Shown piece by piece: positions 1 to 64,000 of a DNA stretch of 64,000 bases. Every line of letters starts with the position of its first letter. Within the stretch, counting starts at the first letter, position 1. The position numbers and the translations under genes were made by a program. The notes under the pieces were generated by a model that saw only the letters and a program-made list of their open reading frames with translations, did no database searches and was not told the origin of the DNA. This stretch comes from Oscillospiraceae bacterium (GTDB taxonomy: Bacteria; Bacillota; Clostridia; Oscillospirales; Oscillospiraceae). The stretch is taken from assembly GCA_015068135.1 (NCBI GenBank), contig SVLB01000001.1:44284-108283 (forward strand). Direction: 5' to 3'.

Positions 1-670
1 GACATTTATACAGGCTTAATATCTTATCAAGGCTGAAATTATACTGACCTTCCCCGTCTTTTAAGTATACGGTGTTTAACTCAAGGGCGATGTTCCTTTT
101 GATGATTTTCTCCAATATGCGGCAGATCTTGTCCTCAAAGATCATAATATCACTTTTTCTTCCCCACTTGCCCGAAATATACCTTACAGGGCAGTGAATA
201 TGGGCCAGAATATCAAAATCAAAGGCGTCCACCGTTTCGTCTAACAAGTCGAAATAAAGACCGATATATTCATTCAGTTCCTCAGCTGATGTCATACAGT
301 TCTGAAAATCAATTCGGTTATACGCAAGAGACCATCCTGCCTTCGGCACAAAATGCACGGAGCATAAAACGGCATCAAAGCCCCCTATGGACAAAACCTC
401 CTCTGCTTTTCTGGGTGCGATGGTGTATTCACCAAGCTCTATCCCTTTCAAGACCTTCAAGTTTTGTCCAAACGATTCCTGAGCCTTTGCGGTGCTCTCC
501 ATGGATGCCGCTATACGGCGGAAGGTATTTCGTTCCATATAAAAATTCATATCCGCGTGATCTGTAATCGTCAGTCCGCTGATACCTTTTTCTATTGCGG
601 ACATACACATCTCGGACACTGTATTTTTTCCGTCAGAATGTACTGTGTGCGTGTGGCAATCAAAAAGCAC
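1..670 (-). CDS. PHP-domain histidinol-phosphatase-like protein, truncated by window edge (GTG start)
   Basis: Hand translation of the minus strand from GTG at 670..668: VLFDCHTHTVHSDGKNTVSEMC...ITDHADMNFY...; open to base 1; preceded by a GGGGGTGA RBS. Not in the ORF track (GTG start, no stop in window). Confidence 0.8.
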   Translation of the reverse strand, partial: MLFDCHTHTVHSDGKNTVSEMCMSAIEKGISGLTITDHADMNFYMERNTFRRIAASMESTAKAQESFGQNLKVLKGIELGEYTIAPRKAEEVLSIGGFDAVLCSVHFVPKAGWSLAYNRIDFQNCMTSAEELNEYIGLYFDLLDETVDAFDFDILAHIHCPVRYISGKWGRKSDIMIFEDKICRILEKIIKRNIALELNTVYLKDGEGQYNFSLDKILSLYKC

Positions 671-781
671 GGAAATCACCCCCTCTTTTTATATGATATA
701 CCGCATGAAAAGATATTTCCATTGACTATTATGCTCAAAGTATATATAATCCTGCTATAACGCAGATTTAGAGGAAGCACA

Positions 782-1645
782 ATGAACGAACAATATCAAA
801 AAACCAGATACATCTACGGCAAAGGCTGTTCCCTGAGCCATACCGTTGGTATGAGTGCCGAAAAATCCACGCTGTCCTATTTGCACCATGCCAAAGACTG
901 TATTATTTTCTATTTTATTAAAGGCAGCGGAAATGTAAAAATAGAAGGAAAAAAGTATACGATCGCAGAGGGGGATGTGATACTGATCAACCCTTCCGAA
1001 TTGTTTATGTGCGAAATTTACAGCAATACCCATCATGAAAGACTGGTTCTGCGTGTAAACCATAGTATCATGGAGAATTTTTCTCAGGATGGTTCTTCTA
1101 TGCTTTTACCGCTGTACAAAAGAGAAAACGGCAGCAAAAACCACATTCCCCATGACCTTGTAGAATCCATCGGCGCCCAAAAGTACATGGAAGAGATTTT
1201 CAAATATGCAAAATGCTCATCTCCATCACAGAAGATTCTGGCCGTTTGCAAGACCATTGAGCTACTGAATGTGGTTTCGGAATATCTTAGTTCCAACAAG
1301 AAGCCGGCAAGTGCTGTCAGCAACAATTTGATCAACGATGTGGTAAATTTCATCAATGCGCATTTTCACGAGAATGTATCTGTGGAATCTATCGCTTCTG
1401 AATTCCATATTGATAAATCCTACCTTTCTCATCTTTTCAAGGAATATGTAGGAATTCCCTTATGGAACTATGTTATCTGCAAAAGGGTAAATTATTTCAA
1501 TGATCTTGTCATTCAGAATCGTTCCATTGAGGAAGCATATGTTTTGGCGGGGTTTCAAAACTATTCCAATTTTTTCAGGCTATACAAAAAGCACATGAAT
1601 ATGACTCCATCAGAATTCCAACGAACATACAAAACAAGACCGTAA
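782..1645 (+). CDS. AraC family transcriptional regulator (cupin N-terminus, C-terminal HTH)
   Basis: C-terminus VVNFINAHFHENVSVESIASEFHIDKSYLSHLFKEYVGIPLWNY...YSNFFRLYKKHMNMTPSEFQ is typical AraC HTH. Confidence 0.93.
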   Translation: MNEQYQKTRYIYGKGCSLSHTVGMSAEKSTLSYLHHAKDCIIFYFIKGSGNVKIEGKKYTIAEGDVILINPSELFMCEIYSNTHHERLVLRVNHSIMENFSQDGSSMLLPLYKRENGSKNHIPHDLVESIGAQKYMEEIFKYAKCSSPSQKILAVCKTIELLNVVSEYLSSNKKPASAVSNNLINDVVNFINAHFHENVSVESIASEFHIDKSYLSHLFKEYVGIPLWNYVICKRVNYFNDLVIQNRSIEEAYVLAGFQNYSNFFRLYKKHMNMTPSEFQRTYKTRP

Positions 1646-1693
1646 AAAAACTCGTCCATTCCTCGATGGACGAGCTTTCCTGATTTTTGGTTT

Positions 1694-2659
1694 TTACGCT
1701 GCTGCATCCAGCATGTTTTCAATGAAGATGCCATATCCGGTGGTTGGGTCGTTCACAAGAACATGGGTCACAGCGCCCACCAGTTTTCCGCCCTGTATAA
1801 TCGGCGAGCCGGACATGCCCTGGACGATGCCGCCGGTGGTTTCCAGGAGTTGGGGATCCGTGATCTTCACCAGCATATTCCGTCCGTCGGTGCGGTTTCC
1901 GGGATAGATTTTCTGGATCTTCACAGAATACTCCTGAACGCTGCTTCCGGAAACGGTACAGCGGATGGTGGCGTTTCCGGTTTTGATCTGCTCCGGTTCG
2001 GCGATGGGCAGGGATTCTCCCCGGATGGGTTGGGTAAGTTTTCCAAACACGCCCTGGGTGCTGTTCTTTTCCAGGCTGCCCACCGGGGCGTTGGGGTCCA
2101 GCTGGCCCATGAGCTGACCGGGAGTGCCGGATCTTCCTTTTTTTACGGAAAGTATCTCGGCCTCATAGGCAGTACCCCGTTTCATATCCAAAAGCTGACC
2201 GCCGGGGCCGTTGACACTGTGGCCCAGGGCACCGAATTTGCCGGAGTCCGGGTCGTACCAGGTAACGGTGCCTACGCCGGTGATCCCCTCTTTCAGATAG
2301 ATCCCCAGCCGGGGACCGTTGGGGGTGATATCCGGCTCTGCAGTCAGGTCCAGAGTTTTTTTATCCCGGAGCAACCGGATCTGTACAGTGCCATGGGAGC
2401 GGCAGAGGGCCTGACGAAGGGCGGCGGCGGTTTCCACCGGGTCGCCGTCAATATGGGTGATCCGGTCACCGGGCAGCAGCCCAGCATTTTTTCCGGAGGG
2501 CAAAGCCTCATCCAGCTTTGCCACCGTCAGGGTGCTGTTTTCCAGGGACAGGCCGATGATCTGTCCCCCGGGGACCAGGGATTGGGCGGCGCTTACCGCC
2601 GGGGTAGTAAGGAATAGAAAGGCCAGGATCAGGCCGGTAAAGCGTATGCATTTTTTCAT
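1694..2659 (-). CDS. spoIVB: SpoIVB-like peptidase (PDZ + S55 domain)
   Basis: Signal peptide, PDZ-like LLPGDRITHIDGDPV, S55 motif GMSGSPIIQGGKLVGAVTHVLVNDPTTGYGIFIENML; start taken at MKKCIRF. Confidence 0.9.
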   Translation of the reverse strand: MKKCIRFTGLILAFLFLTTPAVSAAQSLVPGGQIIGLSLENSTLTVAKLDEALPSGKNAGLLPGDRITHIDGDPVETAAALRQALCRSHGTVQIRLLRDKKTLDLTAEPDITPNGPRLGIYLKEGITGVGTVTWYDPDSGKFGALGHSVNGPGGQLLDMKRGTAYEAEILSVKKGRSGTPGQLMGQLDPNAPVGSLEKNSTQGVFGKLTQPIRGESLPIAEPEQIKTGNATIRCTVSGSSVQEYSVKIQKIYPGNRTDGRNMLVKITDPQLLETTGGIVQGMSGSPIIQGGKLVGAVTHVLVNDPTTGYGIFIENMLDAAA

Positions 2660-2762
2660 GATGTGCCCTCCATTTCTGTCTGCCCCATTACTATGCCGCA
2701 CCGAATGGCTTCATAACCCATGCAAAAGACGAAAAATCAGGAAAGGCTTTCCTATTCACCTA

Positions 2763-2791
2763 TTGACAAAGTAGGTAAAAGATGCTATGAT
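2763..2791 (+). promoter_or_regulatory. Sigma-A-type promoter for the cysteine desulfurase operon
   Basis: TTGACA (2763-2768), 17-bp spacer, TATGAT (2786-2791). Confidence 0.85.
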
Positions 2792-2821
2792 TTACCCACA
2801 AAGCTACTGGGTAAATACCCA
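2789..2821. promoter_or_regulatory. Candidate Rrf2/IscR-type operator
   Basis: ATTTACCCA-N9-TGGGTAAAT inverted repeat overlapping the -10/+1 region, plus overlapping perfect palindrome TGGGTAAATACCCA (2808-2821). Confidence 0.6.
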
Positions 2822-2835
2822 TAGGAGGAATGACG

Positions 2836-4023
2836 ATGTTAGTTTATGCGGATAATGCCGCTACCACCAAAATGAGCAAGCTGGCAATTGAGACCATGCT
2901 GCCTTATTTTGACAATATTTACGGCAATCCCTCCAGCCTGCACTCCGTAGGCCAGGAGGCAAAAGAGGCCCTGGAGGCCGCCCGCAAGACCGTGGCGGAG
3001 TGCCTTGGCTGCGAGCCCCGGGAGATCTATTTCACCTCCGGCGGCAGTGAAGCCGACAATCAGGCCATTCAGTCTGCGGCCTGGTTTGGTGCCAGAAAGG
3101 GCAAGAAGCATATTATTTCCACGGCCTTTGAGCATCATGCGGTGCTGCACACCCTGGAAAAGCTTCGCAAAGAGGGCTTCGAGATCACCCTTCTGGACGT
3201 GAAGGAGAACCACAACGTCTCGGCACAGCAGGTGAAAGACGCCATCCGGGAGGATACCTGCCTGGTGACCTGCATGTATGCCAACAATGAGATCGGCTCG
3301 GTATTGCCCATTGGGGAAATCGGCGCTGTGTGTAAGGCCGCCGGCGTTCCCTTCCACACCGATGCGGTTCAGGCCGCCGGTCATCTGCACATTGATGTAA
3401 AGGCACAGAATATCGATATGCTGAGCCTGTCTGCCCATAAGTTCCACGGACCCAAGGGTGTTGGCGTGCTCTATGCCCGCCGGGGTATGCCCCTGGTAAA
3501 TGTGATCGAGGGCGGCGCTCAGGAGCGGGGCAAGCGTGCCGGTACGGAAAATATCGCCGGGATCTGCGCCCTGGCCGCGGCTTTGCAGGATGCCTGCAGC
3601 CATATTGACGAAAATGCCGCAAAGGTCACCGCCATGCGGGACAAGCTGATCGAAGGTCTGAGCCAGATCCCCCACTGCGCCCTCAACGGCGACCCGGTGA
3701 ACCGGCTGCCCGGCAATGTGAGCTTCTGCTTCGAGGGTATCGAGGGCGAAAGCCTGCTTCTGTACCTGGATGCCATGGGCATCAGTGCCTCCTCCGGCTC
3801 TGCCTGCACCTCCGGAAGCCTGGATCCCAGCCACGTTCTGCTGGCCATCGGCAGAGTTCACGATGTAGCCCACGGCTCCCTGCGTCTTTCCCTGAGCCAC
3901 TATAACACTATGGAAGAAATGGACCACATTTTGCACTGCGTCCCCCAGGTGGTCCAGCAGCTGCGGAACATGTCCCCGGTGTGGAGAGAACTGCAAAACG
4001 GAGAAAGAACCTACATTCTGTAA
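2836..4023 (+). CDS. nifS: Cysteine desulfurase, NifS/IscS family
   Basis: MLVYADNAATTKMSK..., PLP Lys region SLSAHKFHGPKGVGVLY, SSGSACTSGSLDPSHVLLAIG. Confidence 0.95.
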   Translation: MLVYADNAATTKMSKLAIETMLPYFDNIYGNPSSLHSVGQEAKEALEAARKTVAECLGCEPREIYFTSGGSEADNQAIQSAAWFGARKGKKHIISTAFEHHAVLHTLEKLRKEGFEITLLDVKENHNVSAQQVKDAIREDTCLVTCMYANNEIGSVLPIGEIGAVCKAAGVPFHTDAVQAAGHLHIDVKAQNIDMLSLSAHKFHGPKGVGVLYARRGMPLVNVIEGGAQERGKRAGTENIAGICALAAALQDACSHIDENAAKVTAMRDKLIEGLSQIPHCALNGDPVNRLPGNVSFCFEGIEGESLLLYLDAMGISASSGSACTSGSLDPSHVLLAIGRVHDVAHGSLRLSLSHYNTMEEMDHILHCVPQVVQQLRNMSPVWRELQNGERTYIL

Positions 4024-4117
4024 GTTCTGTGGACGGCTGTAGTTACAAGTTAATAATTACGAGTTACAAGTTAAGCAATCATTTGGAATCCAACCATTAT
4101 TTAAGGAGAAATATAGT

Positions 4118-4546
4118 ATGGCACTTTACAGCGAAGTTGTTATGGATCACTTTATGCACCCCCGGAATGTGGGTACTATTGAGAATGCCGACGGTGTGGG
4201 TACCGTGGGCAACGCCAAATGCGGCGATATTATGAAGATCTATCTGAAGATCGAAAACGATACCATCGTGGACGTGAAGTTTGAGACCTTTGGCTGCGGC
4301 AGCGCCATCGCCTCCTCCTCCATGGCTACGGAGATGATCAAGGGCAAGCCCATTTCCGAGGCCCTGCAGCTGACCAATGCGGCAGTTGCCGAAGCCCTGG
4401 ACGGTCTGCCCGCCCACAAGATGCACTGCTCTGTTTTGGCAGAGGAGGCCATCAAGTCCGCCCTGAAGGACTACTATGACAAGAACGGCATTGCCTACGA
4501 TCCCAAGCAGTTTCCTGATTGTGATAACTGCGAACACTGTCATTAA
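4118..4546 (+). CDS. iscU: Fe-S cluster assembly scaffold IscU/NifU-like
   Basis: YSEVVMDHFMHPRNVG...GNAKCGDIMKIYLKI...FGCGSAIASSSMATEMIKGK. Confidence 0.95.
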   Translation: MALYSEVVMDHFMHPRNVGTIENADGVGTVGNAKCGDIMKIYLKIENDTIVDVKFETFGCGSAIASSSMATEMIKGKPISEALQLTNAAVAEALDGLPAHKMHCSVLAEEAIKSALKDYYDKNGIAYDPKQFPDCDNCEHCH

Positions 4547-4549
4547 GCC

Positions 4550-4954
4550 ATGATCGTCTCAACGAAAGGGCGATACGCCCTGCGGGTGATGGTGGGCTTT
4601 GCCATGCGTGGCGGCCAGGAATATGTGCCGCTGAAGGAGATTGCGGAGACGGAAGGCATCAGCCAAAAATATCTGGAATCCATTATGACTGTGCTGAGCA
4701 AGGCGGGCTTTGTGGATGCCGTCCACGGAAAGGGCGGCGGCTACCGGCTGAACCGGTCTCCGGAGGCATACACGGTAGGAAGCATCCTGAAGCTTACCGA
4801 GGGCAGTCTTGCGGCGGTGTCCTGCACTACCCAGGGTCCTGCGGCCTGCTCCCGGTCCACCTGCTGTCAGACCAAGCCCATGTGGGAAAAGCTGGACCGG
4901 CTGATCGACGACTTTTTCGAGGGCATCACCCTGGCAGACCTGCTGAAAGAATGA
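4550..4954 (+). CDS. Rrf2 family transcriptional regulator (IscR-like)
   Basis: MIVSTKGRYALRVMVGFA...LKEIAETEGISQKYLESIMTVLSKAGFVDAVHGKGGGYRL; Cys-rich loop SCTTQGPAACSRSTCCQTKPMW. Confidence 0.93.
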   Translation: MIVSTKGRYALRVMVGFAMRGGQEYVPLKEIAETEGISQKYLESIMTVLSKAGFVDAVHGKGGGYRLNRSPEAYTVGSILKLTEGSLAAVSCTTQGPAACSRSTCCQTKPMWEKLDRLIDDFFEGITLADLLKE

Positions 4955-4960
4955 ATAGGA

Positions 4961-4999
4961 AATCCCGGAGCTGTCAATTGAACAGCTCCGGGATTTTGG
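4961..4999 (+). terminator. Intrinsic terminator
   Basis: aaatcccggagctgtcaattgaacagctccgggatttt. Confidence 0.75.
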
Positions 5000-5060
5000 A
5001 TGTAAATGTATCGGCAGAACCCGCAGAGGCGAGCGGCTAAAAGCAGTAAATAGTGAAAAA

Positions 5061-5189
5061 TCAGTTAAACTCCGCATTTCGTAAAGGGCGCAGGTCTTCT
5101 TCTTGGCAAGATGAGGAGATGGCTTTGTAGTATTCTTCCTCGGTTAATGAACTATTATTGATTGAAAAAGACGAATACATTTCCTGCAC
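5061..5189 (-). other. Short reading frame (42 aa from GTG), possible degenerate gene remnant
   Basis: VQEMYSSFSINNSSLTEEEYYKAISSSCQEEDLRPLRNAEFN*; frame stays open upstream (DTVKTLRIEAVDCFLAFEPEGD) to a TAA but with no earlier start; lies downstream of a leftward promoter. Confidence 0.35.
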
Positions 5190-5268
5190 ATCCCCTTCCG
5201 GTTCAAAAGCAAGAAAACAGTCAACCGCCTCGATCCTTAGGGTTTTGACTGTATCACCTTTTTATTTT

Positions 5269-5297
5269 ATTGTACCACAAAATGCCCCACTTTTCAA
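5269..5297 (-). promoter_or_regulatory. Leftward sigma-A-type promoter
   Basis: Minus strand TTGAAA (5297-5292), 17-bp spacer, TACAAT (5274-5269). Confidence 0.6.
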
Positions 5298-5465
5298 TGA
5301 TATATCGCTGACACGATATGATATACGGCGTTGCCGTATGATATACTTGCCTGCGGCAAGCATGATATAATATCCGTTCCTCCATATGCCGCAGGCATAT
5401 ATCATCGCACGAAGTGCGATATCATATCGAAGATATATCACCCGTTCCGTAAGGAACGGATATCA
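5298..5465. repeat. Cluster of distinct short hairpins separated by GATAT(C/A)AT-type linkers
   Basis: tacggcgttgccgta, cttgcctgcggcaag, tatgccgcaggcata, atcgcacgaagtgcgat, atatcgaagatat, ccgttccgtaaggaacgg in tandem. Confidence 0.75.
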
Positions 5466-5468
5466 TTG

Positions 5469-5509
5469 AAAAAAGTCACCTTTGTCGGTAGACAAAAGTG
5501 ACTTTTTTC
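5469..5509 (-). terminator. Intrinsic terminator downstream of tRNA-Gly
   Basis: aaaaaagtcacctttgtcggtagacaaaagtgactttttt. Confidence 0.75.
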
Positions 5510-5510
5510 A

Positions 5511-5584
5511 TGGAGCAGGGTACGGGAGTCGAACCCGCCTTCACGGCTTGGGAAGCCGTTGTATTACCGATATACGAACCCTGC
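5511..5584 (-). tRNA. tRNA-Gly (anticodon CCC), CCA encoded
   Basis: Minus strand GCAGGGTTCGTATATCGGTAATACAACGGCTTCCCAAGCCGTGAAGGCGGGTTCGACTCCCGTACCCTGCTCCA; acceptor GCAGGGT/ACCCTGC. Confidence 0.93.
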
Positions 5585-5758
5585 GTTCGGGAGCCATTAT
5601 AGCACACTGTTTTGTAGAATTCAAGTGTTTTTTGCTGTTACTTTTTAGTTGCTGTACTCGGGAAGCGGACACTTGATTTCTTTTAAGCAAACAAGTATAA
5701 TTCCGTTTAGATAAACCTGACACTTGGCGTGCTGACCACAGATTTAAGGAGAATGCTT

Positions 5759-6487
5759 ATGATCGGACTGGGTACCCTTGCCAACACTGCCGCAGTGATC
5801 GTTGGCGGCATTTTAGGCTTACTTCTAAAAAACGGCATTGCCAAACGCTTCGAAAAGATCCTCATGCAGGCGCTGGGGCTTGCCACTGTTTTTATCGGCA
5901 TCAGCGGAGTCCTCAAGCACATGCTGGTGGCAGAAAACGGAAGCCTTGACACCCAAGGCACCATGCTTCTGATCTTCAGCCTGGTGATCGGCAGTCTTTT
6001 AGGCCAGTGGATCGATATTGAGGGCAAAATGGAAACCCTGGGCATCAAGCTCAAGGCCCTGGCAAAGGTCAAAAACGACAGCCGCTTCGTAGACGGCTTT
6101 GTGACCACCTCCCTGATCATCTGTGTGGGTGCCATGGCCATCGTGGGTGCCATGGAGGACGGTCTCACGGGAGACTGCTCCATGCTTATGGCAAAATCCC
6201 TTTTGGACTTTGTGATCGTGGTGGTTTTGGCGGCCGCCTATGGCACCGGTGTTGTGTTTTCCGCCATCCCCATTTTTCTGTACCAGGGGCTTATCACCCT
6301 GATCGCCGCGCTGTTCGGTGCAGTGATCAGCCAAACCCTCATAGCGGAGCTTTCCTTTGTGGGCAATGCCCTGGTATTCTGCGTGGGTGTGAATCTGGTA
6401 CGGGAAAAGACCTTCTGTGTTGCCAATATGCTGCCGGCTCTGCTGATCCCGGTTTTTGCAGAACTTTGGCGCGTAGTAATGCACTAA
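5759..6487 (+). CDS. DUF554 family membrane protein
   Basis: MIGLGTLANTAAVIVGGILGLLLKNGIAKRFEKILMQALGLATVFIGISG... typical DUF554. Confidence 0.85.
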   Translation: MIGLGTLANTAAVIVGGILGLLLKNGIAKRFEKILMQALGLATVFIGISGVLKHMLVAENGSLDTQGTMLLIFSLVIGSLLGQWIDIEGKMETLGIKLKALAKVKNDSRFVDGFVTTSLIICVGAMAIVGAMEDGLTGDCSMLMAKSLLDFVIVVVLAAAYGTGVVFSAIPIFLYQGLITLIAALFGAVISQTLIAELSFVGNALVFCVGVNLVREKTFCVANMLPALLIPVFAELWRVVMH

Positions 6488-6524
6488 AGTGAAACCAAAA
6501 AGCATCCCCGCCGTGGCATCGTTG

Positions 6525-6621
6525 CTATGAAAGTACCGCCCTTGTAGGGGCCGAAGACCACTTCGGCCCGCGGGCCGGTGTAGGCACCGGCCCCTACAGT
6601 GCTTTCGTTCATAGCGGTAGG
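6525..6621. repeat. Nested palindromic intergenic repeat
   Basis: gctatgaa...ttcatagc enclosing tgtaggggccg...cggcccctaca. Confidence 0.6.
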
Positions 6622-6660
6622 TTTAACGTGGGTGGATCGTTATGAAAATGCCACACGAGC

Positions 6661-7452
6661 CTATTTTCTCAGGGCTTTTACATATTGTGTGGGGCTCAGG
6701 CCCGTATAGGTTTTGAACATCTTGGAAAAATGGTACACGCTGGCATATCCCACGCTTTGCGCCACCTGGGCAATGGAGCCGTAGTCACTGGATAAAAGAT
6801 CCTTGGCCTTTTGGGTGCGCAGGCGGTTCAGATACCGGATGGGCGAGATCCCGTACACCGCCTCAAAGGATTTGCGAAAATATACCGTACTGATCCCGCA
6901 CAGCCCTGCCAAATGATCGTTGGTGATGGTCGGATCATAATAATGCTCCTGCAGGTAACGGATCGCCGGGGAAAGGCGGTTCTGCTTTTCCTTGGAGGTA
7001 TATTCCTTCTCTGCGGAGCGCAGCAGCTGTAAAAGCAGTCCTGAAAGCAAATATCTTGCCTCCAGCCCTGCCTCCGGTGTAGCAAGCCGGAGGCATTTTT
7101 CTATCTTGAGAAAGGCGTTGCGAAAGAAGCTGCTGTCACTGACCTGAAAGCTTACCAGCCGGTCATAGGTCTGCAGGGCATCAAATTCAATGAGCAGGCA
7201 CTCCCCTTCCTCCGCACAGATCCAGCTGTAATCACTGCCCCGGGGCAAAAGCACCGGATGGAGGCTGTCGGAAAGGATCGGATCCTCCCCCGGATGGTAG
7301 AAGGTTTTTCCCGTGTGCTTGAGGGCCACTGCCCACCGGGAGCGATGCTTCCGGTACACCGGCATTTCCATAGCCTGGTTTAGAAAACGGTTTGCCGCCA
7401 CCACATTGACCACAGTAATATCATAATCAAAATTGACAACCATAGTTTCCAC
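6661..7452 (-). CDS. AraC family transcriptional regulator
   Basis: AIRYLQEHYYDPTITNDHLAGLCGISTVYFRKSFEAVYGISPIRYLNRLRTQKAKDLL...GYASVYHFSKMFKTYTGLSPTQY. Confidence 0.94.
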   Translation of the reverse strand: METMVVNFDYDITVVNVVAANRFLNQAMEMPVYRKHRSRWAVALKHTGKTFYHPGEDPILSDSLHPVLLPRGSDYSWICAEEGECLLIEFDALQTYDRLVSFQVSDSSFFRNAFLKIEKCLRLATPEAGLEARYLLSGLLLQLLRSAEKEYTSKEKQNRLSPAIRYLQEHYYDPTITNDHLAGLCGISTVYFRKSFEAVYGISPIRYLNRLRTQKAKDLLSSDYGSIAQVAQSVGYASVYHFSKMFKTYTGLSPTQYVKALRK

Positions 7453-7583
7453 CTCTTTCGGAATAATATAGCATACTCCTTGCTTTTTTGCAAATATATC
7501 GTATCATAATTGATAAAAATATCAGAATCCCCATTTACAAATCCGGGTGCCTATTTTATCCTATAGAAAAGGAGGTATATCGC

Positions 7584-8579
7584 ATGGAAACCAAAACTAT
7601 TGTCTTTACCGCACCGAAAACCGCCCAGCTTTTGGAAACGGAAACCAAAGCCATGACACCCACCTCGGTAGCGGTAAAAATGGAATACACCGTCATCTCC
7701 GGCGGTACGGAGCGCGCCTCCATCATGGGTGCGCCCAACACCGGCAACAGCTGGCCCAGATATCTTGGCTACTGCGGTATCGGTCATGTAATGGAAGTTG
7801 GCGAGCAGGTCACCTCCGTTGTCCCCGGTGACCGGGTGCTGGTGTACCACGGCCGCCACAGTCAATATAACGTCGCCCCGGAAACCAAGGTCACCAAGGT
7901 GACCCAGGAAAAGCTGGACTCTTTGGAGGCGGCCTTTACCGTCATCGCCTCTATGGGGCTGGGCGGTGTGCGAAAGCTGGAGCTGGAGCTGGGCGAAAGC
8001 GCCATGGTCATGGGTCTGGGGCTATTGGGCATCTTTGCTCTGCAGTTTCTGCGCCTAAGCGGTGCTTACCCCCTTATTGCCGCCGACCCCAACCCGGAGC
8101 GAAGAGCCCTGGCGCTGGAGCTGGGTGCGGATTATGCCCTCGATCCCACGGAAGAAGGCTTCTGTCAAACTGTGAAGGAGCTGACCGGCGGTAAGGGCAT
8201 CAACGCTTGTGTGGAGGTCACCGGGCGTTCCGAGGCCATGCTGCAGGCCCTGAACTGCGCCTCCCGTCTGGGACGGATCAGCCTTTTGGGCTGTACCCGG
8301 GTCTCCGACTGCGCCGTGGATTATTATCAGCAGGTACACCGTCCCGGTGTCAAGCTGATCGGTGCGCACAATTTTATCCGCCCCAAATTTGAGTCCTATC
8401 CCCATCACTGGACGCATCAGGACGATTGTAAGGCCATTTTGGGTCTGCTGGCGGCAGGACGTTTCCGGATCAAGCCCATCATCTCCCGGGTGGTCAAGCC
8501 TGACGAAGCCCCCGAGATCTATACCCAACTGTGTGACGACCCCAAATTCCCTCTGGGAACTGTATTTGATTGGAGGTAA
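7584..8579 (+). CDS. Zinc-binding alcohol dehydrogenase-like oxidoreductase (MDR family)
   Basis: SGGTERASIMG..., GDRVLVYHG, Rossmann VMGLGLLGIFALQFLRLSGA. Confidence 0.85.
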   Translation: METKTIVFTAPKTAQLLETETKAMTPTSVAVKMEYTVISGGTERASIMGAPNTGNSWPRYLGYCGIGHVMEVGEQVTSVVPGDRVLVYHGRHSQYNVAPETKVTKVTQEKLDSLEAAFTVIASMGLGGVRKLELELGESAMVMGLGLLGIFALQFLRLSGAYPLIAADPNPERRALALELGADYALDPTEEGFCQTVKELTGGKGINACVEVTGRSEAMLQALNCASRLGRISLLGCTRVSDCAVDYYQQVHRPGVKLIGAHNFIRPKFESYPHHWTHQDDCKAILGLLAAGRFRIKPIISRVVKPDEAPEIYTQLCDDPKFPLGTVFDWR

Positions 8580-8582
8580 CCT

Positions 8583-9593
8583 ATGATAAAAATCGGACAG
8601 ATTGGCATTGGCCACAACCATTCCGACAAGATCAAAGCGCTGAAAAAATATCCGGAGTATTTTCAGCTTGTTGGCTATGCCGAGGAAAATGAGGAATGGA
8701 TCGCCCGTCGGGGCAGTAACAAAACCTTCCAGGATATCCCCCGGCTCAGTGTGGAGGAGGTCCTGGAGAAAAGCGATGCCATTTTGGTGGAGACCGATGT
8801 GTGGGACCTGACCAAAACCGCCCAAATGTGTGTTGATGCAGGAAAGCATGTCCATATCGACAAGCCTGCCGCCGGCACATTGGCAGAATATAAAGCCCTT
8901 CTGGACGCCGCCAGGGAAAAGAACCTGGTGGTTCAGCTGGGCTATATGTACCGCTACAATCCCGCTGTTAAAAAGCTGTTTCAAATGATCAAGGCCGGTC
9001 AGCTGGGACAGATCACCAGCATCCACGCGGAAATGAGTGTCCGCCATGCCGATAGCTACCGGGCATGGCTGGGAAATTTCCAGGGCGGTGATATGTACAT
9101 CTTCGGCTGTCATCTCATCGACCTGATCGTCTATCTTTTGGGCAAGCCCAACCGTGTTGTTTCCAGCCTGGGCAGCAGCGGCATTGCCGGGGTCCATTCC
9201 GCGGACATAACCTCTGCGACCCTGGAATATGACCACGCCCTGGCCCGGGTGTTCTCCTCCTCTTTGGAGTGGGAGGGCTGGGCAAACCGCTGCTTCCGGG
9301 TATGCGGTGAATTGGGTACTGCGGATATTCAGCCCATAGAAAGGCCCTGCGTGATGACCTTCGCCCCCCATCATGAGGAGAAACGGTACGGCGTGCAGAT
9401 GGCACAGCCGGTGGCTTTGGAGATCGACCCTGCCAAGGAACGGTATGACGATATGCTTTTGGCCTTCCACGACTATGTGGTGGGCAAAGAAAGCAATCCC
9501 TTTGATTATGACCACGAATATGCCGTCCAGCAGACCCTGGACATGGCTGTCGGTGGAATTCGGATGTTAGGAAAGGAGCTGGAGTCCAAATGA
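8583..9593 (+). CDS. Gfo/Idh/MocA family oxidoreductase
   Basis: IGQIGIGHNHSDKIKALKKYP..., GKHVHIDKPAAGTLAEYKALLDAA, VQLGYMYRYNPAVKKL. Confidence 0.93.
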   Translation: MIKIGQIGIGHNHSDKIKALKKYPEYFQLVGYAEENEEWIARRGSNKTFQDIPRLSVEEVLEKSDAILVETDVWDLTKTAQMCVDAGKHVHIDKPAAGTLAEYKALLDAAREKNLVVQLGYMYRYNPAVKKLFQMIKAGQLGQITSIHAEMSVRHADSYRAWLGNFQGGDMYIFGCHLIDLIVYLLGKPNRVVSSLGSSGIAGVHSADITSATLEYDHALARVFSSSLEWEGWANRCFRVCGELGTADIQPIERPCVMTFAPHHEEKRYGVQMAQPVALEIDPAKERYDDMLLAFHDYVVGKESNPFDYDHEYAVQQTLDMAVGGIRMLGKELESK

Positions 9594-10402
9594 AGCTGTC
9601 CGCCATCCCTGCTCCGGCGGTAGCCGGTGTGGTCCGGGAGCAGACCGCGGCTTCCGCCATTGCGGAGATCAAAAACTGCGCCTACAGCGGTGCAGATATG
9701 ATCGATCTGCATCTGAGCTGCCTGGAAAACACTGAGCCGGAGACCCTGAAGCGGATCATCGGTTCTACCAAGCTGCCCATTTTGGCTCTCAATTACAATT
9801 CCCGTTATGACTGGTCGGCCCTGGGTCAGTCGGAGGAGGAGCGGATCCAGCTTTTACTCAGGGCTGTGGAGGCCGGCGCCGCGGGTATCGATATGCAGGG
9901 CTATACCTTTGATCCTGCATCCAAAAAGGGCTTCCAGGGGGAAGACCGATATTCCTTCACCCAAGGAGATCCCAAAGAGGTGGTCACCGACCCGGCTGTG
10001 ATCCAAAAACAGTGCGACCTGATTGAAACCGTTCACGCCATGGGGGCCCAGGTTCTTTTGTCCTGCCATCCGGGCATTCCTATGACCGCACAGCAGGTGG
10101 TGGAGCTGGCGCTGTTTTTGCAGGAGCGGAACCCGGATATTATCAAGATCGTCACCCGGGCCAATACCGAAGCCGATCTGAACGAGAGCATCCGCACCAT
10201 GCTGGCCCTGAAGGAGGCAGTCAAGACCCCGGTCGCCTACCATGTCAACGGCAAGGCGGGCATCCCCTCCCGGATCCTCAATCCCCTTTTGGGCGGTCAG
10301 ATCGCCTTCTGCGTGGATCGGTACAACCCCGGCTCCACCATGGAGCAGATCGACCTGAAGAACGCCCGGGCCGCCATCGACAGTGCCAGACGGCTCATGT
10401 AA
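9590..10402 (+). CDS. Type I 3-dehydroquinate dehydratase (AroD)-fold protein
   Basis: MIDLHLSCLE, LLSCHPG (catalytic-His region), DIIKIVTRANTEAD (Schiff-base Lys region), GGQIAFC. Confidence 0.72.
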   Translation: MKLSAIPAPAVAGVVREQTAASAIAEIKNCAYSGADMIDLHLSCLENTEPETLKRIIGSTKLPILALNYNSRYDWSALGQSEEERIQLLLRAVEAGAAGIDMQGYTFDPASKKGFQGEDRYSFTQGDPKEVVTDPAVIQKQCDLIETVHAMGAQVLLSCHPGIPMTAQQVVELALFLQERNPDIIKIVTRANTEADLNESIRTMLALKEAVKTPVAYHVNGKAGIPSRILNPLLGGQIAFCVDRYNPGSTMEQIDLKNARAAIDSARRLM

Positions 10403-10433
10403 CACCTACATTTGACTGTCAAGGAGGTTTTGT

Positions 10434-11501
10434 ATGTTTTTGATCAAAAACGGACGGATCTGGGACGGTGAGAAATTCTTTTACGGAGATGTTCTCACCG
10501 ACGGAGCTGCCGTCTCCCAAATCGGTCAGGATCTCACCTGCGAAAAGGGCTATGTCTTTGACGCCAAGGGCTGCATCGTCGCCCCGGGACTGGTGGATGG
10601 GCATATTCATATGCACGGTCTGTCCATTCCCAGATACAGCATACCCGCGGAAAGCGCCTGCTTCCCCTTCGGTGTCACTGCCGCCGCAGATGCAGGCAGT
10701 ACCCTGGGAAGCCGGGAGCTGCTGGACCACATTGCCGTAAAAAACGTGGTATTTCCCAGTGCCAAAATCGTAAACGGCAGTCTGGACCGTCCGATCACCC
10801 TGCAGCGAATGGAGCATTACGGGGATAAGGCCGTAGGTATCAAGCTGGTGCTGGATACCGGTATTCCCGGCATCACCGACGGCACCCCTTTGTATCAGGT
10901 CTGCGACCTGGCCCGGGAGCTGGGCTGTAAGGTGTTGGTACACTGTACCGACTCCCCCATCCCCATGGCACAGATCGTGGAAGCCCTGGCGCCGGGGGAT
11001 ATCCTCACCCATATTTACCACGGCGGAAGCCACACCTGCCTGGAAGAGGATTTTGCCGCCTTCCGGCTGGCAAGAGAAAAGGGCGTGGTGCTGGATGCAG
11101 GCTTTGCCGGTCACGTCCATACGGACTTCGGTGTTCTGAAGACCGCCGCCCAGGCCGGCTTCTACCCGGATACCATCAGCACGGACATCACCCGCGCCTC
11201 CGCCTTCTTCCGGGGCGGTCGCTACGGTCTGACCATGGCCATGTCCATGGCAAAGGCTGTGGGGATGCCGGAATCTGACATTTTCAGAAGTGTCACCACT
11301 GCCGCCGCCCATGCTTTGGGGCAAAGTCAGTGGGGTCGTCTGCAGGTCGGCGGTATAGCGGATATCGCCGTATTGGAAGATACGAACGAAAGCTTTTTCT
11401 TAAAAAACAGTAACGGCAACACCCTGGAAAGCCAGACCGGCTACCGCTGTGTGCTCACCCTTTCCAACGGTGTCGTCGTTCACTGTGATAAATGGAGGTA
11501 A
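10434..11501 (+). CDS. Amidohydrolase/deacetylase family metallohydrolase
   Basis: GCIVAPGLVDGHIHMHG, VLVHCTDSP, DTISTDITRAS, GGIADIAVLE. Confidence 0.85.
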   Translation: MFLIKNGRIWDGEKFFYGDVLTDGAAVSQIGQDLTCEKGYVFDAKGCIVAPGLVDGHIHMHGLSIPRYSIPAESACFPFGVTAAADAGSTLGSRELLDHIAVKNVVFPSAKIVNGSLDRPITLQRMEHYGDKAVGIKLVLDTGIPGITDGTPLYQVCDLARELGCKVLVHCTDSPIPMAQIVEALAPGDILTHIYHGGSHTCLEEDFAAFRLAREKGVVLDAGFAGHVHTDFGVLKTAAQAGFYPDTISTDITRASAFFRGGRYGLTMAMSMAKAVGMPESDIFRSVTTAAAHALGQSQWGRLQVGGIADIAVLEDTNESFFLKNSNGNTLESQTGYRCVLTLSNGVVVHCDKWR

Positions 11502-11506
11502 TGAAA

Positions 11507-12520
11507 ATGCAAAAACACGTATTGGTAATCGGTTCTACAGGTGCAATGGGTCGCCATCTGGTGCCTGAGCTGGTGAAGCTGGGTTATCAGGTCACCGGCG
11601 TTTCCCTGGATGTACCCCAGAATCCCGTCCCCGGTGTTACCTATTACACCGGCGACTGCTTCGATAAGGCGTTTTTGGCATCTCTGCTGGAGAAGAAATT
11701 TGACGGTGTGGTCAACTTTATGTACTTTGGCGCAAAGAATCCCTGGTCGGAGTATATGAAGCTGTTCCTGGACAACACCGACCATTATATTTTCCTCTCC
11801 TCCTGCCGGGTGTATGCCGATGAGGAGGTTCCCGTCAAGGAAACCTCTCCCCGTCTGTTGGACGTTTCCAAGGACGAAGCCCTGCTCGCCTCTACTGACT
11901 ACTGCATTATGAAGGCCAAGTGCGAGGATATGCTCTGGAACTCTGCGTACAATAACTTTACCATCGTTCGCCCCGCCACCACCTTCTCCGAAATGCGCTA
12001 CCAGCTGGTAACCCTGGAAGCCAAGAACACCGTAGGTCGTGCCGTGAAGGGCAAAAAGGTAATTGTTCCCATTCAGGCCAAGGATAAGCCCGCCACTTTG
12101 TGCTGGGGCGGTGATGTAGCCAAGATGATCGCCCGGCTGATGTTCAAGAAGGAAACCATGCGGGAAGCCTACAATGTCTGCTCCTCCGAAAGCCGCACCT
12201 GGGGCGAAATCGCCGACTATTACAAGCAGATCTGCGGTTTGGAGGCCGTTTGGGTGGATAAGGAGGACTATCTGAAGCTCATCAGCACCAACGGCGTTGT
12301 TACCCCCGGTACCCGTTGGCAGCTGGAATATGCCCGTCTGTTCCACCGGGTCACTGACAACAGCAAAATGCTGGCAGTCACCGGGCTGAAGCAGGAGGAG
12401 TTTATGCCCCTGTACGATGCGCTGAAAATGATGATCGATGCCGTTCCCGAGGGCTATGAATTCCCCGATACCCCGACCGGTGCCCGAATGGATCAGTATT
12501 TGGAGGAGCACGGGCTATGA
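11507..12520 (+). CDS. NAD-dependent epimerase/dehydratase (extended SDR)
   Basis: VLVIGSTGAMGRHLVPELVKLGYQVTG..., YMKLFLDNTDHYIFLSSCRVY. Confidence 0.87.
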   Translation: MQKHVLVIGSTGAMGRHLVPELVKLGYQVTGVSLDVPQNPVPGVTYYTGDCFDKAFLASLLEKKFDGVVNFMYFGAKNPWSEYMKLFLDNTDHYIFLSSCRVYADEEVPVKETSPRLLDVSKDEALLASTDYCIMKAKCEDMLWNSAYNNFTIVRPATTFSEMRYQLVTLEAKNTVGRAVKGKKVIVPIQAKDKPATLCWGGDVAKMIARLMFKKETMREAYNVCSSESRTWGEIADYYKQICGLEAVWVDKEDYLKLISTNGVVTPGTRWQLEYARLFHRVTDNSKMLAVTGLKQEEFMPLYDALKMMIDAVPEGYEFPDTPTGARMDQYLEEHGL

Positions 12521-13494
12521 AAGCAATGCTGGTAGATGCCCACCAAAATATGGTGTGGACGGAAGTTGCCGATCCCAGCATCCAGGAGGATGAGGTCCTG
12601 GTGAAGATCCATGCCGCCGGTGTAAACCGGGCGGACCTGCTTCAGCGCCAGGGAAAATACCCCTCCCCTCCCGGCTGTCCGGAGTGGATGGGCCTGGAGA
12701 TCTCCGGTGAGGTCGTCAAAACCGGAAGCCTCGTGACCTGTTGGCAGCCAGGCGACCGGGTCTGCGCCCTGCTGGGCGGCGGCGGTTACGCAGAATACGT
12801 GGCTGTGAAAGCGGATATGCTCATGCCCATCCCCAAGGGTCTTTCCATGGAAGAGGCTGCGGCGCTTCCGGAGGCCTACGCCACCTCTTACCTGAATCTG
12901 TTCCTGGAAGGCCATTTGCAGGCCGGTCAGACCGTCTTTGTCCCTGCCGGTGCCAGCGGACTGGCCTCCGTTGCCATCCCCATGGCAAAAGCCTTCGGCG
13001 CACGGGTCATCACCTCCGTGCGTAAGACCGCCCAGGTGGAGACTGTCCGTAATTTAGGCGCGGATGTGGTGATCGACACCTCCCGTCAGTCTGTTTCCCA
13101 GGTTTTGGCGGAGGAAGAAGCCGCCGGTACGCCCGTAAACGTGGTCATGGACTGCCTGACCGGTCAAATGCTGGGAGAAAGTCTGCCCTATATGGCCCGG
13201 GGCGGCTACTGGATCGTGATCTCCACCCTGGCAGGCACGGAAACGAATCTGCCTCTGCGTCCCCTGCTGACCAAGGGCCTGCACCTGGTAGGCTCCACTC
13301 TGCGCAGCCGCACCCCCGCCTTTAAGGCCGCACTGCTTGGGGAATTGACCGAAAAGCTGTGGCCTCTGCTGGAAAACGGGCAGATCCGTCCCCTGATCCA
13401 TAAGATCCTGCCCATGGCCCAGGCGGAAGCTGCCCACAATATTCTGCAAACCGGCGGTCATATTGGAAAGGTCGTTCTCCGCGTTTGCGAATAA
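12517..13494 (+). CDS. NAD(P)H-quinone oxidoreductase (PIG3-like MDR)
   Basis: VNRADLLQRQGKYPSPPGCPEWMGLEISGEVV, GDRVCALLGGGGYAEYVAV, VFVPAGASGLASVAIPMAKAFG. Confidence 0.92.
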   Translation: MKAMLVDAHQNMVWTEVADPSIQEDEVLVKIHAAGVNRADLLQRQGKYPSPPGCPEWMGLEISGEVVKTGSLVTCWQPGDRVCALLGGGGYAEYVAVKADMLMPIPKGLSMEEAAALPEAYATSYLNLFLEGHLQAGQTVFVPAGASGLASVAIPMAKAFGARVITSVRKTAQVETVRNLGADVVIDTSRQSVSQVLAEEEAAGTPVNVVMDCLTGQMLGESLPYMARGGYWIVISTLAGTETNLPLRPLLTKGLHLVGSTLRSRTPAFKAALLGELTEKLWPLLENGQIRPLIHKILPMAQAEAAHNILQTGGHIGKVVLRVCE

Positions 13495-13594
13495 GGATCC
13501 TTTTCTGCCATCCTGAGGGTGGCGCTCCTCTCGCTTACCTCGGCGTTCCGCCCGCGAAGCGGCAATGTGGCAATAACAAAATCGGGGCATCGAG

Positions 13595-13614
13595 CCCCGA
13601 TTTTGTTTTGGAAC
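13595..13614 (+). terminator. Intrinsic terminator
   Basis: atcggggcatcgagccccgattttgtttt region. Confidence 0.55.
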
Positions 13615-13748
13615 GCTTACTCTTTCATAGTCAAGACGTTTCGGACGTCTTTTTTTGCTGTCTTTTCTTCCCGGAACATACCCCCCGGGGGGTTGCAAAA
13701 CAAGGTCTTCTGGGGTAAAATAGAAAAAATACAAATTAGGAGTCCGCT

Positions 13749-14639
13749 ATGGAAAAGAAAAAGATTGCAGAATTTTTTGACCAATGCGCCCCCTGGTGGG
13801 ATGCGGATATGGTCCGTAACGAGGTGACCATCACCACCATTTTGGACAATTGCGGCATTACCGGCGGCATGGATGTGCTGGATGTGGCCTGCGGAACGGG
13901 TGTACTGTTCCCGGACTATCTGAAACGGTGTGTAAATTCCGTCACCGGCATCGACATCTCCCCGGAGATGGTCAGGATCGCCCAAAGCAAATTCCCGGAG
14001 ATCCAGGTCCTTTGCGGTGATGTGGAACAGACTTCCTTTGAGAAACAATTTGATGCGGTAATGGTTTACAATGCCTTTCCCCACTTCCCGGAGCCTGCCC
14101 GACTGATCGAAGCCCTGGCCCGGCTGGTCAAGCCCGGCGGCAGACTCAGTATTGCCCACGGCATGAGCCGGGCGGCATTGCAAAAGCACCATGCGGGCAG
14201 AGCCAGCGAGGTCTCCATCGATCTGATCCACGAAAAGGAGCTGGCCGCGCTGTTTGCCCCCTTCTTCGATGTGGATGTGATCGTTTCCAACGACCAGATG
14301 TATCAGGTGGCCGGTACCCGTCGGGAGGGGCAGATCCATTCCCACGGCGGTCACCGCCATGCCCATGCCCACAGCAGTATCCACGACCACAGCCACACCG
14401 GCGGACATGAGCATTGCAGTAACGATACGCCTATGGAGGAATTGCTGGCCCTTATGAAATACATGGTCAGCCACAACGATGCCCACGCCCAGGAAATGGC
14501 AGAGCTGGCAGCCAAGATCCGAGCCGCAGGCAAGGAGCATGCCTACAAGCGGATCATGGATGCAGTGGCAGATTTTGATATCCTCAACGCCAAATTCGAT
14601 GCGGTGCTGAAGGAACTGACAGAAGAAAACACCCAGTAA
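13749..14639 (+). CDS. Class I SAM-dependent methyltransferase with internal His-rich segment
   Basis: MDVLDVACGTGVLFPDYLKR, FDAVMVYNAFPHFPEPARLIEALARLVKPGGRLSIAHGMSR; HSHGGHRHAHAHSSIHDHSHTGGHEHC. Confidence 0.87.
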   Translation: MEKKKIAEFFDQCAPWWDADMVRNEVTITTILDNCGITGGMDVLDVACGTGVLFPDYLKRCVNSVTGIDISPEMVRIAQSKFPEIQVLCGDVEQTSFEKQFDAVMVYNAFPHFPEPARLIEALARLVKPGGRLSIAHGMSRAALQKHHAGRASEVSIDLIHEKELAALFAPFFDVDVIVSNDQMYQVAGTRREGQIHSHGGHRHAHAHSSIHDHSHTGGHEHCSNDTPMEELLALMKYMVSHNDAHAQEMAELAAKIRAAGKEHAYKRIMDAVADFDILNAKFDAVLKELTEENTQ

Positions 14640-14654
14640 AAAAGGATAGGTAAC

Positions 14655-15188
14655 ATGAAAGAGTTATTGATCGTTGTGGATATGCAGAAGGATTTTGTGG
14701 ACGGGGCTTTGGGCACTGCCGAAGCCGTCGCCATTGTAAACAATGTGGCAGAAAAGATCCGGGGGTTTTCCGGTGACATCATCGTCACCTACGACACCCA
14801 TGGGGAAAACTATCTGCAGACCCGGGAAGGAAGGTATCTGCCCGTCCCTCACTGCATCAAGGGCACTGCCGGCTGGGAACTGGACCGGACGGTCCGGGCC
14901 GCCCTGGAAGGCCGGGACTATGCCGCCTTGGAAAAGCCCACCTTCGGCTCTACAGAATTGGTGGGATATATTGCGGATCACTACGATCCCGAAAGCCTTT
15001 CCATTACTCTCGTTGGTCTTTGCACGGATATTTGCGTGGTGTCCAATGCCCTTTTGCTGAAGGCAAGCTATCCGCAGATAGAGATCTCCGTGGATGCCTC
15101 CTGCTGTGCCGGTGTTACAGTGGACAGCCACAATGCGGCCCTTTTGACCATGAAAATGTGTCAGATCCAGATAACAGGAGGAGAATAA
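14655..15188 (+). CDS. pncA: Isochorismatase-fold cysteine hydrolase, probable nicotinamidase
   Basis: LLIVVDMQKDFVDGALGTAEA, KPTFGST, VGLCTDICVVSNALLL; immediately upstream of nadE. Confidence 0.85.
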   Translation: MKELLIVVDMQKDFVDGALGTAEAVAIVNNVAEKIRGFSGDIIVTYDTHGENYLQTREGRYLPVPHCIKGTAGWELDRTVRAALEGRDYAALEKPTFGSTELVGYIADHYDPESLSITLVGLCTDICVVSNALLLKASYPQIEISVDASCCAGVTVDSHNAALLTMKMCQIQITGGE

Positions 15189-15189
15189 C

Positions 15190-15933
15190 ATGTTTCAAGC
15201 AGAGCAGATGAAAACCCTCTGTGTCCAGTGGATCCGGGATTTTTTTGAAGAAAACGGCAAAGGCTGTAATGCTATTGTGGGCATCTCCGGCGGAAAAGAC
15301 AGCTCCATTGCCGCAGCACTGTGCGTGGAGGCCCTGGGAAAGGACCGGGTCATCGGTGTACTCATGCCCAAGGGCGAACAGCACGATATCGATAAGGCGT
15401 TCATGCTGGTCAACCACCTGGGGATCCGGCATTATGTGGTGAACATCCAGGATGCCTACGACAGCATGGTCAAAAATCTCCCCCGGGAGCTGCCCCTTTC
15501 CGACCAAAGCCGGCAGAATCTGCCGCCCCGGCTGAGAATGACCACCCTGTACGCCATTGGGCAAAGCTGTAACGGGCGGGTATGTAATACCTGCAATCTT
15601 TCCGAGGATTGGGTGGGCTACTCCACCCGGTACGGTGACTCCGTAGGCGACTTCTCCCCCCTGAGTACCCTGACGGTCACAGAGGTCAAGGCCATCGGTC
15701 ACCTTCTGGGACTGCCTGCAGAGCTTGTGGAAAAGGTGCCCATTGACGGACTTTGCGGAAAGACCGACGAAGAAAACCTGGGCTTTACCTATGCGGAGCT
15801 GGATGTCTATATCCGCACCGGCAAAATCGATGATCCGGTTAAAAAGGCGAATATTGACAGACGGCACAAAAACAATCTGTTCAAGCTCCAACCCATGCCC
15901 TGCTTCCAGTCCAACCTGAAGACCTACCCCTGA
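15190..15933 (+). CDS. nadE: NH3-dependent NAD+ synthetase
   Basis: AIVGISGGKDSSIAAALCVEALGKDRVIGVLMP, GDSVGDFSPLSTLTVTEVKAIG. Confidence 0.93.
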   Translation: MFQAEQMKTLCVQWIRDFFEENGKGCNAIVGISGGKDSSIAAALCVEALGKDRVIGVLMPKGEQHDIDKAFMLVNHLGIRHYVVNIQDAYDSMVKNLPRELPLSDQSRQNLPPRLRMTTLYAIGQSCNGRVCNTCNLSEDWVGYSTRYGDSVGDFSPLSTLTVTEVKAIGHLLGLPAELVEKVPIDGLCGKTDEENLGFTYAELDVYIRTGKIDDPVKKANIDRRHKNNLFKLQPMPCFQSNLKTYP

Positions 15934-15945
15934 ACATCTAAAAGA

Positions 15946-15976
15946 TCCCCCCTGGCTCGTTTCGAGCCAGGGGGGA
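15946..15976. terminator. Bidirectional intrinsic terminator
   Basis: atcccccctggctcgtttcgagccagggggga. Confidence 0.75.
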
Positions 15977-15990
15977 TTCTCTATGGATCT

Positions 15991-17397
15991 TTATACGATA
16001 TCGCCGTTATCGAAGGGATCGCCGCACTCGGGGCAGAACTTGGGTGCCTTGGTGGGGTCGGCAGGCTGCCAGCCGCACTTATCGCACTTGTACTGGGGAA
16101 CACCGGCAGGCTTCTTAGCGCCGCAGTTCTGGCAGAACTTGCCGGTATTGGTGGTGCCGCAGGAGCAGGTCCAGCCGCCGTCATCGGCAGGCTTGGGGCT
16201 GCCGCATTCCGTGCAGAATTTCCCGGTAACCGTGGCGCCGCACTTGCACTTCCAGCTGCCGGCTGCCTGAGGCTCCGGCTTCTTGGCACCGCACTCGGGG
16301 CAGAACTTACCGGTGGCAGTGGCACCGCAGGCGCACTTCCAGCCGTCCGCTGCAGGGGCAGCCGGCTGCTGGGCCTGCTGTTGCTGCTGGAAGGAGGCGA
16401 TCTGCTGGGCAACATTGAAGCCGCCGCCCATGGCGTTGCCGGCCATGCCCATGCCCATAAAGCCGGTCATGGCACCGGCAGTATTGCCCGCAGCAGTTTC
16501 CATGGCATTGGCAGAAGCCGACGCCATACGGCCCATAGCCATTGCCGCATTGGAGCCATAGGACATGGAGTCCTCCATCTCCTGGATCTTCTTCATATCC
16601 TCGGGAGCCAAAGTAATGGGATTCAGAGCGATCTTTTCCACGGAAAGGCCACGGTCCTGCCAGTCAGCGCGGAGAGCATCGTTCATAGCGACCTTCAGCT
16701 CGTTGGCCTTGGCAGGCAGCTGGGCAGGACGCAGCTCCATTTCAGCCAGTGCGCCAAAGGCGGGCTGCAGTGCAGACACGAACTCGGTCTTCAGCTGATC
16801 GTCGATCTGCTCTCTGGTGAAGGCATACTCCACATTGCCGCAGACCTTGGTGTAGAACAGCAGAGGATCGCTGATGATATAGGAATAAACACCGTTGCAG
16901 CGGACATTGACAGTACGGCTGAAGCCCAGGCGCTTATTCATGACCTCAAAGATAATGGGGCTGGGAGTGCCGAACTTGTTGCCCATGATCTCCTTGGTGT
17001 TGAAGTAATAAACTCTCTGATCCTTGCCGGTGTCGCCGCCGTAGGTAAAACGCTTGCCGATGGACTTGAAGGTGTCCTTCAGGCTCTGACCGAACTTTCC
17101 TGCAAAGATAGAAGGCTCGGTGGAGGTATCGTAGGTATACTCACCGGGCTCGGCACAGACCTCTACGACCTTGCCCTGCTCCACGATGATCATGCACTGA
17201 CCGTCGGCAACGGCAATACCGGAGCCGTTGCTGATGATGTTGTCGCTGCCCTTGGTGTTAGAGCTGCGGCCGGAAACCCGCTTCTGACCCTTGATCATAA
17301 GGGTATCCATATCCAATGCCTCGCAGTAGAAAAACTCCTTCCACTGATCGGCCAGTACGCCGCCCAGAGCGCCGATGCCTGCTTTAATAAGTCCCAT
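15991..17397 (-). CDS. SPFH-domain protein with C-terminal zinc ribbons (YdjI/'virion core protein'-like)
   Basis: N-terminal MGLIKAGIGALGGVLADQWKEFFYCEALDMDTLMIKGQKR; four C-terminal CxxC...CxxC zinc ribbons. Confidence 0.87.
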   Translation of the reverse strand: MGLIKAGIGALGGVLADQWKEFFYCEALDMDTLMIKGQKRVSGRSSNTKGSDNIISNGSGIAVADGQCMIIVEQGKVVEVCAEPGEYTYDTSTEPSIFAGKFGQSLKDTFKSIGKRFTYGGDTGKDQRVYYFNTKEIMGNKFGTPSPIIFEVMNKRLGFSRTVNVRCNGVYSYIISDPLLFYTKVCGNVEYAFTREQIDDQLKTEFVSALQPAFGALAEMELRPAQLPAKANELKVAMNDALRADWQDRGLSVEKIALNPITLAPEDMKKIQEMEDSMSYGSNAAMAMGRMASASANAMETAAGNTAGAMTGFMGMGMAGNAMGGGFNVAQQIASFQQQQQAQQPAAPAADGWKCACGATATGKFCPECGAKKPEPQAAGSWKCKCGATVTGKFCTECGSPKPADDGGWTCSCGTTNTGKFCQNCGAKKPAGVPQYKCDKCGWQPADPTKAPKFCPECGDPFDNGDIV

Positions 17398-17493
17398 AAT
17401 GCATTGCTCCTTTTTTTGTATCGTTTGATGCAGACGTTTGCATTCCTATGCACAGTATATCACACAGGAATGCGGATTTCCACTGTTTTTCTC

Positions 17494-18390
17494 TTAATAT
17501 GCACCGGAAAGCAAATATTTTTGCTGTTCCAGCAGGTACTTTGCGCGGACAGCCTCCACTTCCACCGCCTCATAGGTGAACGTTTCGCCGGGGATGGTCT
17601 CTCCGTCCATCACAACGGTGGTCTTGATGAGATTGTTGTTTTCATCGTATTCGTACAAGCATCTGTAGCTATAGTCCGTATCATAATGGACCTTCTCAAC
17701 GATCTGCCCGTCCTCGACCCGGCAGTCAAAGATCCGGTTGCACTGCGGATCCTCGCAATAAACATTGCTCAGCACCTGCCCCTGGTATTCGTAGTACACG
17801 GCAGATTGCAAAAGTCCGTCGTAGTACTCCCGTTTCTCAGTCACATTGCCGTTGGTGTCGTATGCATACTGCAGACCGCTGAAATTGCCGCCATCATATA
17901 ACACTTCCTGGAGCTTTCCGTCTTCTGAAACGCTCAGGGTCTGAATCTGGCTGTCGGTCTCCCCCTCCCATAGGGTCCGCTGCTGACCGGCCATGCCGTT
18001 ACCGTCCTTTTCCTCAAAATAAGCGGTGTACATCAACTGGTTTTCCAGGCTATAGACCTGATAGCTGTCGATATTATGGTTTTCGTCGTAGGAATACGCC
18101 GTATAGCCGCTGTCAAAAAGATCGGTACGGGTCAGAAGATACACGGTAACCTTCTCTGCCTGGACAGGCTCGGTTACAGGCTCGGTGACCGGCTCAGTGG
18201 TAGCCTGGGTGGCAGGTTCTGTAGTTGCCTCAGAGGCTTGGATGGTGGCTGCTGTCGATTCTTCTGTGGCAGCCGTGGTGGGGACTGCCTGGGTGGCTTG
18301 GGTGGGCTTGGTGTCGGGCTTGGCTTCCGCGCAGGCCGCCAGAGTCAGCAGCATTGCCAATACCAACAAATAGGCGAATAGCTTTTTCAT
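17494..18390 (-). CDS. Lipoprotein, hypothetical (RHS/YD-repeat-like C-terminus)
   Basis: Lipobox MLLTLAACAE; Thr-rich linker; repeated Y-x-Y-D-E/T-N-x-N motifs. Confidence 0.65.
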   Translation of the reverse strand: MKKLFAYLLVLAMLLTLAACAEAKPDTKPTQATQAVPTTAATEESTAATIQASEATTEPATQATTEPVTEPVTEPVQAEKVTVYLLTRTDLFDSGYTAYSYDENHNIDSYQVYSLENQLMYTAYFEEKDGNGMAGQQRTLWEGETDSQIQTLSVSEDGKLQEVLYDGGNFSGLQYAYDTNGNVTEKREYYDGLLQSAVYYEYQGQVLSNVYCEDPQCNRIFDCRVEDGQIVEKVHYDTDYSYRCLYEYDENNNLIKTTVVMDGETIPGETFTYEAVEVEAVRAKYLLEQQKYLLSGAY

Positions 18391-18405
18391 ACGATCTCCT
18401 CCTGT

Positions 18406-20583
18406 TTATGTGTTTTCCTTACGGAAGTGGTAGACTTGGGTTTCGTAATCCCCGTCGGGGAATTTGGGGCAAATGCCGAAATGCATCCAGCTGTTGCCGG
18501 CCATGGTTCTGTCCAGCTCCGGCACATAATAGCGCACTTGCGGATCCAGTCCTCTGGGAAACAGCTTGCGCTCCGGCTCGTTGAAATTCTCCTGAAGCCG
18601 CATTACCGTGAGTTTTCCTTTCGTTTTATCCTTGGACACCAGGCACACAGCAAAATAGTTACTGCCGCCCACCGGGGCTTCCAGCCGGTACAGATCACCC
18701 TCCAATACCAGATCTTCGTCTGCACGGTAGGCCGCTACCTGTCCCGGGATCCGGGACAGCTCCTCGTCGGTGAGTTTGGTGGCATCCAGCTCATAGCCGG
18801 TGGCACCCAAATGGGCCATATCCGCCCGGGCGCCAAAGGGTGTCAGATGCTTGGCACGGCGGTTGGGCGATTCCGTCACATGGCAGGACTGGGAAGAAAG
18901 GGGGTAGCACAAAGATGCGCCGTACTGGATCTTGGCTCTGGCAGGGGCATCCGTCTGATCACTGATCCACACCTGGGGGAAGTAATACAAAATCGCCGGA
19001 TCATACCGGGAGCCGCCGCTGGCACAGCCTTCAAACAGAACATTGGGATTTGCCTCCACGATCCGCTGGAACAGATCGTATACGCCCAAAACCTGCCGGT
19101 GCATCAGCTCCTTCTGCCGGTGGGGAGGCAGTGCCAGGGAGTAGCCCTCGGTCATATCCCGGTTGCAGTCCCATTTTACATAGTCAATCTCGTGGGAGCG
19201 GATCACAGCATTGACCGTATCGGCAATAAAGCTGCGGACCTCCTCCCGTGTCAGATCCAAAAACAGCTGTTCCCGGGCCTCCACCGGTTCTTCCTCGGGG
19301 GTACGGATCACCCAGTCCGGGTGCGCCCGGTACAGATCGCTGTCTTTGTTTACCATCTCCGGCTCAAACCATAAGCCGAAGCGCATTCCCTTGCCATGGG
19401 TAAAGTCAATGAGATCCTTCAAAGGACCTCCCAGCTTCTTTTCATTGACGAACCAGTCGCCCAGGCCGGAGGAAGCATCGTCCCGCTTTCCAAACCAGCC
19501 GTCGTCCAGCACAAAGGTATCGATGCCCGTACCGGCAACCCGGGAGATCATGCCCTTCAGCTTTTCTAAAGTAAACAGAAACCGGGTACCCTCCCAATTA
19601 TTGATGATTACGGGACGGGGCTTTTTCACAAACTGCCGGGGGATCAGAGACTCCCGGTAAAGATCGTGGAACTGGCGGCTCAAACCGGAAAAGCCCTCGT
19701 TGGAGTAGGCCAGCACCGCTTCGGGGGTCTGGAAGCTCTCACCGGGCTCCAAAAGCCAGGAGAAATCAAACTCAGAGATACCGCCGCTAACGCGCACACT
19801 GCCGTAGCTGGTGCGGTCCGCGCTGATAGACCAGGAGCCGGAATAGATCAGATTCACACCGTAAGCCTGGCCCTGATTCTCCCCGGTTTCCGGCAGTCCC
19901 ACCGCCAAAGCAGGATTCATAGCGGCAGAGGTCGTGCCGCGCTTGGAATCCAGGGTAAACACGCCCCGGTCCAAAGACGTCTGCTGCCAATGGGTCTCCG
20001 CACCGCTGGCACCCGTCAGGTACACAGCCTTCCAGGCAAGGTTCGGCAGGGTAAAGGCGAAGCTGTGGGCCTTTTCCACCCGCACCGGTGTACTTCCCAA
20101 ATTCTCGATCTTCATGCTCCGGGCAATGGCAGCGGCCTTTTCAGATACTGTATAGGATAAGGTCAGCTTTACCCCCTTGGCTGCAAAGAAAACCGCCAGG
20201 GTCTGACCCTCCCGCAAAGCAGGAAGTCCTTTCAGAGCAGGCTTATGCTCCAGGATCTCAAAGCCCGTGTATGTAAAATCGCTTCGGCGGCTTCCGTTGG
20301 CATAGGAAAGCACCAGGCTGGGGGTATGGAAATCACCGCCATAGGGGGTGTGAAATTCCTGGGGCATGGCCGAAAGATCGTAGGCCTTTCCCGTTTCATC
20401 GGTACGGATCGCCACATGGCTTCTGCCGGTTTGGGAATACTTACCAAAGGAAAGGTCCTCCCCTACCGGGCTTCCGAAATAGATATGCTCCGGCATCCCC
20501 AAAGAGTTGATACCAAAGGCATAGGTGCAGCCCTTGCTGTGCAGATAGAAGACCCGGGATGCCTCATCAAAATGAATTGCCAT
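18406..20583 (-). CDS. Alpha-galactosidase, GH36
   Basis: RPVIINNWEGTRFLFT, GIDTFVLDDGWFGKRDDASSGLGDW, YVKWDCNRDMTE, LFEGCASGGSRYDPAILYYFPQVWISDQTDA. Confidence 0.96.
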   Translation of the reverse strand: MAIHFDEASRVFYLHSKGCTYAFGINSLGMPEHIYFGSPVGEDLSFGKYSQTGRSHVAIRTDETGKAYDLSAMPQEFHTPYGGDFHTPSLVLSYANGSRRSDFTYTGFEILEHKPALKGLPALREGQTLAVFFAAKGVKLTLSYTVSEKAAAIARSMKIENLGSTPVRVEKAHSFAFTLPNLAWKAVYLTGASGAETHWQQTSLDRGVFTLDSKRGTTSAAMNPALAVGLPETGENQGQAYGVNLIYSGSWSISADRTSYGSVRVSGGISEFDFSWLLEPGESFQTPEAVLAYSNEGFSGLSRQFHDLYRESLIPRQFVKKPRPVIINNWEGTRFLFTLEKLKGMISRVAGTGIDTFVLDDGWFGKRDDASSGLGDWFVNEKKLGGPLKDLIDFTHGKGMRFGLWFEPEMVNKDSDLYRAHPDWVIRTPEEEPVEAREQLFLDLTREEVRSFIADTVNAVIRSHEIDYVKWDCNRDMTEGYSLALPPHRQKELMHRQVLGVYDLFQRIVEANPNVLFEGCASGGSRYDPAILYYFPQVWISDQTDAPARAKIQYGASLCYPLSSQSCHVTESPNRRAKHLTPFGARADMAHLGATGYELDATKLTDEELSRIPGQVAAYRADEDLVLEGDLYRLEAPVGGSNYFAVCLVSKDKTKGKLTVMRLQENFNEPERKLFPRGLDPQVRYYVPELDRTMAGNSWMHFGICPKFPDGDYETQVYHFRKENT

Positions 20584-20747
20584 GAAGCAACAATCCTTTC
20601 GAACGGTTTTTATCTATTTTACCACAGCTTCGCACAGATTGCAAATATTCCCCGGAAAGAAAAGGTCATCTCCTATCAAAAAATCAAATTGCTTTCTGGT
20701 TTTATCTATGGTAAAATGGGGAAAACCCTTTCGGGGAGGCATTTACA

Positions 20748-21224
20748 ATGGTTTATTTATACATGGGTCTCATGGCCCTGGGGATCCTGGCCGCAGACCA
20801 GATCACAAAGCTTTTGACCGTTTCCAAAATTGCAGTTGGTGCTGAGGTTCCGGTCCTGGACGGTCTGTTCCACTTTACCCACGCCCACAATTACGGAGCG
20901 GCATTCTCCTCCTTTGAGGGGATGCAGTGGCTGTTTGCCCTGATCTTTGCCGCCTTTGCGGTGTTTATTGTTTGGGAGTTTTCCAAAAAGCGCTGGCCCT
21001 TTACCACCTTTGACCGGTTTTGCATCATCGCCATCTTTGCCGGCGGACTGGGCAATATGATCGACCGTCTGCGGCTGGGCTATGTGGTGGATATGATCGA
21101 AGTGGAGTTTATCCGCTTCCCGGTGTTCAATGTAGCAGACTGCTTCATTACCTGTGGATGTATTCTTTTGATGGTACACCTGATCTTTTTTAATAAGGGC
21201 TTTTGGAAGGATGAGAAGAAATGA
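20748..21224 (+). CDS. lspA: Signal peptidase II (prolipoprotein signal peptidase)
   Basis: AADQITKLL, FTHAHNYGAAFSSF, GGLGNMIDRLRLGYVVDMIE, FNVADCFI. Confidence 0.95.
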   Translation: MVYLYMGLMALGILAADQITKLLTVSKIAVGAEVPVLDGLFHFTHAHNYGAAFSSFEGMQWLFALIFAAFAVFIVWEFSKKRWPFTTFDRFCIIAIFAGGLGNMIDRLRLGYVVDMIEVEFIRFPVFNVADCFITCGCILLMVHLIFFNKGFWKDEKK

Positions 21225-22123
21225 TCCTGTTGGCTGACATTCCCGGAGAACGGCTGGATGCCTTTTTGGCCCGGTGTGTGGAGGGGATGACCCGCTCCGC
21301 CGCCCAGCGATTGCTGGAGGAGGGCTGTGTCACGCGCAACGGACGCCCCGGCAAAAAGAATGACAAGCTGGTCTGCGGTGACGAGATCCGGGTGCAGATC
21401 CCCGAGGCCAAGCCCGTGGATATCGTCCCCACCCAAATCCCTTTGGATATCGTGTACGAGGACGAGGATGTTTTGGTGATCAACAAGCCCAAGGGGCTGG
21501 TGGTCCACCCGGCAGCAGGACACCAGGATGACACCCTGGTCAACGGGCTTCTGTACGCCATGGGCGACTCCCTTTCCGGGATCAACGGGGAATTGCGCCC
21601 CGGCATCGTCCATCGGATCGACAAAGATACCTCCGGTCTTTTGGCTGTGGCGAAAAACGACCTGGCCCATGTGGTGCTGGCCAGCCAGCTGAAGGATCAT
21701 ACCATGGCCCGGACCTATGAATGCATCGTCTGCGGCAGCCTTAAAGAAGATTCCGGCACGGTGGATGCCCCCATTGGCCGCCATCCCTCCGACCGGAAGA
21801 AAATGTGCGTGACCCAGCGCAATTCCAAAAACGCCGTGACCCATTGGGAGGTCATCGGCCGCTACCGGGGCTATACCCATGTGCGCTGTAAGCTGGAGAC
21901 CGGACGGACCCATCAGATCCGTGTCCACATGGCCCATATCGGTCACCCCATCCTGGGAGATACGGTCTACGGTCACAAAAAACCGGAGCTGGGACAAAGC
22001 TCCCAGGTGCTTCACGCAGGTGTTTTGTGCTTCCGCCACCCCCGGGATCAGCGGCCCGTGATCGTCGCCGCTCCCCTGCCCGATTACTTCCGGCAGGTGC
22101 TGGACAAATTGGTACAGCTGTAA
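21221..22123 (+). CDS. rluD: RluA/RluD family 23S rRNA pseudouridine synthase
   Basis: S4 domain; VHRIDKDTSGLLAVAKNDLAH; GRTHQIRVHMAHIGHPILGDTVYG. Confidence 0.94.
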   Translation: MILLADIPGERLDAFLARCVEGMTRSAAQRLLEEGCVTRNGRPGKKNDKLVCGDEIRVQIPEAKPVDIVPTQIPLDIVYEDEDVLVINKPKGLVVHPAAGHQDDTLVNGLLYAMGDSLSGINGELRPGIVHRIDKDTSGLLAVAKNDLAHVVLASQLKDHTMARTYECIVCGSLKEDSGTVDAPIGRHPSDRKKMCVTQRNSKNAVTHWEVIGRYRGYTHVRCKLETGRTHQIRVHMAHIGHPILGDTVYGHKKPELGQSSQVLHAGVLCFRHPRDQRPVIVAAPLPDYFRQVLDKLVQL

Positions 22124-22134
22124 TTTCTACTAAT

Positions 22135-22163
22135 TCGGCGGGGGTCATGACCCCGCCCTACAG
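22135..22163. repeat. Palindromic intergenic repeat (GGCGGGGTCATGACCCCGCC family)
   Basis: ggcgggggtcatgaccccgccctacag. Confidence 0.55.
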
Positions 22164-22193
22164 ATCGTCCAATAAACCAAAATTTGAAAGGAC

Positions 22194-23216
22194 ATGGTCT
22201 TTTTGAAAAAGCATCTTCTTCCTGCCAATCAGAACTGGTACAAAGCCGGCTTACACACCCACTCCACAGTCTCTGACGGCAAATTGACTCCCCTGGAGCT
22301 CAAGGCATTGTATCAGGCCAAAGGCTACAGCATTTTGGCTCTGACCGATCACCATATCATCGCCGCCCACCCGGAACTCAACGATCCGGAGTTTCTGATG
22401 CTTACGGGCATCGAGCTGAGTATGGAGACCGCAGACTACGCACCGCCCCAGAGCTTCTTCGGTGAAACCTATCATTTTAATCTCATTGCCAAGCAGCCCA
22501 ACAACCTGTGGCAGCCCTATCCTCCCAAGACCATCAATGACAATAACCGTCCTTATGCGGAAAAAGCCCATTGGGATGATGCCCAGCGCGTCTGCAGCGT
22601 AGAATGCGCCAACCGGTTCATTCAGCGAGCCAACGAAGAAGGCTTTCTGGTGATCTACAATCACCCCACCTGGTCCGGACAGTGCTGGCGGGAATATTCC
22701 CAGCTGCGTGGACTGTGGGCCCTGGAGCTTCGCAACACACACAATTGCATGATGGGCTATGACGATAACAATCATCGGGTCTATCGGGATATGCTGGCCT
22801 TTGACAACCGCCTTTGTGTAGTGGCTGCCGATGACACCCACCGTCCCCATACAGTAGGTGGTTCCTGGACCATGATCTGCGCACCTGCGCTTACTTACGA
22901 TGCAGTCATTGCCGCCATGGAGCGTGGTGATATTTACGCTTCCTGCGGTCCCGAGATCCACAGCATCTGCCTGGAGGATAATACTCTCACCCTCACCTGC
23001 TCCGAAGCCGCCCAGGTGTGTCTGGAGACTCAGGCACGTTACGCTCTGCGTTGTGCCGGTGAAAACGGCACTCCCATTACCACCGCTCAGTTTGACCTTT
23101 CCGTATGGAAACAAAAATCCAACGGTGATCCCAATGCCTATATTCGTTTTACCGTCACCGCGCCCGACGGCTCCTATGCCGCCACCAGAGCCTATCGCAT
23201 GGATGAATTATTCTGA
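22194..23216 (+). CDS. PHP domain-containing protein
   Basis: YKAGLHTHSTVSDGKLTPLELKALYQAKGYSILALTDHH; VVAADDTHRPH. Confidence 0.85.
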   Translation: MVFLKKHLLPANQNWYKAGLHTHSTVSDGKLTPLELKALYQAKGYSILALTDHHIIAAHPELNDPEFLMLTGIELSMETADYAPPQSFFGETYHFNLIAKQPNNLWQPYPPKTINDNNRPYAEKAHWDDAQRVCSVECANRFIQRANEEGFLVIYNHPTWSGQCWREYSQLRGLWALELRNTHNCMMGYDDNNHRVYRDMLAFDNRLCVVAADDTHRPHTVGGSWTMICAPALTYDAVIAAMERGDIYASCGPEIHSICLEDNTLTLTCSEAAQVCLETQARYALRCAGENGTPITTAQFDLSVWKQKSNGDPNAYIRFTVTAPDGSYAATRAYRMDELF

Positions 23217-23282
23217 TTGATCAAAGCCTTTCCCAGGGGAGGCTTTTGTCCGATAAACCGGAATTGGAAAGGAGTTTCCCCT

Positions 23283-24125
23283 ATGTTTTCCCAAGTCCTG
23301 CTCACTGTAGACTATGACCGGACCCTGACCGGGCCGGATTCGACGATCCCGGAACGGAATCTGGAAGCCATCCGCTATTTTATGGAAAATGGCGGTGCCT
23401 TTACCATGAATACCGGACGTTCCACCACTACCATGCGGAATCTGTTTGACAAAATTCCGGTGAATGCACCCTTTTTGCTGTATAACGGCTCTGCCGCCTA
23501 CGAAAACGGCAAGCTTACCCACTGCTGCCCCATTGATCTTCCCATGTGGGACACCCTGGATGAGGTCCATGCCCATTTCCCGGATATGAATTTGGAGATC
23601 CAGGGAGAAAAGCTGCACTACTTATATAAGGTCCTGCCCGGGTATCCGAAATTCTATCAGGGGATCGGCTGGGGCTATGCCACGGTAAGCCGCGGAGACG
23701 ATCTGGGCCCCTTTTTGAAATTCTCTCTGTTCGGCAGGACCTGGGACGACAGTGTTGCCCAGTTTTACGAGGGTACTCAGGAGGATCTGGACCGGATGGA
23801 TCAGGCCGAAGCCTGGCTGAAGGCCCGGTTCGGGGATAAGGTCAGTGTATTCCGTGCCGCGCCCCGGATCATTGACATCCACGCCGGCGGTGTGAGCAAG
23901 GGCGTTGCCGCCCGGGCACTGCAGAAGCGGATGGGGCGTAAGATTTTGGTATGTGTGGGAGATTCCCACAACGACCTTTCCATGCTGGACGACGCCGATT
24001 ATGCCTATACCCCAGCCGATGCGGTAATCGCAGGAGGCTACGAAACCGTGTGCAATTGTGCAGACGGTGCCGTTGCCGATGTGATTTATAAAAAAATCCC
24101 GGAGATTCTAAAAAATCAGCCTTGA
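23283..24125 (+). CDS. HAD superfamily (Cof-like) hydrolase
   Basis: LLTVDYDRTLTGPDSTIPERNLEAIRYFMENGGAFTMNTGRS; CVGDSHNDLSMLDDADY. Confidence 0.9.
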   Translation: MFSQVLLTVDYDRTLTGPDSTIPERNLEAIRYFMENGGAFTMNTGRSTTTMRNLFDKIPVNAPFLLYNGSAAYENGKLTHCCPIDLPMWDTLDEVHAHFPDMNLEIQGEKLHYLYKVLPGYPKFYQGIGWGYATVSRGDDLGPFLKFSLFGRTWDDSVAQFYEGTQEDLDRMDQAEAWLKARFGDKVSVFRAAPRIIDIHAGGVSKGVAARALQKRMGRKILVCVGDSHNDLSMLDDADYAYTPADAVIAGGYETVCNCADGAVADVIYKKIPEILKNQP

Positions 24126-24172
24126 CAGATTGGATTTTTTATGCTACTATCTACTAGCTGAATCGCGCATTC

Positions 24173-24246
24173 GCGGGTGTAGTTCAATGGTAGAACACCA
24201 GCCTTCCAAGCTGGATACGCGGGTCCGATTCCCGTCACCCGCTCCA
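24173..24246 (+). tRNA. tRNA-Gly (anticodon TCC), CCA encoded
   Basis: GCGGGTGTAGTTCAATGGTAGAACACCAGCCTTCCAAGCTGGATACGCGGGTCCGATTCCCGTCACCCGCTCCA. Confidence 0.95.
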
Positions 24247-24254
24247 TTCAACAT

Positions 24255-24331
<77 letters not shown>

Positions 24332-24376
24332 TTCAGCAACTATTCACTATTCACTATTACTTCTTACTTCAAATAT

Positions 24377-24453
24377 GGTGGGTGTAGTTCAATTGGCAGA
24401 GCACTGGATTGTGGTTCCAGGCGTTGTGGGTTCGAGTCCCATCACCCACCCCA
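24377..24453 (+). tRNA. tRNA-His (anticodon GTG) with encoded G-1, CCA encoded
   Basis: GGTGGGTGTAGTTCAATTGGCAGAGCACTGGATTGTGGTTCCAGGCGTTGTGGGTTCGAGTCCCATCACCCACCCCA; G-1:C73. Confidence 0.95.
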
Positions 24454-24456
24454 GAA

Positions 24457-24498
24457 AAGCCAAAAGCCGTTCCGATAGGAACGGCTTTTGGCTTTTCT
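24457..24498 (+). terminator. Intrinsic terminator of the tRNA cluster
   Basis: agccaaaagccgttccgataggaacggcttttggcttttct. Confidence 0.8.
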
Positions 24499-24503
24499 AT
24501 GGG

Positions 24504-24882
24504 TATTCGTGGGTGATGGGACTCGAAAGGGCGGCCCATCCGAAGGATGGGCAAAAATTGAGAGCTGGCGAGCAATTTTTAGCCCGTGGGAGAGTCCCAT
24601 AGGAAAAGGAGTATTCGTGGGTGATGGGACTCGAAAGGGCGACCCATCCGTAGGATGGGTAAAAATTGAGAGCTGGCGAGCAATTTTTAGCCCGTGGGAG
24701 AGTCCCATAGGAAAAGGAGTATTCGTGGGTGATGGGACTCGAAAGGGCGGCCCATCCGTAGGATGGGTAAAAATTGAGAGCTGGCGAGCAATTTTTAGCC
24801 CGTGGGAGAGTCCCATAGGAAAAGGAGTATTTGTGGGTGATGGGACTCGAAAGGGCGGCCCATCCGAAGGATGGGTAAAAAT
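24504..24882. repeat. 108-bp-period tandem repeat array (3 full units plus one partial) derived in part from the tRNA-His 3' half
   Basis: Unit starts at 24504, 24612, 24720, 24828 (exact 108-bp spacing); each holds gtgggtgatgggactcgaa, the reverse complement of tRNA-His 24431-24449. Confidence 0.93.
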
Positions 24883-24951
24883 GGTTCTATAACCATTGTT
24901 TTCCCGGCAAAGCTATGCTATACTAATGTAAACATAGAAAGGCGGCATATT

Positions 24952-25302
24952 ATGAAACGACTGATTTCCCTTCTTTTGATCTTTTCCCTGTTTTGCTTCA
25001 CCGGCTGTGCCAAGGAAGAAGCCGGCACCAAATATACCCTTGTGGGTATCCAGCTTACCGACGGCGGCTATATGAACGAATCCGCTCTGCGTCAGCAGAC
25101 CGGTGGAGAAGACCTGTATATCCGGCTATATGATAACGGCACCGCCAAGCTGAAAATTCAGAAGGGTGCGCCCGTGGAAATGCACTATGATGATCTTTAC
25201 ATATGGAATCCCCAAACCCCGGATATCAAGGCCGCCTATCATTTTGAGGACAACGGTCTGAGCATTTTGGACTACCCCTTTATCTATCACTTTGAAAAAT
25301 AA
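24952..25302 (+). CDS. Small hypothetical lipoprotein
   Basis: MKRLISLLLIFSLFCFTGCAKEEAGTKY...; signal peptide and lipobox. Confidence 0.75.
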   Translation: MKRLISLLLIFSLFCFTGCAKEEAGTKYTLVGIQLTDGGYMNESALRQQTGGEDLYIRLYDNGTAKLKIQKGAPVEMHYDDLYIWNPQTPDIKAAYHFEDNGLSILDYPFIYHFEK

Positions 25303-25391
25303 GGCAATTTAAGATTGATTTCAGCATTCCGATGTGTTATACTAGGCCCAGGCTTTTCGGCCTGGAATTTTCAGAAAGAAGGTAACTGATT

Positions 25392-25778
25392 ATGAAGAAG
25401 ACTCTGAAGCTGGCTCTGTGCCTGGTCCTGGTGCTCTGCACCTGTCTGTGCATGGTCGCCTGCGGCGGTGATGACGAGGGTTCCATCGCTGGCAAGTACG
25501 TTATTTACTCCATGGACGACGGTTCTCAGACCATCAAGGGCGATGACCTGAACACCATCCTGTCCGCTATGGGCCTGACCAATGAGAGCATGTACATCGA
25601 GCTGAACGCTGACGGCACTGCCGAGATGTCTGTTTTCGGCGAGACCGCTGAGATGGCTTATGCCGCTGGCAAGATCTGGCCCGTTGATGAGCCCGACGAC
25701 AAGGCAGACTTCTCCGTTAAGGACAGCAAGCTGACCATCGAGATCGAAGACACTACCATGGTATTCACCAAGAAATAA
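25392..25778 (+). CDS. Small hypothetical lipoprotein
   Basis: MKKTLKLALCLVLVLCTCLCMVACGGDDEGSIAGKYV...; promoter TTGATT-N17-TATACT upstream; codon choice suggests good expression. Confidence 0.8.
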   Translation: MKKTLKLALCLVLVLCTCLCMVACGGDDEGSIAGKYVIYSMDDGSQTIKGDDLNTILSAMGLTNESMYIELNADGTAEMSVFGETAEMAYAAGKIWPVDEPDDKADFSVKDSKLTIEIEDTTMVFTKK

Positions 25779-25786
25779 TCCCGTAA

Positions 25787-25827
25787 AAATATGACGCTGT
25801 CTCAAATGGGAGACAGCGTCATTTTTA
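25787..25827. terminator. Intrinsic terminator
   Basis: aaaatatgacgctgtctcaaatgggagacagcgtcatttttat. Confidence 0.8.
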
Positions 25828-27126
25828 TTCTCCATTGATCCGGGCTTCGATACGCTTCAGAGCGTACTCCATCTTCTCGTAAACTCCCGAAGACACCCGC
25901 TCCATATAACCGTCTTCATAGGCCTGCATGGTCTCATGGATCCGCATGACCCGCAGAGGCGCGTCGCCCTCGGCTACCGTAAAAATAGGGGTATAGTCAT
26001 AGCCGGTGATCTTGCACTTTCCGGTTTTTCCGTCCTTTGTGATCTCAAGATCCAAAATGACAGAATACTCCGATCCGGATTTGCCCGCATCCCCAAAGAA
26101 ATCTCCCAGGGAATAGGCCAAAAACTGTCCCTTTTGGGGATCAAAGGTCATCTGCTGGACATAGTGAGAATGGGTACCAATGATGGCATCCACACCGGAA
26201 TTCTGCAGAAACTCACAGATCTCCTCCTGACTGGAGCTGATGGTATCGTTGTACTCGCTGCCCCAGTGGAGCATGGCAACCACCAGGTCCGGCTCCTCAC
26301 GGTCCACCGCCGTCAGGACGCTTCCGATCTTCTCAAAATCCACCTGCTGATAGGTCATATCATAGTCCGTATAAAGGATGTTCACACAGTCCGTATTATC
26401 CGGGGGCAGGGTCATGCCGTCCATACCCTTGGTAAAGGCCACAAAGGCGATGCGGATCCCCTTTACCGTAACGATGGTATAGCCGCCGTTTTCCTCAAAT
26501 TCTTCCCGGGAGGCATAGACCCCCAAGGGCTCCATTCCGGCAGCGCGAACACCGTCAATGGTGGAGGACAGTCCCGACATACCGTTACGGATCGAATAGG
26601 AATTGGCAAGCTGGATCAGATCCACACCCATCTTGCCCAAAGTTTGTACCAGGGACTGAGGTGCCGAGAAGTAAGTGCCGCCATAGGGCTCACCCACCAG
26701 ATTGCCCTCCAGATTCAAAACCGACACATCCGCATTGCCCAGCAAATACCCCACATCCATAAAGGCCTGGGTATAATCCATGGCGCTGCCTCCTGCGGCT
26801 ACCACCCGATCGGTGATATTCAGATCTCCCGCCGCAGCCAGGTGGATCACCGTATCCTGCACCAAAGGTTCCGTAGTTTGGGAAGTTACATCTGTCCCGG
26901 CAGGCTCTGTGCCTTCTGTAGCCTGGACCTGAGGCGGCACAGTGCTCACCGGTGCCGGGGCATCCTCTCCCCGGGTCAGCAGGAATATGGTCACAATGAC
27001 CGCGATCAACGCCACCGCCGCAAAAATCAGCCGCAGGCGCATTTTCTTTTGCTGACGCTTTCTTTCTTCCTGGGCTTCTTTCCGTAAACGCCGCCGCTCC
27101 TCAAAAGCTTCCGAATCAAAGGCCAT
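25825..27126 (-). CDS. CapA family protein (poly-gamma-glutamate biosynthesis/metallophosphatase-like), membrane anchored
   Basis: IHLAAAGDLNITDRVVAAG..., DVSVLNLEGNLVG, VDLIQLANSYSIRNG, VVAMLHWGSEYNDTISSSQEEICEFLQNSGVDAIIGTHSHYVQ; start taken at MAFDSEAFEERR. Confidence 0.92.
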   Translation of the reverse strand: MAFDSEAFEERRRLRKEAQEERKRQQKKMRLRLIFAAVALIAVIVTIFLLTRGEDAPAPVSTVPPQVQATEGTEPAGTDVTSQTTEPLVQDTVIHLAAAGDLNITDRVVAAGGSAMDYTQAFMDVGYLLGNADVSVLNLEGNLVGEPYGGTYFSAPQSLVQTLGKMGVDLIQLANSYSIRNGMSGLSSTIDGVRAAGMEPLGVYASREEFEENGGYTIVTVKGIRIAFVAFTKGMDGMTLPPDNTDCVNILYTDYDMTYQQVDFEKIGSVLTAVDREEPDLVVAMLHWGSEYNDTISSSQEEICEFLQNSGVDAIIGTHSHYVQQMTFDPQKGQFLAYSLGDFFGDAGKSGSEYSVILDLEITKDGKTGKCKITGYDYTPIFTVAEGDAPLRVMRIHETMQAYEDGYMERVSSGVYEKMEYALKRIEARINGE

Positions 27127-27297
27127 ATTTCCGCCTCCTTTTTTACACATTTAGAGTATTGTACACCATTTTTTCCATTTCCACAACCCCCCACCGCATT
27201 TTTCTGTCTTTACACCGCCGGTTTTTTGGGGTAATATTATGGTAGGGTGGGGCTTGCCCCCACCGAATTTCCTGTATATGATCTCTACGGAGGTATC

Positions 27298-28236
27298 ATG
27301 TTTGTGACCAACAATACGACGGCAGCCCCCGTGGGGCGGTTTGCGCCCACTCCCTCCGGGCGGATGCATTTAGGCAATGTGTTTGCGGCCCTGATCGCCT
27401 GGCTGTCCGTGCGCAGTCGGGGCGGCAGTCTTGTTTTGCGCATGGAGGACCTGGACACCCAGCGCACCAGTGACGAATACGCCCAGACCCTCCGGGAGGA
27501 TCTGACCTGGCTGGGTCTTGACTGGGACTGGGAAACCCCACCACAAAGCCGCCGCAGCGAGGTATACGACCGGTATTTCTCAATTTTGGAAGAAAAAGGT
27601 CTGCTCTACCCCTGCTACTGTACCCGAAGCCAGCTGCACAGTGTCAACGCCCCCCATTTATCCGACGGCACCTATGTCTATGCCGGTACCTGCCGGGATC
27701 TGACAAGCACCCAGCGTGCCGCCTTTTCCCGGGCGCCTTCCTGGCGGGTCCGGGTCCCGGACCGGGAATGGGTGGTTGACGATCTGCTCCAGGGCACTTA
27801 TCGGGAAAATCTCGTCACCGATTGCGGCGATTTTGTGGTGCGCCGTGCCGATGGGGTGTATGTGTACCAGCTGGCAGTGACCGTGGACGACGGCGAAGCC
27901 GGTGTGACGGAAGTCGTCCGGGGCATGGATCTGCTCAGTTCTGCCCCCCGGCAGATGTATCTGCAATCGCTATTTGGCTTCCCCCATCCCCAATACGGTC
28001 ATGTTCCCATGCTGTTGGCCCCCGACGGACGCAGGCTCAGCAAACGGGATAAGGATCTCGATCTGGGGCAGCTTCGTCTGCGGATGCGCCCGGAAGCTCT
28101 CCTGGGCGCCTTGGCCCATGCCGCAAAGCTGACGGATACCGCCCAGCCCATCAGCGCCCGGGAGCTGGCAAGCCTGTTCTCCTGGGACCGTCTTTCCCGG
28201 GAGGCCATCTATCTGCAAGGAGAAGATCTTCTGTGA
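27298..28236 (+). CDS. gluQ: Glutamyl-Q tRNA(Asp) synthetase
   Basis: VGRFAPTPSGRMHLGNVFAALIAWLSVRSRGGSLVLRMEDLDTQR...; truncated GluRS lacking anticodon domain; RLSKRDKDLDLG. Confidence 0.93.
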   Translation: MFVTNNTTAAPVGRFAPTPSGRMHLGNVFAALIAWLSVRSRGGSLVLRMEDLDTQRTSDEYAQTLREDLTWLGLDWDWETPPQSRRSEVYDRYFSILEEKGLLYPCYCTRSQLHSVNAPHLSDGTYVYAGTCRDLTSTQRAAFSRAPSWRVRVPDREWVVDDLLQGTYRENLVTDCGDFVVRRADGVYVYQLAVTVDDGEAGVTEVVRGMDLLSSAPRQMYLQSLFGFPHPQYGHVPMLLAPDGRRLSKRDKDLDLGQLRLRMRPEALLGALAHAAKLTDTAQPISARELASLFSWDRLSREAIYLQGEDLL

Positions 28237-28356
28237 CCTTTTCCTAGATTTCCAGTGAAAAAACAGTCACTTTGTACAAATTCTTCCGGGCTTGCTTGCT
28301 ATTTCTCTCTTTTGGGGGTATAATTCTTTTATTCCGATTATGCAGGAGGTAGCGTT

Positions 28357-29286
28357 ATGTCTAATAAACCTGTACTCGTGGTCATGGCAGCCGGCATGGG
28401 CAGCCGTTACGGCGGCCTGAAGCAGATCGACCCCGTTGGCAGTCAGGGGGAAGCCATCTTAGACTATTCCCTTTACGATGCCCACGCAGCCGGTTTTGAA
28501 ACCGCTGTGATCATTATCAAAGAAGCCATTAAAAAGGACTTCATGGATACCGTAGGCAAGCGACTGGAAAAATCTCCCATGGAGATCCGCTATGCCTATC
28601 AGGAGGTGGACAAGCTTCCGGAGGGCTTTACCGTGCCGGAGGGGCGTGTGAAGCCCTGGGGTACCTGCCACGCGGTTCTGAGTGCCGCTGAGGTCATCGG
28701 CGATGCCCCCTTTGCGGTGATCAACTCCGATGACTATTACGGGCGCTCCGCCTTTGCCACCATTTACCGATACCTGACCACCGCTCAGGATACCGCCACC
28801 TATGACTACTGCATGGTGGGCTACGAGCTTTGCAATACCGTCACCGAAAACGGCAGCGTGTCCCGGGGCGTCTGTCAGACCGATGCCCGGGGGTATCTGA
28901 CCCAGGTAGTAGAGCGCACCCGGATCGAAAAGTATCCGGGCGGCATCCACTACACTGAAGACGGCGGCGAAACCTGGACGGATCTGCCTGCAAGGATCCC
29001 GGTCTCCATGAATATGTGGGGCTTTACCCCCAGCTTCCTCCGGGAGATCATTCAGCGATTCCCCCGTTTTCTCACGGAGAAAGTTCCTGAAAATCCCCAA
29101 AAGGCAGAATACTTCCTTCCCGGCTCTGTCAGTGAGCTTGTGGAGGAGGGGAAGGCCACTGTCAAGGTGCTGGAGTCTTCGGACAAGTGGTACGGTGTCA
29201 CCTACGCCGCTGACAAGCCCATAGTGGTGGCCGCCCTGAAGGAGATGACCCAAAAGGGCATGTACCCCGACGGTCTTTGGGGTTAA
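28357..29286 (+). CDS. Sugar-phosphate nucleotidyltransferase family protein
   Basis: VLVVMAAGMGSRYGGLKQIDPVGSQGEAILDYSLYDA; PFAVINSDDYYGRSAF. Confidence 0.88.
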   Translation: MSNKPVLVVMAAGMGSRYGGLKQIDPVGSQGEAILDYSLYDAHAAGFETAVIIIKEAIKKDFMDTVGKRLEKSPMEIRYAYQEVDKLPEGFTVPEGRVKPWGTCHAVLSAAEVIGDAPFAVINSDDYYGRSAFATIYRYLTTAQDTATYDYCMVGYELCNTVTENGSVSRGVCQTDARGYLTQVVERTRIEKYPGGIHYTEDGGETWTDLPARIPVSMNMWGFTPSFLREIIQRFPRFLTEKVPENPQKAEYFLPGSVSELVEEGKATVKVLESSDKWYGVTYAADKPIVVAALKEMTQKGMYPDGLWG

Positions 29287-29309
29287 TTCCCTACAGCAAC
29301 AACAATGCC

Positions 29310-29346
29310 GGTATCCACGGGAGCTTCACGTGGATACCGGCGTTTT
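29310..29346. terminator. Intrinsic terminator
   Basis: gccggtatccacgggagcttcacgtggataccggcgttttc. Confidence 0.75.
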
Positions 29347-29363
29347 CTTCCGAAATTTATAAT

Positions 29364-29873
29364 TCATGCTTGACGGCCTTCTTCCCGGCGGATCAGCCAA
29401 ATACCCACCAGATTCGACAGGATCGTAAAAACATCAAAGGTCAAAGCCGCATAATTCTGATAGCACAGATCGTACACCACCCAAAGACTTTGGGCGAGAA
29501 TGATGGATACCTTAAACAGCACCGGGCTTTTGGCATCAATAAGCCAGGTAAAGATCGCCGCCGACACAATGGGCAGCCATACCAAAAGTCCAAAACCGTC
29601 AAATAGGAAAGTCAGGCCTGCCTGGACACCGATGAACAGGATCTTCCAAAGGGTCACATGCTTGACCCGGGTGATCATCAGGTTTCGGGCAATCCCCACC
29701 AGACCGCAGATCGCGCCGGACACCGCACCCAATATGAGATTGGCGGCAGCCTGGATGGTAAACTGGACGCATTGGGCCGCCAGTACCGCTTTTTTGCTTT
29801 TGATCAAGCCAATGGCTACCATCAGTGCGCAGCCGATAAAGGAGATCACATTCCCCAAAACCACAATATTCAC
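29364..29873 (-). CDS. YgjV family inner membrane protein
   Basis: Hydrophobic; GNVISFIGCALMVAIGLIKSKKAVLAAQCVQF...ANLILGAVSGAICGLVGIARNLM. Confidence 0.75.
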   Translation of the reverse strand: MNIVVLGNVISFIGCALMVAIGLIKSKKAVLAAQCVQFTIQAAANLILGAVSGAICGLVGIARNLMITRVKHVTLWKILFIGVQAGLTFLFDGFGLLVWLPIVSAAIFTWLIDAKSPVLFKVSIILAQSLWVVYDLCYQNYAALTFDVFTILSNLVGIWLIRREEGRQA

Positions 29874-29964
29874 AAGCTTCCTCCTGTGTCTTCCCCAAAT
29901 TTTCTGTTTCTTTTTTTCTTATTTTATGCTATACTGAGAAAAATTTCAACTCCCAGGTGATAGT

Positions 29965-30921
29965 ATGAAACGAATCCTCGCGTTCTTTCTCACAGTCTGC
30001 CTTTTGACTGCCTGCAGCACGCCCCAGGCATCCCCCACCACGGAGACCACCTTGGCCCAGCCTCCACTTTTGGGCCTATGCATCCGGGATCGGGACAGGG
30101 ACCCTGCCTATTATGACGCTTTGGAGCAGCTGCTGCGGGATGCCGGTTATCGGCTCAGTGTTGCCGACAGCCAAAACGACCAATCCCGGCAGGACAGCCT
30201 GATTGCCGGTATGGTCCAGGAGGGGTGCGCACTGATCCTCAGTGAGCCCGTTATGGTCAGCGCACAGGAAACGGTTTTGCATACCACGGCACAGCTGCCG
30301 TTGCTGCTTTTGAATTATCAGCCGGAGGCGGCAGTTTTGGAAAGCCGGCAAAACCTTGCCTATATTGGCTGCGATCCTGCCGAAGCGGCGATTTTACAGA
30401 GTCAGGCCGCAGCACTGCTTCCCGACGGCGGTGACTTAAACGGCGACGGTCTCATCAGCTACGCCATTCTCACCGGCCCGGAGGACCACCTGGATGCCCA
30501 GCTTCATATCAAAGGTGCCCAGTGGGAAACCGGCGAGCTGCTGGCAACAGAGTACACCGACTGGACTTCCCAGCAGGGTCAAGCCGCCTGCTCCCGGCTC
30601 CTCTCCCAATACGGGCTGGATCTGGAGGTCATTCTCTGCGGTAACCCTGCCCTTGCCCAAGGTGCATTGCAGGCCGTAGAGGACCGGGGCTGGCGTGCCG
30701 GTCAGGACGGATATTTGCTGGCTTTGGGCAGCAATGACGAGATCCCTTCCCTGATCCTTCAGGGAGGCATTGCCTCCACAGTGATCCCCGATACCCAGGC
30801 CCAACTGGATCGGATCTTGCAAACGGCAGAGCAAATGCTGGCAGGCATCCAGCCGGAAACCGTCACCTACACTCCCTATATTACCGTCACCGCCGATAAC
30901 GCCACCGAATACTTGCCTTAA
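29965..30921 (+). CDS. Substrate-binding lipoprotein (periplasmic binding protein/LacI-like fold)
   Basis: Lipobox LLTACST; LGLCIRDRDRDPAYYDALEQLLRDAGYRLSVADSQNDQSRQ; no adjacent transporter. Confidence 0.75.
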   Translation: MKRILAFFLTVCLLTACSTPQASPTTETTLAQPPLLGLCIRDRDRDPAYYDALEQLLRDAGYRLSVADSQNDQSRQDSLIAGMVQEGCALILSEPVMVSAQETVLHTTAQLPLLLLNYQPEAAVLESRQNLAYIGCDPAEAAILQSQAAALLPDGGDLNGDGLISYAILTGPEDHLDAQLHIKGAQWETGELLATEYTDWTSQQGQAACSRLLSQYGLDLEVILCGNPALAQGALQAVEDRGWRAGQDGYLLALGSNDEIPSLILQGGIASTVIPDTQAQLDRILQTAEQMLAGIQPETVTYTPYITVTADNATEYLP

Positions 30922-30968
30922 TAAGAAGGTCGTGGCATTCTGACTGGGTGTAGGATGCCAGGGCCGGT

Positions 30969-31655
30969 TTATGCATCCAAGTTTTCGATCTCCTGGTCCG
31001 TGAGGGGGCGTACCTGCCCTCTCGGCAGATCTCCCAGGGTCAGCTCCCCCTCCCGGATCCGTTCCAGGTAGGTCACCGGCAGGCCCCGGCTGGCAAGCAT
31101 TCGTCTTACCTGATGATATTTCCCCTCATATACCGTCACATGGCACTGTCCGGGACCCAGGATCTCCAGATCCGCCTCCAGGCATCGGGTGCCATCCCCC
31201 AGGGTCAGTCCCTGCCGAAAGGCCTGCACATCTTCTGCGGTGGCAGTGCCCTCATGGCGGGCATAGTAGACCTTGGGGACTTTCTTTTTGGGGCTGATAA
31301 GCCGGTGCAGAAGGTCTCCGTCATCGGTGAAGAGCAAAAGCCCCTCCGTGGCCTTGTCCAACCGTCCTACAGGCTTTAAGTCCTGATACTCCCGGGGCAG
31401 CAGCTCCATCACTGTCCGCTCCACCCGATCCTCGGTGGCGGTCACAAAGCCCTCAGGCTTATTGAGCAGGATCACTCTGCGGCCCTGTTTTTTCAGGGGC
31501 TGTCCGTCCAGGCAGACGGTTTCTGCGCCCACCTTTCTGCCCGGGTCCTTTTCGGGCTTGCCGTCCACAGTGACCCGCCCGGCCTTGATCATGCCTTTTA
31601 CCTGACTGCGGGTGCCTGCCCCGCAGTCGCTGAGATATTTGTCCAAACGTTCCAT
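30969..31655 (-). CDS. RsuA/RluB-type pseudouridine synthase
   Basis: MERLDKYLSDCGAGTRSQVKGMIKAGRVTVDGK; GRLDKATEGLLLFTDDGDLLHRL; EGKYHQVRRMLASRG. Confidence 0.94.
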   Translation of the reverse strand: MERLDKYLSDCGAGTRSQVKGMIKAGRVTVDGKPEKDPGRKVGAETVCLDGQPLKKQGRRVILLNKPEGFVTATEDRVERTVMELLPREYQDLKPVGRLDKATEGLLLFTDDGDLLHRLISPKKKVPKVYYARHEGTATAEDVQAFRQGLTLGDGTRCLEADLEILGPGQCHVTVYEGKYHQVRRMLASRGLPVTYLERIREGELTLGDLPRGQVRPLTDQEIENLDA

Positions 31656-31795
31656 AGTAAGTCCTTTCCAATTCCGGTTTTCTGTAGGGGAGCCTTTGGC
31701 GCCTGTGTCTATCCAGCTCACCGATAAATTGGCATTCATACTTCCCGCCTATGGGGAATATGCTTTGGTGTAAACCAATACCGGGAGGGATCGTT

Positions 31796-32272
31796 ATGAT
31801 GGTGATGACCGCAAAGGTCGATATAAAAAAGATTTTGATCATATTGGGGGCAATTGTGGCCCTGATCATTGGGTGTATCTGGGTTTTCGGTGGGGACGAA
31901 GCGGATACCCAAACCGCCACAGTCCCCGCTGCCTCTGACAATGACAGTCGGGTGGCCTTTTTGAAGGAGCTGGGCTGGGAGGTCAGTACATCCCCCACAG
32001 ACTCCGGGCAGGTAAAGATCCCGGAAACCGCCTCGGATGCCTTCAGCCGCTATAATGAACTGCAAAAATCCCAAGGGTACGATCTGAGCCGTTACGGCGG
32101 TAAGACCGTCATGCGCTATGTGTACAAGGTCAACAACTTCCCCGAAGCCACCGAACCGGTGTATGCCACCCTGCTGGTCTATAAGAATCAGATCATCGGC
32201 GGCGACATCACCGACACTGCCCCGGAGGGTAAGATCCTGCCCCTGAAAAAAGCCGCAACGACTGCAGACTGA
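31796..32272 (+). CDS. DUF4830-like membrane-anchored hypothetical protein
   Basis: Single N-terminal TM; FLKELGWEVSTSP...IPETASDAFSRYNELQKSQGYDLSRYGGKTVMRYVYKV. Confidence 0.75.
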   Translation: MMVMTAKVDIKKILIILGAIVALIIGCIWVFGGDEADTQTATVPAASDNDSRVAFLKELGWEVSTSPTDSGQVKIPETASDAFSRYNELQKSQGYDLSRYGGKTVMRYVYKVNNFPEATEPVYATLLVYKNQIIGGDITDTAPEGKILPLKKAATTAD

Positions 32273-32285
32273 GGGAAGATATTGA

Positions 32286-32307
32286 GATATTGAGATATCT
32301 CAATATC
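32286..32307. repeat. Perfect 22-bp palindrome
   Basis: gatattgagatatctcaatatc. Confidence 0.8.
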
Positions 32308-32351
32308 TTACTATCTAATTATCTTACTATCTTACCATACCTCTCCCCCAC

Positions 32352-32380
32352 TTGACAAGGGCTGAATGCTGTGGTATGCT
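32352..32380 (+). promoter_or_regulatory. Promoter of the FMN riboswitch transcript
   Basis: TTGACA-N17-TATGCT. Confidence 0.75.
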
Positions 32381-32395
32381 TTCTTCACAACTGCA

Positions 32396-32502
32396 TATCT
32401 TCAGGGCAGGGTGAAATTCCCGACCGGCGGTAAAGTCCGCGAACCCTTTGGGTTGAATCGGTGCGATTCCGATACCGACAGTACAGTCTGGATGGAAGAA
32501 GA
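32396..32502 (+). ncRNA. FMN riboswitch (RFN element)
   Basis: tcttcagggcagggtgaaattcccgaccggcggtaaagtccgcgaaccc...gattccgataccgacagtacagtctggatggaagaaga. Confidence 0.97.
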
Positions 32503-32520
32503 AAACAACGCAATTTCTAT

Positions 32521-32550
32521 GCCCTGGGTGTATACCCAGGGCTTTTTTTG
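32521..32550 (+). terminator. Riboswitch expression-platform terminator
   Basis: gccctgggtgtatacccagggcttttttt. Confidence 0.85.
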
Positions 32551-32561
32551 AGGTGAGACAA

Positions 32562-33221
32562 ATGGACCGCAACCGTTCCGTAAAAAAACTGGTGATCCTT
32601 TCCATGCTGGGCGCCATTGCCTATGTGTTGATGGTCACCATCCGGGTACCGGTGGTGCTGTTTCTGAAATATGAGCCCAAGGACGTGATCATCGCTATTG
32701 GCGGCTTCCTCTACGGCCCCCTGGCCTCCGCCCTGGTCAGTCTGCTGGTAAGCCTTTTGGAGATGGTCACTGTCAGCGAAACCGGCCCCATCGGCTGTTT
32801 GATGAACTTTATCTCCACCTGCAGCTTTGCCTGCACCGCCGCATTTATCTACAAGAAAAAGCGCAGTCTGTCCGGTGCGATCTGGGGACTTTTGGCAGGC
32901 TCTGTATCCATGATCGGGCTGATGCTTCTTTGGAATTGGCTCGTTACCCCCTTGTATATGGGTATCCCCCGATCCGGGGTGGAGCCCCTGCTTTTGCCTG
33001 CGTTTTTGCCCTTTAACGCTCTGAAGGCAGGCCTGAACACCGCCTTTACCCTGCTTTTGTATAAGCCCCTGGTCACCGCGCTTCGCCGCTCCGGTCTGGT
33101 CAGCGGTACCGGCAACTCCCATGCTCCCACCAAAGGCAGCCGCCTGGGACTCTTCCTCTGCGCCGCCGCCTTGCTGGCAACCTGCATCCTGCTCCTGCTT
33201 GTCTGGAGAGGCGTTCTGTAA
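32562..33221 (+). CDS. ribU: Riboflavin ECF transporter S component
   Basis: Hydrophobic; KKLVILSMLGAIAYVLMVTIRVPVVLFLKYEPKDVIIAIGGFLYGPLAS; directly downstream of FMN riboswitch. Confidence 0.95.
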   Translation: MDRNRSVKKLVILSMLGAIAYVLMVTIRVPVVLFLKYEPKDVIIAIGGFLYGPLASALVSLLVSLLEMVTVSETGPIGCLMNFISTCSFACTAAFIYKKKRSLSGAIWGLLAGSVSMIGLMLLWNWLVTPLYMGIPRSGVEPLLLPAFLPFNALKAGLNTAFTLLLYKPLVTALRRSGLVSGTGNSHAPTKGSRLGLFLCAAALLATCILLLLVWRGVL

Positions 33222-33304
33222 ATTTCAGTCTGGCGGGCTGTTGCACCGCATCCGTAGGGTGGGGTCATGCCCCCGCCTCATCCGGAATCCCTTCGGAGGT
33301 TTTT

Positions 33305-33889
33305 ATGTCTGTACGAATCGCGACTGAGGCGGATCTTCCTGCCATGCTGGAGATCTACACGCCCTATGTGGATCACACCACCGTAAGCTTTGAATACGAG
33401 CCTCCCACGCTGCAGGCTTTTACCGACCGGTTTCGCTCCATCACGGCCCGGTTCCCCTGGCTGGTGTGGGAGGAAGAAGGCTGTGTCCTTGGGTATGCCT
33501 ACGGCAGCGCCCCCTTTACCCGGACAGCCTATCAGTGGAGCTGTGAGGTATCCATTTACCTGGCCCCCAAAGCCCACCGCCGGGGTATTGGCCGGATCCT
33601 CTACACCGCCCTGGAGCAGCTGATGACACGCCAGGGCTTTCGGATGTGTTATGCCCTGATCACCTCTCCCAATACCGCCTCTTTGTCCTTCCATACCGCC
33701 ATGGGCTACAGATTTTTGGTGGATTTTCACGATGTAGGCTTTAAGATGGGCCAGTGGCTGGGGGTCGTTTGGATGGAAAAAGAACTGAATTCTGTCGAAA
33801 TATCCAGTGCCCCTCCCATTCCTTTTGCAGAACTTGTGAAAAGTGACAAAAGTATCCTTTACTTTTTGGATAATTTACCGCTTCCCTAA
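33305..33889 (+). CDS. GNAT N-acetyltransferase (phosphinothricin acetyltransferase-like)
   Basis: VRIATEADLPAMLEIYTPYVDHTTVSFEYEPPT; SIYLAPKAHRRGIGRILYTALEQ. Confidence 0.92.
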   Translation: MSVRIATEADLPAMLEIYTPYVDHTTVSFEYEPPTLQAFTDRFRSITARFPWLVWEEEGCVLGYAYGSAPFTRTAYQWSCEVSIYLAPKAHRRGIGRILYTALEQLMTRQGFRMCYALITSPNTASLSFHTAMGYRFLVDFHDVGFKMGQWLGVVWMEKELNSVEISSAPPIPFAELVKSDKSILYFLDNLPLP

Positions 33890-33986
33890 CCGTTAAAAAT
33901 GTGTTATGTTATGGGTGGAGATATACTGTCTCCACCTGTTTTTTTCAAATCAGTTTTCCACCACTTTAACACAAGGAGCTGTCAAT

Positions 33987-35177
33987 ATGTATTTCCAGAA
34001 AAAACGCTGTATCGCAATGCTTTTGGCCGGTGGCCAGGGCAGTCGTCTGAAGGTGCTCACTGAGAAAACAGCCAAGCCCGCTGTTCCCTTTGGCGGTAAA
34101 TACCGGATCATCGACTTTCCCTTAAGCAACTGTGTCAATTCCGGCATCGATACCGTGGGCATCCTGACCCAGTATCAGCCCCTGGAGCTTAACGAATACA
34201 TCGGCAACGGTCAGCCCTGGGGCCTGAACAAGACCCACAGCTGCGCCCAGGTTCTGCCCCCCTACGAACGCCACGACAAGAAGTCCGGCTGGTACAAGGG
34301 CACTGCCAACGCCATCTATCAGAATATCGATTTTATCGAGCGTTTTGATCCTGACTATGTGGTAGTCCTCTCCGGTGACCACATCTACAAGATGGACTAT
34401 GCCAAGATGGTAGCCTATCACGAGGCCAACAACGCCTCCTGCACCATTGCTGTCCGTGAAGTGCCTCTGAAGGAGGCCTCCCGGTTCGGCATCCTGAACA
34501 CGAATCCCGACAACTCCATTTACGAGTTTGAGGAGAAGCCCAAGAAGCCCAAGTCCACCAACGCCTCCATGGGTATTTATGTGTTCAACTGGAGCGTTCT
34601 GCGGGAGGCTCTCATCAGCGATGAGGAAAATCCCGACTCCTCCAATGACTTCGGCAAGAACATTATCCCCAGCCTTCTGGCCGCGGGCCACAAAATGATG
34701 GCCTACCATTTTGACGGCTACTGGAAGGATGTGGGAACTATCGACTCCCTGTGGGAAGCCAACATGGAGCTTCTCGGCAAGGATCCGGAGTTCAACATCC
34801 GGGGCGATGAGCGCCATAAGATCTACGCCCGTAACGATGCCCATCCCTCCTCCTATATCGACGGCAACGCCAAGACCGTCAACTGTTTCATTGCCGAGGG
34901 CTGTGAAGTGTACGGCACGGTACGTCACAGTGTGATCTCTGTGGGCTGTACCATCGGCGAGGATGCTTTGGTAGAGGACAGCGTGGTCATGCCCGGCGTA
35001 GTCATCGAGCCCGGTGCCATCGTTCGCCATGCCATTTTGGGAGAGAGCAGCAAGGTCTGCCGCAACGCCGTTGTGGGCGGCGCCTTCGATGCCGATGAGC
35101 CTAAGCAGATCAGCGTCACCGCCAAGGGTGCCGTTGTGGAAGCCAATACCGTGCTTTTGCCCGGTGAAATGCTGTAA
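33987..35177 (+). CDS. glgC: Glucose-1-phosphate adenylyltransferase
   Basis: [58 protein letters not shown]. Confidence 0.97.
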
Positions 35178-35190
35178 GGAGGGGTATGCT

Positions 35191-36303
35191 ATGAATGCAA
35201 TGGGTATTATCTTCGCCAATGACGGCACCATCGGTGCCCTCACCGAAAAGCGCACCATGGCCAGTCTACCCTTTGGCGGTCGTTACCGTCAGGTGGACTT
35301 CGCCCTTTCCAACCTCTCCGCAGCCGGTATCCGCCATGTGGGCATCATCACCCGTCACAGCTACCAGAGCCTGATGAACCATATCGGCTCCGGTGAAGAA
35401 TGGGGCATGGAGCTGGAAGAAGGCGGCTTGGAATTTCTGACTCCCTATGCCATGAGCCGCACCGATAACTACCGGGGCAAGCTGGAATCTCTGTATACCG
35501 CCATGAACTTTTTGGAATACGGCGACGAGGACGAGTATGTCTTCATGATCGACTCCGCTGTTCTTTCCAATATTGATCTGCAGTGTGTTCTGTCCTCCCA
35601 CATCGAAAGTGGCTGTGACATCACCGTTGTCACCAAGGCCGGCATTGCCAACGGCACCAAGCAGCTGGATCTGGCCCTGAAGCTGGACGAGAACGGAAAG
35701 ATCTGTGACATGGCGGTAGACTATGTGGCCCCTGCCGACTACGTGGCCTCCATGGATATTTTTGTACTGTCCAAAAAGTGGCTGGTCCGTCAGGTAAAGG
35801 AGCATATTGCTCATAATCTGTACCATATGGACCGGGACCTGGTTTTGGGTCTGTGGCAGAAGGGTCAGGCTACTGTGAATGTCTACCAGTTTAAGGGCGA
35901 AGCCATGTTCAACGAATCTGTTGAGGAATATTTCCAGAATTCCCTGGCGCTGACCGATAAGAAGATCCGCTACGATCTGTTCCACTACAATCACCCGGTC
36001 TATACCCGTGTCCGTGACCGCGTTCCCTCCTTCTATGGGGACCGTTGCCAAATCAAAGACTGCATCGTAGCCGACGGCTGTATGCTGGGCGGCGAGGCTT
36101 CCAACTGTATTTTGTTCCGTCAGGTGACCTTGTACCCCGGCGCCGATATTCAAGACTGCATCATTATGAATGACTGCGTCATCGGCGAAGGCGCTCAGCT
36201 GAAAAATGTTATTTTGGATAAGGACGTGGTAGTACGTCCCGGTGCCCGGCTGATGGGCACTCCCAGCAATCCCGTGATCGTTAAGAGAGGAGAAATCGTA
36301 TGA
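35191..36303 (+). CDS. glgD: Glucose-1-phosphate adenylyltransferase subunit GlgD
   Basis: MNAMGIIFANDGTIGALTEKRTMASLPFGGRYRQVDFALSNLSAAGIRHVGIIT. Confidence 0.95.
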   Translation: MNAMGIIFANDGTIGALTEKRTMASLPFGGRYRQVDFALSNLSAAGIRHVGIITRHSYQSLMNHIGSGEEWGMELEEGGLEFLTPYAMSRTDNYRGKLESLYTAMNFLEYGDEDEYVFMIDSAVLSNIDLQCVLSSHIESGCDITVVTKAGIANGTKQLDLALKLDENGKICDMAVDYVAPADYVASMDIFVLSKKWLVRQVKEHIAHNLYHMDRDLVLGLWQKGQATVNVYQFKGEAMFNESVEEYFQNSLALTDKKIRYDLFHYNHPVYTRVRDRVPSFYGDRCQIKDCIVADGCMLGGEASNCILFRQVTLYPGADIQDCIIMNDCVIGEGAQLKNVILDKDVVVRPGARLMGTPSNPVIVKRGEIV

Positions 36304-37745
36304 AAATTGCCATCCTCGCCTCTGAGGGTGCGCCCTATGCCAAATCCGGCGGCCTGGGCGATGTAATGGAGGCCCTCCCTGCCGCCCTGGCGCGCATTGA
36401 GGGCAATGAAGTGGTGCTGATCCTGCCCTATTATAAAAAGATCAAAGAAAATCCCGCTTACGAAGTAGAGCAGGTAGCCCAGTTCCATGTGGCTTTGGGC
36501 TGGCGGCGGCAGTATGCCGGCATTTTCCGGCTCTTGAACCGCAATGACAGTGTTCAGGTGTTTTTTGTGGACAGCCAGTACTATTTCGGTGCCCGTCCCG
36601 GTGCTATTTACGGCGATGTGGATGACGGCGAACGCTTCGCCTTCTTCTCCAAAGCCTGCCTGGATGCCCTGGTAGCTGTGGACTTTGTCCCCGATGTGAT
36701 CCAGTGCAACGACTGGCAGACCGCTCTGGTCCCCACCCTGCTCCATGCCCAGTACCGGGCACTGTTCCCCAATACCAAATGCATGTACACCATCCACAAC
36801 ATCGAATACCAGGGCTGGGCCCACGGTGACTTCTTCGATGATGTGCTGGCACTGCCCTGGGAGTACCGCAATACCCTGGATATGGGCGGCAGTGTGAATC
36901 TGATGAAGGGTGCCATCGAGTCTGCGGACCTGGTGACCACCGTTTCCCAGACCTATGCCCGGGAGCTGATGTATCCCTACTATGCCCATGGCCTGGATGG
37001 GATCCTGGCCTCCAATGCCTGGAAGCTCACCGGCATCACCAACGGCATCGATGTGGGTACCTTTAACCCCGAGACCGATCCCCATCTTCCCGCCCATTTC
37101 AATGCCGACTCCTTCCGGGAGGGCAAAGCCGCCTGTAAGGCCGCCCTGCAGGAGGAAGTGGGTCTGCCCATCCGGGAGGACGTGCCTTTGATGGTCATGG
37201 TCACCCGTTTGGCAGGTCACAAGGGGCTGGACCTTCTTTGCTATATTGCCCGTCGGCTCATGTGGGAGGAGGACTGCCAGCTTTTGGTGGTTGGCACCGG
37301 TGAGCCCCGGTTTGAGCAGTTCTTCCGGGAGCTTGCGGCAGAATTCCCCGACCGGGTCGCTGCAAAGCTCATCTTTGATCTGGGCCTTGCCGCCCGGACC
37401 TATGCCGGCGGTGATATCTACCTGATGCCCTCCAAGAGCGAGCCCTGCGGTCTGAGCCAAATGAACGCCATGCGTTACGGCACCGTTCCCGTGGTCCATT
37501 CCACCGGCGGCTTGAAGGACACCGTACCGCCTGTGGATGAAAACGGGCAAAACGGTCTGGGCTTTACCTTCCAAAGCTACAATGCTGACGACTTCTACGG
37601 TGCGCTGAAGCGCTGCCTGAGACTGTACAATGAGATGCCCGAGGCTTTCCGGGCTTTGCAGTATACGGATATGTGCCAGGACTTCTCCTGGAATGTCCCC
37701 GCCGGAAAGTATATGGAGCTGTTCCATCAAATGCTGGGCTGGTAA
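36300..37745 (+). CDS. glgA: Glycogen synthase
   Basis: MKIAILASEGAPYAKSGGLGDVMEALPAALA; CMYTIHNIEYQG; DIYLMPSKSEPCGLSQMNAMRYGTVPVVHSTGGLKDTV. Confidence 0.97.
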   Translation: MKIAILASEGAPYAKSGGLGDVMEALPAALARIEGNEVVLILPYYKKIKENPAYEVEQVAQFHVALGWRRQYAGIFRLLNRNDSVQVFFVDSQYYFGARPGAIYGDVDDGERFAFFSKACLDALVAVDFVPDVIQCNDWQTALVPTLLHAQYRALFPNTKCMYTIHNIEYQGWAHGDFFDDVLALPWEYRNTLDMGGSVNLMKGAIESADLVTTVSQTYARELMYPYYAHGLDGILASNAWKLTGITNGIDVGTFNPETDPHLPAHFNADSFREGKAACKAALQEEVGLPIREDVPLMVMVTRLAGHKGLDLLCYIARRLMWEEDCQLLVVGTGEPRFEQFFRELAAEFPDRVAAKLIFDLGLAARTYAGGDIYLMPSKSEPCGLSQMNAMRYGTVPVVHSTGGLKDTVPPVDENGQNGLGFTFQSYNADDFYGALKRCLRLYNEMPEAFRALQYTDMCQDFSWNVPAGKYMELFHQMLGW

Positions 37746-37762
37746 CCTTCCAAAAAGATAGA

Positions 37763-37882
37763 CTGTCATTCCGAGTGGAGCGTAGCGGAATCGAGGAATC
37801 TGCGCACTATATGACTGCTAAGCAGTGAAACAGTGCCAAGATCCTTCGACTCGCTGCGCTCGCTCAGGATGACAGTCTTTTT
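37763..37882. repeat. Palindromic intergenic repeat with terminator-like end (GACTGTCATTCCGAG...CTCAGGATGACAGTC)
   Basis: gactgtcattccgag ... ctcaggatgacagtctttttt inverted ends; 'cttcgactcgctgcgctcgctcaggatgacag' type repeat. Confidence 0.75.
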
Positions 37883-37976
37883 TGTTGTTTTCTCTTCCCA
37901 AAACTATTTTACCTTAGTTAGACGGCACCTTGCTTTGTCCGGACTGCGGCAGGGTCATGACCCCGCTCTACAGCTT

Positions 37977-38936
37977 TTATTCCGTACCGTTGCTTAAGGC
38001 GCAGATGGCATCTGCCAGAATATCTGCCGAGAGGAGGGCTTCTGCGTGGGTATTGCCGGCAGTGCCTACCTCTATCAGGAGCATTCCCGGAGACAGATCC
38101 TGGTTATACCGGGAATTGCGCAGACAAAAGGGTCTGCAGATCCCGGGAGCCTGCCGCTCCAGCTGGACATACAGCTTCAGTCCCAATGCCACATTTTCCT
38201 TCCACTGGGGGTTCTCCTGCCAGGCATACCCCGTTCCCAATACCAGCATCAGCTGGGCGGCCCGGCTTCCGTCTACCTGGGCAGTCGCTCCCAGCTGATT
38301 GCCGTTTTTATCCTCGATGGCATCCCGGTGCAGGTCCAGGACAAGACAGATCTCCGGGCATTCCGCAAGCCAGCGGCTTACAGTCTGCCGGGCGGCATCA
38401 TAGGAGCCGTCATAAGAATCCCGATCATGTAGGGTCTTATCGTGGATCACCCCAATGCCCCGGGCTTCCAGCTGTTTTGCCAAAGCCTCCCCAATGGACA
38501 CCATATTTTGGGAAGTATCCTCCGTGCGGTAACCGCCACTGTCCAAATAGCTTTCGCAGGCATGGGTATGGACGATCAGCACCTTTGGGTCTTGTCCATA
38601 CAAGGACCAATCCAGGGGCTTTTCCAAAAGCTCCTCCAGATCTACCTGGGCTGCGGCAGTCTGATGCAATTGGATGGACGGGGCATCCGAAGCAGAGAAG
38701 CAAGGCTTTGCAAGCGGTTGGGTGGGAACCGTTGGCTCCGGGGCCTGGGTCGTTTCTGTACTCTTTGGAGCCGCGGAAGCTTTGGGCCACCGGCCCGTCT
38801 CCGCATACAAAAGCCAGGATGCCAGCCCTGGCCCGATCCTCCCCATTTGGGGCAGGAGATTTCCTGCCAGGCGCAGCACCACCGCCCCCAGGATCGCTGC
38901 CGCTCCCACTCGCAGACTCTTTCGTTCCGGTCCCAT
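37977..38936 (-). CDS. spoIIP: Stage II sporulation protein P (amidase)
   Basis: DPKVLIVHTHACESYLDSGGYRTEDTSQNMVSIGEALAKQLEARGIGVIHDKTLHDRDSYDGSYDAARQTV; LVLDLHRDA; LIEVGTAGNTHAEAL. Confidence 0.93.
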   Translation of the reverse strand: MGPERKSLRVGAAAILGAVVLRLAGNLLPQMGRIGPGLASWLLYAETGRWPKASAAPKSTETTQAPEPTVPTQPLAKPCFSASDAPSIQLHQTAAAQVDLEELLEKPLDWSLYGQDPKVLIVHTHACESYLDSGGYRTEDTSQNMVSIGEALAKQLEARGIGVIHDKTLHDRDSYDGSYDAARQTVSRWLAECPEICLVLDLHRDAIEDKNGNQLGATAQVDGSRAAQLMLVLGTGYAWQENPQWKENVALGLKLYVQLERQAPGICRPFCLRNSRYNQDLSPGMLLIEVGTAGNTHAEALLSADILADAICALSNGTE

Positions 38937-38989
38937 AATGCCTCCCTTCCAAAAAAGAGGGTTGCCGCAAGCGGCAACCCTCTGTATGT

Positions 38990-39469
38990 TTATGGGCGTT
39001 TCCATTTCGGTCTTGTCCGTAATTCCAAACGCAAATTAGCAAAAAAATCTGACAACAATTCTGCCGCTTCTGCCTCGCATAATCCCCTTTCTACCTGGGG
39101 ATGATGATTGAAAGCCATAGAAAACAGGTCGCAGACAGAACCGCAAGCGCCACATTTTTTATCCTCTGCCCCAAATACCACCCTTGGGATCCGGGCATTG
39201 ACGATCGCCCCTGCGCACATGGGGCAGGGCTCCAATGTCACATACAAGGTGCATTCCCAAAGCCGCCAGCCCCCCAGGGTCTTGCAGGCCTGGGCAATGG
39301 CCTCCACCTCCGCGTGAGCCAAAGCGGACTTGTCCTTCTCCCGGCGGTTGCGGCCACAGCCCACGATCTCATCTCCCCGGACGATCACGCAGCCCACCGG
39401 CACTTCTCCCTCCGCCGCCGCTTCCTTTGCCAATTCCAGCGCCTGCTCCATATAGAATCTGTCGTCCAT
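38990..39469 (-). CDS. tadA: tRNA-specific adenosine deaminase
   Basis: ALELAKEAAAEGEVPVGCVIV; HAEVEAI; TLEPCPMCAGAIVNARIPRVVFGA. Confidence 0.96.
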   Translation of the reverse strand: MDDRFYMEQALELAKEAAAEGEVPVGCVIVRGDEIVGCGRNRREKDKSALAHAEVEAIAQACKTLGGWRLWECTLYVTLEPCPMCAGAIVNARIPRVVFGAEDKKCGACGSVCDLFSMAFNHHPQVERGLCEAEAAELLSDFFANLRLELRTRPKWKRP

Positions 39470-39605
39470 CCGCTCATCTCCTTTTGCTTATCATACGCAA
39501 AAAGCCGCCAACAGTCAAGAACATTCCAATTATCCGCTTTGCCTCCCATTCATCTGGGTCCATTCTATCACAGCTTCGCCGGGAAAAAGGTAAAAATCTG
39601 CTGGG

Positions 39606-39643
39606 TCACAAATATTGCATCCGGGAAATATTTGTGATATAAT
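39606..39643 (+). promoter_or_regulatory. Promoter with overlapping inverted-repeat operator upstream of queH
   Basis: TTGCAT (39615)-N17-TATAAT (39638-39643); TCACAAATATT-N10-AATATTTGTGA (39606-39637) overlapping it. Confidence 0.65.
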
Positions 39644-39673
39644 GTCTAAAATGTGTATTTTGGGGAGTTTTTT

Positions 39674-40219
39674 ATGAAAACCTTACTCCATATTTGCTGT
39701 GCCCCCTGTGCCAACCAGTGCATTGAGGTTTTGCGCACCGATCATTTCGAGGTATCCGGCTTCTGGTACAATCCCAACATCCATCCCTTCACGGAGTACC
39801 GTGCCCGTCGCAACTGTCTTCGGGAATATGCCGAGACCATTGCCCTTCCCCTTCTGGAGAAAAACGATTACGCATTGCGCCCCTTTGTCCGGGCAGTTGC
39901 GGAGGATATCTCCGGCCGCTGTGTCAAATGCTACGAAATGCGTCTGTTTGAGACGGCAAAAGCCGCCAGGGAGGGTGGCTTTGACAGCTTTACCTCCTCA
40001 CTGTTCATCAGCCCCTATCAGAATCATGAGCTGATGCGGGAGGTTGCTGGGCGCGCCGCCGCGGAATATGGCGTGGAATTTCTCTACCGGGATTTCCGTC
40101 CCTATTTCAAGGCCGGTCAGGAAAAAGCCCGTGAACTTGGCTTTTATATGCAGAAATACTGCGGCTGCGTGTTCTCCGAAGAAGAGCGCTATCTGAAGAA
40201 AAATAAGATCATATTGTAG
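39674..40219 (+). CDS. queH: Epoxyqueuosine reductase QueH
   Basis: LLHICCAPCANQCIEVL, GFWYNPNIHPFTEYRARRN, CVKCYEMRL, FTSSLFISPYQNHE, KYCGCVFSEEERY. Confidence 0.95.
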   Translation: MKTLLHICCAPCANQCIEVLRTDHFEVSGFWYNPNIHPFTEYRARRNCLREYAETIALPLLEKNDYALRPFVRAVAEDISGRCVKCYEMRLFETAKAAREGGFDSFTSSLFISPYQNHELMREVAGRAAAEYGVEFLYRDFRPYFKAGQEKARELGFYMQKYCGCVFSEEERYLKKNKIIL

Positions 40220-40229
40220 AGGAAAGCTT

Positions 40230-41369
40230 ATGGATCAGTTCGTATTTGCCGTCCCTTGTTTATTTGGCCTGGAGGGCATTGCCGGTGATGAATTGCGCCG
40301 GTTGGGTATGGAAAATGTCAAGGTGGAGGACCGCCGTGTTTTATTCACGGGAGATGCCGCCGCCATGGCAAAGGCCAATATCTGCCTGCGCACCGGTGAG
40401 CGTGTCATGCTGGTTTTAGCCCAGTTCACCGCCAAGAGCTTCGAGGAACTTTTTCAGGGGGTGTATCACGCAAACCTGGAGGATTTCATTCCCAGGGACG
40501 GAGAATTTCCCGTAAAGGGCCACTGCCTGAACAGCCAGCTTATGAGCGTCAGTGACTGCCAGGCCATTATTAAAAAAGCCGCCTCCAAACGCCTGGGCGA
40601 GAAGTACGGCATCCAGTGGCTGCCGGAAACCGGCACCAAATTCCAGCTTCATTTCACCATCTTAAACGACCAGGTGACGCTAAGCCTGGACACCTCCGGT
40701 CCCGGTCTTCACAAGCGCGGCTACCGGGCTGTGGGCAACGATGCCCCCCTGCATGAGACCCTGGCTGCCGGTATGATCCAGCTGACCCGTTACCGGGGCA
40801 GAGAGTTCTTTTGGGATCCCTTCTGCGGCTCCGGTACCATTCCCATCGAGGCCGCTTTGATCGCCAAGAACCGGGCGCCCGGTCTGAACCGGCAGTTTGC
40901 GGCAGAGGCCTATCCCTGGGTGGACAAGGCCTGCTGGGAGCTTGCCAAAACCGAGGCCCGGGACAAGGAATTTAAGGGAGATTACCGGATCATGGGCTCG
41001 GACAGCGACCCCACCTGCGTTTCTTTGTCCTTTGCCAATGCCCGCAAGGCCGGTGTTTCCGACTGCGTCACCTTCAAAGACGGCGACGCCACCAAAATGA
41101 GTCTGCCCACAGACAGCGGTATTTTGGTCTGCAATCCCCCCTACGGTGAGCGCATGATGGAACAGCAAAGCGCCCAGCGGCTCTACAGTGCCCTGGGACG
41201 GCATTTAAAATTTGCCAATGACTGGAAGAAGTTTGTCATTACCTCCGAGCCGGAGTTCGAGCATTATTTCGGTCGCCGTGCCGACAAGAAGCGGAAGTTC
41301 TACAACGGAAAGATCAAATGCGATTACTATATGTTCACCGATAACAGCCGCCGTGGAGTGAGAAAATGA
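40230..41369 (+). CDS. Class I SAM-dependent rRNA methyltransferase with THUMP domain (RlmL/YpsC-like)
   Basis: FAVPCLFGLEGIAGDELRRLG; FFWDPFCGSGTIPIEAALIA; ILVCNPPYGERM. Confidence 0.95.
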   Translation: MDQFVFAVPCLFGLEGIAGDELRRLGMENVKVEDRRVLFTGDAAAMAKANICLRTGERVMLVLAQFTAKSFEELFQGVYHANLEDFIPRDGEFPVKGHCLNSQLMSVSDCQAIIKKAASKRLGEKYGIQWLPETGTKFQLHFTILNDQVTLSLDTSGPGLHKRGYRAVGNDAPLHETLAAGMIQLTRYRGREFFWDPFCGSGTIPIEAALIAKNRAPGLNRQFAAEAYPWVDKACWELAKTEARDKEFKGDYRIMGSDSDPTCVSLSFANARKAGVSDCVTFKDGDATKMSLPTDSGILVCNPPYGERMMEQQSAQRLYSALGRHLKFANDWKKFVITSEPEFEHYFGRRADKKRKFYNGKIKCDYYMFTDNSRRGVRK

Positions 41370-42289
41370 AGCATCTGTTTATCATCAACCCTGCCGCCGG
41401 CAGCAAAGACCGGACCGAAAGCTATAAAGCACAGATCGAAGCCCACTGTCAGAGCCTTAATTATGAGATCGCCGTTTCCCAGGCACCCGGTCACTGCACG
41501 GAGCTTGCCCGGGCAGCCGCACAGTCCGGAGAGGAATACCGGATCTATGCCTGCGGTGGTGACGGCACCTTAAACGAAGTCGCCACCGGTGCCGCAGGCT
41601 ATGAAAACGTGGCAGTCACTGCCTTTGTAGGCGGCAGCGGCAATGATTTTGTCCGCTTGTTCAGCGAACCCAATGCCTTCCGGGAGCTTCCCCGGCTTTT
41701 GGACTGTGAGGAAGCCACCTTCGACATGATCCGCTGTAATGACGATTTTTCCGTAAATATCTGCTCCGTAGGTCTGGATGCCCGGATCGGTACGGATGTA
41801 TCCCGGTATAAACGGCTCCCCCTGCTCCATGGTTTTCGAGCCTATGCGGTCTCCACGGTGGTCAATGTGATCAAGGGCATTGCCGAGCATTACACCATCG
41901 AGATCGACGGTGAGCGCATCGACGGCAAGCAGACCATGATCTGCGCCTGTAACGGCAGATTTTACGGCGGCGGTTTCAATCCCGTCCCCGAGGCTGACCC
42001 CAGTGACGGACTGATGGATGTGCTGATCGTAAAAAAGGTCTCCCGTCTGCAGGTCCCCGGTGTGGTAGGCAAGTATAAAAAGGGACTTTATCAGAAGCTT
42101 CCCAAGCTGGTGCGGCACTTCCGCACCGACCGGGTCAGGATCCTATGTGACAAAGAGACCTGCATCAATCTGGACGGAGAACTGCGCCGGGCGAAAGAGG
42201 TTGTCTTCTCCATTGCCAAGGAAAAGCTGCGTTTCTTCTATCCCAAGGGGCTGACCTGGCAGGTAAAGCTTCCTGCGGAAGTAAAATAA
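41366..42289 (+). CDS. Diacylglycerol/lipid kinase family protein (YegS/BmrU)
   Basis: MKHLFIINPAAGSKD; YACGGDGTLNEVATGAAG; FVGGSGNDFVR; GGGFNPVPEADPSDGLMDVLIVKK. Confidence 0.95.
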   Translation: MKHLFIINPAAGSKDRTESYKAQIEAHCQSLNYEIAVSQAPGHCTELARAAAQSGEEYRIYACGGDGTLNEVATGAAGYENVAVTAFVGGSGNDFVRLFSEPNAFRELPRLLDCEEATFDMIRCNDDFSVNICSVGLDARIGTDVSRYKRLPLLHGFRAYAVSTVVNVIKGIAEHYTIEIDGERIDGKQTMICACNGRFYGGGFNPVPEADPSDGLMDVLIVKKVSRLQVPGVVGKYKKGLYQKLPKLVRHFRTDRVRILCDKETCINLDGELRRAKEVVFSIAKEKLRFFYPKGLTWQVKLPAEVK

Positions 42290-42310
42290 TACATATCAGG
42301 AGGTGTCGGT

Positions 42311-43411
42311 ATGGAAAGCAGACTGTCATCCTGCCGGGGCTGTCTTTTGGGCCTGGCAGTGGGTGATGCCATGGGCTATACCGTAGACGGAAAAAGCTGG
42401 CAGGAGATCCGGGAGGATTACGGCCCCAACGGACTGTTGGGCTATGATCTTGCCAACGGCACAGCAGAGGTATCCTCTTATACCCAATTGGCTGCCTATA
42501 CAGCCAACGGCCTGCTTTTGGCTTTGAACCGGGGCAAACTGGAGGGATATCCCAAGTTCATTGGCCTTTCCATGAAGGAATGGGCAAGAAAGCAAAATCT
42601 CCCCCGGGACCCGGAGAAGACCTGGTGCTGGGTCTCCAAGATCCCCCAGCTGCGCCGCCGTCACTGCCGGGACAGCCGGATGCTGGACGCTCTGCGCTTT
42701 GACACCCTGGGCACTCCCGAAGCCCCCACAAACCGTAACGATGCCCCCGGCTCCCTGACTGCCGCCGCGATGGTAGGTCTCGCCTTTGACCCTAAGCGCA
42801 TGGACCCTCCCCATGTGGGGATCCTGGGTGCCAAGGCTGTGGCCATGACCCACGGAAACGCCGATGCCTTCCTCAGCGGTGCGGTTTTGGCCTACGCCGT
42901 TGCTGGGATCACCGCAGAGCCTAAGGTGCCTCTCATGACCCATTTTGAGCAGGCTATTTCCGCTATGGAAGTCCAGTTCTCCGATCAATTCCCCTATGCA
43001 AAGGAGCTGGCAACGCAGCTGAAAAAAGCTTTGGAGCTGGCAGACCCCGATTGTGACGGTCAGGCCGTTATGGAACAGCTGGAATGCCGCAGTGCCGGTC
43101 AGTGCCTGGCCGGTGCCATGTTCGCAAGCTTAAGCTGTGCCGGTGATTTGGACACGGCTATGGTTTTGGCTGTGAACCACTCCGGGCGCAGTGCCGCCGT
43201 GGGCGCGCTCACCGGCGCTCTTTTGGGTGCCAAGCTGGGTGCGGAAGCCCTGCCGGAGTTTTATTTGGAAAACCTGGATGTGGTTGCGGTACTGGAGACC
43301 CTGGCACAGGATTTGGAAATGGGCACCCCCACCTCCGGTCTGTTTGATGACGATTGGGATCTGAAATATACCCGCGGCATCCCCGTGGGCAATTACGGGC
43401 AAACAGAATAA
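42311..43411 (+). CDS. ADP-ribosylglycohydrolase family protein
   Basis: RGCLLGLAVGDAMGYTVDGKSWQEI; AVAMTHGNADAFLSGAVLAYAVAGI; AVNHSGRSAAVGALTGALLGA. Confidence 0.93.
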   Translation: MESRLSSCRGCLLGLAVGDAMGYTVDGKSWQEIREDYGPNGLLGYDLANGTAEVSSYTQLAAYTANGLLLALNRGKLEGYPKFIGLSMKEWARKQNLPRDPEKTWCWVSKIPQLRRRHCRDSRMLDALRFDTLGTPEAPTNRNDAPGSLTAAAMVGLAFDPKRMDPPHVGILGAKAVAMTHGNADAFLSGAVLAYAVAGITAEPKVPLMTHFEQAISAMEVQFSDQFPYAKELATQLKKALELADPDCDGQAVMEQLECRSAGQCLAGAMFASLSCAGDLDTAMVLAVNHSGRSAAVGALTGALLGAKLGAEALPEFYLENLDVVAVLETLAQDLEMGTPTSGLFDDDWDLKYTRGIPVGNYGQTE

Positions 43412-43418
43412 AGCCAAG

Positions 43419-43446
43419 AAGGGCCTGTGCAACCGCACAGGCCCTT
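43419..43446. terminator. Terminator hairpin, left copy flanking repeat element A
   Basis: aagggcctgtgcaaccgcacaggccctt. Confidence 0.8.
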
Positions 43447-43701
43447 CAGCTTGTCAAAAAACGCTTTTTTGACAAGCTGGCAGAGGTCAAAGGAGCCGCA
43501 AAGACAAGCAAACCGGACTCGTCGGCGTACATAGGTACGGTAGAGTCCGGTTTGCGCAGTAAGTCAAAATGTCTTGCGCAGCAAGCCTTTCAGGGGCTTA
43601 AGAAGAACGGATTGCCACGGCCACAAGTGGCCTCGCAATGACGCTGCTTTCTTTTTCCATTCACACATATTTTGACGGTTTGCGGCTTCTTTGACACTCT
43701 G
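43447..43701 (+). mobile_element. MITE-like element, copy A (255 bp)
   Basis: Imperfect TIR CAGCTTGTCAAAAAA / CAGAGTGTCAAAGAA; about 97% identical by eye to the reverse complement of 63523-63777; no coding capacity. Confidence 0.8.
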
Positions 43702-43730
43702 AAGGACCTGTGCAAACCGCACAGGTCCTT
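43702..43730. terminator. Terminator hairpin, right copy flanking repeat element A
   Basis: aaggacctgtgcaaaccgcacaggtccttgtttttt. Confidence 0.82.
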
Positions 43731-43735
43731 GTTTT

Positions 43736-46700
43736 TTAGTTTTCTTCCTCGGTGACAGCGGTCACGATATCGTAGAGCTTGGTGAAGCCCCAAGCATTCA
43801 GTTTGTCGGCAATGCTGCTGATCATGGTCTTCAAGCCTTCCTGCTGGCCCTGGGTGAAGGGCTCGCTCTGTTCATTGAGCTTGTGCAGAATGCTCTTGAG
43901 GCTAAACTCGTAAGAGCTGCTGGTGATCACAGTGCCGTCGGTCAAGGTCAGGGTCACGTATGCGCTGATCGTATTTTCCGCATAGGCCATGTCGTAATTG
44001 CTGATGACCAGGCTTACAGGTGTGCCGGCGTTGCCGGTGACAAAGTCCTCTCTCACACCGGAGCAGGTCTTTGCATTTTGCTGACCCTCCAGCTGCAGGG
44101 TGTAGCCAAAGGCGGCAGTCTCGCTGAGCATGCTCTTGACGATCTCGTCACCGCCGAAGATGGCCTTGTAGCCAACGCCGCTCTTGCCGGGGCGCAGGGT
44201 CACCTTGGTAATGCCCAGGTAGATCCGGTGGAAGGAGACTGCACCGGTCTCAGGATCGGTATAGGTCAGGTAACGCAGGACACTGCCCAAAGCGCCGGTA
44301 GCAGCAGTCTTGTGATGCAGTGCCACATTGCCGGACACCTCAGCGATGCTGCCGTAACCGTCGGAGCAGTCGTAGTCATTGGTGGTGCTGTCCACACCGT
44401 AGAGGGTTGCGCCCTCGGCAACAGTAACCGTACCGGTGATGCTGAAGCCGTTCAGATCCAGATACAGGTCCGTCTTGACCTCTGCGTTCTCTTCGATATT
44501 GCCCACCAGGACTACCAGGCCGTTTTCCCCTGCGGCATCCAATGCCTCCTGAAGGGAGGTGTACTGGGTATCGCCAACCTGTGCCACAGGCGTCTTGGGC
44601 TCCTCGGGCTGGGCATTGGGATTGTAGACCTTGTACAGATAGGTTGCGTCGTCATTGTTCTGAAGCTCGCAATCGGCAGCCAGGTAGGCAGCATTGACGC
44701 TCTTAACGAAGTAGCCGCCGGAGATCGCGCCGTTGAGACCTACGCCGTAGACTGCGCCGCCGGAGAAGTAACCGCCGGTAACGGAAACGGTGGAGGTGCC
44801 TACTGCATACAGAGGATAGGCAAGTACGGCTTTGGTATTGACCAGGAAGCCTCCGGACACCGTGACGTTGGAACCGGCAAGGGCATTCATGCCGTAGTTA
44901 CCGCCGGTTACCTTGCCGCCCTCCATGTTAAAGGTGGCATTTGCCCAAACCTTGACGCCTGCGGCATTGGCACCGCCGGACACATTGCCGCTGAGCATGG
45001 TAACGGAGGAGCCTGCGGTTTGGTAGATCTCAATACCGTGTCCGTTAGCCATGGCATTTTGGATCAGACCGTCGCCTTCGGCAGAGGTATCCATCAGGGT
45101 AACCACGCCGCCATCCACATACAGTGCGCCTGCACCGCCAAAGGAGCCGGTGATGGTACAGCCATTCAGATCGATGGTAATATTGCCATTGTAGACGTCC
45201 AGAGTTCCGTTGGTACCCAGCTCCATATCCTGATAGAACTTCAGGTAACCGGTGCCGGTGATCTTCTTCAGTGCGGCATTCAAAGTCGCTGCGTTGGTAC
45301 TGCTGTAATAGGTGGTAGTACCGTCAACGGTAATGCTGTAGTAAGTACCTGCAGGTACATCCGTATCGGGGGTGTCAGGCACAGAGGGAGTCGTCGGCTC
45401 GGTTTCGGGCTCAGAGGGCTCCGAAGGCTCGGAGGGCTCGGTGGATTCGGAAGGCTCGGTTTCCTCTGCGACCGTCTCCACAGTCACAAGAACGTTGCCC
45501 TCAGCGCCCACAACGCCCACATAGATGCTCTGACCAACGCTGGTGCATTCCCATTCCAGGGTGTTGGAGGTGCTGTTGGGATTATTCAGGTAGGCGGTGC
45601 TGTAGCCCCAAATGCCAATGGTAGTGCCGGCAGGGGAAGTAACGGTATACTTGCCGGCCTCTGTGGGACGGAAGCGGAAAATGGTAGCCTCGGCAGTGTC
45701 GATCATGGACACGGTGTTATCGCCAACGGCCAGCAGGGTGGTGGAGACCGCATAGGCATCCTTTACCACCTCGGGCTCAGAGGATTCCGGCTCAGAAGAC
45801 TCAGGCTCAGAAGACTCAGGCTCGGTGACCTCAGGCTCGGAAGGATCCGTTCCAGGCTCGGAAGGATCGGGCTCAGCGGTGGACAATACCACATTTACGC
45901 TGATATTGCCCTCAGCGCCCAAAACGCCCACAAAAATGCTGGGGCCAACATTGGTGCATTCCCATTCCAGGATATTGGAGGTGCTGTTGGGATTATTCAG
46001 GTAAGCGGTGCTGTAGCCCCAAATACCAATATACGTACCGGCAGGTGCGGTGATGGTATACTTACCGGTAGCAGAGGGCGTAAATTTGAAAATGGTAGCC
46101 TCAGCGGTGTCGATCATGGACACAGCGTTGTCGCCCACAGCCAGCTTAGTTGTGGAGACCGCATAGGCGTCCTTGGTAACCTCAGGCTCAGTGGGCTGTT
46201 CCGGCTCGGTGCCGCCTGCGGCCTTGAATACTGCGGTCACAGGGGTTGCGGTCAAAGCGCCGCCGGTCGTCTTGTAGACACGAATGCGGTAAGTCGTGCC
46301 TGCGGTCACCTCCGCGGTAAAGGTAGCAGCGGCAGTACCGCTGGCGGATGCCACAGTCTTCATGGAAAGACCCGCAAAGTAAACCACATCAGCGGTCCAG
46401 TTGGTGGTGCCGTCACCTACGGTGATGGTCAGGGTGCCATCCTCGGTGGGCTTGTAGGAATAGACATACTTTTCGCTGGAATCGGCGGTTACGCTTTCGT
46501 TCAAAACCACTTCGCCGTCCACGGGCTCAGAGGGAACACTGGGCTCCGTGACTTCAGGCTCAGAGGGCTCAGGCTCGGTGACCTCAGGCTCGGTGACCTC
46601 AGGCTCAGAGGTCTCAGGCTCGGTGACCTCAGGCTCAGAGGTCTCGGGCTCAGAGGGCTCAGGCTCACTGGGCTGGGGCGCTTCTGCCAGATGCATGGTG

Positions 46701-47860
46701 CGCATACAGTACATCCATACGCACTCTTCATTATAATTGCCGGACAGATGGAAGGTAAAAGTACCGGCCTGCATAGCATAGACCTGATAGAACAGCAGCA
46801 GATCCTCCGTCAGAGGATAGTTGCCGTTGGCATCCATCACAGCCTCGTACTCCAGGAGGGCATTGCCGATGTCGTACTTAAACTGATTGCCGTCCTCGTC
46901 GGTCATATAGGCGTACATAACAGGGCGATCAGATTTCAGAGCAGCGGACAGAATGATATCCTGATACTTCAGGTTTACCACCAGAATGTCCCCGTCAACA
47001 CTGTCCAGGTGGTAGTAGCCGTCACTGCCCAAAACAGCGGTATGGGTCTCCCCATAAACATCCACATAGCCGGTCCAGGTGGCATCCGCAGGCTTCTCAA
47101 AGGGCGTCAGAACCGCTTTGTTCTCATAGGGAACCACCGGAATCTCCACGACCTCGTAAGAACCGGTCTTTTCAACGGTAACGGTCACATTGCCTTCCAC
47201 ACCGGTAATGCCCAGGAAAGCAGACTGGCCCACACCGGTACAGGTCCACTCCACAGAAGTGGCTGTGCTTTTGGGATCGTTCAGGTAGGATTTCGTGTGA
47301 CCCCAAATACCGATGGTACCCGCACTGGTGGAGATGGTATACACGGCAGTTTCGGTGGGCTCAAATTCAAAAATCGTGGTATAGGCTGTATCCAGGGCTG
47401 CCACAGTGTTCTGCCCCACTGTCAGCGTGGTGGCAGAGATCGCATAGGCATCCTTTTCTACAGGTGCATCGGGTTCGTCCGCAACAAAGCGCAGAGTATA
47501 GGTAAGGGTACCGGCGGCTTCTTCCCAGTCTGCATAGCCGGTGGCAGAGAAGGTATAGGTCTCACCGGCGGTCAGAGCAAACGTATTGGTTTTTTCCGCA
47601 CCACTGCTGTTGCTCTTGGGTAACCCCAGGGTATCGCCGCCGGAGGTTAAGATCTTAAATCTCCAGCCGGGAGTACCGGAAACGGTCACGCTTAGGGTAC
47701 CGTTGGCCGCAGCGGTCCAGGTATGGGTGGCCGGCGCACTGGGGCTGGCCGCTACATTGGTACCGCTGAAAAGGACTTCTGCTTCTGTTGCAGCTGCGCC
47801 CACAGGCAGCAAAGACACTACCATCAGCACTGCCAACAGAAAACTTAAACTTCTTCTCAT
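43736..47860 (-). CDS. Large secreted/surface protein: signal peptide, repeated PPC-like modules, Ser-Glu-Pro-rich linkers, beta-helix-like region
   Basis: Signal peptide MRRSLSFLLAVLMVVSLLPVGAAATEA; three KDAYAxSTTxLxVGxNxVxxxDTAxxTIFxFxP...GIWGYSTAYLNNPNSTSN modules; (SEPEVTEPE)n linkers; GGxFxGG repeats. Confidence 0.85.
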   Translation of the reverse strand: MRRSLSFLLAVLMVVSLLPVGAAATEAEVLFSGTNVAASPSAPATHTWTAAANGTLSVTVSGTPGWRFKILTSGGDTLGLPKSNSSGAEKTNTFALTAGETYTFSATGYADWEEAAGTLTYTLRFVADEPDAPVEKDAYAISATTLTVGQNTVAALDTAYTTIFEFEPTETAVYTISTSAGTIGIWGHTKSYLNDPKSTATSVEWTCTGVGQSAFLGITGVEGNVTVTVEKTGSYEVVEIPVVPYENKAVLTPFEKPADATWTGYVDVYGETHTAVLGSDGYYHLDSVDGDILVVNLKYQDIILSAALKSDRPVMYAYMTDEDGNQFKYDIGNALLEYEAVMDANGNYPLTEDLLLFYQVYAMQAGTFTFHLSGNYNEECVWMYCMRTMHLAEAPQPSEPEPSEPETSEPEVTEPETSEPEVTEPEVTEPEPSEPEVTEPSVPSEPVDGEVVLNESVTADSSEKYVYSYKPTEDGTLTITVGDGTTNWTADVVYFAGLSMKTVASASGTAAATFTAEVTAGTTYRIRVYKTTGGALTATPVTAVFKAAGGTEPEQPTEPEVTKDAYAVSTTKLAVGDNAVSMIDTAEATIFKFTPSATGKYTITAPAGTYIGIWGYSTAYLNNPNSTSNILEWECTNVGPSIFVGVLGAEGNISVNVVLSTAEPDPSEPGTDPSEPEVTEPESSEPESSEPESSEPEVVKDAYAVSTTLLAVGDNTVSMIDTAEATIFRFRPTEAGKYTVTSPAGTTIGIWGYSTAYLNNPNSTSNTLEWECTSVGQSIYVGVVGAEGNVLVTVETVAEETEPSESTEPSEPSEPSEPETEPTTPSVPDTPDTDVPAGTYYSITVDGTTTYYSSTNAATLNAALKKITGTGYLKFYQDMELGTNGTLDVYNGNITIDLNGCTITGSFGGAGALYVDGGVVTLMDTSAEGDGLIQNAMANGHGIEIYQTAGSSVTMLSGNVSGGANAAGVKVWANATFNMEGGKVTGGNYGMNALAGSNVTVSGGFLVNTKAVLAYPLYAVGTSTVSVTGGYFSGGAVYGVGLNGAISGGYFVKSVNAAYLAADCELQNNDDATYLYKVYNPNAQPEEPKTPVAQVGDTQYTSLQEALDAAGENGLVVLVGNIEENAEVKTDLYLDLNGFSITGTVTVAEGATLYGVDSTTNDYDCSDGYGSIAEVSGNVALHHKTAATGALGSVLRYLTYTDPETGAVSFHRIYLGITKVTLRPGKSGVGYKAIFGGDEIVKSMLSETAAFGYTLQLEGQQNAKTCSGVREDFVTGNAGTPVSLVISNYDMAYAENTISAYVTLTLTDGTVITSSSYEFSLKSILHKLNEQSEPFTQGQQEGLKTMISSIADKLNAWGFTKLYDIVTAVTEEEN

Positions 47861-48102
47861 GGATAATCTCCTCCTTTTGTCTTCTTGACAAATACACCCG
47901 TCCTCACAAGGCGGATAATAGAGGGATTATAGCACGCAAAAAACAAAAAATCTACCCCTTCTTTCACATTTTGGAGGAATTATACAATTTTATCATAAAA
48001 ATACCTAAAAAAAGGAACACTTTGCGATTCAGGGTTCCATTGCTGCTCTTTTTGTAAGGACCGGCGTCCTCGACGGTCCGTCCCCGAAGCGGCAATTTGC
48101 TG

Positions 48103-48151
48103 CCGGGCATGAAAAATCCGGAGCTGGTTTTTCCAGCTCCGGATTTGATTG
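48103..48151. terminator. Intrinsic terminator
   Basis: aaaatccggagctggtttttccagctccggattt. Confidence 0.75.
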
Positions 48152-48152
48152 C

Positions 48153-50114
48153 TCAGCACAGCTTTGCGCCAGCAGGGATGGCATCGTCCACCATCAGAAG
48201 ATTCAGCTTCTCCTCGCCCTTTTCCGTATGCACCGCAGAGATCAGCATACCGCAGGATTCTCTGCCCATCATCTTACGGGGAGGCAGGTTGGTGATGGCA
48301 ACCAGGGTCTTGCCGATCAGCTCTTCGGGCTTATAGAACTTGGCAATGCCGGAGAGGATCTGCCGATCCGTGCCGGTGCCGTCATCCAGCGTAAACTGCA
48401 GCAGCTTATCGGACTTCTTGACCGGCTGGCAGTCCTTGACCTTTACGGCCCGGAAGTCGGACTTGCAGAAGGTTTCAAAATCCACAGTTTCTTCGCTGTA
48501 GGGTTCAATTTCCAGAGCGGGGAGGGCTTCTTTGGCCTTGGCGGCATTGAAAGCGTCGATTTCCTCCAGCTTCTTGGCCATATCCAGACGGGCAAAGAGG
48601 ATCTCGCCGTTACCCAGCTGAGTGCCGGGCTTCACAGCGCCAAAGGTGGTCAGGCTCTCCAAACCACCGTTTTCGGTACCGATCTGCTCCAGGATCCGCT
48701 TGGAAGTATCCGGCAGGAAGGGCTCAATAGAAATTGCTGCCATACGGATGGACTCCAGCAGATTATACAGCACGGTGCCCAAACGCTCCCGGGCTGCTTC
48801 ATCCTTGGCCAGGGCCCAGGGTGCCGTCTCATCAATATACTTATTGGCACGGCGCAGCAGCACGAACACCTCGTCGATGGCATCTGCCACCTTCAGCTCG
48901 TTCATCTTGGCCTCCACCTTGCCGGGCATAGCCAGCGCAACCGCCTTCAGCTCCTCGTCCAGAGCCTCAGGGGCCGTAGGTGCCTGCACAACGCCGCCAA
49001 AGTACTTGCCCAGCATGGCAATGGTCCGGTTGACCAGATTGCCCAAAATGTTGGCAAGCTCAGAATTGATCCGCTCAATGATCAGCTCATAGGTCATAAT
49101 CCCGTCGGCGGCAAAGGGCATCTCATGAAGCACAAAGTAGCGCACAGCATCCACGCCGAACATCTCCACCAGGTCGTCTGCATAGATCACATTGCCCAGG
49201 GACTTGGACATCTTGTCGCCCTTCACCAGCAGCCAGGGGTGACCGAACACCTGCTTGGGCAGCTCCTCGCCCATGCTCATCAGGAAGATGGGCCAGTAGA
49301 TGGTATGGAACCGGACGATATCCTTACCGATCAGATGCAGATCCGCAGGCCAGAACTTCTTATAATGCTCAGAATGGTTGCCATCGGGATCATAGCCGCA
49401 GAAGGTGATATAGTTGCTCAGGGCATCCAGCCACACATAGGTCACATGACCGGGGTCAAACTCCACGGGAATGCCCCAGGTGAAGCTGGTACGGGACACG
49501 CAAAGGTCCTGCAGACCGGGCTTGAGGAAGTTATTGATCATCTCATTCTTCCGGCTCTCAGGCTGGATGAACTGGGGATGGGACTCGATATATTCCATCA
49601 GCTGATCGGCATACTTGCTCATCTTGAAGAAGTAGGCCTCTTCCTCGGCATCCACGCAATCCCGGCCGCAGTCGGGGCACTTGCCGTCCACCAGCTGGCT
49701 CTCGGTCCAGAAGGATTCACAGGGCGTGCAGTACTTGCCCACATACTTCCCCTTGTAAATATCGCCCTTCTCGTACATCCGGGCAAAGATCTTCTGCACC
49801 TTGGTCTTATGCTCCGGGTCGGTGGTGCGCACAAAGCGGTCGTAGGTGGTATTCATCAGATCCCAAATGTTCTTGATCTGACCTGCCACATTGTCCACAT
49901 ATTCCTGAGGAGTAATGCCGGCGGCTTCCGCCTTTTGCTGGATCTTTTGACCGTGCTCATCGGTGCCGGTCTGGAAATACACATCAAAGCCAGCCTGCCG
50001 CTTATAACGGGCAATGGCATCCGCCAACACGATCTCATAGGTGTTGCCGATATGGGGCTTTGCGGAAGTGTAGGCAATGGCTGTGGAAATATAATAAGGC
50101 TTCTTTTCAGACAT
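48153..50114 (-). CDS. metG: Methionyl-tRNA synthetase with C-terminal tRNA-binding domain
   Basis: YYISTAIAYTSAKPHIGNTYEIVLADAIARYKRQ; CPDCGRDC; KMSKSLGN; C-terminal DFRAVKVKDCQPV...ILSGIAKFYKPEELIGK. Confidence 0.98.
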   Translation of the reverse strand: MSEKKPYYISTAIAYTSAKPHIGNTYEIVLADAIARYKRQAGFDVYFQTGTDEHGQKIQQKAEAAGITPQEYVDNVAGQIKNIWDLMNTTYDRFVRTTDPEHKTKVQKIFARMYEKGDIYKGKYVGKYCTPCESFWTESQLVDGKCPDCGRDCVDAEEEAYFFKMSKYADQLMEYIESHPQFIQPESRKNEMINNFLKPGLQDLCVSRTSFTWGIPVEFDPGHVTYVWLDALSNYITFCGYDPDGNHSEHYKKFWPADLHLIGKDIVRFHTIYWPIFLMSMGEELPKQVFGHPWLLVKGDKMSKSLGNVIYADDLVEMFGVDAVRYFVLHEMPFAADGIMTYELIIERINSELANILGNLVNRTIAMLGKYFGGVVQAPTAPEALDEELKAVALAMPGKVEAKMNELKVADAIDEVFVLLRRANKYIDETAPWALAKDEAARERLGTVLYNLLESIRMAAISIEPFLPDTSKRILEQIGTENGGLESLTTFGAVKPGTQLGNGEILFARLDMAKKLEEIDAFNAAKAKEALPALEIEPYSEETVDFETFCKSDFRAVKVKDCQPVKKSDKLLQFTLDDGTGTDRQILSGIAKFYKPEELIGKTLVAITNLPPRKMMGRESCGMLISAVHTEKGEEKLNLLMVDDAIPAGAKLC

Positions 50115-50187
50115 GGGGGTCTCCTCCTTGACTGTAAGGCATACTTACAATTCTTGTATATCTTGGCTATTATACCCCCAAGCAGCA

Positions 50188-51279
50188 TTATTTGTCAACC
50201 TTTTTCACAGGCTTTCCGGTCAAAAGCAGGGCAACCGCCACAGCACTGATCCCCCCTGCCAGCTTGCCTGCGATCATGGCAGGCAGACTTTCCGGAGAGA
50301 ACCCGGCGGTAAAGCCCAAATGGTCTCCGAACACAAAGGCCGCCGACACCGCGAAGGCAATATTGACCACCTTTCCCCGGTCATCCATATCCTTGACCAT
50401 CCCAAAGGTGGCAATAGAATTTGCCAGGGTGGCAATGAGGCCGCCGGCGGCGACCCCGTTGATCCCAAGGCCCTTGCCCAAGCGAAGCAGTGGCTTGCGC
50501 AGAAGCTTTGTGATCAGATTCACCAGGGGAAACGCCCCTGCCAGGACTATGGCAATGGCACCCACCGTAGCAAAGCCTTCTTCAATGGGGGCCATACCGG
50601 GGATCAAAGCAAAGCCCGTAAGTCCCTCCACGATCGCCGCCGCCAGGCCTACGGTGATCAGGGCGATCACGCCCTTTCCAAACACCGCAAAGCCACGGAT
50701 CATAAACCGTTCCGCTTTCCAAAGCCCCAGGGCGATCACCGCACCGATCAGTACAATGGGGATGAGGTTTCTCAGGATCATCCCCACGGGAAAGCCTGCC
50801 ACCAGGCCACCCACCAAAATGCCAACGGGAATGGTCACGATGCCTGCCAGGATGCCCCGGGCCAGTGCCGGTCTGTCCTGCTCCCGCAGGATCCCCAGGG
50901 CCACAGGAATGGTAAACACCACCGTAGCCCCCAGCATGGCACCGGTGATCACACCGCCCAGCACCCCGGCACGGGGATCCTCTGCCAGCTCTGCCGCCAA
51001 CGCACCGCCGCCCATATCATTGGCAAGGATGGTTCCTGCAAACATGGCAGGGTCTGCCCCCAAAAATCGGAACGCCGGCACAACCACCGGGCGTAAGACC
51101 TGGGCAAGCACCGGAGCCAGGGAGATGATCCCCAGCATAGCAAGGGCCAAAGAGCCCATTGCCAAAACACCTTCTTCAAAGGACTTTCCCAAGCCCAAAC
51201 GGTTTCCCAGTATCCGGTCCAGCGCTCCTAAGAGGGCAAAACCGGCAAATATCCACATTAAGATCTCATGCACTGGCAT
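50188..51279 (-). CDS. eutH: Ethanolamine utilization protein EutH (permease-like)
   Basis: Multi-TM; GTILANDMGGGALAAELAEDPRAGVLGGVITGAMLGATVVFTIPVALGI; eut operon context. Confidence 0.95.
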   Translation of the reverse strand: MPVHEILMWIFAGFALLGALDRILGNRLGLGKSFEEGVLAMGSLALAMLGIISLAPVLAQVLRPVVVPAFRFLGADPAMFAGTILANDMGGGALAAELAEDPRAGVLGGVITGAMLGATVVFTIPVALGILREQDRPALARGILAGIVTIPVGILVGGLVAGFPVGMILRNLIPIVLIGAVIALGLWKAERFMIRGFAVFGKGVIALITVGLAAAIVEGLTGFALIPGMAPIEEGFATVGAIAIVLAGAFPLVNLITKLLRKPLLRLGKGLGINGVAAGGLIATLANSIATFGMVKDMDDRGKVVNIAFAVSAAFVFGDHLGFTAGFSPESLPAMIAGKLAGGISAVAVALLLTGKPVKKVDK

Positions 51280-51293
51280 GGTATCATCCTTTC

Positions 51294-51360
51294 AAATTCC
51301 AATTTTCCGCTTGGCCTCCCCTGTAGGGGAGGCTTTGGCCTGCGCGGCAAACTGGAATTT
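51294..51360. repeat. Composite inverted repeat in the eutN-eutH gap
   Basis: AAATTCCAATTTTCCGC (51294-51310) / GCGGCAAACTGGAATTT (51344-51360) enclosing GGCCTCCCCTGTAGGGGAGGC. Confidence 0.8.
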
Positions 51361-51595
51361 ACTTTTTTTCCGGGTCCAGGATCGCCACCACAGCAGCATC
51401 CACCGGCGCTTCCATGGAGAATCTTGCGGCGGCAGAGCCCATAACCAGCAGCACCTGGTCGCCGGGGCCTGCCCCCACCTGGTCTGCCGCCACCACCTCG
51501 CCGGCTACGGTGCGTACCACCAAAAAGGTCTGCCCCATCAGGCACTGGGCCTTTCGGGAGGACCAGACGGAGCCCAGAACTGTTCCGATCTTCAT
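51359..51595 (-). CDS. eutN: EutN/CcmL family BMC-P microcompartment vertex protein
   Basis: MKIGTVLGSVWSSRKAQCLMGQTFLVVRTV...VVAADQVGAGPGDQVLLVMGSAARF. Confidence 0.93.
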   Translation of the reverse strand: MKIGTVLGSVWSSRKAQCLMGQTFLVVRTVAGEVVAADQVGAGPGDQVLLVMGSAAARFSMEAPVDAAVVAILDPEKK

Positions 51596-51990
51596 TACAT
51601 TCCCTCCAGTATTTCCTTCGCCAGGGGTGTGAGCACTGCTCCGGGACCCGGCTGTTCCCCTCTTTGCCGCATAGCCGCTGCCGCCTGGGCAGTGATGAGT
51701 CTTCTTTGCGCCCCATCGGTAAAGACTACCCCCCAGCTTTTCAGCTGTCTGCGCGCCGATGCCAGGGCAGCACCGAGGGCCCGGTTGCCGGGTGCCTCCG
51801 GCAGTCCCGGTGTGTACAGCACCACGGTTCTGCCCTGGGCCAGTGCCTCCAATACCCGTTCTTCCCGAAAGGAAAGAAGCTGTCCCAGCCCCAAAGAGCC
51901 AATGACCACGGCTTCATAGGGAGGCTCCTGCACATAAGCATAGCCCAACGGGCACGCGGGCTCCTGTCCGATCAGCAACGCCCGGGTCAT
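51595..51990 (-). CDS. Eut-operon-embedded hypothetical protein
   Basis: ATG-overlaps eutN and pduL in one polycistron; MTRALLIGQEPACPLGYAYVQEPPYEAVVIGSLG...; no enzyme motif recognised. Confidence 0.75.
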   Translation of the reverse strand: MTRALLIGQEPACPLGYAYVQEPPYEAVVIGSLGLGQLLSFREERVLEALAQGRTVVLYTPGLPEAPGNRALGAALASARRQLKSWGVVFTDGAQRRLITAQAAAAMRQRGEQPGPGAVLTPLAKEILEGM

Positions 51991-52586
51991 GGCAGGATCC
52001 TCCCCAGGTCTCCGGCACCCATGCCGCAGGCATTGGCCTCATCATAATCCAAATGCACATAAGTGGCAAATTTAGGGCTGACCCGTACCAATACCTGAGA
52101 AAAAGACAGAGGTCTTTGGGTAAAGACCTGAAGATTCACCAATTGTCCGTCCTTGACGCCAAAATGGGCGGCATCCTCCGGGGTCATGTGGATATGCCGT
52201 TGGGCGGCGATCACCCCCCGGTTTAATTCCACCCGTCCTTTGGGACCGATCAGGGTACAGCCGGGACTGTTTGCCACATCCCCGGAGGGCCGCACCGGCA
52301 CCTGAAGTCCCAATGCTCTGGCATCGGTCAGGGAGATCTCCACCTGCGCCTCCTCCCGTTCCGGTCCCAGTACCGCCACATTGGCAAATTCCCCCTTGGG
52401 GCCGATCACCGTCACCCGTTCATTGGCCAGATACTGCCCCGGCTGGGACAAGGGCCGTTTGGGGGTCAGAGGCCCACCAAACAGCTGTAAGGCCTGTGCC
52501 TTTGTCACATGGACATGGCGGCCCGATGCCTCCAGCTCCACAAAGATCCGGCCCATGATCGCCCCGGTAATTGCTTCAATATCCAT
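51987..52586 (-). CDS. pduL: Phosphate propanoyl/acetyltransferase PduL-type (EutD function)
   Basis: VELEASGRHVHVTKAQALQLFG; IAAQRHIHMTPEDAAHFGVKDGQ; YVHLDYDEANACGM. Confidence 0.94.
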   Translation of the reverse strand: MDIEAITGAIMGRIFVELEASGRHVHVTKAQALQLFGGPLTPKRPLSQPGQYLANERVTVIGPKGEFANVAVLGPEREEAQVEISLTDARALGLQVPVRPSGDVANSPGCTLIGPKGRVELNRGVIAAQRHIHMTPEDAAHFGVKDGQLVNLQVFTQRPLSFSQVLVRVSPKFATYVHLDYDEANACGMGAGDLGRILP

Positions 52587-53277
52587 AAACGTTCCTTTCA
52601 GGTCCCGCTTTTGCGCGGATCATGAGTATATAGAGCATACTGCTCACCCGGTTGAGGGCCTGCAAAATGTCCGGTCTTGTGGGGACACCGTCCACATCCA
52701 CAAAGGCATCCACTCCGGCAAGCTCTGCCTCCCGGGCGGCACACCGGGCCCGATTCAGCCTTGCGATCACCGGTCCGTCTGTATGCTCCGGCATAAAATG
52801 GGGCTGTCCGTAGTACTCCTGGGGAAAATGGCTGTGCTTTCGCTGATCCTCGGCATCCAGTCCGCACAGCTCCGTATCCCCCACCGGCTCCCGGAGTACA
52901 TCACAGGCGATCAGCCGCCGTACCAGCTCCAGGATCTGCCGGAGTTCTCCGGTATAGGCCCCTTCCAGTTGACATAATATCAGTTCGCTTTCCAGGGTAT
53001 CGATCTTCCCCCGGAACCGGATCCGGGGGTGGTTCTTAGGCACCAGGGTATTTCCGTACAAATGGGTCATATGCTCCGGCTTTTGGGACAGTGTTCCCCC
53101 ACCCGGAAGGGTGTAGCTGTCAGGCTTTGCCAGGGTCGCCGGCAGAATATCGATCCGCTCCCGGCACAGATAGTCCCTTGCCTCTGAGGTCAGCTGATCC
53201 CCTTTTCCCAGATAGAATACCCGTTTGCCCTCACGGTTGCGGATATTGTCCCGCACCGCCTCCAGCGAATACAGCAT
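52576..53277 (-). CDS. eutT: EutT-type cobalamin adenosyltransferase
   Basis: MTHLYGNTLVPKNHPRIRFRGKIDTLESELILCQ; ARLNRARCAAREAELAGVDAF. Confidence 0.88.
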   Translation of the reverse strand: MLYSLEAVRDNIRNREGKRVFYLGKGDQLTSEARDYLCRERIDILPATLAKPDSYTLPGGGTLSQKPEHMTHLYGNTLVPKNHPRIRFRGKIDTLESELILCQLEGAYTGELRQILELVRRLIACDVLREPVGDTELCGLDAEDQRKHSHFPQEYYGQPHFMPEHTDGPVIARLNRARCAAREAELAGVDAFVDVDGVPTRPDILQALNRVSSMLYILMIRAKAGPERNVYGY

Positions 53278-53585
53278 TACTTAGTCGCACCGCCGGCATC
53301 CTTGCTCAGACGACCATGGGGCAAAATGGAGTCTACCTCCGTATGGGGCCGTGCGATCACATGAACACTCACCAGCTCGCCCACCTTCTCCGCCGCCGCG
53401 GCACCGGCATCGGTGGCGGCCTTGACAGCACCCACATCTCCGCGGACCATAACGGTCACCAGACCGCCGCCCACCTGCTCCTTGCCCACCAGCTGGACAT
53501 TGGCAGACTTGACCATGGCATCTGCCGCCTCAATGGCTCCCACCAGGCCCTTTGTTTCGATCATTCCCAAAGCATTTGTGTTCAT
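53277..53585 (-). CDS. eutM: BMC-domain hexameric shell protein EutM
   Basis: [58 protein letters not shown]. Confidence 0.97.
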
Positions 53586-53589
53586 AATA

Positions 53590-53643
53590 ACTTCTTCCTT
53601 TCAGATTTCAATTTTCCGCTTTGCCTCCCCTGCAAGGGGAGCC
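53590..53643. repeat. Hairpin/RBS repeat in the eutE-eutM gap
   Basis: tttcaattttccgctttgcctcccctgcaaggggagccgaattta. Confidence 0.7.
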
Positions 53644-53647
53644 GAAT

Positions 53648-55075
53648 TTAGTTTAATCTTTCCAAAATCTTTGCAGCCAGCATTTCCACCAGGGCTTCAC
53701 CCACCTGGGGTCTGCTTTCTTCGGTATGCCCCGTATCCCAGGCCACTCTGCGGATATTGATCAGATCCAGGGGCGAAATATTATTGGACGAGGAACTGCC
53801 GCCTACTGCACCACAGCCCAGGGTCAGTGCCGGGAACAACCCCGTTGTGGCACCGATGCCCCCCAGGGCCGCCGGGGTATTCACCAGAAACCGGGACACG
53901 GGGATCTGCAGGGCAAATTTCCGTACCACTGCCAAATCTGTGGCATGGATAGCAAAGGTATGGCCGCTTCCCTCATGGGTCAGCACCTCAATGGCCTTTT
54001 CCAACACCGCATCCTCACTGTCCATCACAAAAAACGCCAGCACCGGGCAAAGCTTCTCCATGGAGTAAGGACGTGTAGGACCTGCTTCCTGCTCCCGGGC
54101 TACCAGCACCCTGGTCCCCTCCGGAACGGAGAAACCGGCCTTTTTCGCCAGGGTGACCGCGGATTTTCCCACGATCTCCGGGTTTAATGCCCCGGTGGGG
54201 CGAAACAGTAGCTTTGCCAGACTCCCTGCCTCTGTTTCATTCATAAAATAGAAGCCCTGACGGGCGCCCTCTTTCCGGACTGCCGCCTCCAGTTCCTTTT
54301 CCACCACAATGGACTGCTCCGAAGCGCAAACCGTACCGTAGTCAAAGGTCTTGGACCGGGCAATGGCTTCCATAGCCTTTTGCACATCCGCAGACCGGTG
54401 GATATAGGCCGGACCGTTGCCCGCCCCCACACCGATAGCAGGTTTTCCGGAGGAATAGGCCGCCCGGACCATTGCCGGACCTCCCGTTGCCAGGATCAGC
54501 CGCACCTGGGGCGCGCCCATCAGCTCCTGACAGCCCGCCATGGAGGCAATGGACAAGCATCCCACCGCCCCCTTGGGGGCGCCTGCCGCCTCTGCCGCCT
54601 CTTTTACGATCTGCGCCGCCCGAAGGGTACATCGGATCGCCTTGGGATGGGGAGAAAAGACGATGGTATTTCCTGCCTTCAAAGCGATCATGGCTTTGTA
54701 GCACACTGTGGATGTGGGATTGGTGCTGGGCACGATCCCGGCGATCACACCCACAGGCACCCCCACCTCCCATAGCTTTTCCCCGGGAAGCTCCCTTAAT
54801 ACACCCACAGTCTTCATGTCCCGGATGGCTTGCCACACATCCCGGGAGGCAAACCGGTTCTTTACCGTTTTATCTTCCTCGTTGCCAAAGCCCGTTTCCT
54901 CCACCGCAAGGCGCGCAAGCTCCCCGGCGGACTGCTCAAACACACGGGCAATGTTTTCTACAATGGCATCCAGCTGCGCCTGAGACATCCGCGCCAATTC
55001 CTTTTGGGCCGTTTGCGCCAAAGCGGCCAGAGATCTTGCTTCCTGCCGGGCTTGTAAATCCTTATCCAGTTCCAT
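53648..55075 (-). CDS. eutE: CoA-acylating acetaldehyde dehydrogenase EutE
   Basis: VPVGVIAGIVPSTNPTSTVCYKAMIALKAGNTIVFSPHP; FDYGTVCASEQSIVVE. Confidence 0.95.
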   Translation of the reverse strand: MELDKDLQARQEARSLAALAQTAQKELARMSQAQLDAIVENIARVFEQSAGELARLAVEETGFGNEEDKTVKNRFASRDVWQAIRDMKTVGVLRELPGEKLWEVGVPVGVIAGIVPSTNPTSTVCYKAMIALKAGNTIVFSPHPKAIRCTLRAAQIVKEAAEAAGAPKGAVGCLSIASMAGCQELMGAPQVRLILATGGPAMVRAAYSSGKPAIGVGAGNGPAYIHRSADVQKAMEAIARSKTFDYGTVCASEQSIVVEKELEAAVRKEGARQGFYFMNETEAGSLAKLLFRPTGALNPEIVGKSAVTLAKKAGFSVPEGTRVLVAREQEAGPTRPYSMEKLCPVLAFFVMDSEDAVLEKAIEVLTHEGSGHTFAIHATDLAVVRKFALQIPVSRFLVNTPAALGGIGATTGLFPALTLGCGAVGGSSSSNNISPLDLINIRRVAWDTGHTEESRPQVGEALVEMLAAKILERLN

Positions 55076-55078
55076 ACT

Positions 55079-55708
55079 TCACCTTTCCTTTGGGTTTTGT
55101 GCCACCTGGGCAACCGCTTGGGCGAAGGCCGCACAGGCGGCCTGGCAGGCAGACTGGCTTCCCGTCAAGAGTCCTCCGCCAAAATTGGTCTCACTGGGCG
55201 GTCCATATAGTTTACATAACTTTACATCTGCCGCCTTCAGGGCCGCATCCATAGCGTACATGCTCTCCAAAGGCGGTGCGATCAGATAGGCCAAAGCCGC
55301 CCCCTCCGGGACCCCTGCCTCCCCAGCCAAGAACGAGCCCGTCCGGCTCACCGTATGGGCAAGGTAAGGGACCTCCCCTGCCAGTTCAAAGCCCACCTGC
55401 TCCAAGGCGTTCAGTGCCGCCTCCATACCGCTTCGCAAGGCCTCGGGATTGGGTCCTGCCAGGATGCCGATCACCTCACCGGCATTTGGGGTAGCGGCAT
55501 TGGCCGCACCGGCATAAAAGCTTCTGCTGTAGCAGACCCGGACATCCGCGGCCTTGGTGGCCGCATCCAGGGCAATATAGGTGGCATCGTCACAGTCGGT
55601 GGTGAGCATTCCCAGGCAGGGATAGCCCTCGGGCGCCTGCAAGCCCCGGCACAGCTGTGGGGAGGCACTTGCCAAATACCGCACCGCCAGCACCTTCACG
55701 GGGATCAT
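55079..55708 (-). CDS. eutL: EutL trimeric BMC-T shell protein
   Basis: MIPVKVLAVRYLASASPQLCRGLQAPEGYPCLGMLTTDCDDATYIALDAATKAADVRVCYSRSFYAGA. Confidence 0.95.
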   Translation of the reverse strand: MIPVKVLAVRYLASASPQLCRGLQAPEGYPCLGMLTTDCDDATYIALDAATKAADVRVCYSRSFYAGAANAATPNAGEVIGILAGPNPEALRSGMEAALNALEQVGFELAGEVPYLAHTVSRTGSFLAGEAGVPEGAALAYLIAPPLESMYAMDAALKAADVKLCKLYGPPSETNFGGGLLTGSQSACQAACAAFAQAVAQVAQNPKER

Positions 55709-56613
55709 GCCCCATCCCCCAAATGCAGACCCACACCGGACACCCGCCTGCGCAGGATCTTCTCGATCAGCTCTGCAATATGGGCTCCGGCCTCCACCGC
55801 TGGCGTCCCCTGTGCATGGATATTGGACACCACAGTACGGGCAGATTCCGAAACCCCCGTATGGGGCTCGTAGGTTATATAGGCGGACATACTCTTATCC
55901 GTAACCAAGCCGGGGCGTTCCCCTACCAGGACGCACACCAGCTCACATCCGGTCACATCCCCCACCGCATCTCCGGCACCCACACGGCAGTACCGCACAA
56001 ACACCGGCTCTGCGCAGTCGATGCCTCTTACCTTCAGACCGTCCCGGATGGCGGCCAGGCAGTCCATGGCATTCGCCAAAATCGCCGCCGAGGACAGCCC
56101 GTCCCCCACCACGATCTGCACCCTTGGCTTTCTGGGAATGGCTTTTTTCAGCTTTGCCCGGTTTTCTTCGTCAAACCGCCGTCCCAGGTCCGGGCGGGTC
56201 AGATACATATCCTTATCCTTACAGCAGGTCTGCAATGCTACCATGCCGTTTTTTGCCGCATAGTCCTCCGGGATCTGGGAGAACACCGCATCCTGGGCGG
56301 CGGCATGGTCTGCCCGGAACCGGAGCATGGTCACGGTCTTATACCTGGCACCGGCTTTTCCTGCCCCCAGTCGGGCAGGGGTTTTGGCTTTCAGGGCCGC
56401 AAAGCCCTCTTTGTCCTTGGGATCTTCCACCAAATACAGCTTCCTTAGATCCAACGCGGTCACATCTGCTGCAGACTCAGAAGGGTCCCCTTCCGGGCAG
56501 GTTTCCCGGGGCCCCGGCTGGGTAGGCTTGTAGTCACTGGCCTTGACCATAGGCTCCTGCCCCATGGTCTGCAGGATCTGCGCCACCATGGCTGTCAATT
56601 CCTGTTTGTTCAT
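55705..56613 (-). CDS. eutC: Ethanolamine ammonia-lyase small subunit
   Basis: ARLGAGKAGARYKTVTMLRFRADHAAAQDAVFSQI; VQIVVGDGLSSAAILAN; VCVLVGERPGLVTDKSMSAYITYEP. Confidence 0.97.
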   Translation of the reverse strand: MNKQELTAMVAQILQTMGQEPMVKASDYKPTQPGPRETCPEGDPSESAADVTALDLRKLYLVEDPKDKEGFAALKAKTPARLGAGKAGARYKTVTMLRFRADHAAAQDAVFSQIPEDYAAKNGMVALQTCCKDKDMYLTRPDLGRRFDEENRAKLKKAIPRKPRVQIVVGDGLSSAAILANAMDCLAAIRDGLKVRGIDCAEPVFVRYCRVGAGDAVGDVTGCELVCVLVGERPGLVTDKSMSAYITYEPHTGVSESARTVVSNIHAQGTPAVEAGAHIAELIEKILRRRVSGVGLHLGDGA

Positions 56614-56621
56614 TTATTTCC

Positions 56622-56664
56622 TCCATTGCAAATTCTAATTTTCCGCTTTGATAAATCGGAACTT
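56622..56664. repeat. Hairpin/RBS repeat in the eutB-eutC gap
   Basis: aaattctaattttccgctttgataaatcggaacttagaat; TTCTAA...TTAGAA stem. Confidence 0.65.
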
Positions 56665-58027
56665 AGAATAATAGACTGGAGCCGTCGCCTGCTTTGGCTG
56701 TCAGCTTGCCGTTTTCCGTAAAGCCCATGGTCTCCAGCCACCGGGCAAACTCCGGGATCGCCGTTTTTCCCGTCAGCTCTCGCAGAGCCGCCGTTTCCCG
56801 GAAGCCCGTGGTCTGGTAGTTGAGCATAATGTCATCCCCGTGGGGGATGCCCATAAAGTAATTGCAGCCCGCCACCGTCAAAAGGGTCGCCAGGTTTTCA
56901 ATGTCGTTCTGATCCGCCTTCATATGGTTGGTATAACAGCAGTCACAGCCCATGCTGATCCCCGTCAGCTTCCCCATGAAATGATCCTCCAGCCCCGCAC
57001 GGGTCACCTGTCGGGCATCGTAGAGGTACTCCGGTCCAATAAAGCCCACCACCGTATTCACCAGGAAGGGAGAAAACTGCTTGGCAAAGCCGTAGCAGCG
57101 GGCCTCCATGGTCACCTGATCCGTGTCATAATGGGCTTCGGAAGACAGCTCCGACCCCTGCCCGGTCTCAAAATACATTACATTGGGACCCTCGCAGGTG
57201 CCACGGTGCAAAAGCAGCTGTCTTGCCTCCTCCAGAGTTGCCGCGTCAAAGCCAAAGGCCGCGTTGCCCTTTTGGGAACCGGCAATGGACTGGAAGATCA
57301 GGTCGCAGGGGGCTCCCGCCTCCACCGCCTTGATCTGCGCCGTCACATGGGCCAGCACACAGATCTGGGTGGGGATCTGCCAATGCTCCCGGATCTCATG
57401 GAACCGGCGCAAAACCTTCCCCACCTGCTCCGGAGAGTCCGTCACCGGATTCAGACCGATCACCGCATCCCCGGCGCCAAAGCTGAGCCCCTCCAAGGTG
57501 GAGGCGGTGATGCCGTCGGGGTCATCGGTGGTGTGGTTGGGCTGAAGGCGGCAGGACAGGGTCCCGGGCAAGCCGATGGTAGTATTACAGTGGGCAGTCA
57601 CCGTGATCTTCTGAGCCCCGTAGATCAGATCCAGGTTGCTCATAAGCTTGCACACCGCCGCCACCATCTCCGAGGTCAGACCCCGGCTGAGCTTACGGAT
57701 CTCAGCCCCGGTGGTTCTTTCGTCCAATATCCACTCCCGAAGCTGGGCAACCGTCCAGTTTCGGATCTTTTCATACTGGACCTCGTTGACCCCATCCTGG
57801 ATGATCCGGGTCACCTCGTCCTCCTCATAAGGCACGGCAGGATGCTCCCGCAGATCCGCCAGGGTAAGCTCCGAAAGTACTACCTTGGCGGCGATCCGCT
57901 CCTGGGAGGTCTGCGCCGCAAGACCTGCCAGCTTGTCGCCGGTCTTTTCTTCGTTGGCCTTTGCCAATACCTCTTTTATGCTTTTGAAGATATATGTTTT
58001 TCCCAATAGGGTCGTTTTCAGTTTCAT
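56663..58027 (-). CDS. eutB: Ethanolamine ammonia-lyase large subunit
   Basis: MSNLDLIYGAQKITVTAHCNTTIGLPGTLSCRLQPNHTTDDPDGI; FETGQGSELSSEAHYDTDQVTMEARCYGFAKQFSPFLVNTVVGFIGPEYLYD. Confidence 0.98.
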   Translation of the reverse strand: MKLKTTLLGKTYIFKSIKEVLAKANEEKTGDKLAGLAAQTSQERIAAKVVLSELTLADLREHPAVPYEEDEVTRIIQDGVNEVQYEKIRNWTVAQLREWILDERTTGAEIRKLSRGLTSEMVAAVCKLMSNLDLIYGAQKITVTAHCNTTIGLPGTLSCRLQPNHTTDDPDGITASTLEGLSFGAGDAVIGLNPVTDSPEQVGKVLRRFHEIREHWQIPTQICVLAHVTAQIKAVEAGAPCDLIFQSIAGSQKGNAAFGFDAATLEEARQLLLHRGTCEGPNVMYFETGQGSELSSEAHYDTDQVTMEARCYGFAKQFSPFLVNTVVGFIGPEYLYDARQVTRAGLEDHFMGKLTGISMGCDCCYTNHMKADQNDIENLATLLTVAGCNYFMGIPHGDDIMLNYQTTGFRETAALRELTGKTAIPEFARWLETMGFTENGKLTAKAGDGSSLLF

Positions 58028-58079
58028 AGATTCCCTCCGTTGCGGATTTCTTGGTAGGAGCCGATGTGGGCATCGGCTC

Positions 58080-59450
58080 CTACGATTTACCCAAAACTAA
58101 TGTCTTAATCACCACAGGCAGTGCCGGACCAACGGGCAAGCCGATATCCAGATAGCTTCCCGGCTTCAGACTTAGCCTGTCAATGCAAAGGCACTCCGCA
58201 TCCGGCGGCAGTTTCAGACTCAGACTGTGTCCCAATGCCTTTGCCATATCCTGTTCCAGGCAGATATATGCCGGTTTCCCACCAAAGCCCCGGCAGACCG
58301 CCTCTGCCAGCTGCCGCACCCGGTCATGCTTGGGGGCAGCAAAGCCGGGGATCGCCAGTACCACCCGGTCGCTGTCCATTCGGGACAGGGCCTGGGCAAT
58401 GGCATCCGGATCCAGCTGCCGGTCAGCCTCCACCGCCGCCACCGGAAGATTTTTCCGGGGCAACTGTACATTTTGAAAATAGACGGTGCTTCCGGACAGC
58501 TGGGTGCTGTGGCATCCGGCACCGATCACCGTTGCCCGGATGGTCTCCGCTCCCAGATGGTACTCCCCCCGGCACAAAAGACTTTCGCCAATGGCCTGCC
58601 CCAGCTCCGGTCCCATATCTCCAAAGGCCAGGGGCGCTTGCCTGGTTTGGATACAGTCCGCGACCCCACCGGAAAAGGAAAGGATCAGTTCCTTTTCCTC
58701 CGGGATCTGCCACGTCCCTGCCTCCCGGGTCATAACCTTGTCTAAAAGCTCCGTTTTGGGCCGCAGACCGGCGGCCATTTCCAGTGCTGAGGCGAGGATC
58801 CGGGCAATGGAATAGATCTGGTCCTCTGCCGGGTAGTCCCCGGGTCGCAGATCTGTCAAACCGGCAAGCACCGGCGATACATAGGTCAGCTTTCCGCTTT
58901 TCTCCCGTTTGATCAGCCGTCCTCCCACATTCAGACATCCGGTAGCAACAATAACTCCATCCCTTATCAGCGCCAAATTACTGGTTCCCCCACCGATATC
59001 CATGTGCAGTACCGGCTTCTTCGTCTGCTCCGACAGTTCCTCTGCCCCGGCGCCCCGGGCCGCCAATACACTTTCCAGATCCGGGCCTGCGGTGGCTACC
59101 ACAAATTCCCCGGCAAAGCCCGAAAGCTGAGAAAGCACCGCTTCGGCATTTTCCTTCCGGGAGGTCTCCCCGGTGATGATCACCGCGCCCGTATCTACCT
59201 GACTGCGTTCGATTCCGGCTGTTTCATATTCTCTTGCCACCAGTTTCGCAATCGCCGCTCCATCCACCAGCTCCCCCTGAAGCAGGGGGGTAAAATACAC
59301 GGGGCTTTCATAGATCACCCGGCGTTGACAAATAGAAAGATCCGGGACCGCAAAGGCCGATGCCCGATTTTCCACCGTCAGCTCCGAAAGAATCAGCTGG
59401 GTGGTTGTGGTCCCCACATCCAGGCCCACAGAGCATAGTGTCTCAGACAC
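58080..59450 (-). CDS. eutA: EutA, ethanolamine ammonia-lyase reactivating factor
   Basis: LCSVGLDVGTTTTQLILSELTVEN; VITGETSRKENAEAVL; LHMDIGGGTSNLALI; LSFSGGVADCI. Confidence 0.95.
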   Translation of the reverse strand: MSETLCSVGLDVGTTTTQLILSELTVENRASAFAVPDLSICQRRVIYESPVYFTPLLQGELVDGAAIAKLVAREYETAGIERSQVDTGAVIITGETSRKENAEAVLSQLSGFAGEFVVATAGPDLESVLAARGAGAEELSEQTKKPVLHMDIGGGTSNLALIRDGVIVATGCLNVGGRLIKREKSGKLTYVSPVLAGLTDLRPGDYPAEDQIYSIARILASALEMAAGLRPKTELLDKVMTREAGTWQIPEEKELILSFSGGVADCIQTRQAPLAFGDMGPELGQAIGESLLCRGEYHLGAETIRATVIGAGCHSTQLSGSTVYFQNVQLPRKNLPVAAVEADRQLDPDAIAQALSRMDSDRVVLAIPGFAAPKHDRVRQLAEAVCRGFGGKPAYICLEQDMAKALGHSLSLKLPPDAECLCIDRLSLKPGSYLDIGLPVGPALPVVIKTLVLGKS

Positions 59451-60519
59451 GGCCCGTCACCTCTTCCAAAATTCTGTGGACCATAAAGGGTTCTACCGTG
59501 ATGGGATTGGTGGTACAGCACGGGTCCTTCAATGCCGCCTCCACGATCTGCGCGCGGTTGCGCCGCACCTGTGCCGGATCGATCCCTGCCTGGGCCAGGG
59601 TCGCCGGAAGCTTCAGCTCCCGGCGCAGACGGATCAGGGCGTTTTTCAGATTCCGCAGAGCCAGGGTATCTGCCGCCCCACCCAGTCCCGCACTGCGGGC
59701 CAAACGGGCATATTTCTCTGCCACGGTGTAGCCGTTGCAGGTAATGACCTCCGGAAGCAAAATGGCATTGAGTCTTCCGTGGGGTACATGGAACAGCCCA
59801 CCCAGGCTGTGGGACATGGCATGGCAAAGGCCAAGCCCTGCCTGATTAAAGGCGATCCCTGCCATGGTCGCCGCCGTGTGGATCCGTCCCCGTACCGAGC
59901 GGTTGCCGCCAAAGGAAGCCGGCAGTGCCCCAAAGGCCGTGCAGAAGGCATCCCTTGCCAATGCGTCGGTAATGGCCCCGGCATTTTTGGCAACATAGGC
60001 CTCCAGCGCATGGCTCAGTACATCAAAGCCCGCATCCGCTATGAGACTTTCGGGAAGACTCTCCAAAAGAGCCGGATCCAGGATCGCCGCTTTGGGCCGA
60101 AGCTTCTCATCCACCAACGGGTGCTTGACCCGATCGTGGGTCAAAATGGCAAAATCCGTTACCTCCGATCCGGAGCCGGAGGTGGTAGGCACCGCAACCA
60201 CCGGCACACCGGAAAAATAACCCATTGCTTTGGCGCAGTCCATGGCACTGCCCCCACCCAGGGCCAAGATCGTGTCCGGTTCAAAGGTTTTTACCTGAGA
60301 GGTTCCCCGGGCCACCAGCTCTACCGAGGGATCCGGGGTCACCTCGTCAAAATACGCCACCTGGGGGGCACCGCTGAGTCCGGCGATCCGCTCAGCCGTA
60401 CCGTTCTTCATGAAATAGGGGTCCGTCACCACAAGCAGCCGCCCGATCCCCATATCCCGCAAAGCTGCCAACGCACCGTCCCCGGCGACCACCTGGGTCG
60501 TACAGCAAAATCGTTCCAT
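59443..60519 (-). CDS. eutG: Iron-containing alcohol dehydrogenase (EutG-type)
   Basis: DTILALGGGSAMDCAKAM; VPTTSGSGSEVTDFAIL; GLCHAMSHSLGGLFHVPHGRLNAILLPEV. Confidence 0.93.
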   Translation of the reverse strand: MERFCCTTQVVAGDGALAALRDMGIGRLLVVTDPYFMKNGTAERIAGLSGAPQVAYFDEVTPDPSVELVARGTSQVKTFEPDTILALGGGSAMDCAKAMGYFSGVPVVAVPTTSGSGSEVTDFAILTHDRVKHPLVDEKLRPKAAILDPALLESLPESLIADAGFDVLSHALEAYVAKNAGAITDALARDAFCTAFGALPASFGGNRSVRGRIHTAATMAGIAFNQAGLGLCHAMSHSLGGLFHVPHGRLNAILLPEVITCNGYTVAEKYARLARSAGLGGAADTLALRNLKNALIRLRRELKLPATLAQAGIDPAQVRRNRAQIVEAALKDPCCTTNPITVEPFMVHRILEEVTGRV

Positions 60520-60653
60520 TTACATCCACCGCCTTTTGATGAAAGTATTTCCACCAGACAAAAAAATATGCAGATTGCAATTTTCCATTCTTTTTTCAAA
60601 AAGTTGTAGGAATTTTGAAACAAATGTGCTATGATTATCAGGAGGTGTTATAT

Positions 60654-60815
60654 ATGGAAATGGAAAAGAATATGCCCCAGGAGCCCACAGAAGAGGAATT
60701 TCAGATTCAGGAGCCTTACGTCCCCCGTCCCAAGTGGCAGGTGGCTGCCGCATGGGTGGGTCTTGCTGTCTTTCTGGGTATTTTAGTCATGTACTACGGG
60801 TTGATGTTCCGATGA
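60654..60815 (+). CDS. Small single-TM protein upstream of ruvC
   Basis: MEMEKNMPQEPTEEEFQIQEPYVPRPKWQVAAAWVGLAVFLGILVMYYGLMFR; AGGAGG RBS; 4-bp ATGA overlap with ruvC. Confidence 0.75.
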   Translation: MEMEKNMPQEPTEEEFQIQEPYVPRPKWQVAAAWVGLAVFLGILVMYYGLMFR

Positions 60816-61306
60816 GGATCCTGGGTATCGACCCCGGCTACGGGATCACGGGCTTCGGCATTATTGAAGCAGACCGCAACCGGTTTTCCTATGTGCAATG
60901 CGGTGCCATCACCACTCCCGCCGGCATGGATTTTTCCGCCCGTCTGGAGATCATTTATGAGGATATGCGAAAACTGTTGGAGGTGGCTAAGCCCGATGCG
61001 GTGGCCATTGAAGAGCTGTTTTTCGGTCAAAATGTTACCACCGGTATTGGGGTCGCCCAGTCCCGGGGGGTGATCCTCCTTGCTATCCGTCAGGCCGGAA
61101 TCCCCGTACATCAGTATAAGCCCATGCAGGTCAAGCAGGCTGTCGTGGGCTACGGCAACGCCACCAAGCATCAGGTGCAGGATATGACCCGCAGACTGTT
61201 GAACCTGCAGGCCATGCCCAAGCCTGACGATGCGGCAGATGCCATCGCTATCGCTCTGTGCCATGCCCGTTCCGCCACCTCACTGCTTGCGCAAATTACG
61301 AAATAA
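60812..61306 (+). CDS. ruvC: Holliday junction endonuclease RuvC
   Basis: MRILGIDPGYGITGFGII; AIEELFFGQNVTTGIGVAQSRGVI; KPDDAADAIAIALCH. Confidence 0.97.
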   Translation: MRILGIDPGYGITGFGIIEADRNRFSYVQCGAITTPAGMDFSARLEIIYEDMRKLLEVAKPDAVAIEELFFGQNVTTGIGVAQSRGVILLAIRQAGIPVHQYKPMQVKQAVVGYGNATKHQVQDMTRRLLNLQAMPKPDDAADAIAIALCHARSATSLLAQITK

Positions 61307-61330
61307 TTTTCCATTCGAAAGGATAACACT

Positions 61331-61930
61331 ATGCTTTACTACATTTCCGGGCCAGTAGCTGTTTTGGAGCCGGGGCTTGCTGTGATCGACTGCAGCGGCG
61401 TTGGCTACGGCTGTCGGGTCACCGCCTATACCGCCGCCCAGCTGAAGCTGGACAAGCCGGCAAAGCTTTACATTACCGAATCTATCCGGGAGGATGCCTA
61501 CGAACTCTTTGGCTTTATCAGCAAAGAGGAGCAGCGGTGCTATGAAATGCTCACCTCCGTCAACGGCGTGGGTCCCAAGGCCGCCATGGCAATTCTAAGT
61601 GCCGGGCCGCAGAATTTCACCCTGGCTGTTATGACCGGGGACGAGAAGCTGCTCACTGCCGCCCAGGGCGTAGGCAAGAAGCTGGCTCAGCGGATCATTC
61701 TGGAGCTGAAGGACAAGATTGGCGGCAGTAACACCGAGCTGGATTTCTCCGGTCCTGCCCTTTCCGTCCCGGTCCAGTCCGGAAGCAATGCCGCCCTTGC
61801 CAACGCAGCTTTGCAGGAGCTGGGCTACTCCGCCGCGGAGATCGCTGCCGCCCTGAAGGGAGTAGATCCCAACGCCTCTACCGAAGAAATGGTCCGCTAT
61901 GCCCTCCGGGCCATGGTGATGAAAGGATAA
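61331..61930 (+). CDS. ruvA: Holliday junction DNA helicase subunit RuvA
   Basis: MLYYISGPVAVLEPGLAVIDCSGVGYGCRV; LTSVNGVGPKAAMAILS; AQGVGKKLAQRIILELKDK. Confidence 0.97.
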   Translation: MLYYISGPVAVLEPGLAVIDCSGVGYGCRVTAYTAAQLKLDKPAKLYITESIREDAYELFGFISKEEQRCYEMLTSVNGVGPKAAMAILSAGPQNFTLAVMTGDEKLLTAAQGVGKKLAQRIILELKDKIGGSNTELDFSGPALSVPVQSGSNAALANAALQELGYSAAEIAAALKGVDPNASTEEMVRYALRAMVMKG

Positions 61931-61936
61931 TCCTCT

Positions 61937-62974
61937 ATGAGCTTAGAATTTTCTCAGGAACTGGACAGTCCTATTATTTCCCCCACCTTTGCCCCCCAGG
62001 ATGCCGGTGAGATCGGTCTGCGGCCCAAGCTGCTGTCCGACTATACCGGTCAGGAGAAGGCCAAGGGAAATCTGTCCGTATATATCGAAGCCGCCCGGCG
62101 CAGAAATGAGCCCTTGGATCATACCTTGCTCTACGGTCCTCCCGGTCTGGGCAAGACCACGCTGGCCGGTGTTATCGCCAACGAAATGGGCGCAGGTATT
62201 CGGATCACCTCCGGTCCTGCCATTGAAAAACCGGGTGATCTGGCGGCACTGCTTACCAACCTGAACCCCGGCGACATTTTGTTTATTGATGAGATCCACC
62301 GGCTCAACCGGGTGGTAGAGGAGATCTTGTATCCTGCCATGGAGGACTTTGCCATTGATATTATCGTAGGTAAGGGTCCCTCTGCCAACTCCATCCGCCT
62401 GGACCTGCCCAAATTCACCCTCATCGGTGCCACCACCCGGGCCGGACAGCTCTCCGCCCCCCTGCGGGACCGGTTTGGTGTATCCCTGCGGCTGGAACTG
62501 TATACCCCTGAGGAGCTGGCACGGATCGTGACCCGGTCGGCAACCATTTTGGGCATGGAGATTGAGCCGGAGGGTGCCATGGAGATCGCCTCCCGAAGCC
62601 GGGGAACGCCCCGGATCGCCAACCGGTTTTTGCGCCGTGTCCGGGACTTTGCCCAGGTCATGGCAAACGGCGTGATCACCCGGGAGGCCGCCGACCTGGC
62701 ACTGCAGCGGCTGGAAGTGGATCATTTGGGGCTGGATGTGATCGACCGGCGGATGCTCACCGCCATTATCCGTAATTATGGCGGCGGTCCTGTGGGCTTG
62801 GAAACCCTGGCAGCTACCATCGGTGAGGAGGCCATCACCCTGGAGGATGTATACGAGCCCTACCTGATGCAGCTGGGCTTTTTGACCCGTACTCCCAGGG
62901 GCCGCTGTGTTACCGCCCTGGCTTATGACCATTTGCACATTCCCTTTGACGGTCAGGATCGGTTTGACATCTGA
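61937..62974 (+). CDS. ruvB: Holliday junction branch migration helicase RuvB
   Basis: [95 protein letters not shown]. Confidence 0.98.
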
Positions 62975-63063
62975 AATCTTGTAAATTTGTCCAATTATTA
63001 TCACATTTTGTCGTACATACTGACCAAATCAGTAAGTTTCCATAGAAATCTCCTTCCAAATGA

Positions 63064-63092
63064 TTGACAATTTGGAAATGGTTGTGTATAAT
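63064..63092 (+). promoter_or_regulatory. Strong promoter with an overlapping small inverted repeat
   Basis: TTGACA-N17-TATAAT; TCCAAAT...ATTTGGA inverted repeat around the -35. Confidence 0.75.
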
Positions 63093-63198
63093 GCTTTCGT
63101 TGGTGCATCTGCGCCAAGATAATCTGTTGACCCTGGTAACATCCGATTTATTATAGCGGGAATCACGGGGCAAAACGAACCAAAGAGAGGTATATCCA

Positions 63199-63477
63199 AT
63201 GTACGAAGACAAGACTTTAGTTTGCAAAGAGTGCGGCAACGAATTCGTTTTCACTGCCGGTGAGCAGGAGTTCTACGCAGAGCGCGGCTTCCAGAACGAG
63301 CCCCAGCGCTGCAAGGCCTGCCGCGATGCTCGCAAGAACAACGCCCGCGGTCCCCGTGAATTCTTCACTGCTACCTGCGCCCGTTGCGGCGGTGAGGCCA
63401 AGGTTCCCTTCGAGCCCAAGACCGACCGTCCCGTATACTGCAGCGAGTGCTTCGCTCAGATGCGTGCTGAGGGCTAA
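63199..63477 (+). CDS. Zinc-ribbon domain protein
   Basis: MYEDKTLVCKECGNEFVFTAGEQEFYAERGFQNEPQRCKACR...CARCGGEAKVPFEPKTDRPVYCSECFAQMRAEG. Confidence 0.93.
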   Translation: MYEDKTLVCKECGNEFVFTAGEQEFYAERGFQNEPQRCKACRDARKNNARGPREFFTATCARCGGEAKVPFEPKTDRPVYCSECFAQMRAEG

Positions 63478-63490
63478 TTGCCAATAAGAT

Positions 63491-63520
63491 AAACACCGCT
63501 GACTTTCGTCAGCGGTGTTT
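63491..63520. terminator. Terminator hairpin, left copy flanking repeat element B
   Basis: aaacaccgctgactttcgtcagcggtgttt. Confidence 0.85.
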
Positions 63521-63522
63521 GT

Positions 63523-63777
63523 CAGAGTGTCAAAAAAGCCGCAAACCGTCAAAATAGGTGTGAATGGAAAAAGAAAGCAGCGTCATTGCGAGGCCACTTG
63601 TGGCCGTGGCAATCCGTTCTTCTTAAGACCCTGAAAGGCTTGCTGCGCAAGACATTTTGACTTACTGCGCAAACCGGACTCTAACGTACCTATGTACGCC
63701 GACGAGTCCGGTTTGCTTGTCTTTGCGGCTCCTTTGACCCCTGCCAGCTTGTCAAAAAAGATTTTTTTGACAAGCTG
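63523..63777 (-). mobile_element. MITE-like element, copy B (255 bp), inverted relative to copy A
   Basis: CAGAGTGTCAAAAAA ... TTTTTTGACAAGCTG termini; about 97% identical by eye to 43447-43701 (reverse complement). Confidence 0.8.
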
Positions 63778-63779
63778 AT

Positions 63780-63816
63780 AAACACCGCTGACTTTCGTCA
63801 GCGCTGTTTGTTTTTT
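63780..63816 (+). terminator. Terminator hairpin, right copy flanking repeat element B
   Basis: aaacaccgctgactttcgtcagcgctgtttgtttttt; one stem base mismatched relative to the left copy. Confidence 0.8.
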
Positions 63817-63880
63817 ATGGTTCTATAATAAATGTTGGGGTCAGGCGATGAGCCTGACCCCATTGTCATAAACAAAAGTT

Positions 63881-63947
63881 GAGCATAGAGACAAAAAGCC
63901 TTAAAATGAAAGTACCCCTACCACATCAAAAGGAGGTCTCTATGCTC
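63881..63947. repeat. Perfect 12-bp inverted repeat enclosing the leader and start codon of the transposase-like ORF
   Basis: GAGCATAGAGAC (63881-63892) / GTCTCTATGCTC (63936-63947). Confidence 0.85.
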
Positions 63948-64000
63948 ATGACAGATTATACCGCAGAATTTCTCAATTTGGAAGATGTAATTATCACAAA
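63942..64000 (+). CDS. Transposase N-terminus (possible ISL3 family), truncated by window edge
   Basis: AGGAGG RBS then MLMTDYTAEFLNLEDVIIT...; only about 19 aa visible. Confidence 0.5.
   Translation, partial: MLMTDYTAEFLNLEDVIIT

What the first reader, a model, noticed from the sequence alone, without database searches (positions are those of the whole stretch)
24504..24882. 108-bp tandem array downstream of tRNA-His whose units carry a perfect antisense copy of the tRNA-His 3' half
Sequence: units begin at 24504, 24612, 24720 and 24828 with exactly 108-bp spacing and few substitutions. Each contains gtgggtgatgggactcgaa, the exact reverse complement of tRNA-His 24431-24449 (T-stem/loop through acceptor 3' strand). 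Each unit can also form an outer stem ATGGGACTC/GAGTCCCAT enclosing GCCCATCCgaaGGATGGGC and AAAAATTG...CAATTTTT stems, giving a branched tRNA-like fold. Inference: possible tRNA-His antisense/decoy RNA, a tRNA-derived expanding repeat, or a multiplied att-like site (tRNA 3' ends are common integration sites).
Basis: partly seen in the sequence, partly recalled or inferred. Interest (0 to 1): 0.78.

Follow-up and report, generated by a model that had tools for sequence, protein, structure and literature searches.

The report
Palindromic elements copying local tRNA ends
The 108-bp repeat array belongs to a widespread, undescribed family of short non-coding DNA elements that sit just behind tRNA genes in Oscillospirales-type gut bacteria and carry a mirror copy of whichever tRNA they sit behind, which suggests a DNA element whose ends are rewritten from the gene next to it.

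Summary
The array is real: 3.5 units of 108 bp at 24503-24882, each with the exact 19-nt reverse complement of the end of tRNA-His. It is not special to tRNA-His. The unit core occurs in 78 of 121 sampled genomes of the genus, in 17 other genera of the family and seven other families of the order, and weakly elsewhere in the class. It lies mostly 43-66 nt behind tRNAs of 20 anticodon types. The antisense arm follows the local tRNA: 70 of 87 exact 9-mers, against 23 (maximum 35) in shuffles. It even follows T-loop alleles at one conserved tRNA-His locus, where other species are empty. Identical cores occur with different arms behind different tRNAs. Helices covary strongly (26 of 30 pairs), but G-T:A-C mispairs are 65:21, against 326:4 in tRNA stems, so the structure looks kept at the DNA level. 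Best reading: short non-coding mobile DNA at tRNA 3' ends whose arms are matched to the local tRNA, probably by template switching. The mobilising enzyme is unknown. An antisense or decoy RNA is disfavoured, not excluded.

The parts
24378..24453 (+). tRNA-His(gtg), last gene of the tRNA-Gly-Arg-His cluster; its 3' end 24431-24453 is the template sequence S1
   Evidence: ARAGORN, Rfam RF00005, sequence
24454..24497 (+). intrinsic terminator hairpin right after the tRNA (20-bp arms, GATA loop); centre of the S1-terminator-AS palindrome
   Evidence: sequence; RNA and DNA folds pair S1 with AS through this hairpin
24509..24527 (+). antisense arm AS of unit 1 = reverse complement of tRNA-His 24431-24449
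   Evidence: tracking test
24504..24611 (+). unit 1 (AS, three-way-junction core, S2). P1 24516-24524/24592-24600; model match 24519-24597
   Evidence: L005 1506-1584
24592..24600 (+). S2 of unit 1 (GAGTCCCAT), a short direct copy of the tRNA T-arm 3' strand closing P1 with AS; in many other loci S2 is the complete tRNA 3' end
24612..24719 (+). unit 2; AS 24617-24635; model match 24627-24705
24720..24827 (+). unit 3; AS 24725-24743; model match 24735-24813
24828..24882 (+). unit 4, truncated after hairpin 1; AS 24833-24851; fused to a terminator-like hairpin (AAAAATGGTTCTATAACCATTGTTTT)

Best explanation
The array is a local tandem amplification of one member of a family of short (about 100-190 bp), non-coding, palindromic insertion elements that live directly behind tRNA genes. 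Layout: tRNA 3' end (S1) - terminator - inverted copy of the tRNA end (AS) - branched hairpin core - direct copy of the tRNA end (S2, short or complete). SHOWN: AS and S2 match the local tRNA; the same core occurs with different arms behind different tRNAs; the same tRNA locus is filled in some species and empty in others; the helices covary as Watson-Crick DNA rather than as G-U-tolerant RNA; units multiply in tandem. INFERRED: the core moves between tRNA loci as DNA, by an unidentified recombinase or by replication template switching, and its arms are made and kept identical to the local tRNA by template switching across the S1-terminator-AS and AS-core-S2 palindromes. INFERRED: array growth is by recombination or slippage between repeats. 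No benefit to the host is needed.
For: Own genome has single copies behind tRNA-Arg(acg) and tRNA-Leu(cag) whose arms match those tRNAs. 78/121 genus genomes; 17 other genera of the family; seven other families of the order. AS 9-mer equals own tRNA 70/87 against shuffled 23, max 35 of 2000. tRNA-His synteny: of 24 readable loci, 6 type A, 3 type B, 1 Gut-1, 4 decayed, 10 empty, with AS tracking TTCGAGTCC / TTCGAATCC / TTCAAGTCC alleles. Identical 67-nt core behind Arg-ccg (GGACTCGAA/GAGTCC) and Leu-cag (GGACTTGAA/AAGTCC); identical 46-nt core behind Pro-cgg and Ser-gct of one genome with different arms. 39 of 111 AS-bearing tRNAs have a second direct copy of the tRNA end of at least 14 exact nt (tally). 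26/30 pairs with double changes but GT:AC 65:21 (25:20 without two junction pairs), against 326:4 in tRNA stems and 24:2 in the adjacent terminators. Inverted-repeat arms are known to be homogenised by template switching (PMC8794818, PMC8604942; in highly transcribed DNA PMC3820800; abstracts only).
Against: No enzyme, excision product or movement within a strain was seen. Y1 transposase and reverse transcriptase do not follow the element, and the large serine recombinase domain is in all 20 genomes tested, so it does not discriminate. Core similarity is no higher within a genome across tRNAs (0.637) than across genomes at the same tRNA (0.635), so recent bursts are not evident. Conserved core nucleotides (GAAAGGGCGG, CCGGTGG, GCCCGTGGGA) could mean selection for a function. 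Most genomes are MAGs, so copy numbers are approximate.
Confidence: 0.6

Rival explanations
1. Regulatory antisense or decoy RNA: read-through transcripts carry AS, which pairs either with the tRNA 3' end (S1) or with S2, switching between tRNA misfolding or sponging and a folded core.
For: AS tracks the local tRNA. The read-through transcript folds with AS on the tRNA 3' end, z -11.4, so the two pairings are mutually exclusive. Core loop sequences are conserved.
Against: G-T:A-C in element helices is far from the RNA signature of tRNAs and terminators in the same loci. The element is absent behind the same tRNA in many relatives. AS beyond the T-arm is often decayed. The unit sits behind a strong terminator.
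Confidence: 0.12
2. Not a mobile element but a by-product of replication: repeated template switching at the tRNA terminator and T-arm palindromes creates direct-inverted-direct copies of the tRNA end, as in rtT-type repeats, again and again.
For: S1-terminator-AS is a near-perfect palindrome in several loci (L028, L032, L034, L059, L071, L193). In L263 and L264 tRNA end and terminator are duplicated together.
Against: It does not explain a conserved core with the same sequence behind unrelated tRNAs in many genera.
Confidence: 0.15
3. Folded single-strand attachment site: AS pairs with S2 so that a single strand presents a double-stranded copy of the tRNA 3' end to a recombinase, as integron attC or CTX-phage sites do.
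For: AS and S2 rebuild the tRNA-end duplex; S1/S2 direct repeats; tRNA 3' ends are also used by large serine-recombinase islands in the same loci (L035, L040).
Against: No integrase identified; the attC R boxes are not present; the same core accepts different arms, which ordinary att exchange does not produce.
Confidence: 0.1

Closest known systems
rtT (tyrT) tandem repeats of E. coli, Rfam RtT (from own knowledge)
   Same: Tandem repeats directly behind a tRNA gene, each holding a copy of about the last 19 nt of that tRNA
   Different: There the copy is direct, the unit is 178 bp and it is known from one tRNA. Here there is an inverted copy plus a branched core, behind 20 anticodon types in many families; Rfam RtT does not match
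REP/BIME elements with RAYT transposases, and MITEs such as RUP or Correia (own knowledge)
   Same: Short, non-coding, palindromic, interspersed, found behind transcription units, number varies
   Different: Arms differ from locus to locus and copy the local tRNA; no link with Y1 transposase
Integrative elements and islands at tRNA 3' ends
   Same: Direct repeats of the tRNA 3' end flank the insert; filled and empty sites
   Different: About 100-190 bp, no integrase gene, inverted inner copy, arms change with the tRNA
Integron attC / CTX-phage folded attachment sites (own knowledge)
   Same: Imperfect inverted repeat with branched hairpins, tandem cassette-like arrays
   Different: No attC R boxes, no cassette genes, targets tRNA ends
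Gut-1 RNA (RF01706, PMC2864571)
   Same: Also found right behind tRNA terminators in these genomes
   Different: Unrelated sequence and no antisense tRNA arm

Membership tests
rtT repeats (Rfam RtT) | sequence/structure match to the family model | tested here: not met
   No RtT match for the array or its relatives at E up to 1 or at gathering score
rtT repeats (Rfam RtT) | tandem units with a direct copy of the tRNA 3' end | tested here: inconclusive
   In the window only a short direct copy (S2 GAGTCCCAT); complete direct copies in many relatives
REP/BIME with RAYT | Y1 (IS200-like) transposase accompanies the elements | tested here: not met
   G054, G174, G281, G378, G531 have elements but no Y1_Tnp; G010 has Y1_Tnp and no detected element
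MITE | fixed terminal inverted repeats shared by all copies | tested here: not met
   The terminal arms AS/S2 vary with the local tRNA while the core is kept
MITE | insertion polymorphism at orthologous sites | tested here: met
   tRNA-His locus filled in some species and empty in others
tRNA-directed integrative element | direct repeats of the tRNA 3' end at both ends | tested here: met
   39 of 111 AS-bearing tRNAs have a second copy of at least 14 exact nt; the window array itself has only 9 nt
tRNA-directed integrative element | carries its own integrase | tested here: not met
   Units are 60-190 bp without genes
Integron attC | R'/R'' boxes GTTRRRY / RYYYAAC | tested here: not met
   S holds GTTCRAN and AS its complement, by reading the sequences
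Structured RNA (any of 4227 Rfam families) | match to a described family | tested here: not met
Structured RNA (any of 4227 Rfam families) | strand-specific G-U tolerance in covarying helices | tested here: not met
   GT:AC 65:21 against 326:4 in tRNA stems, Fisher p 3e-12

The most novel reading that the evidence does not exclude
A new class of mobile DNA whose ends are not fixed: at each landing site its inverted and direct arms are rewritten from the neighbouring tRNA gene, so that one strand folds into a copy of the tRNA-end attachment site, and several unrelated cores (types A, B and others) use the same trick.
Probability: 0.25. Interest if true: 0.88.

Novelty: new variant of a known kind. 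Interest (0 to 1): 0.74.

Why it matters
Short palindromic repeats are common in bacteria, but none known to me takes its arms from the local tRNA gene. The family turns tRNA 3' ends, the classic integration hot spots, into a natural record of how inverted-repeat arms are copied and kept identical, and makes that process testable by comparing alleles at one locus. It is also a warning: strong covariation, the usual proof of a functional RNA, is here accompanied by a strand-neutral mispair pattern that points to DNA. A simple G-U:A-C test against tRNAs and terminators in the same loci separates the two.

Tried and rejected
Rfam search of the array and its single-copy relatives: no family. Viral contigs: none. 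Phage records: only ordinary tRNA-His matches. Y1 transposase and reverse transcriptase as partners: no co-occurrence; large serine recombinase in all 20 genomes, so uninformative. Recent within-genome burst: not supported by core similarity. Serine-recombinase genes just upstream of some units (L035, L040): read as separate islands inserted in the tRNA end, since tRNA remnant and terminator lie between them and the unit. Protein coding by the array ORFs: rejected as a by-product of the repeat. Literature: no description found, but only open-access papers were searched and the supplements of PMC8040213 could not be read.

Full report
OBSERVATION. The array is as described. TRF gives 24503-24882, period 108, 3.5 copies. 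Each unit holds the exact reverse complement of tRNA-His 24431-24449, and one unit folds well on both strands. The fourth unit is truncated and ends in a terminator-like hairpin. The folded stretch tRNA - terminator - unit pairs the antisense arm (AS) with the tRNA end, not with the unit's own 3' arm, both as RNA and as DNA.

IT IS A FAMILY. The genome holds two more single copies, behind tRNA-Arg(acg) and tRNA-Leu(cag). Each begins after the tRNA terminator, and each arm is antisense to its own tRNA: GGGACTCGAA against TTCGAGTCCC, GCGGGACTTGAA against TTCAAGTCCCGC. DNA search found it in 43 of 149 genomes searched around this one, and an exact core pattern in 56 stretches of Oscillospiraceae and other Clostridia genomes. 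A covariance model of the core found it in 78 of 121 genomes of the genus, 17 other genera among 106 sampled in the family, and 15 other genomes, from seven other families, in the order sample. Four weak-to-moderate hits lie elsewhere in the class; the two best of them (L263, L264) show the full layout behind tRNA-Tyr.

ANATOMY. The layout is tRNA end (S1) - terminator - AS - core - S2. The type A core is a three-way junction: P1 from AS and S2, P2 (GGGC/GCCC), hairpin 1 with a GNA loop, hairpin 2 often with CCGGTGG, and conserved GCCCGTGGGA before S2. Within the genus a second hairpin with GACGCA...TGTGGA follows; the window units lack it. In other genera S2 is usually the complete tRNA 3' end including CCA, followed by a second terminator. 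The window's own genome carries a second type (B) with a different core in the same AS...S2 frame behind Val-cac, Lys-ttt, Gln-ctg, Arg-ccg, Ser-gct, Leu-caa, Leu-tag and Thr-tgt.

TRACKING. Over 87 units with a tRNA within 150 nt, AS positions 54-62 equal the own tRNA exactly in 70. Shuffled tRNAs give a mean of 23 and a maximum of 35 in 2000. Several of the 17 misses are anchoring artefacts: tRNA-Glu arms GGAATCGAA do match TTCGATTCC. At one syntenic locus (HAD-family gene, tRNA-Gly, -Arg, -His), the tRNA-His T-loop differs among species and AS and S2 follow it: GGGACTCGAA in the window, GGGATTCGAA in L214 and L242, GGGACTTGAA in L241. Ten of 24 readable loci have only a terminator there. 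Cores identical over 67 and 46 nt occur with different arms behind different tRNAs. So the arms are set by the place, not by the core.

DNA OR RNA. 26 of 30 pairs show changes on both sides and 97.6% of cells pair. That would usually be read as a functional RNA. But G-T and A-C mispairs number 65 and 21. In tRNA acceptor and T stems from the same loci they number 326 and 4, and in the terminators between tRNA and unit 24 and 2. Without two junction pairs the element has 25 against 20. Structure kept as RNA should look like the controls on one strand; this does not. Perfect Watson-Crick arms are what template-switch correction of inverted repeats produces (PMC8794818, PMC8604942, PMC3820800; read as abstracts), or what selection for a DNA hairpin would produce. 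The alignment was fitted to a model that tolerates G-U, which biases against this result.

MECHANISM. Best reading (0.6): short mobile or amplifying DNA at tRNA 3' ends with locally templated arms. Shown: filled and empty sites, transferable core, arms matching the host tRNA, tandem growth. Inferred: how the core travels and how the arms are copied. No partner enzyme was found: Y1 transposase and reverse transcriptase do not co-occur, and the serine recombinase domain is present everywhere. A role as folded recombination site is possible. An antisense or decoy RNA is less likely.

NOVELTY. The nearest known thing is the rtT repeat array behind E. coli tyrT (own knowledge), which carries direct tRNA-end copies. 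REP/BIME and MITE repeats have fixed ends. I know of no family whose ends are rewritten from the neighbouring tRNA. I file it as a new variant of short palindromic repeats; proof of movement with rewritten ends would make it categorically new.

Noticed in passing
window 5394-5468 (-), behind tRNA-Gly(ccc) 5511-5584 (-): Gut-1 RNA (RF01706), described as known only from human-gut metagenomes, lies just behind a tRNA terminator here. Similar sequence follows tRNA-Cys(gca) in L245 and tRNA-His in L220, so Gut-1 may be another tRNA-end palindromic repeat rather than a free ncRNA.
   Followed up: partly
L193 1-701 (own genome, tRNA-Leu tag); also L244, L249, L254, L255, L258, L260, L247: Type B elements: AS - CCATnTAnATGCAA - hairpin CCGGTGG - hairpin CCAGTGCAAACACTGG - third hairpin - S2, several with the full tRNA end and a second terminator.
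   Followed up: partly
L048 5541-5761: Two type A units head to head around a tRNA-Gln-end palindrome with no tRNA detected there.
   Followed up: no
L035 2816-4381, L040 2550-4112: Large serine recombinase genes whose 3' end runs into the tRNA-Arg end remnant GTACCA: integrative elements inserted at the same tRNA ends.
   Followed up: partly
L214, between tRNA-Arg(tct) and tRNA-His: Another palindromic repeat (gaaataaatccc ... ggatttatttt) behind a tRNA terminator, unrelated in sequence to types A and B.
   Followed up: no
window 45407-46667: Several tandem repeat arrays of 9, 15 and 45 bp, probably a low-complexity repeat region of a protein gene.
   Followed up: no
window 32393-32507 (+): FMN riboswitch (RF00050), 118.5 bits.
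   Followed up: no
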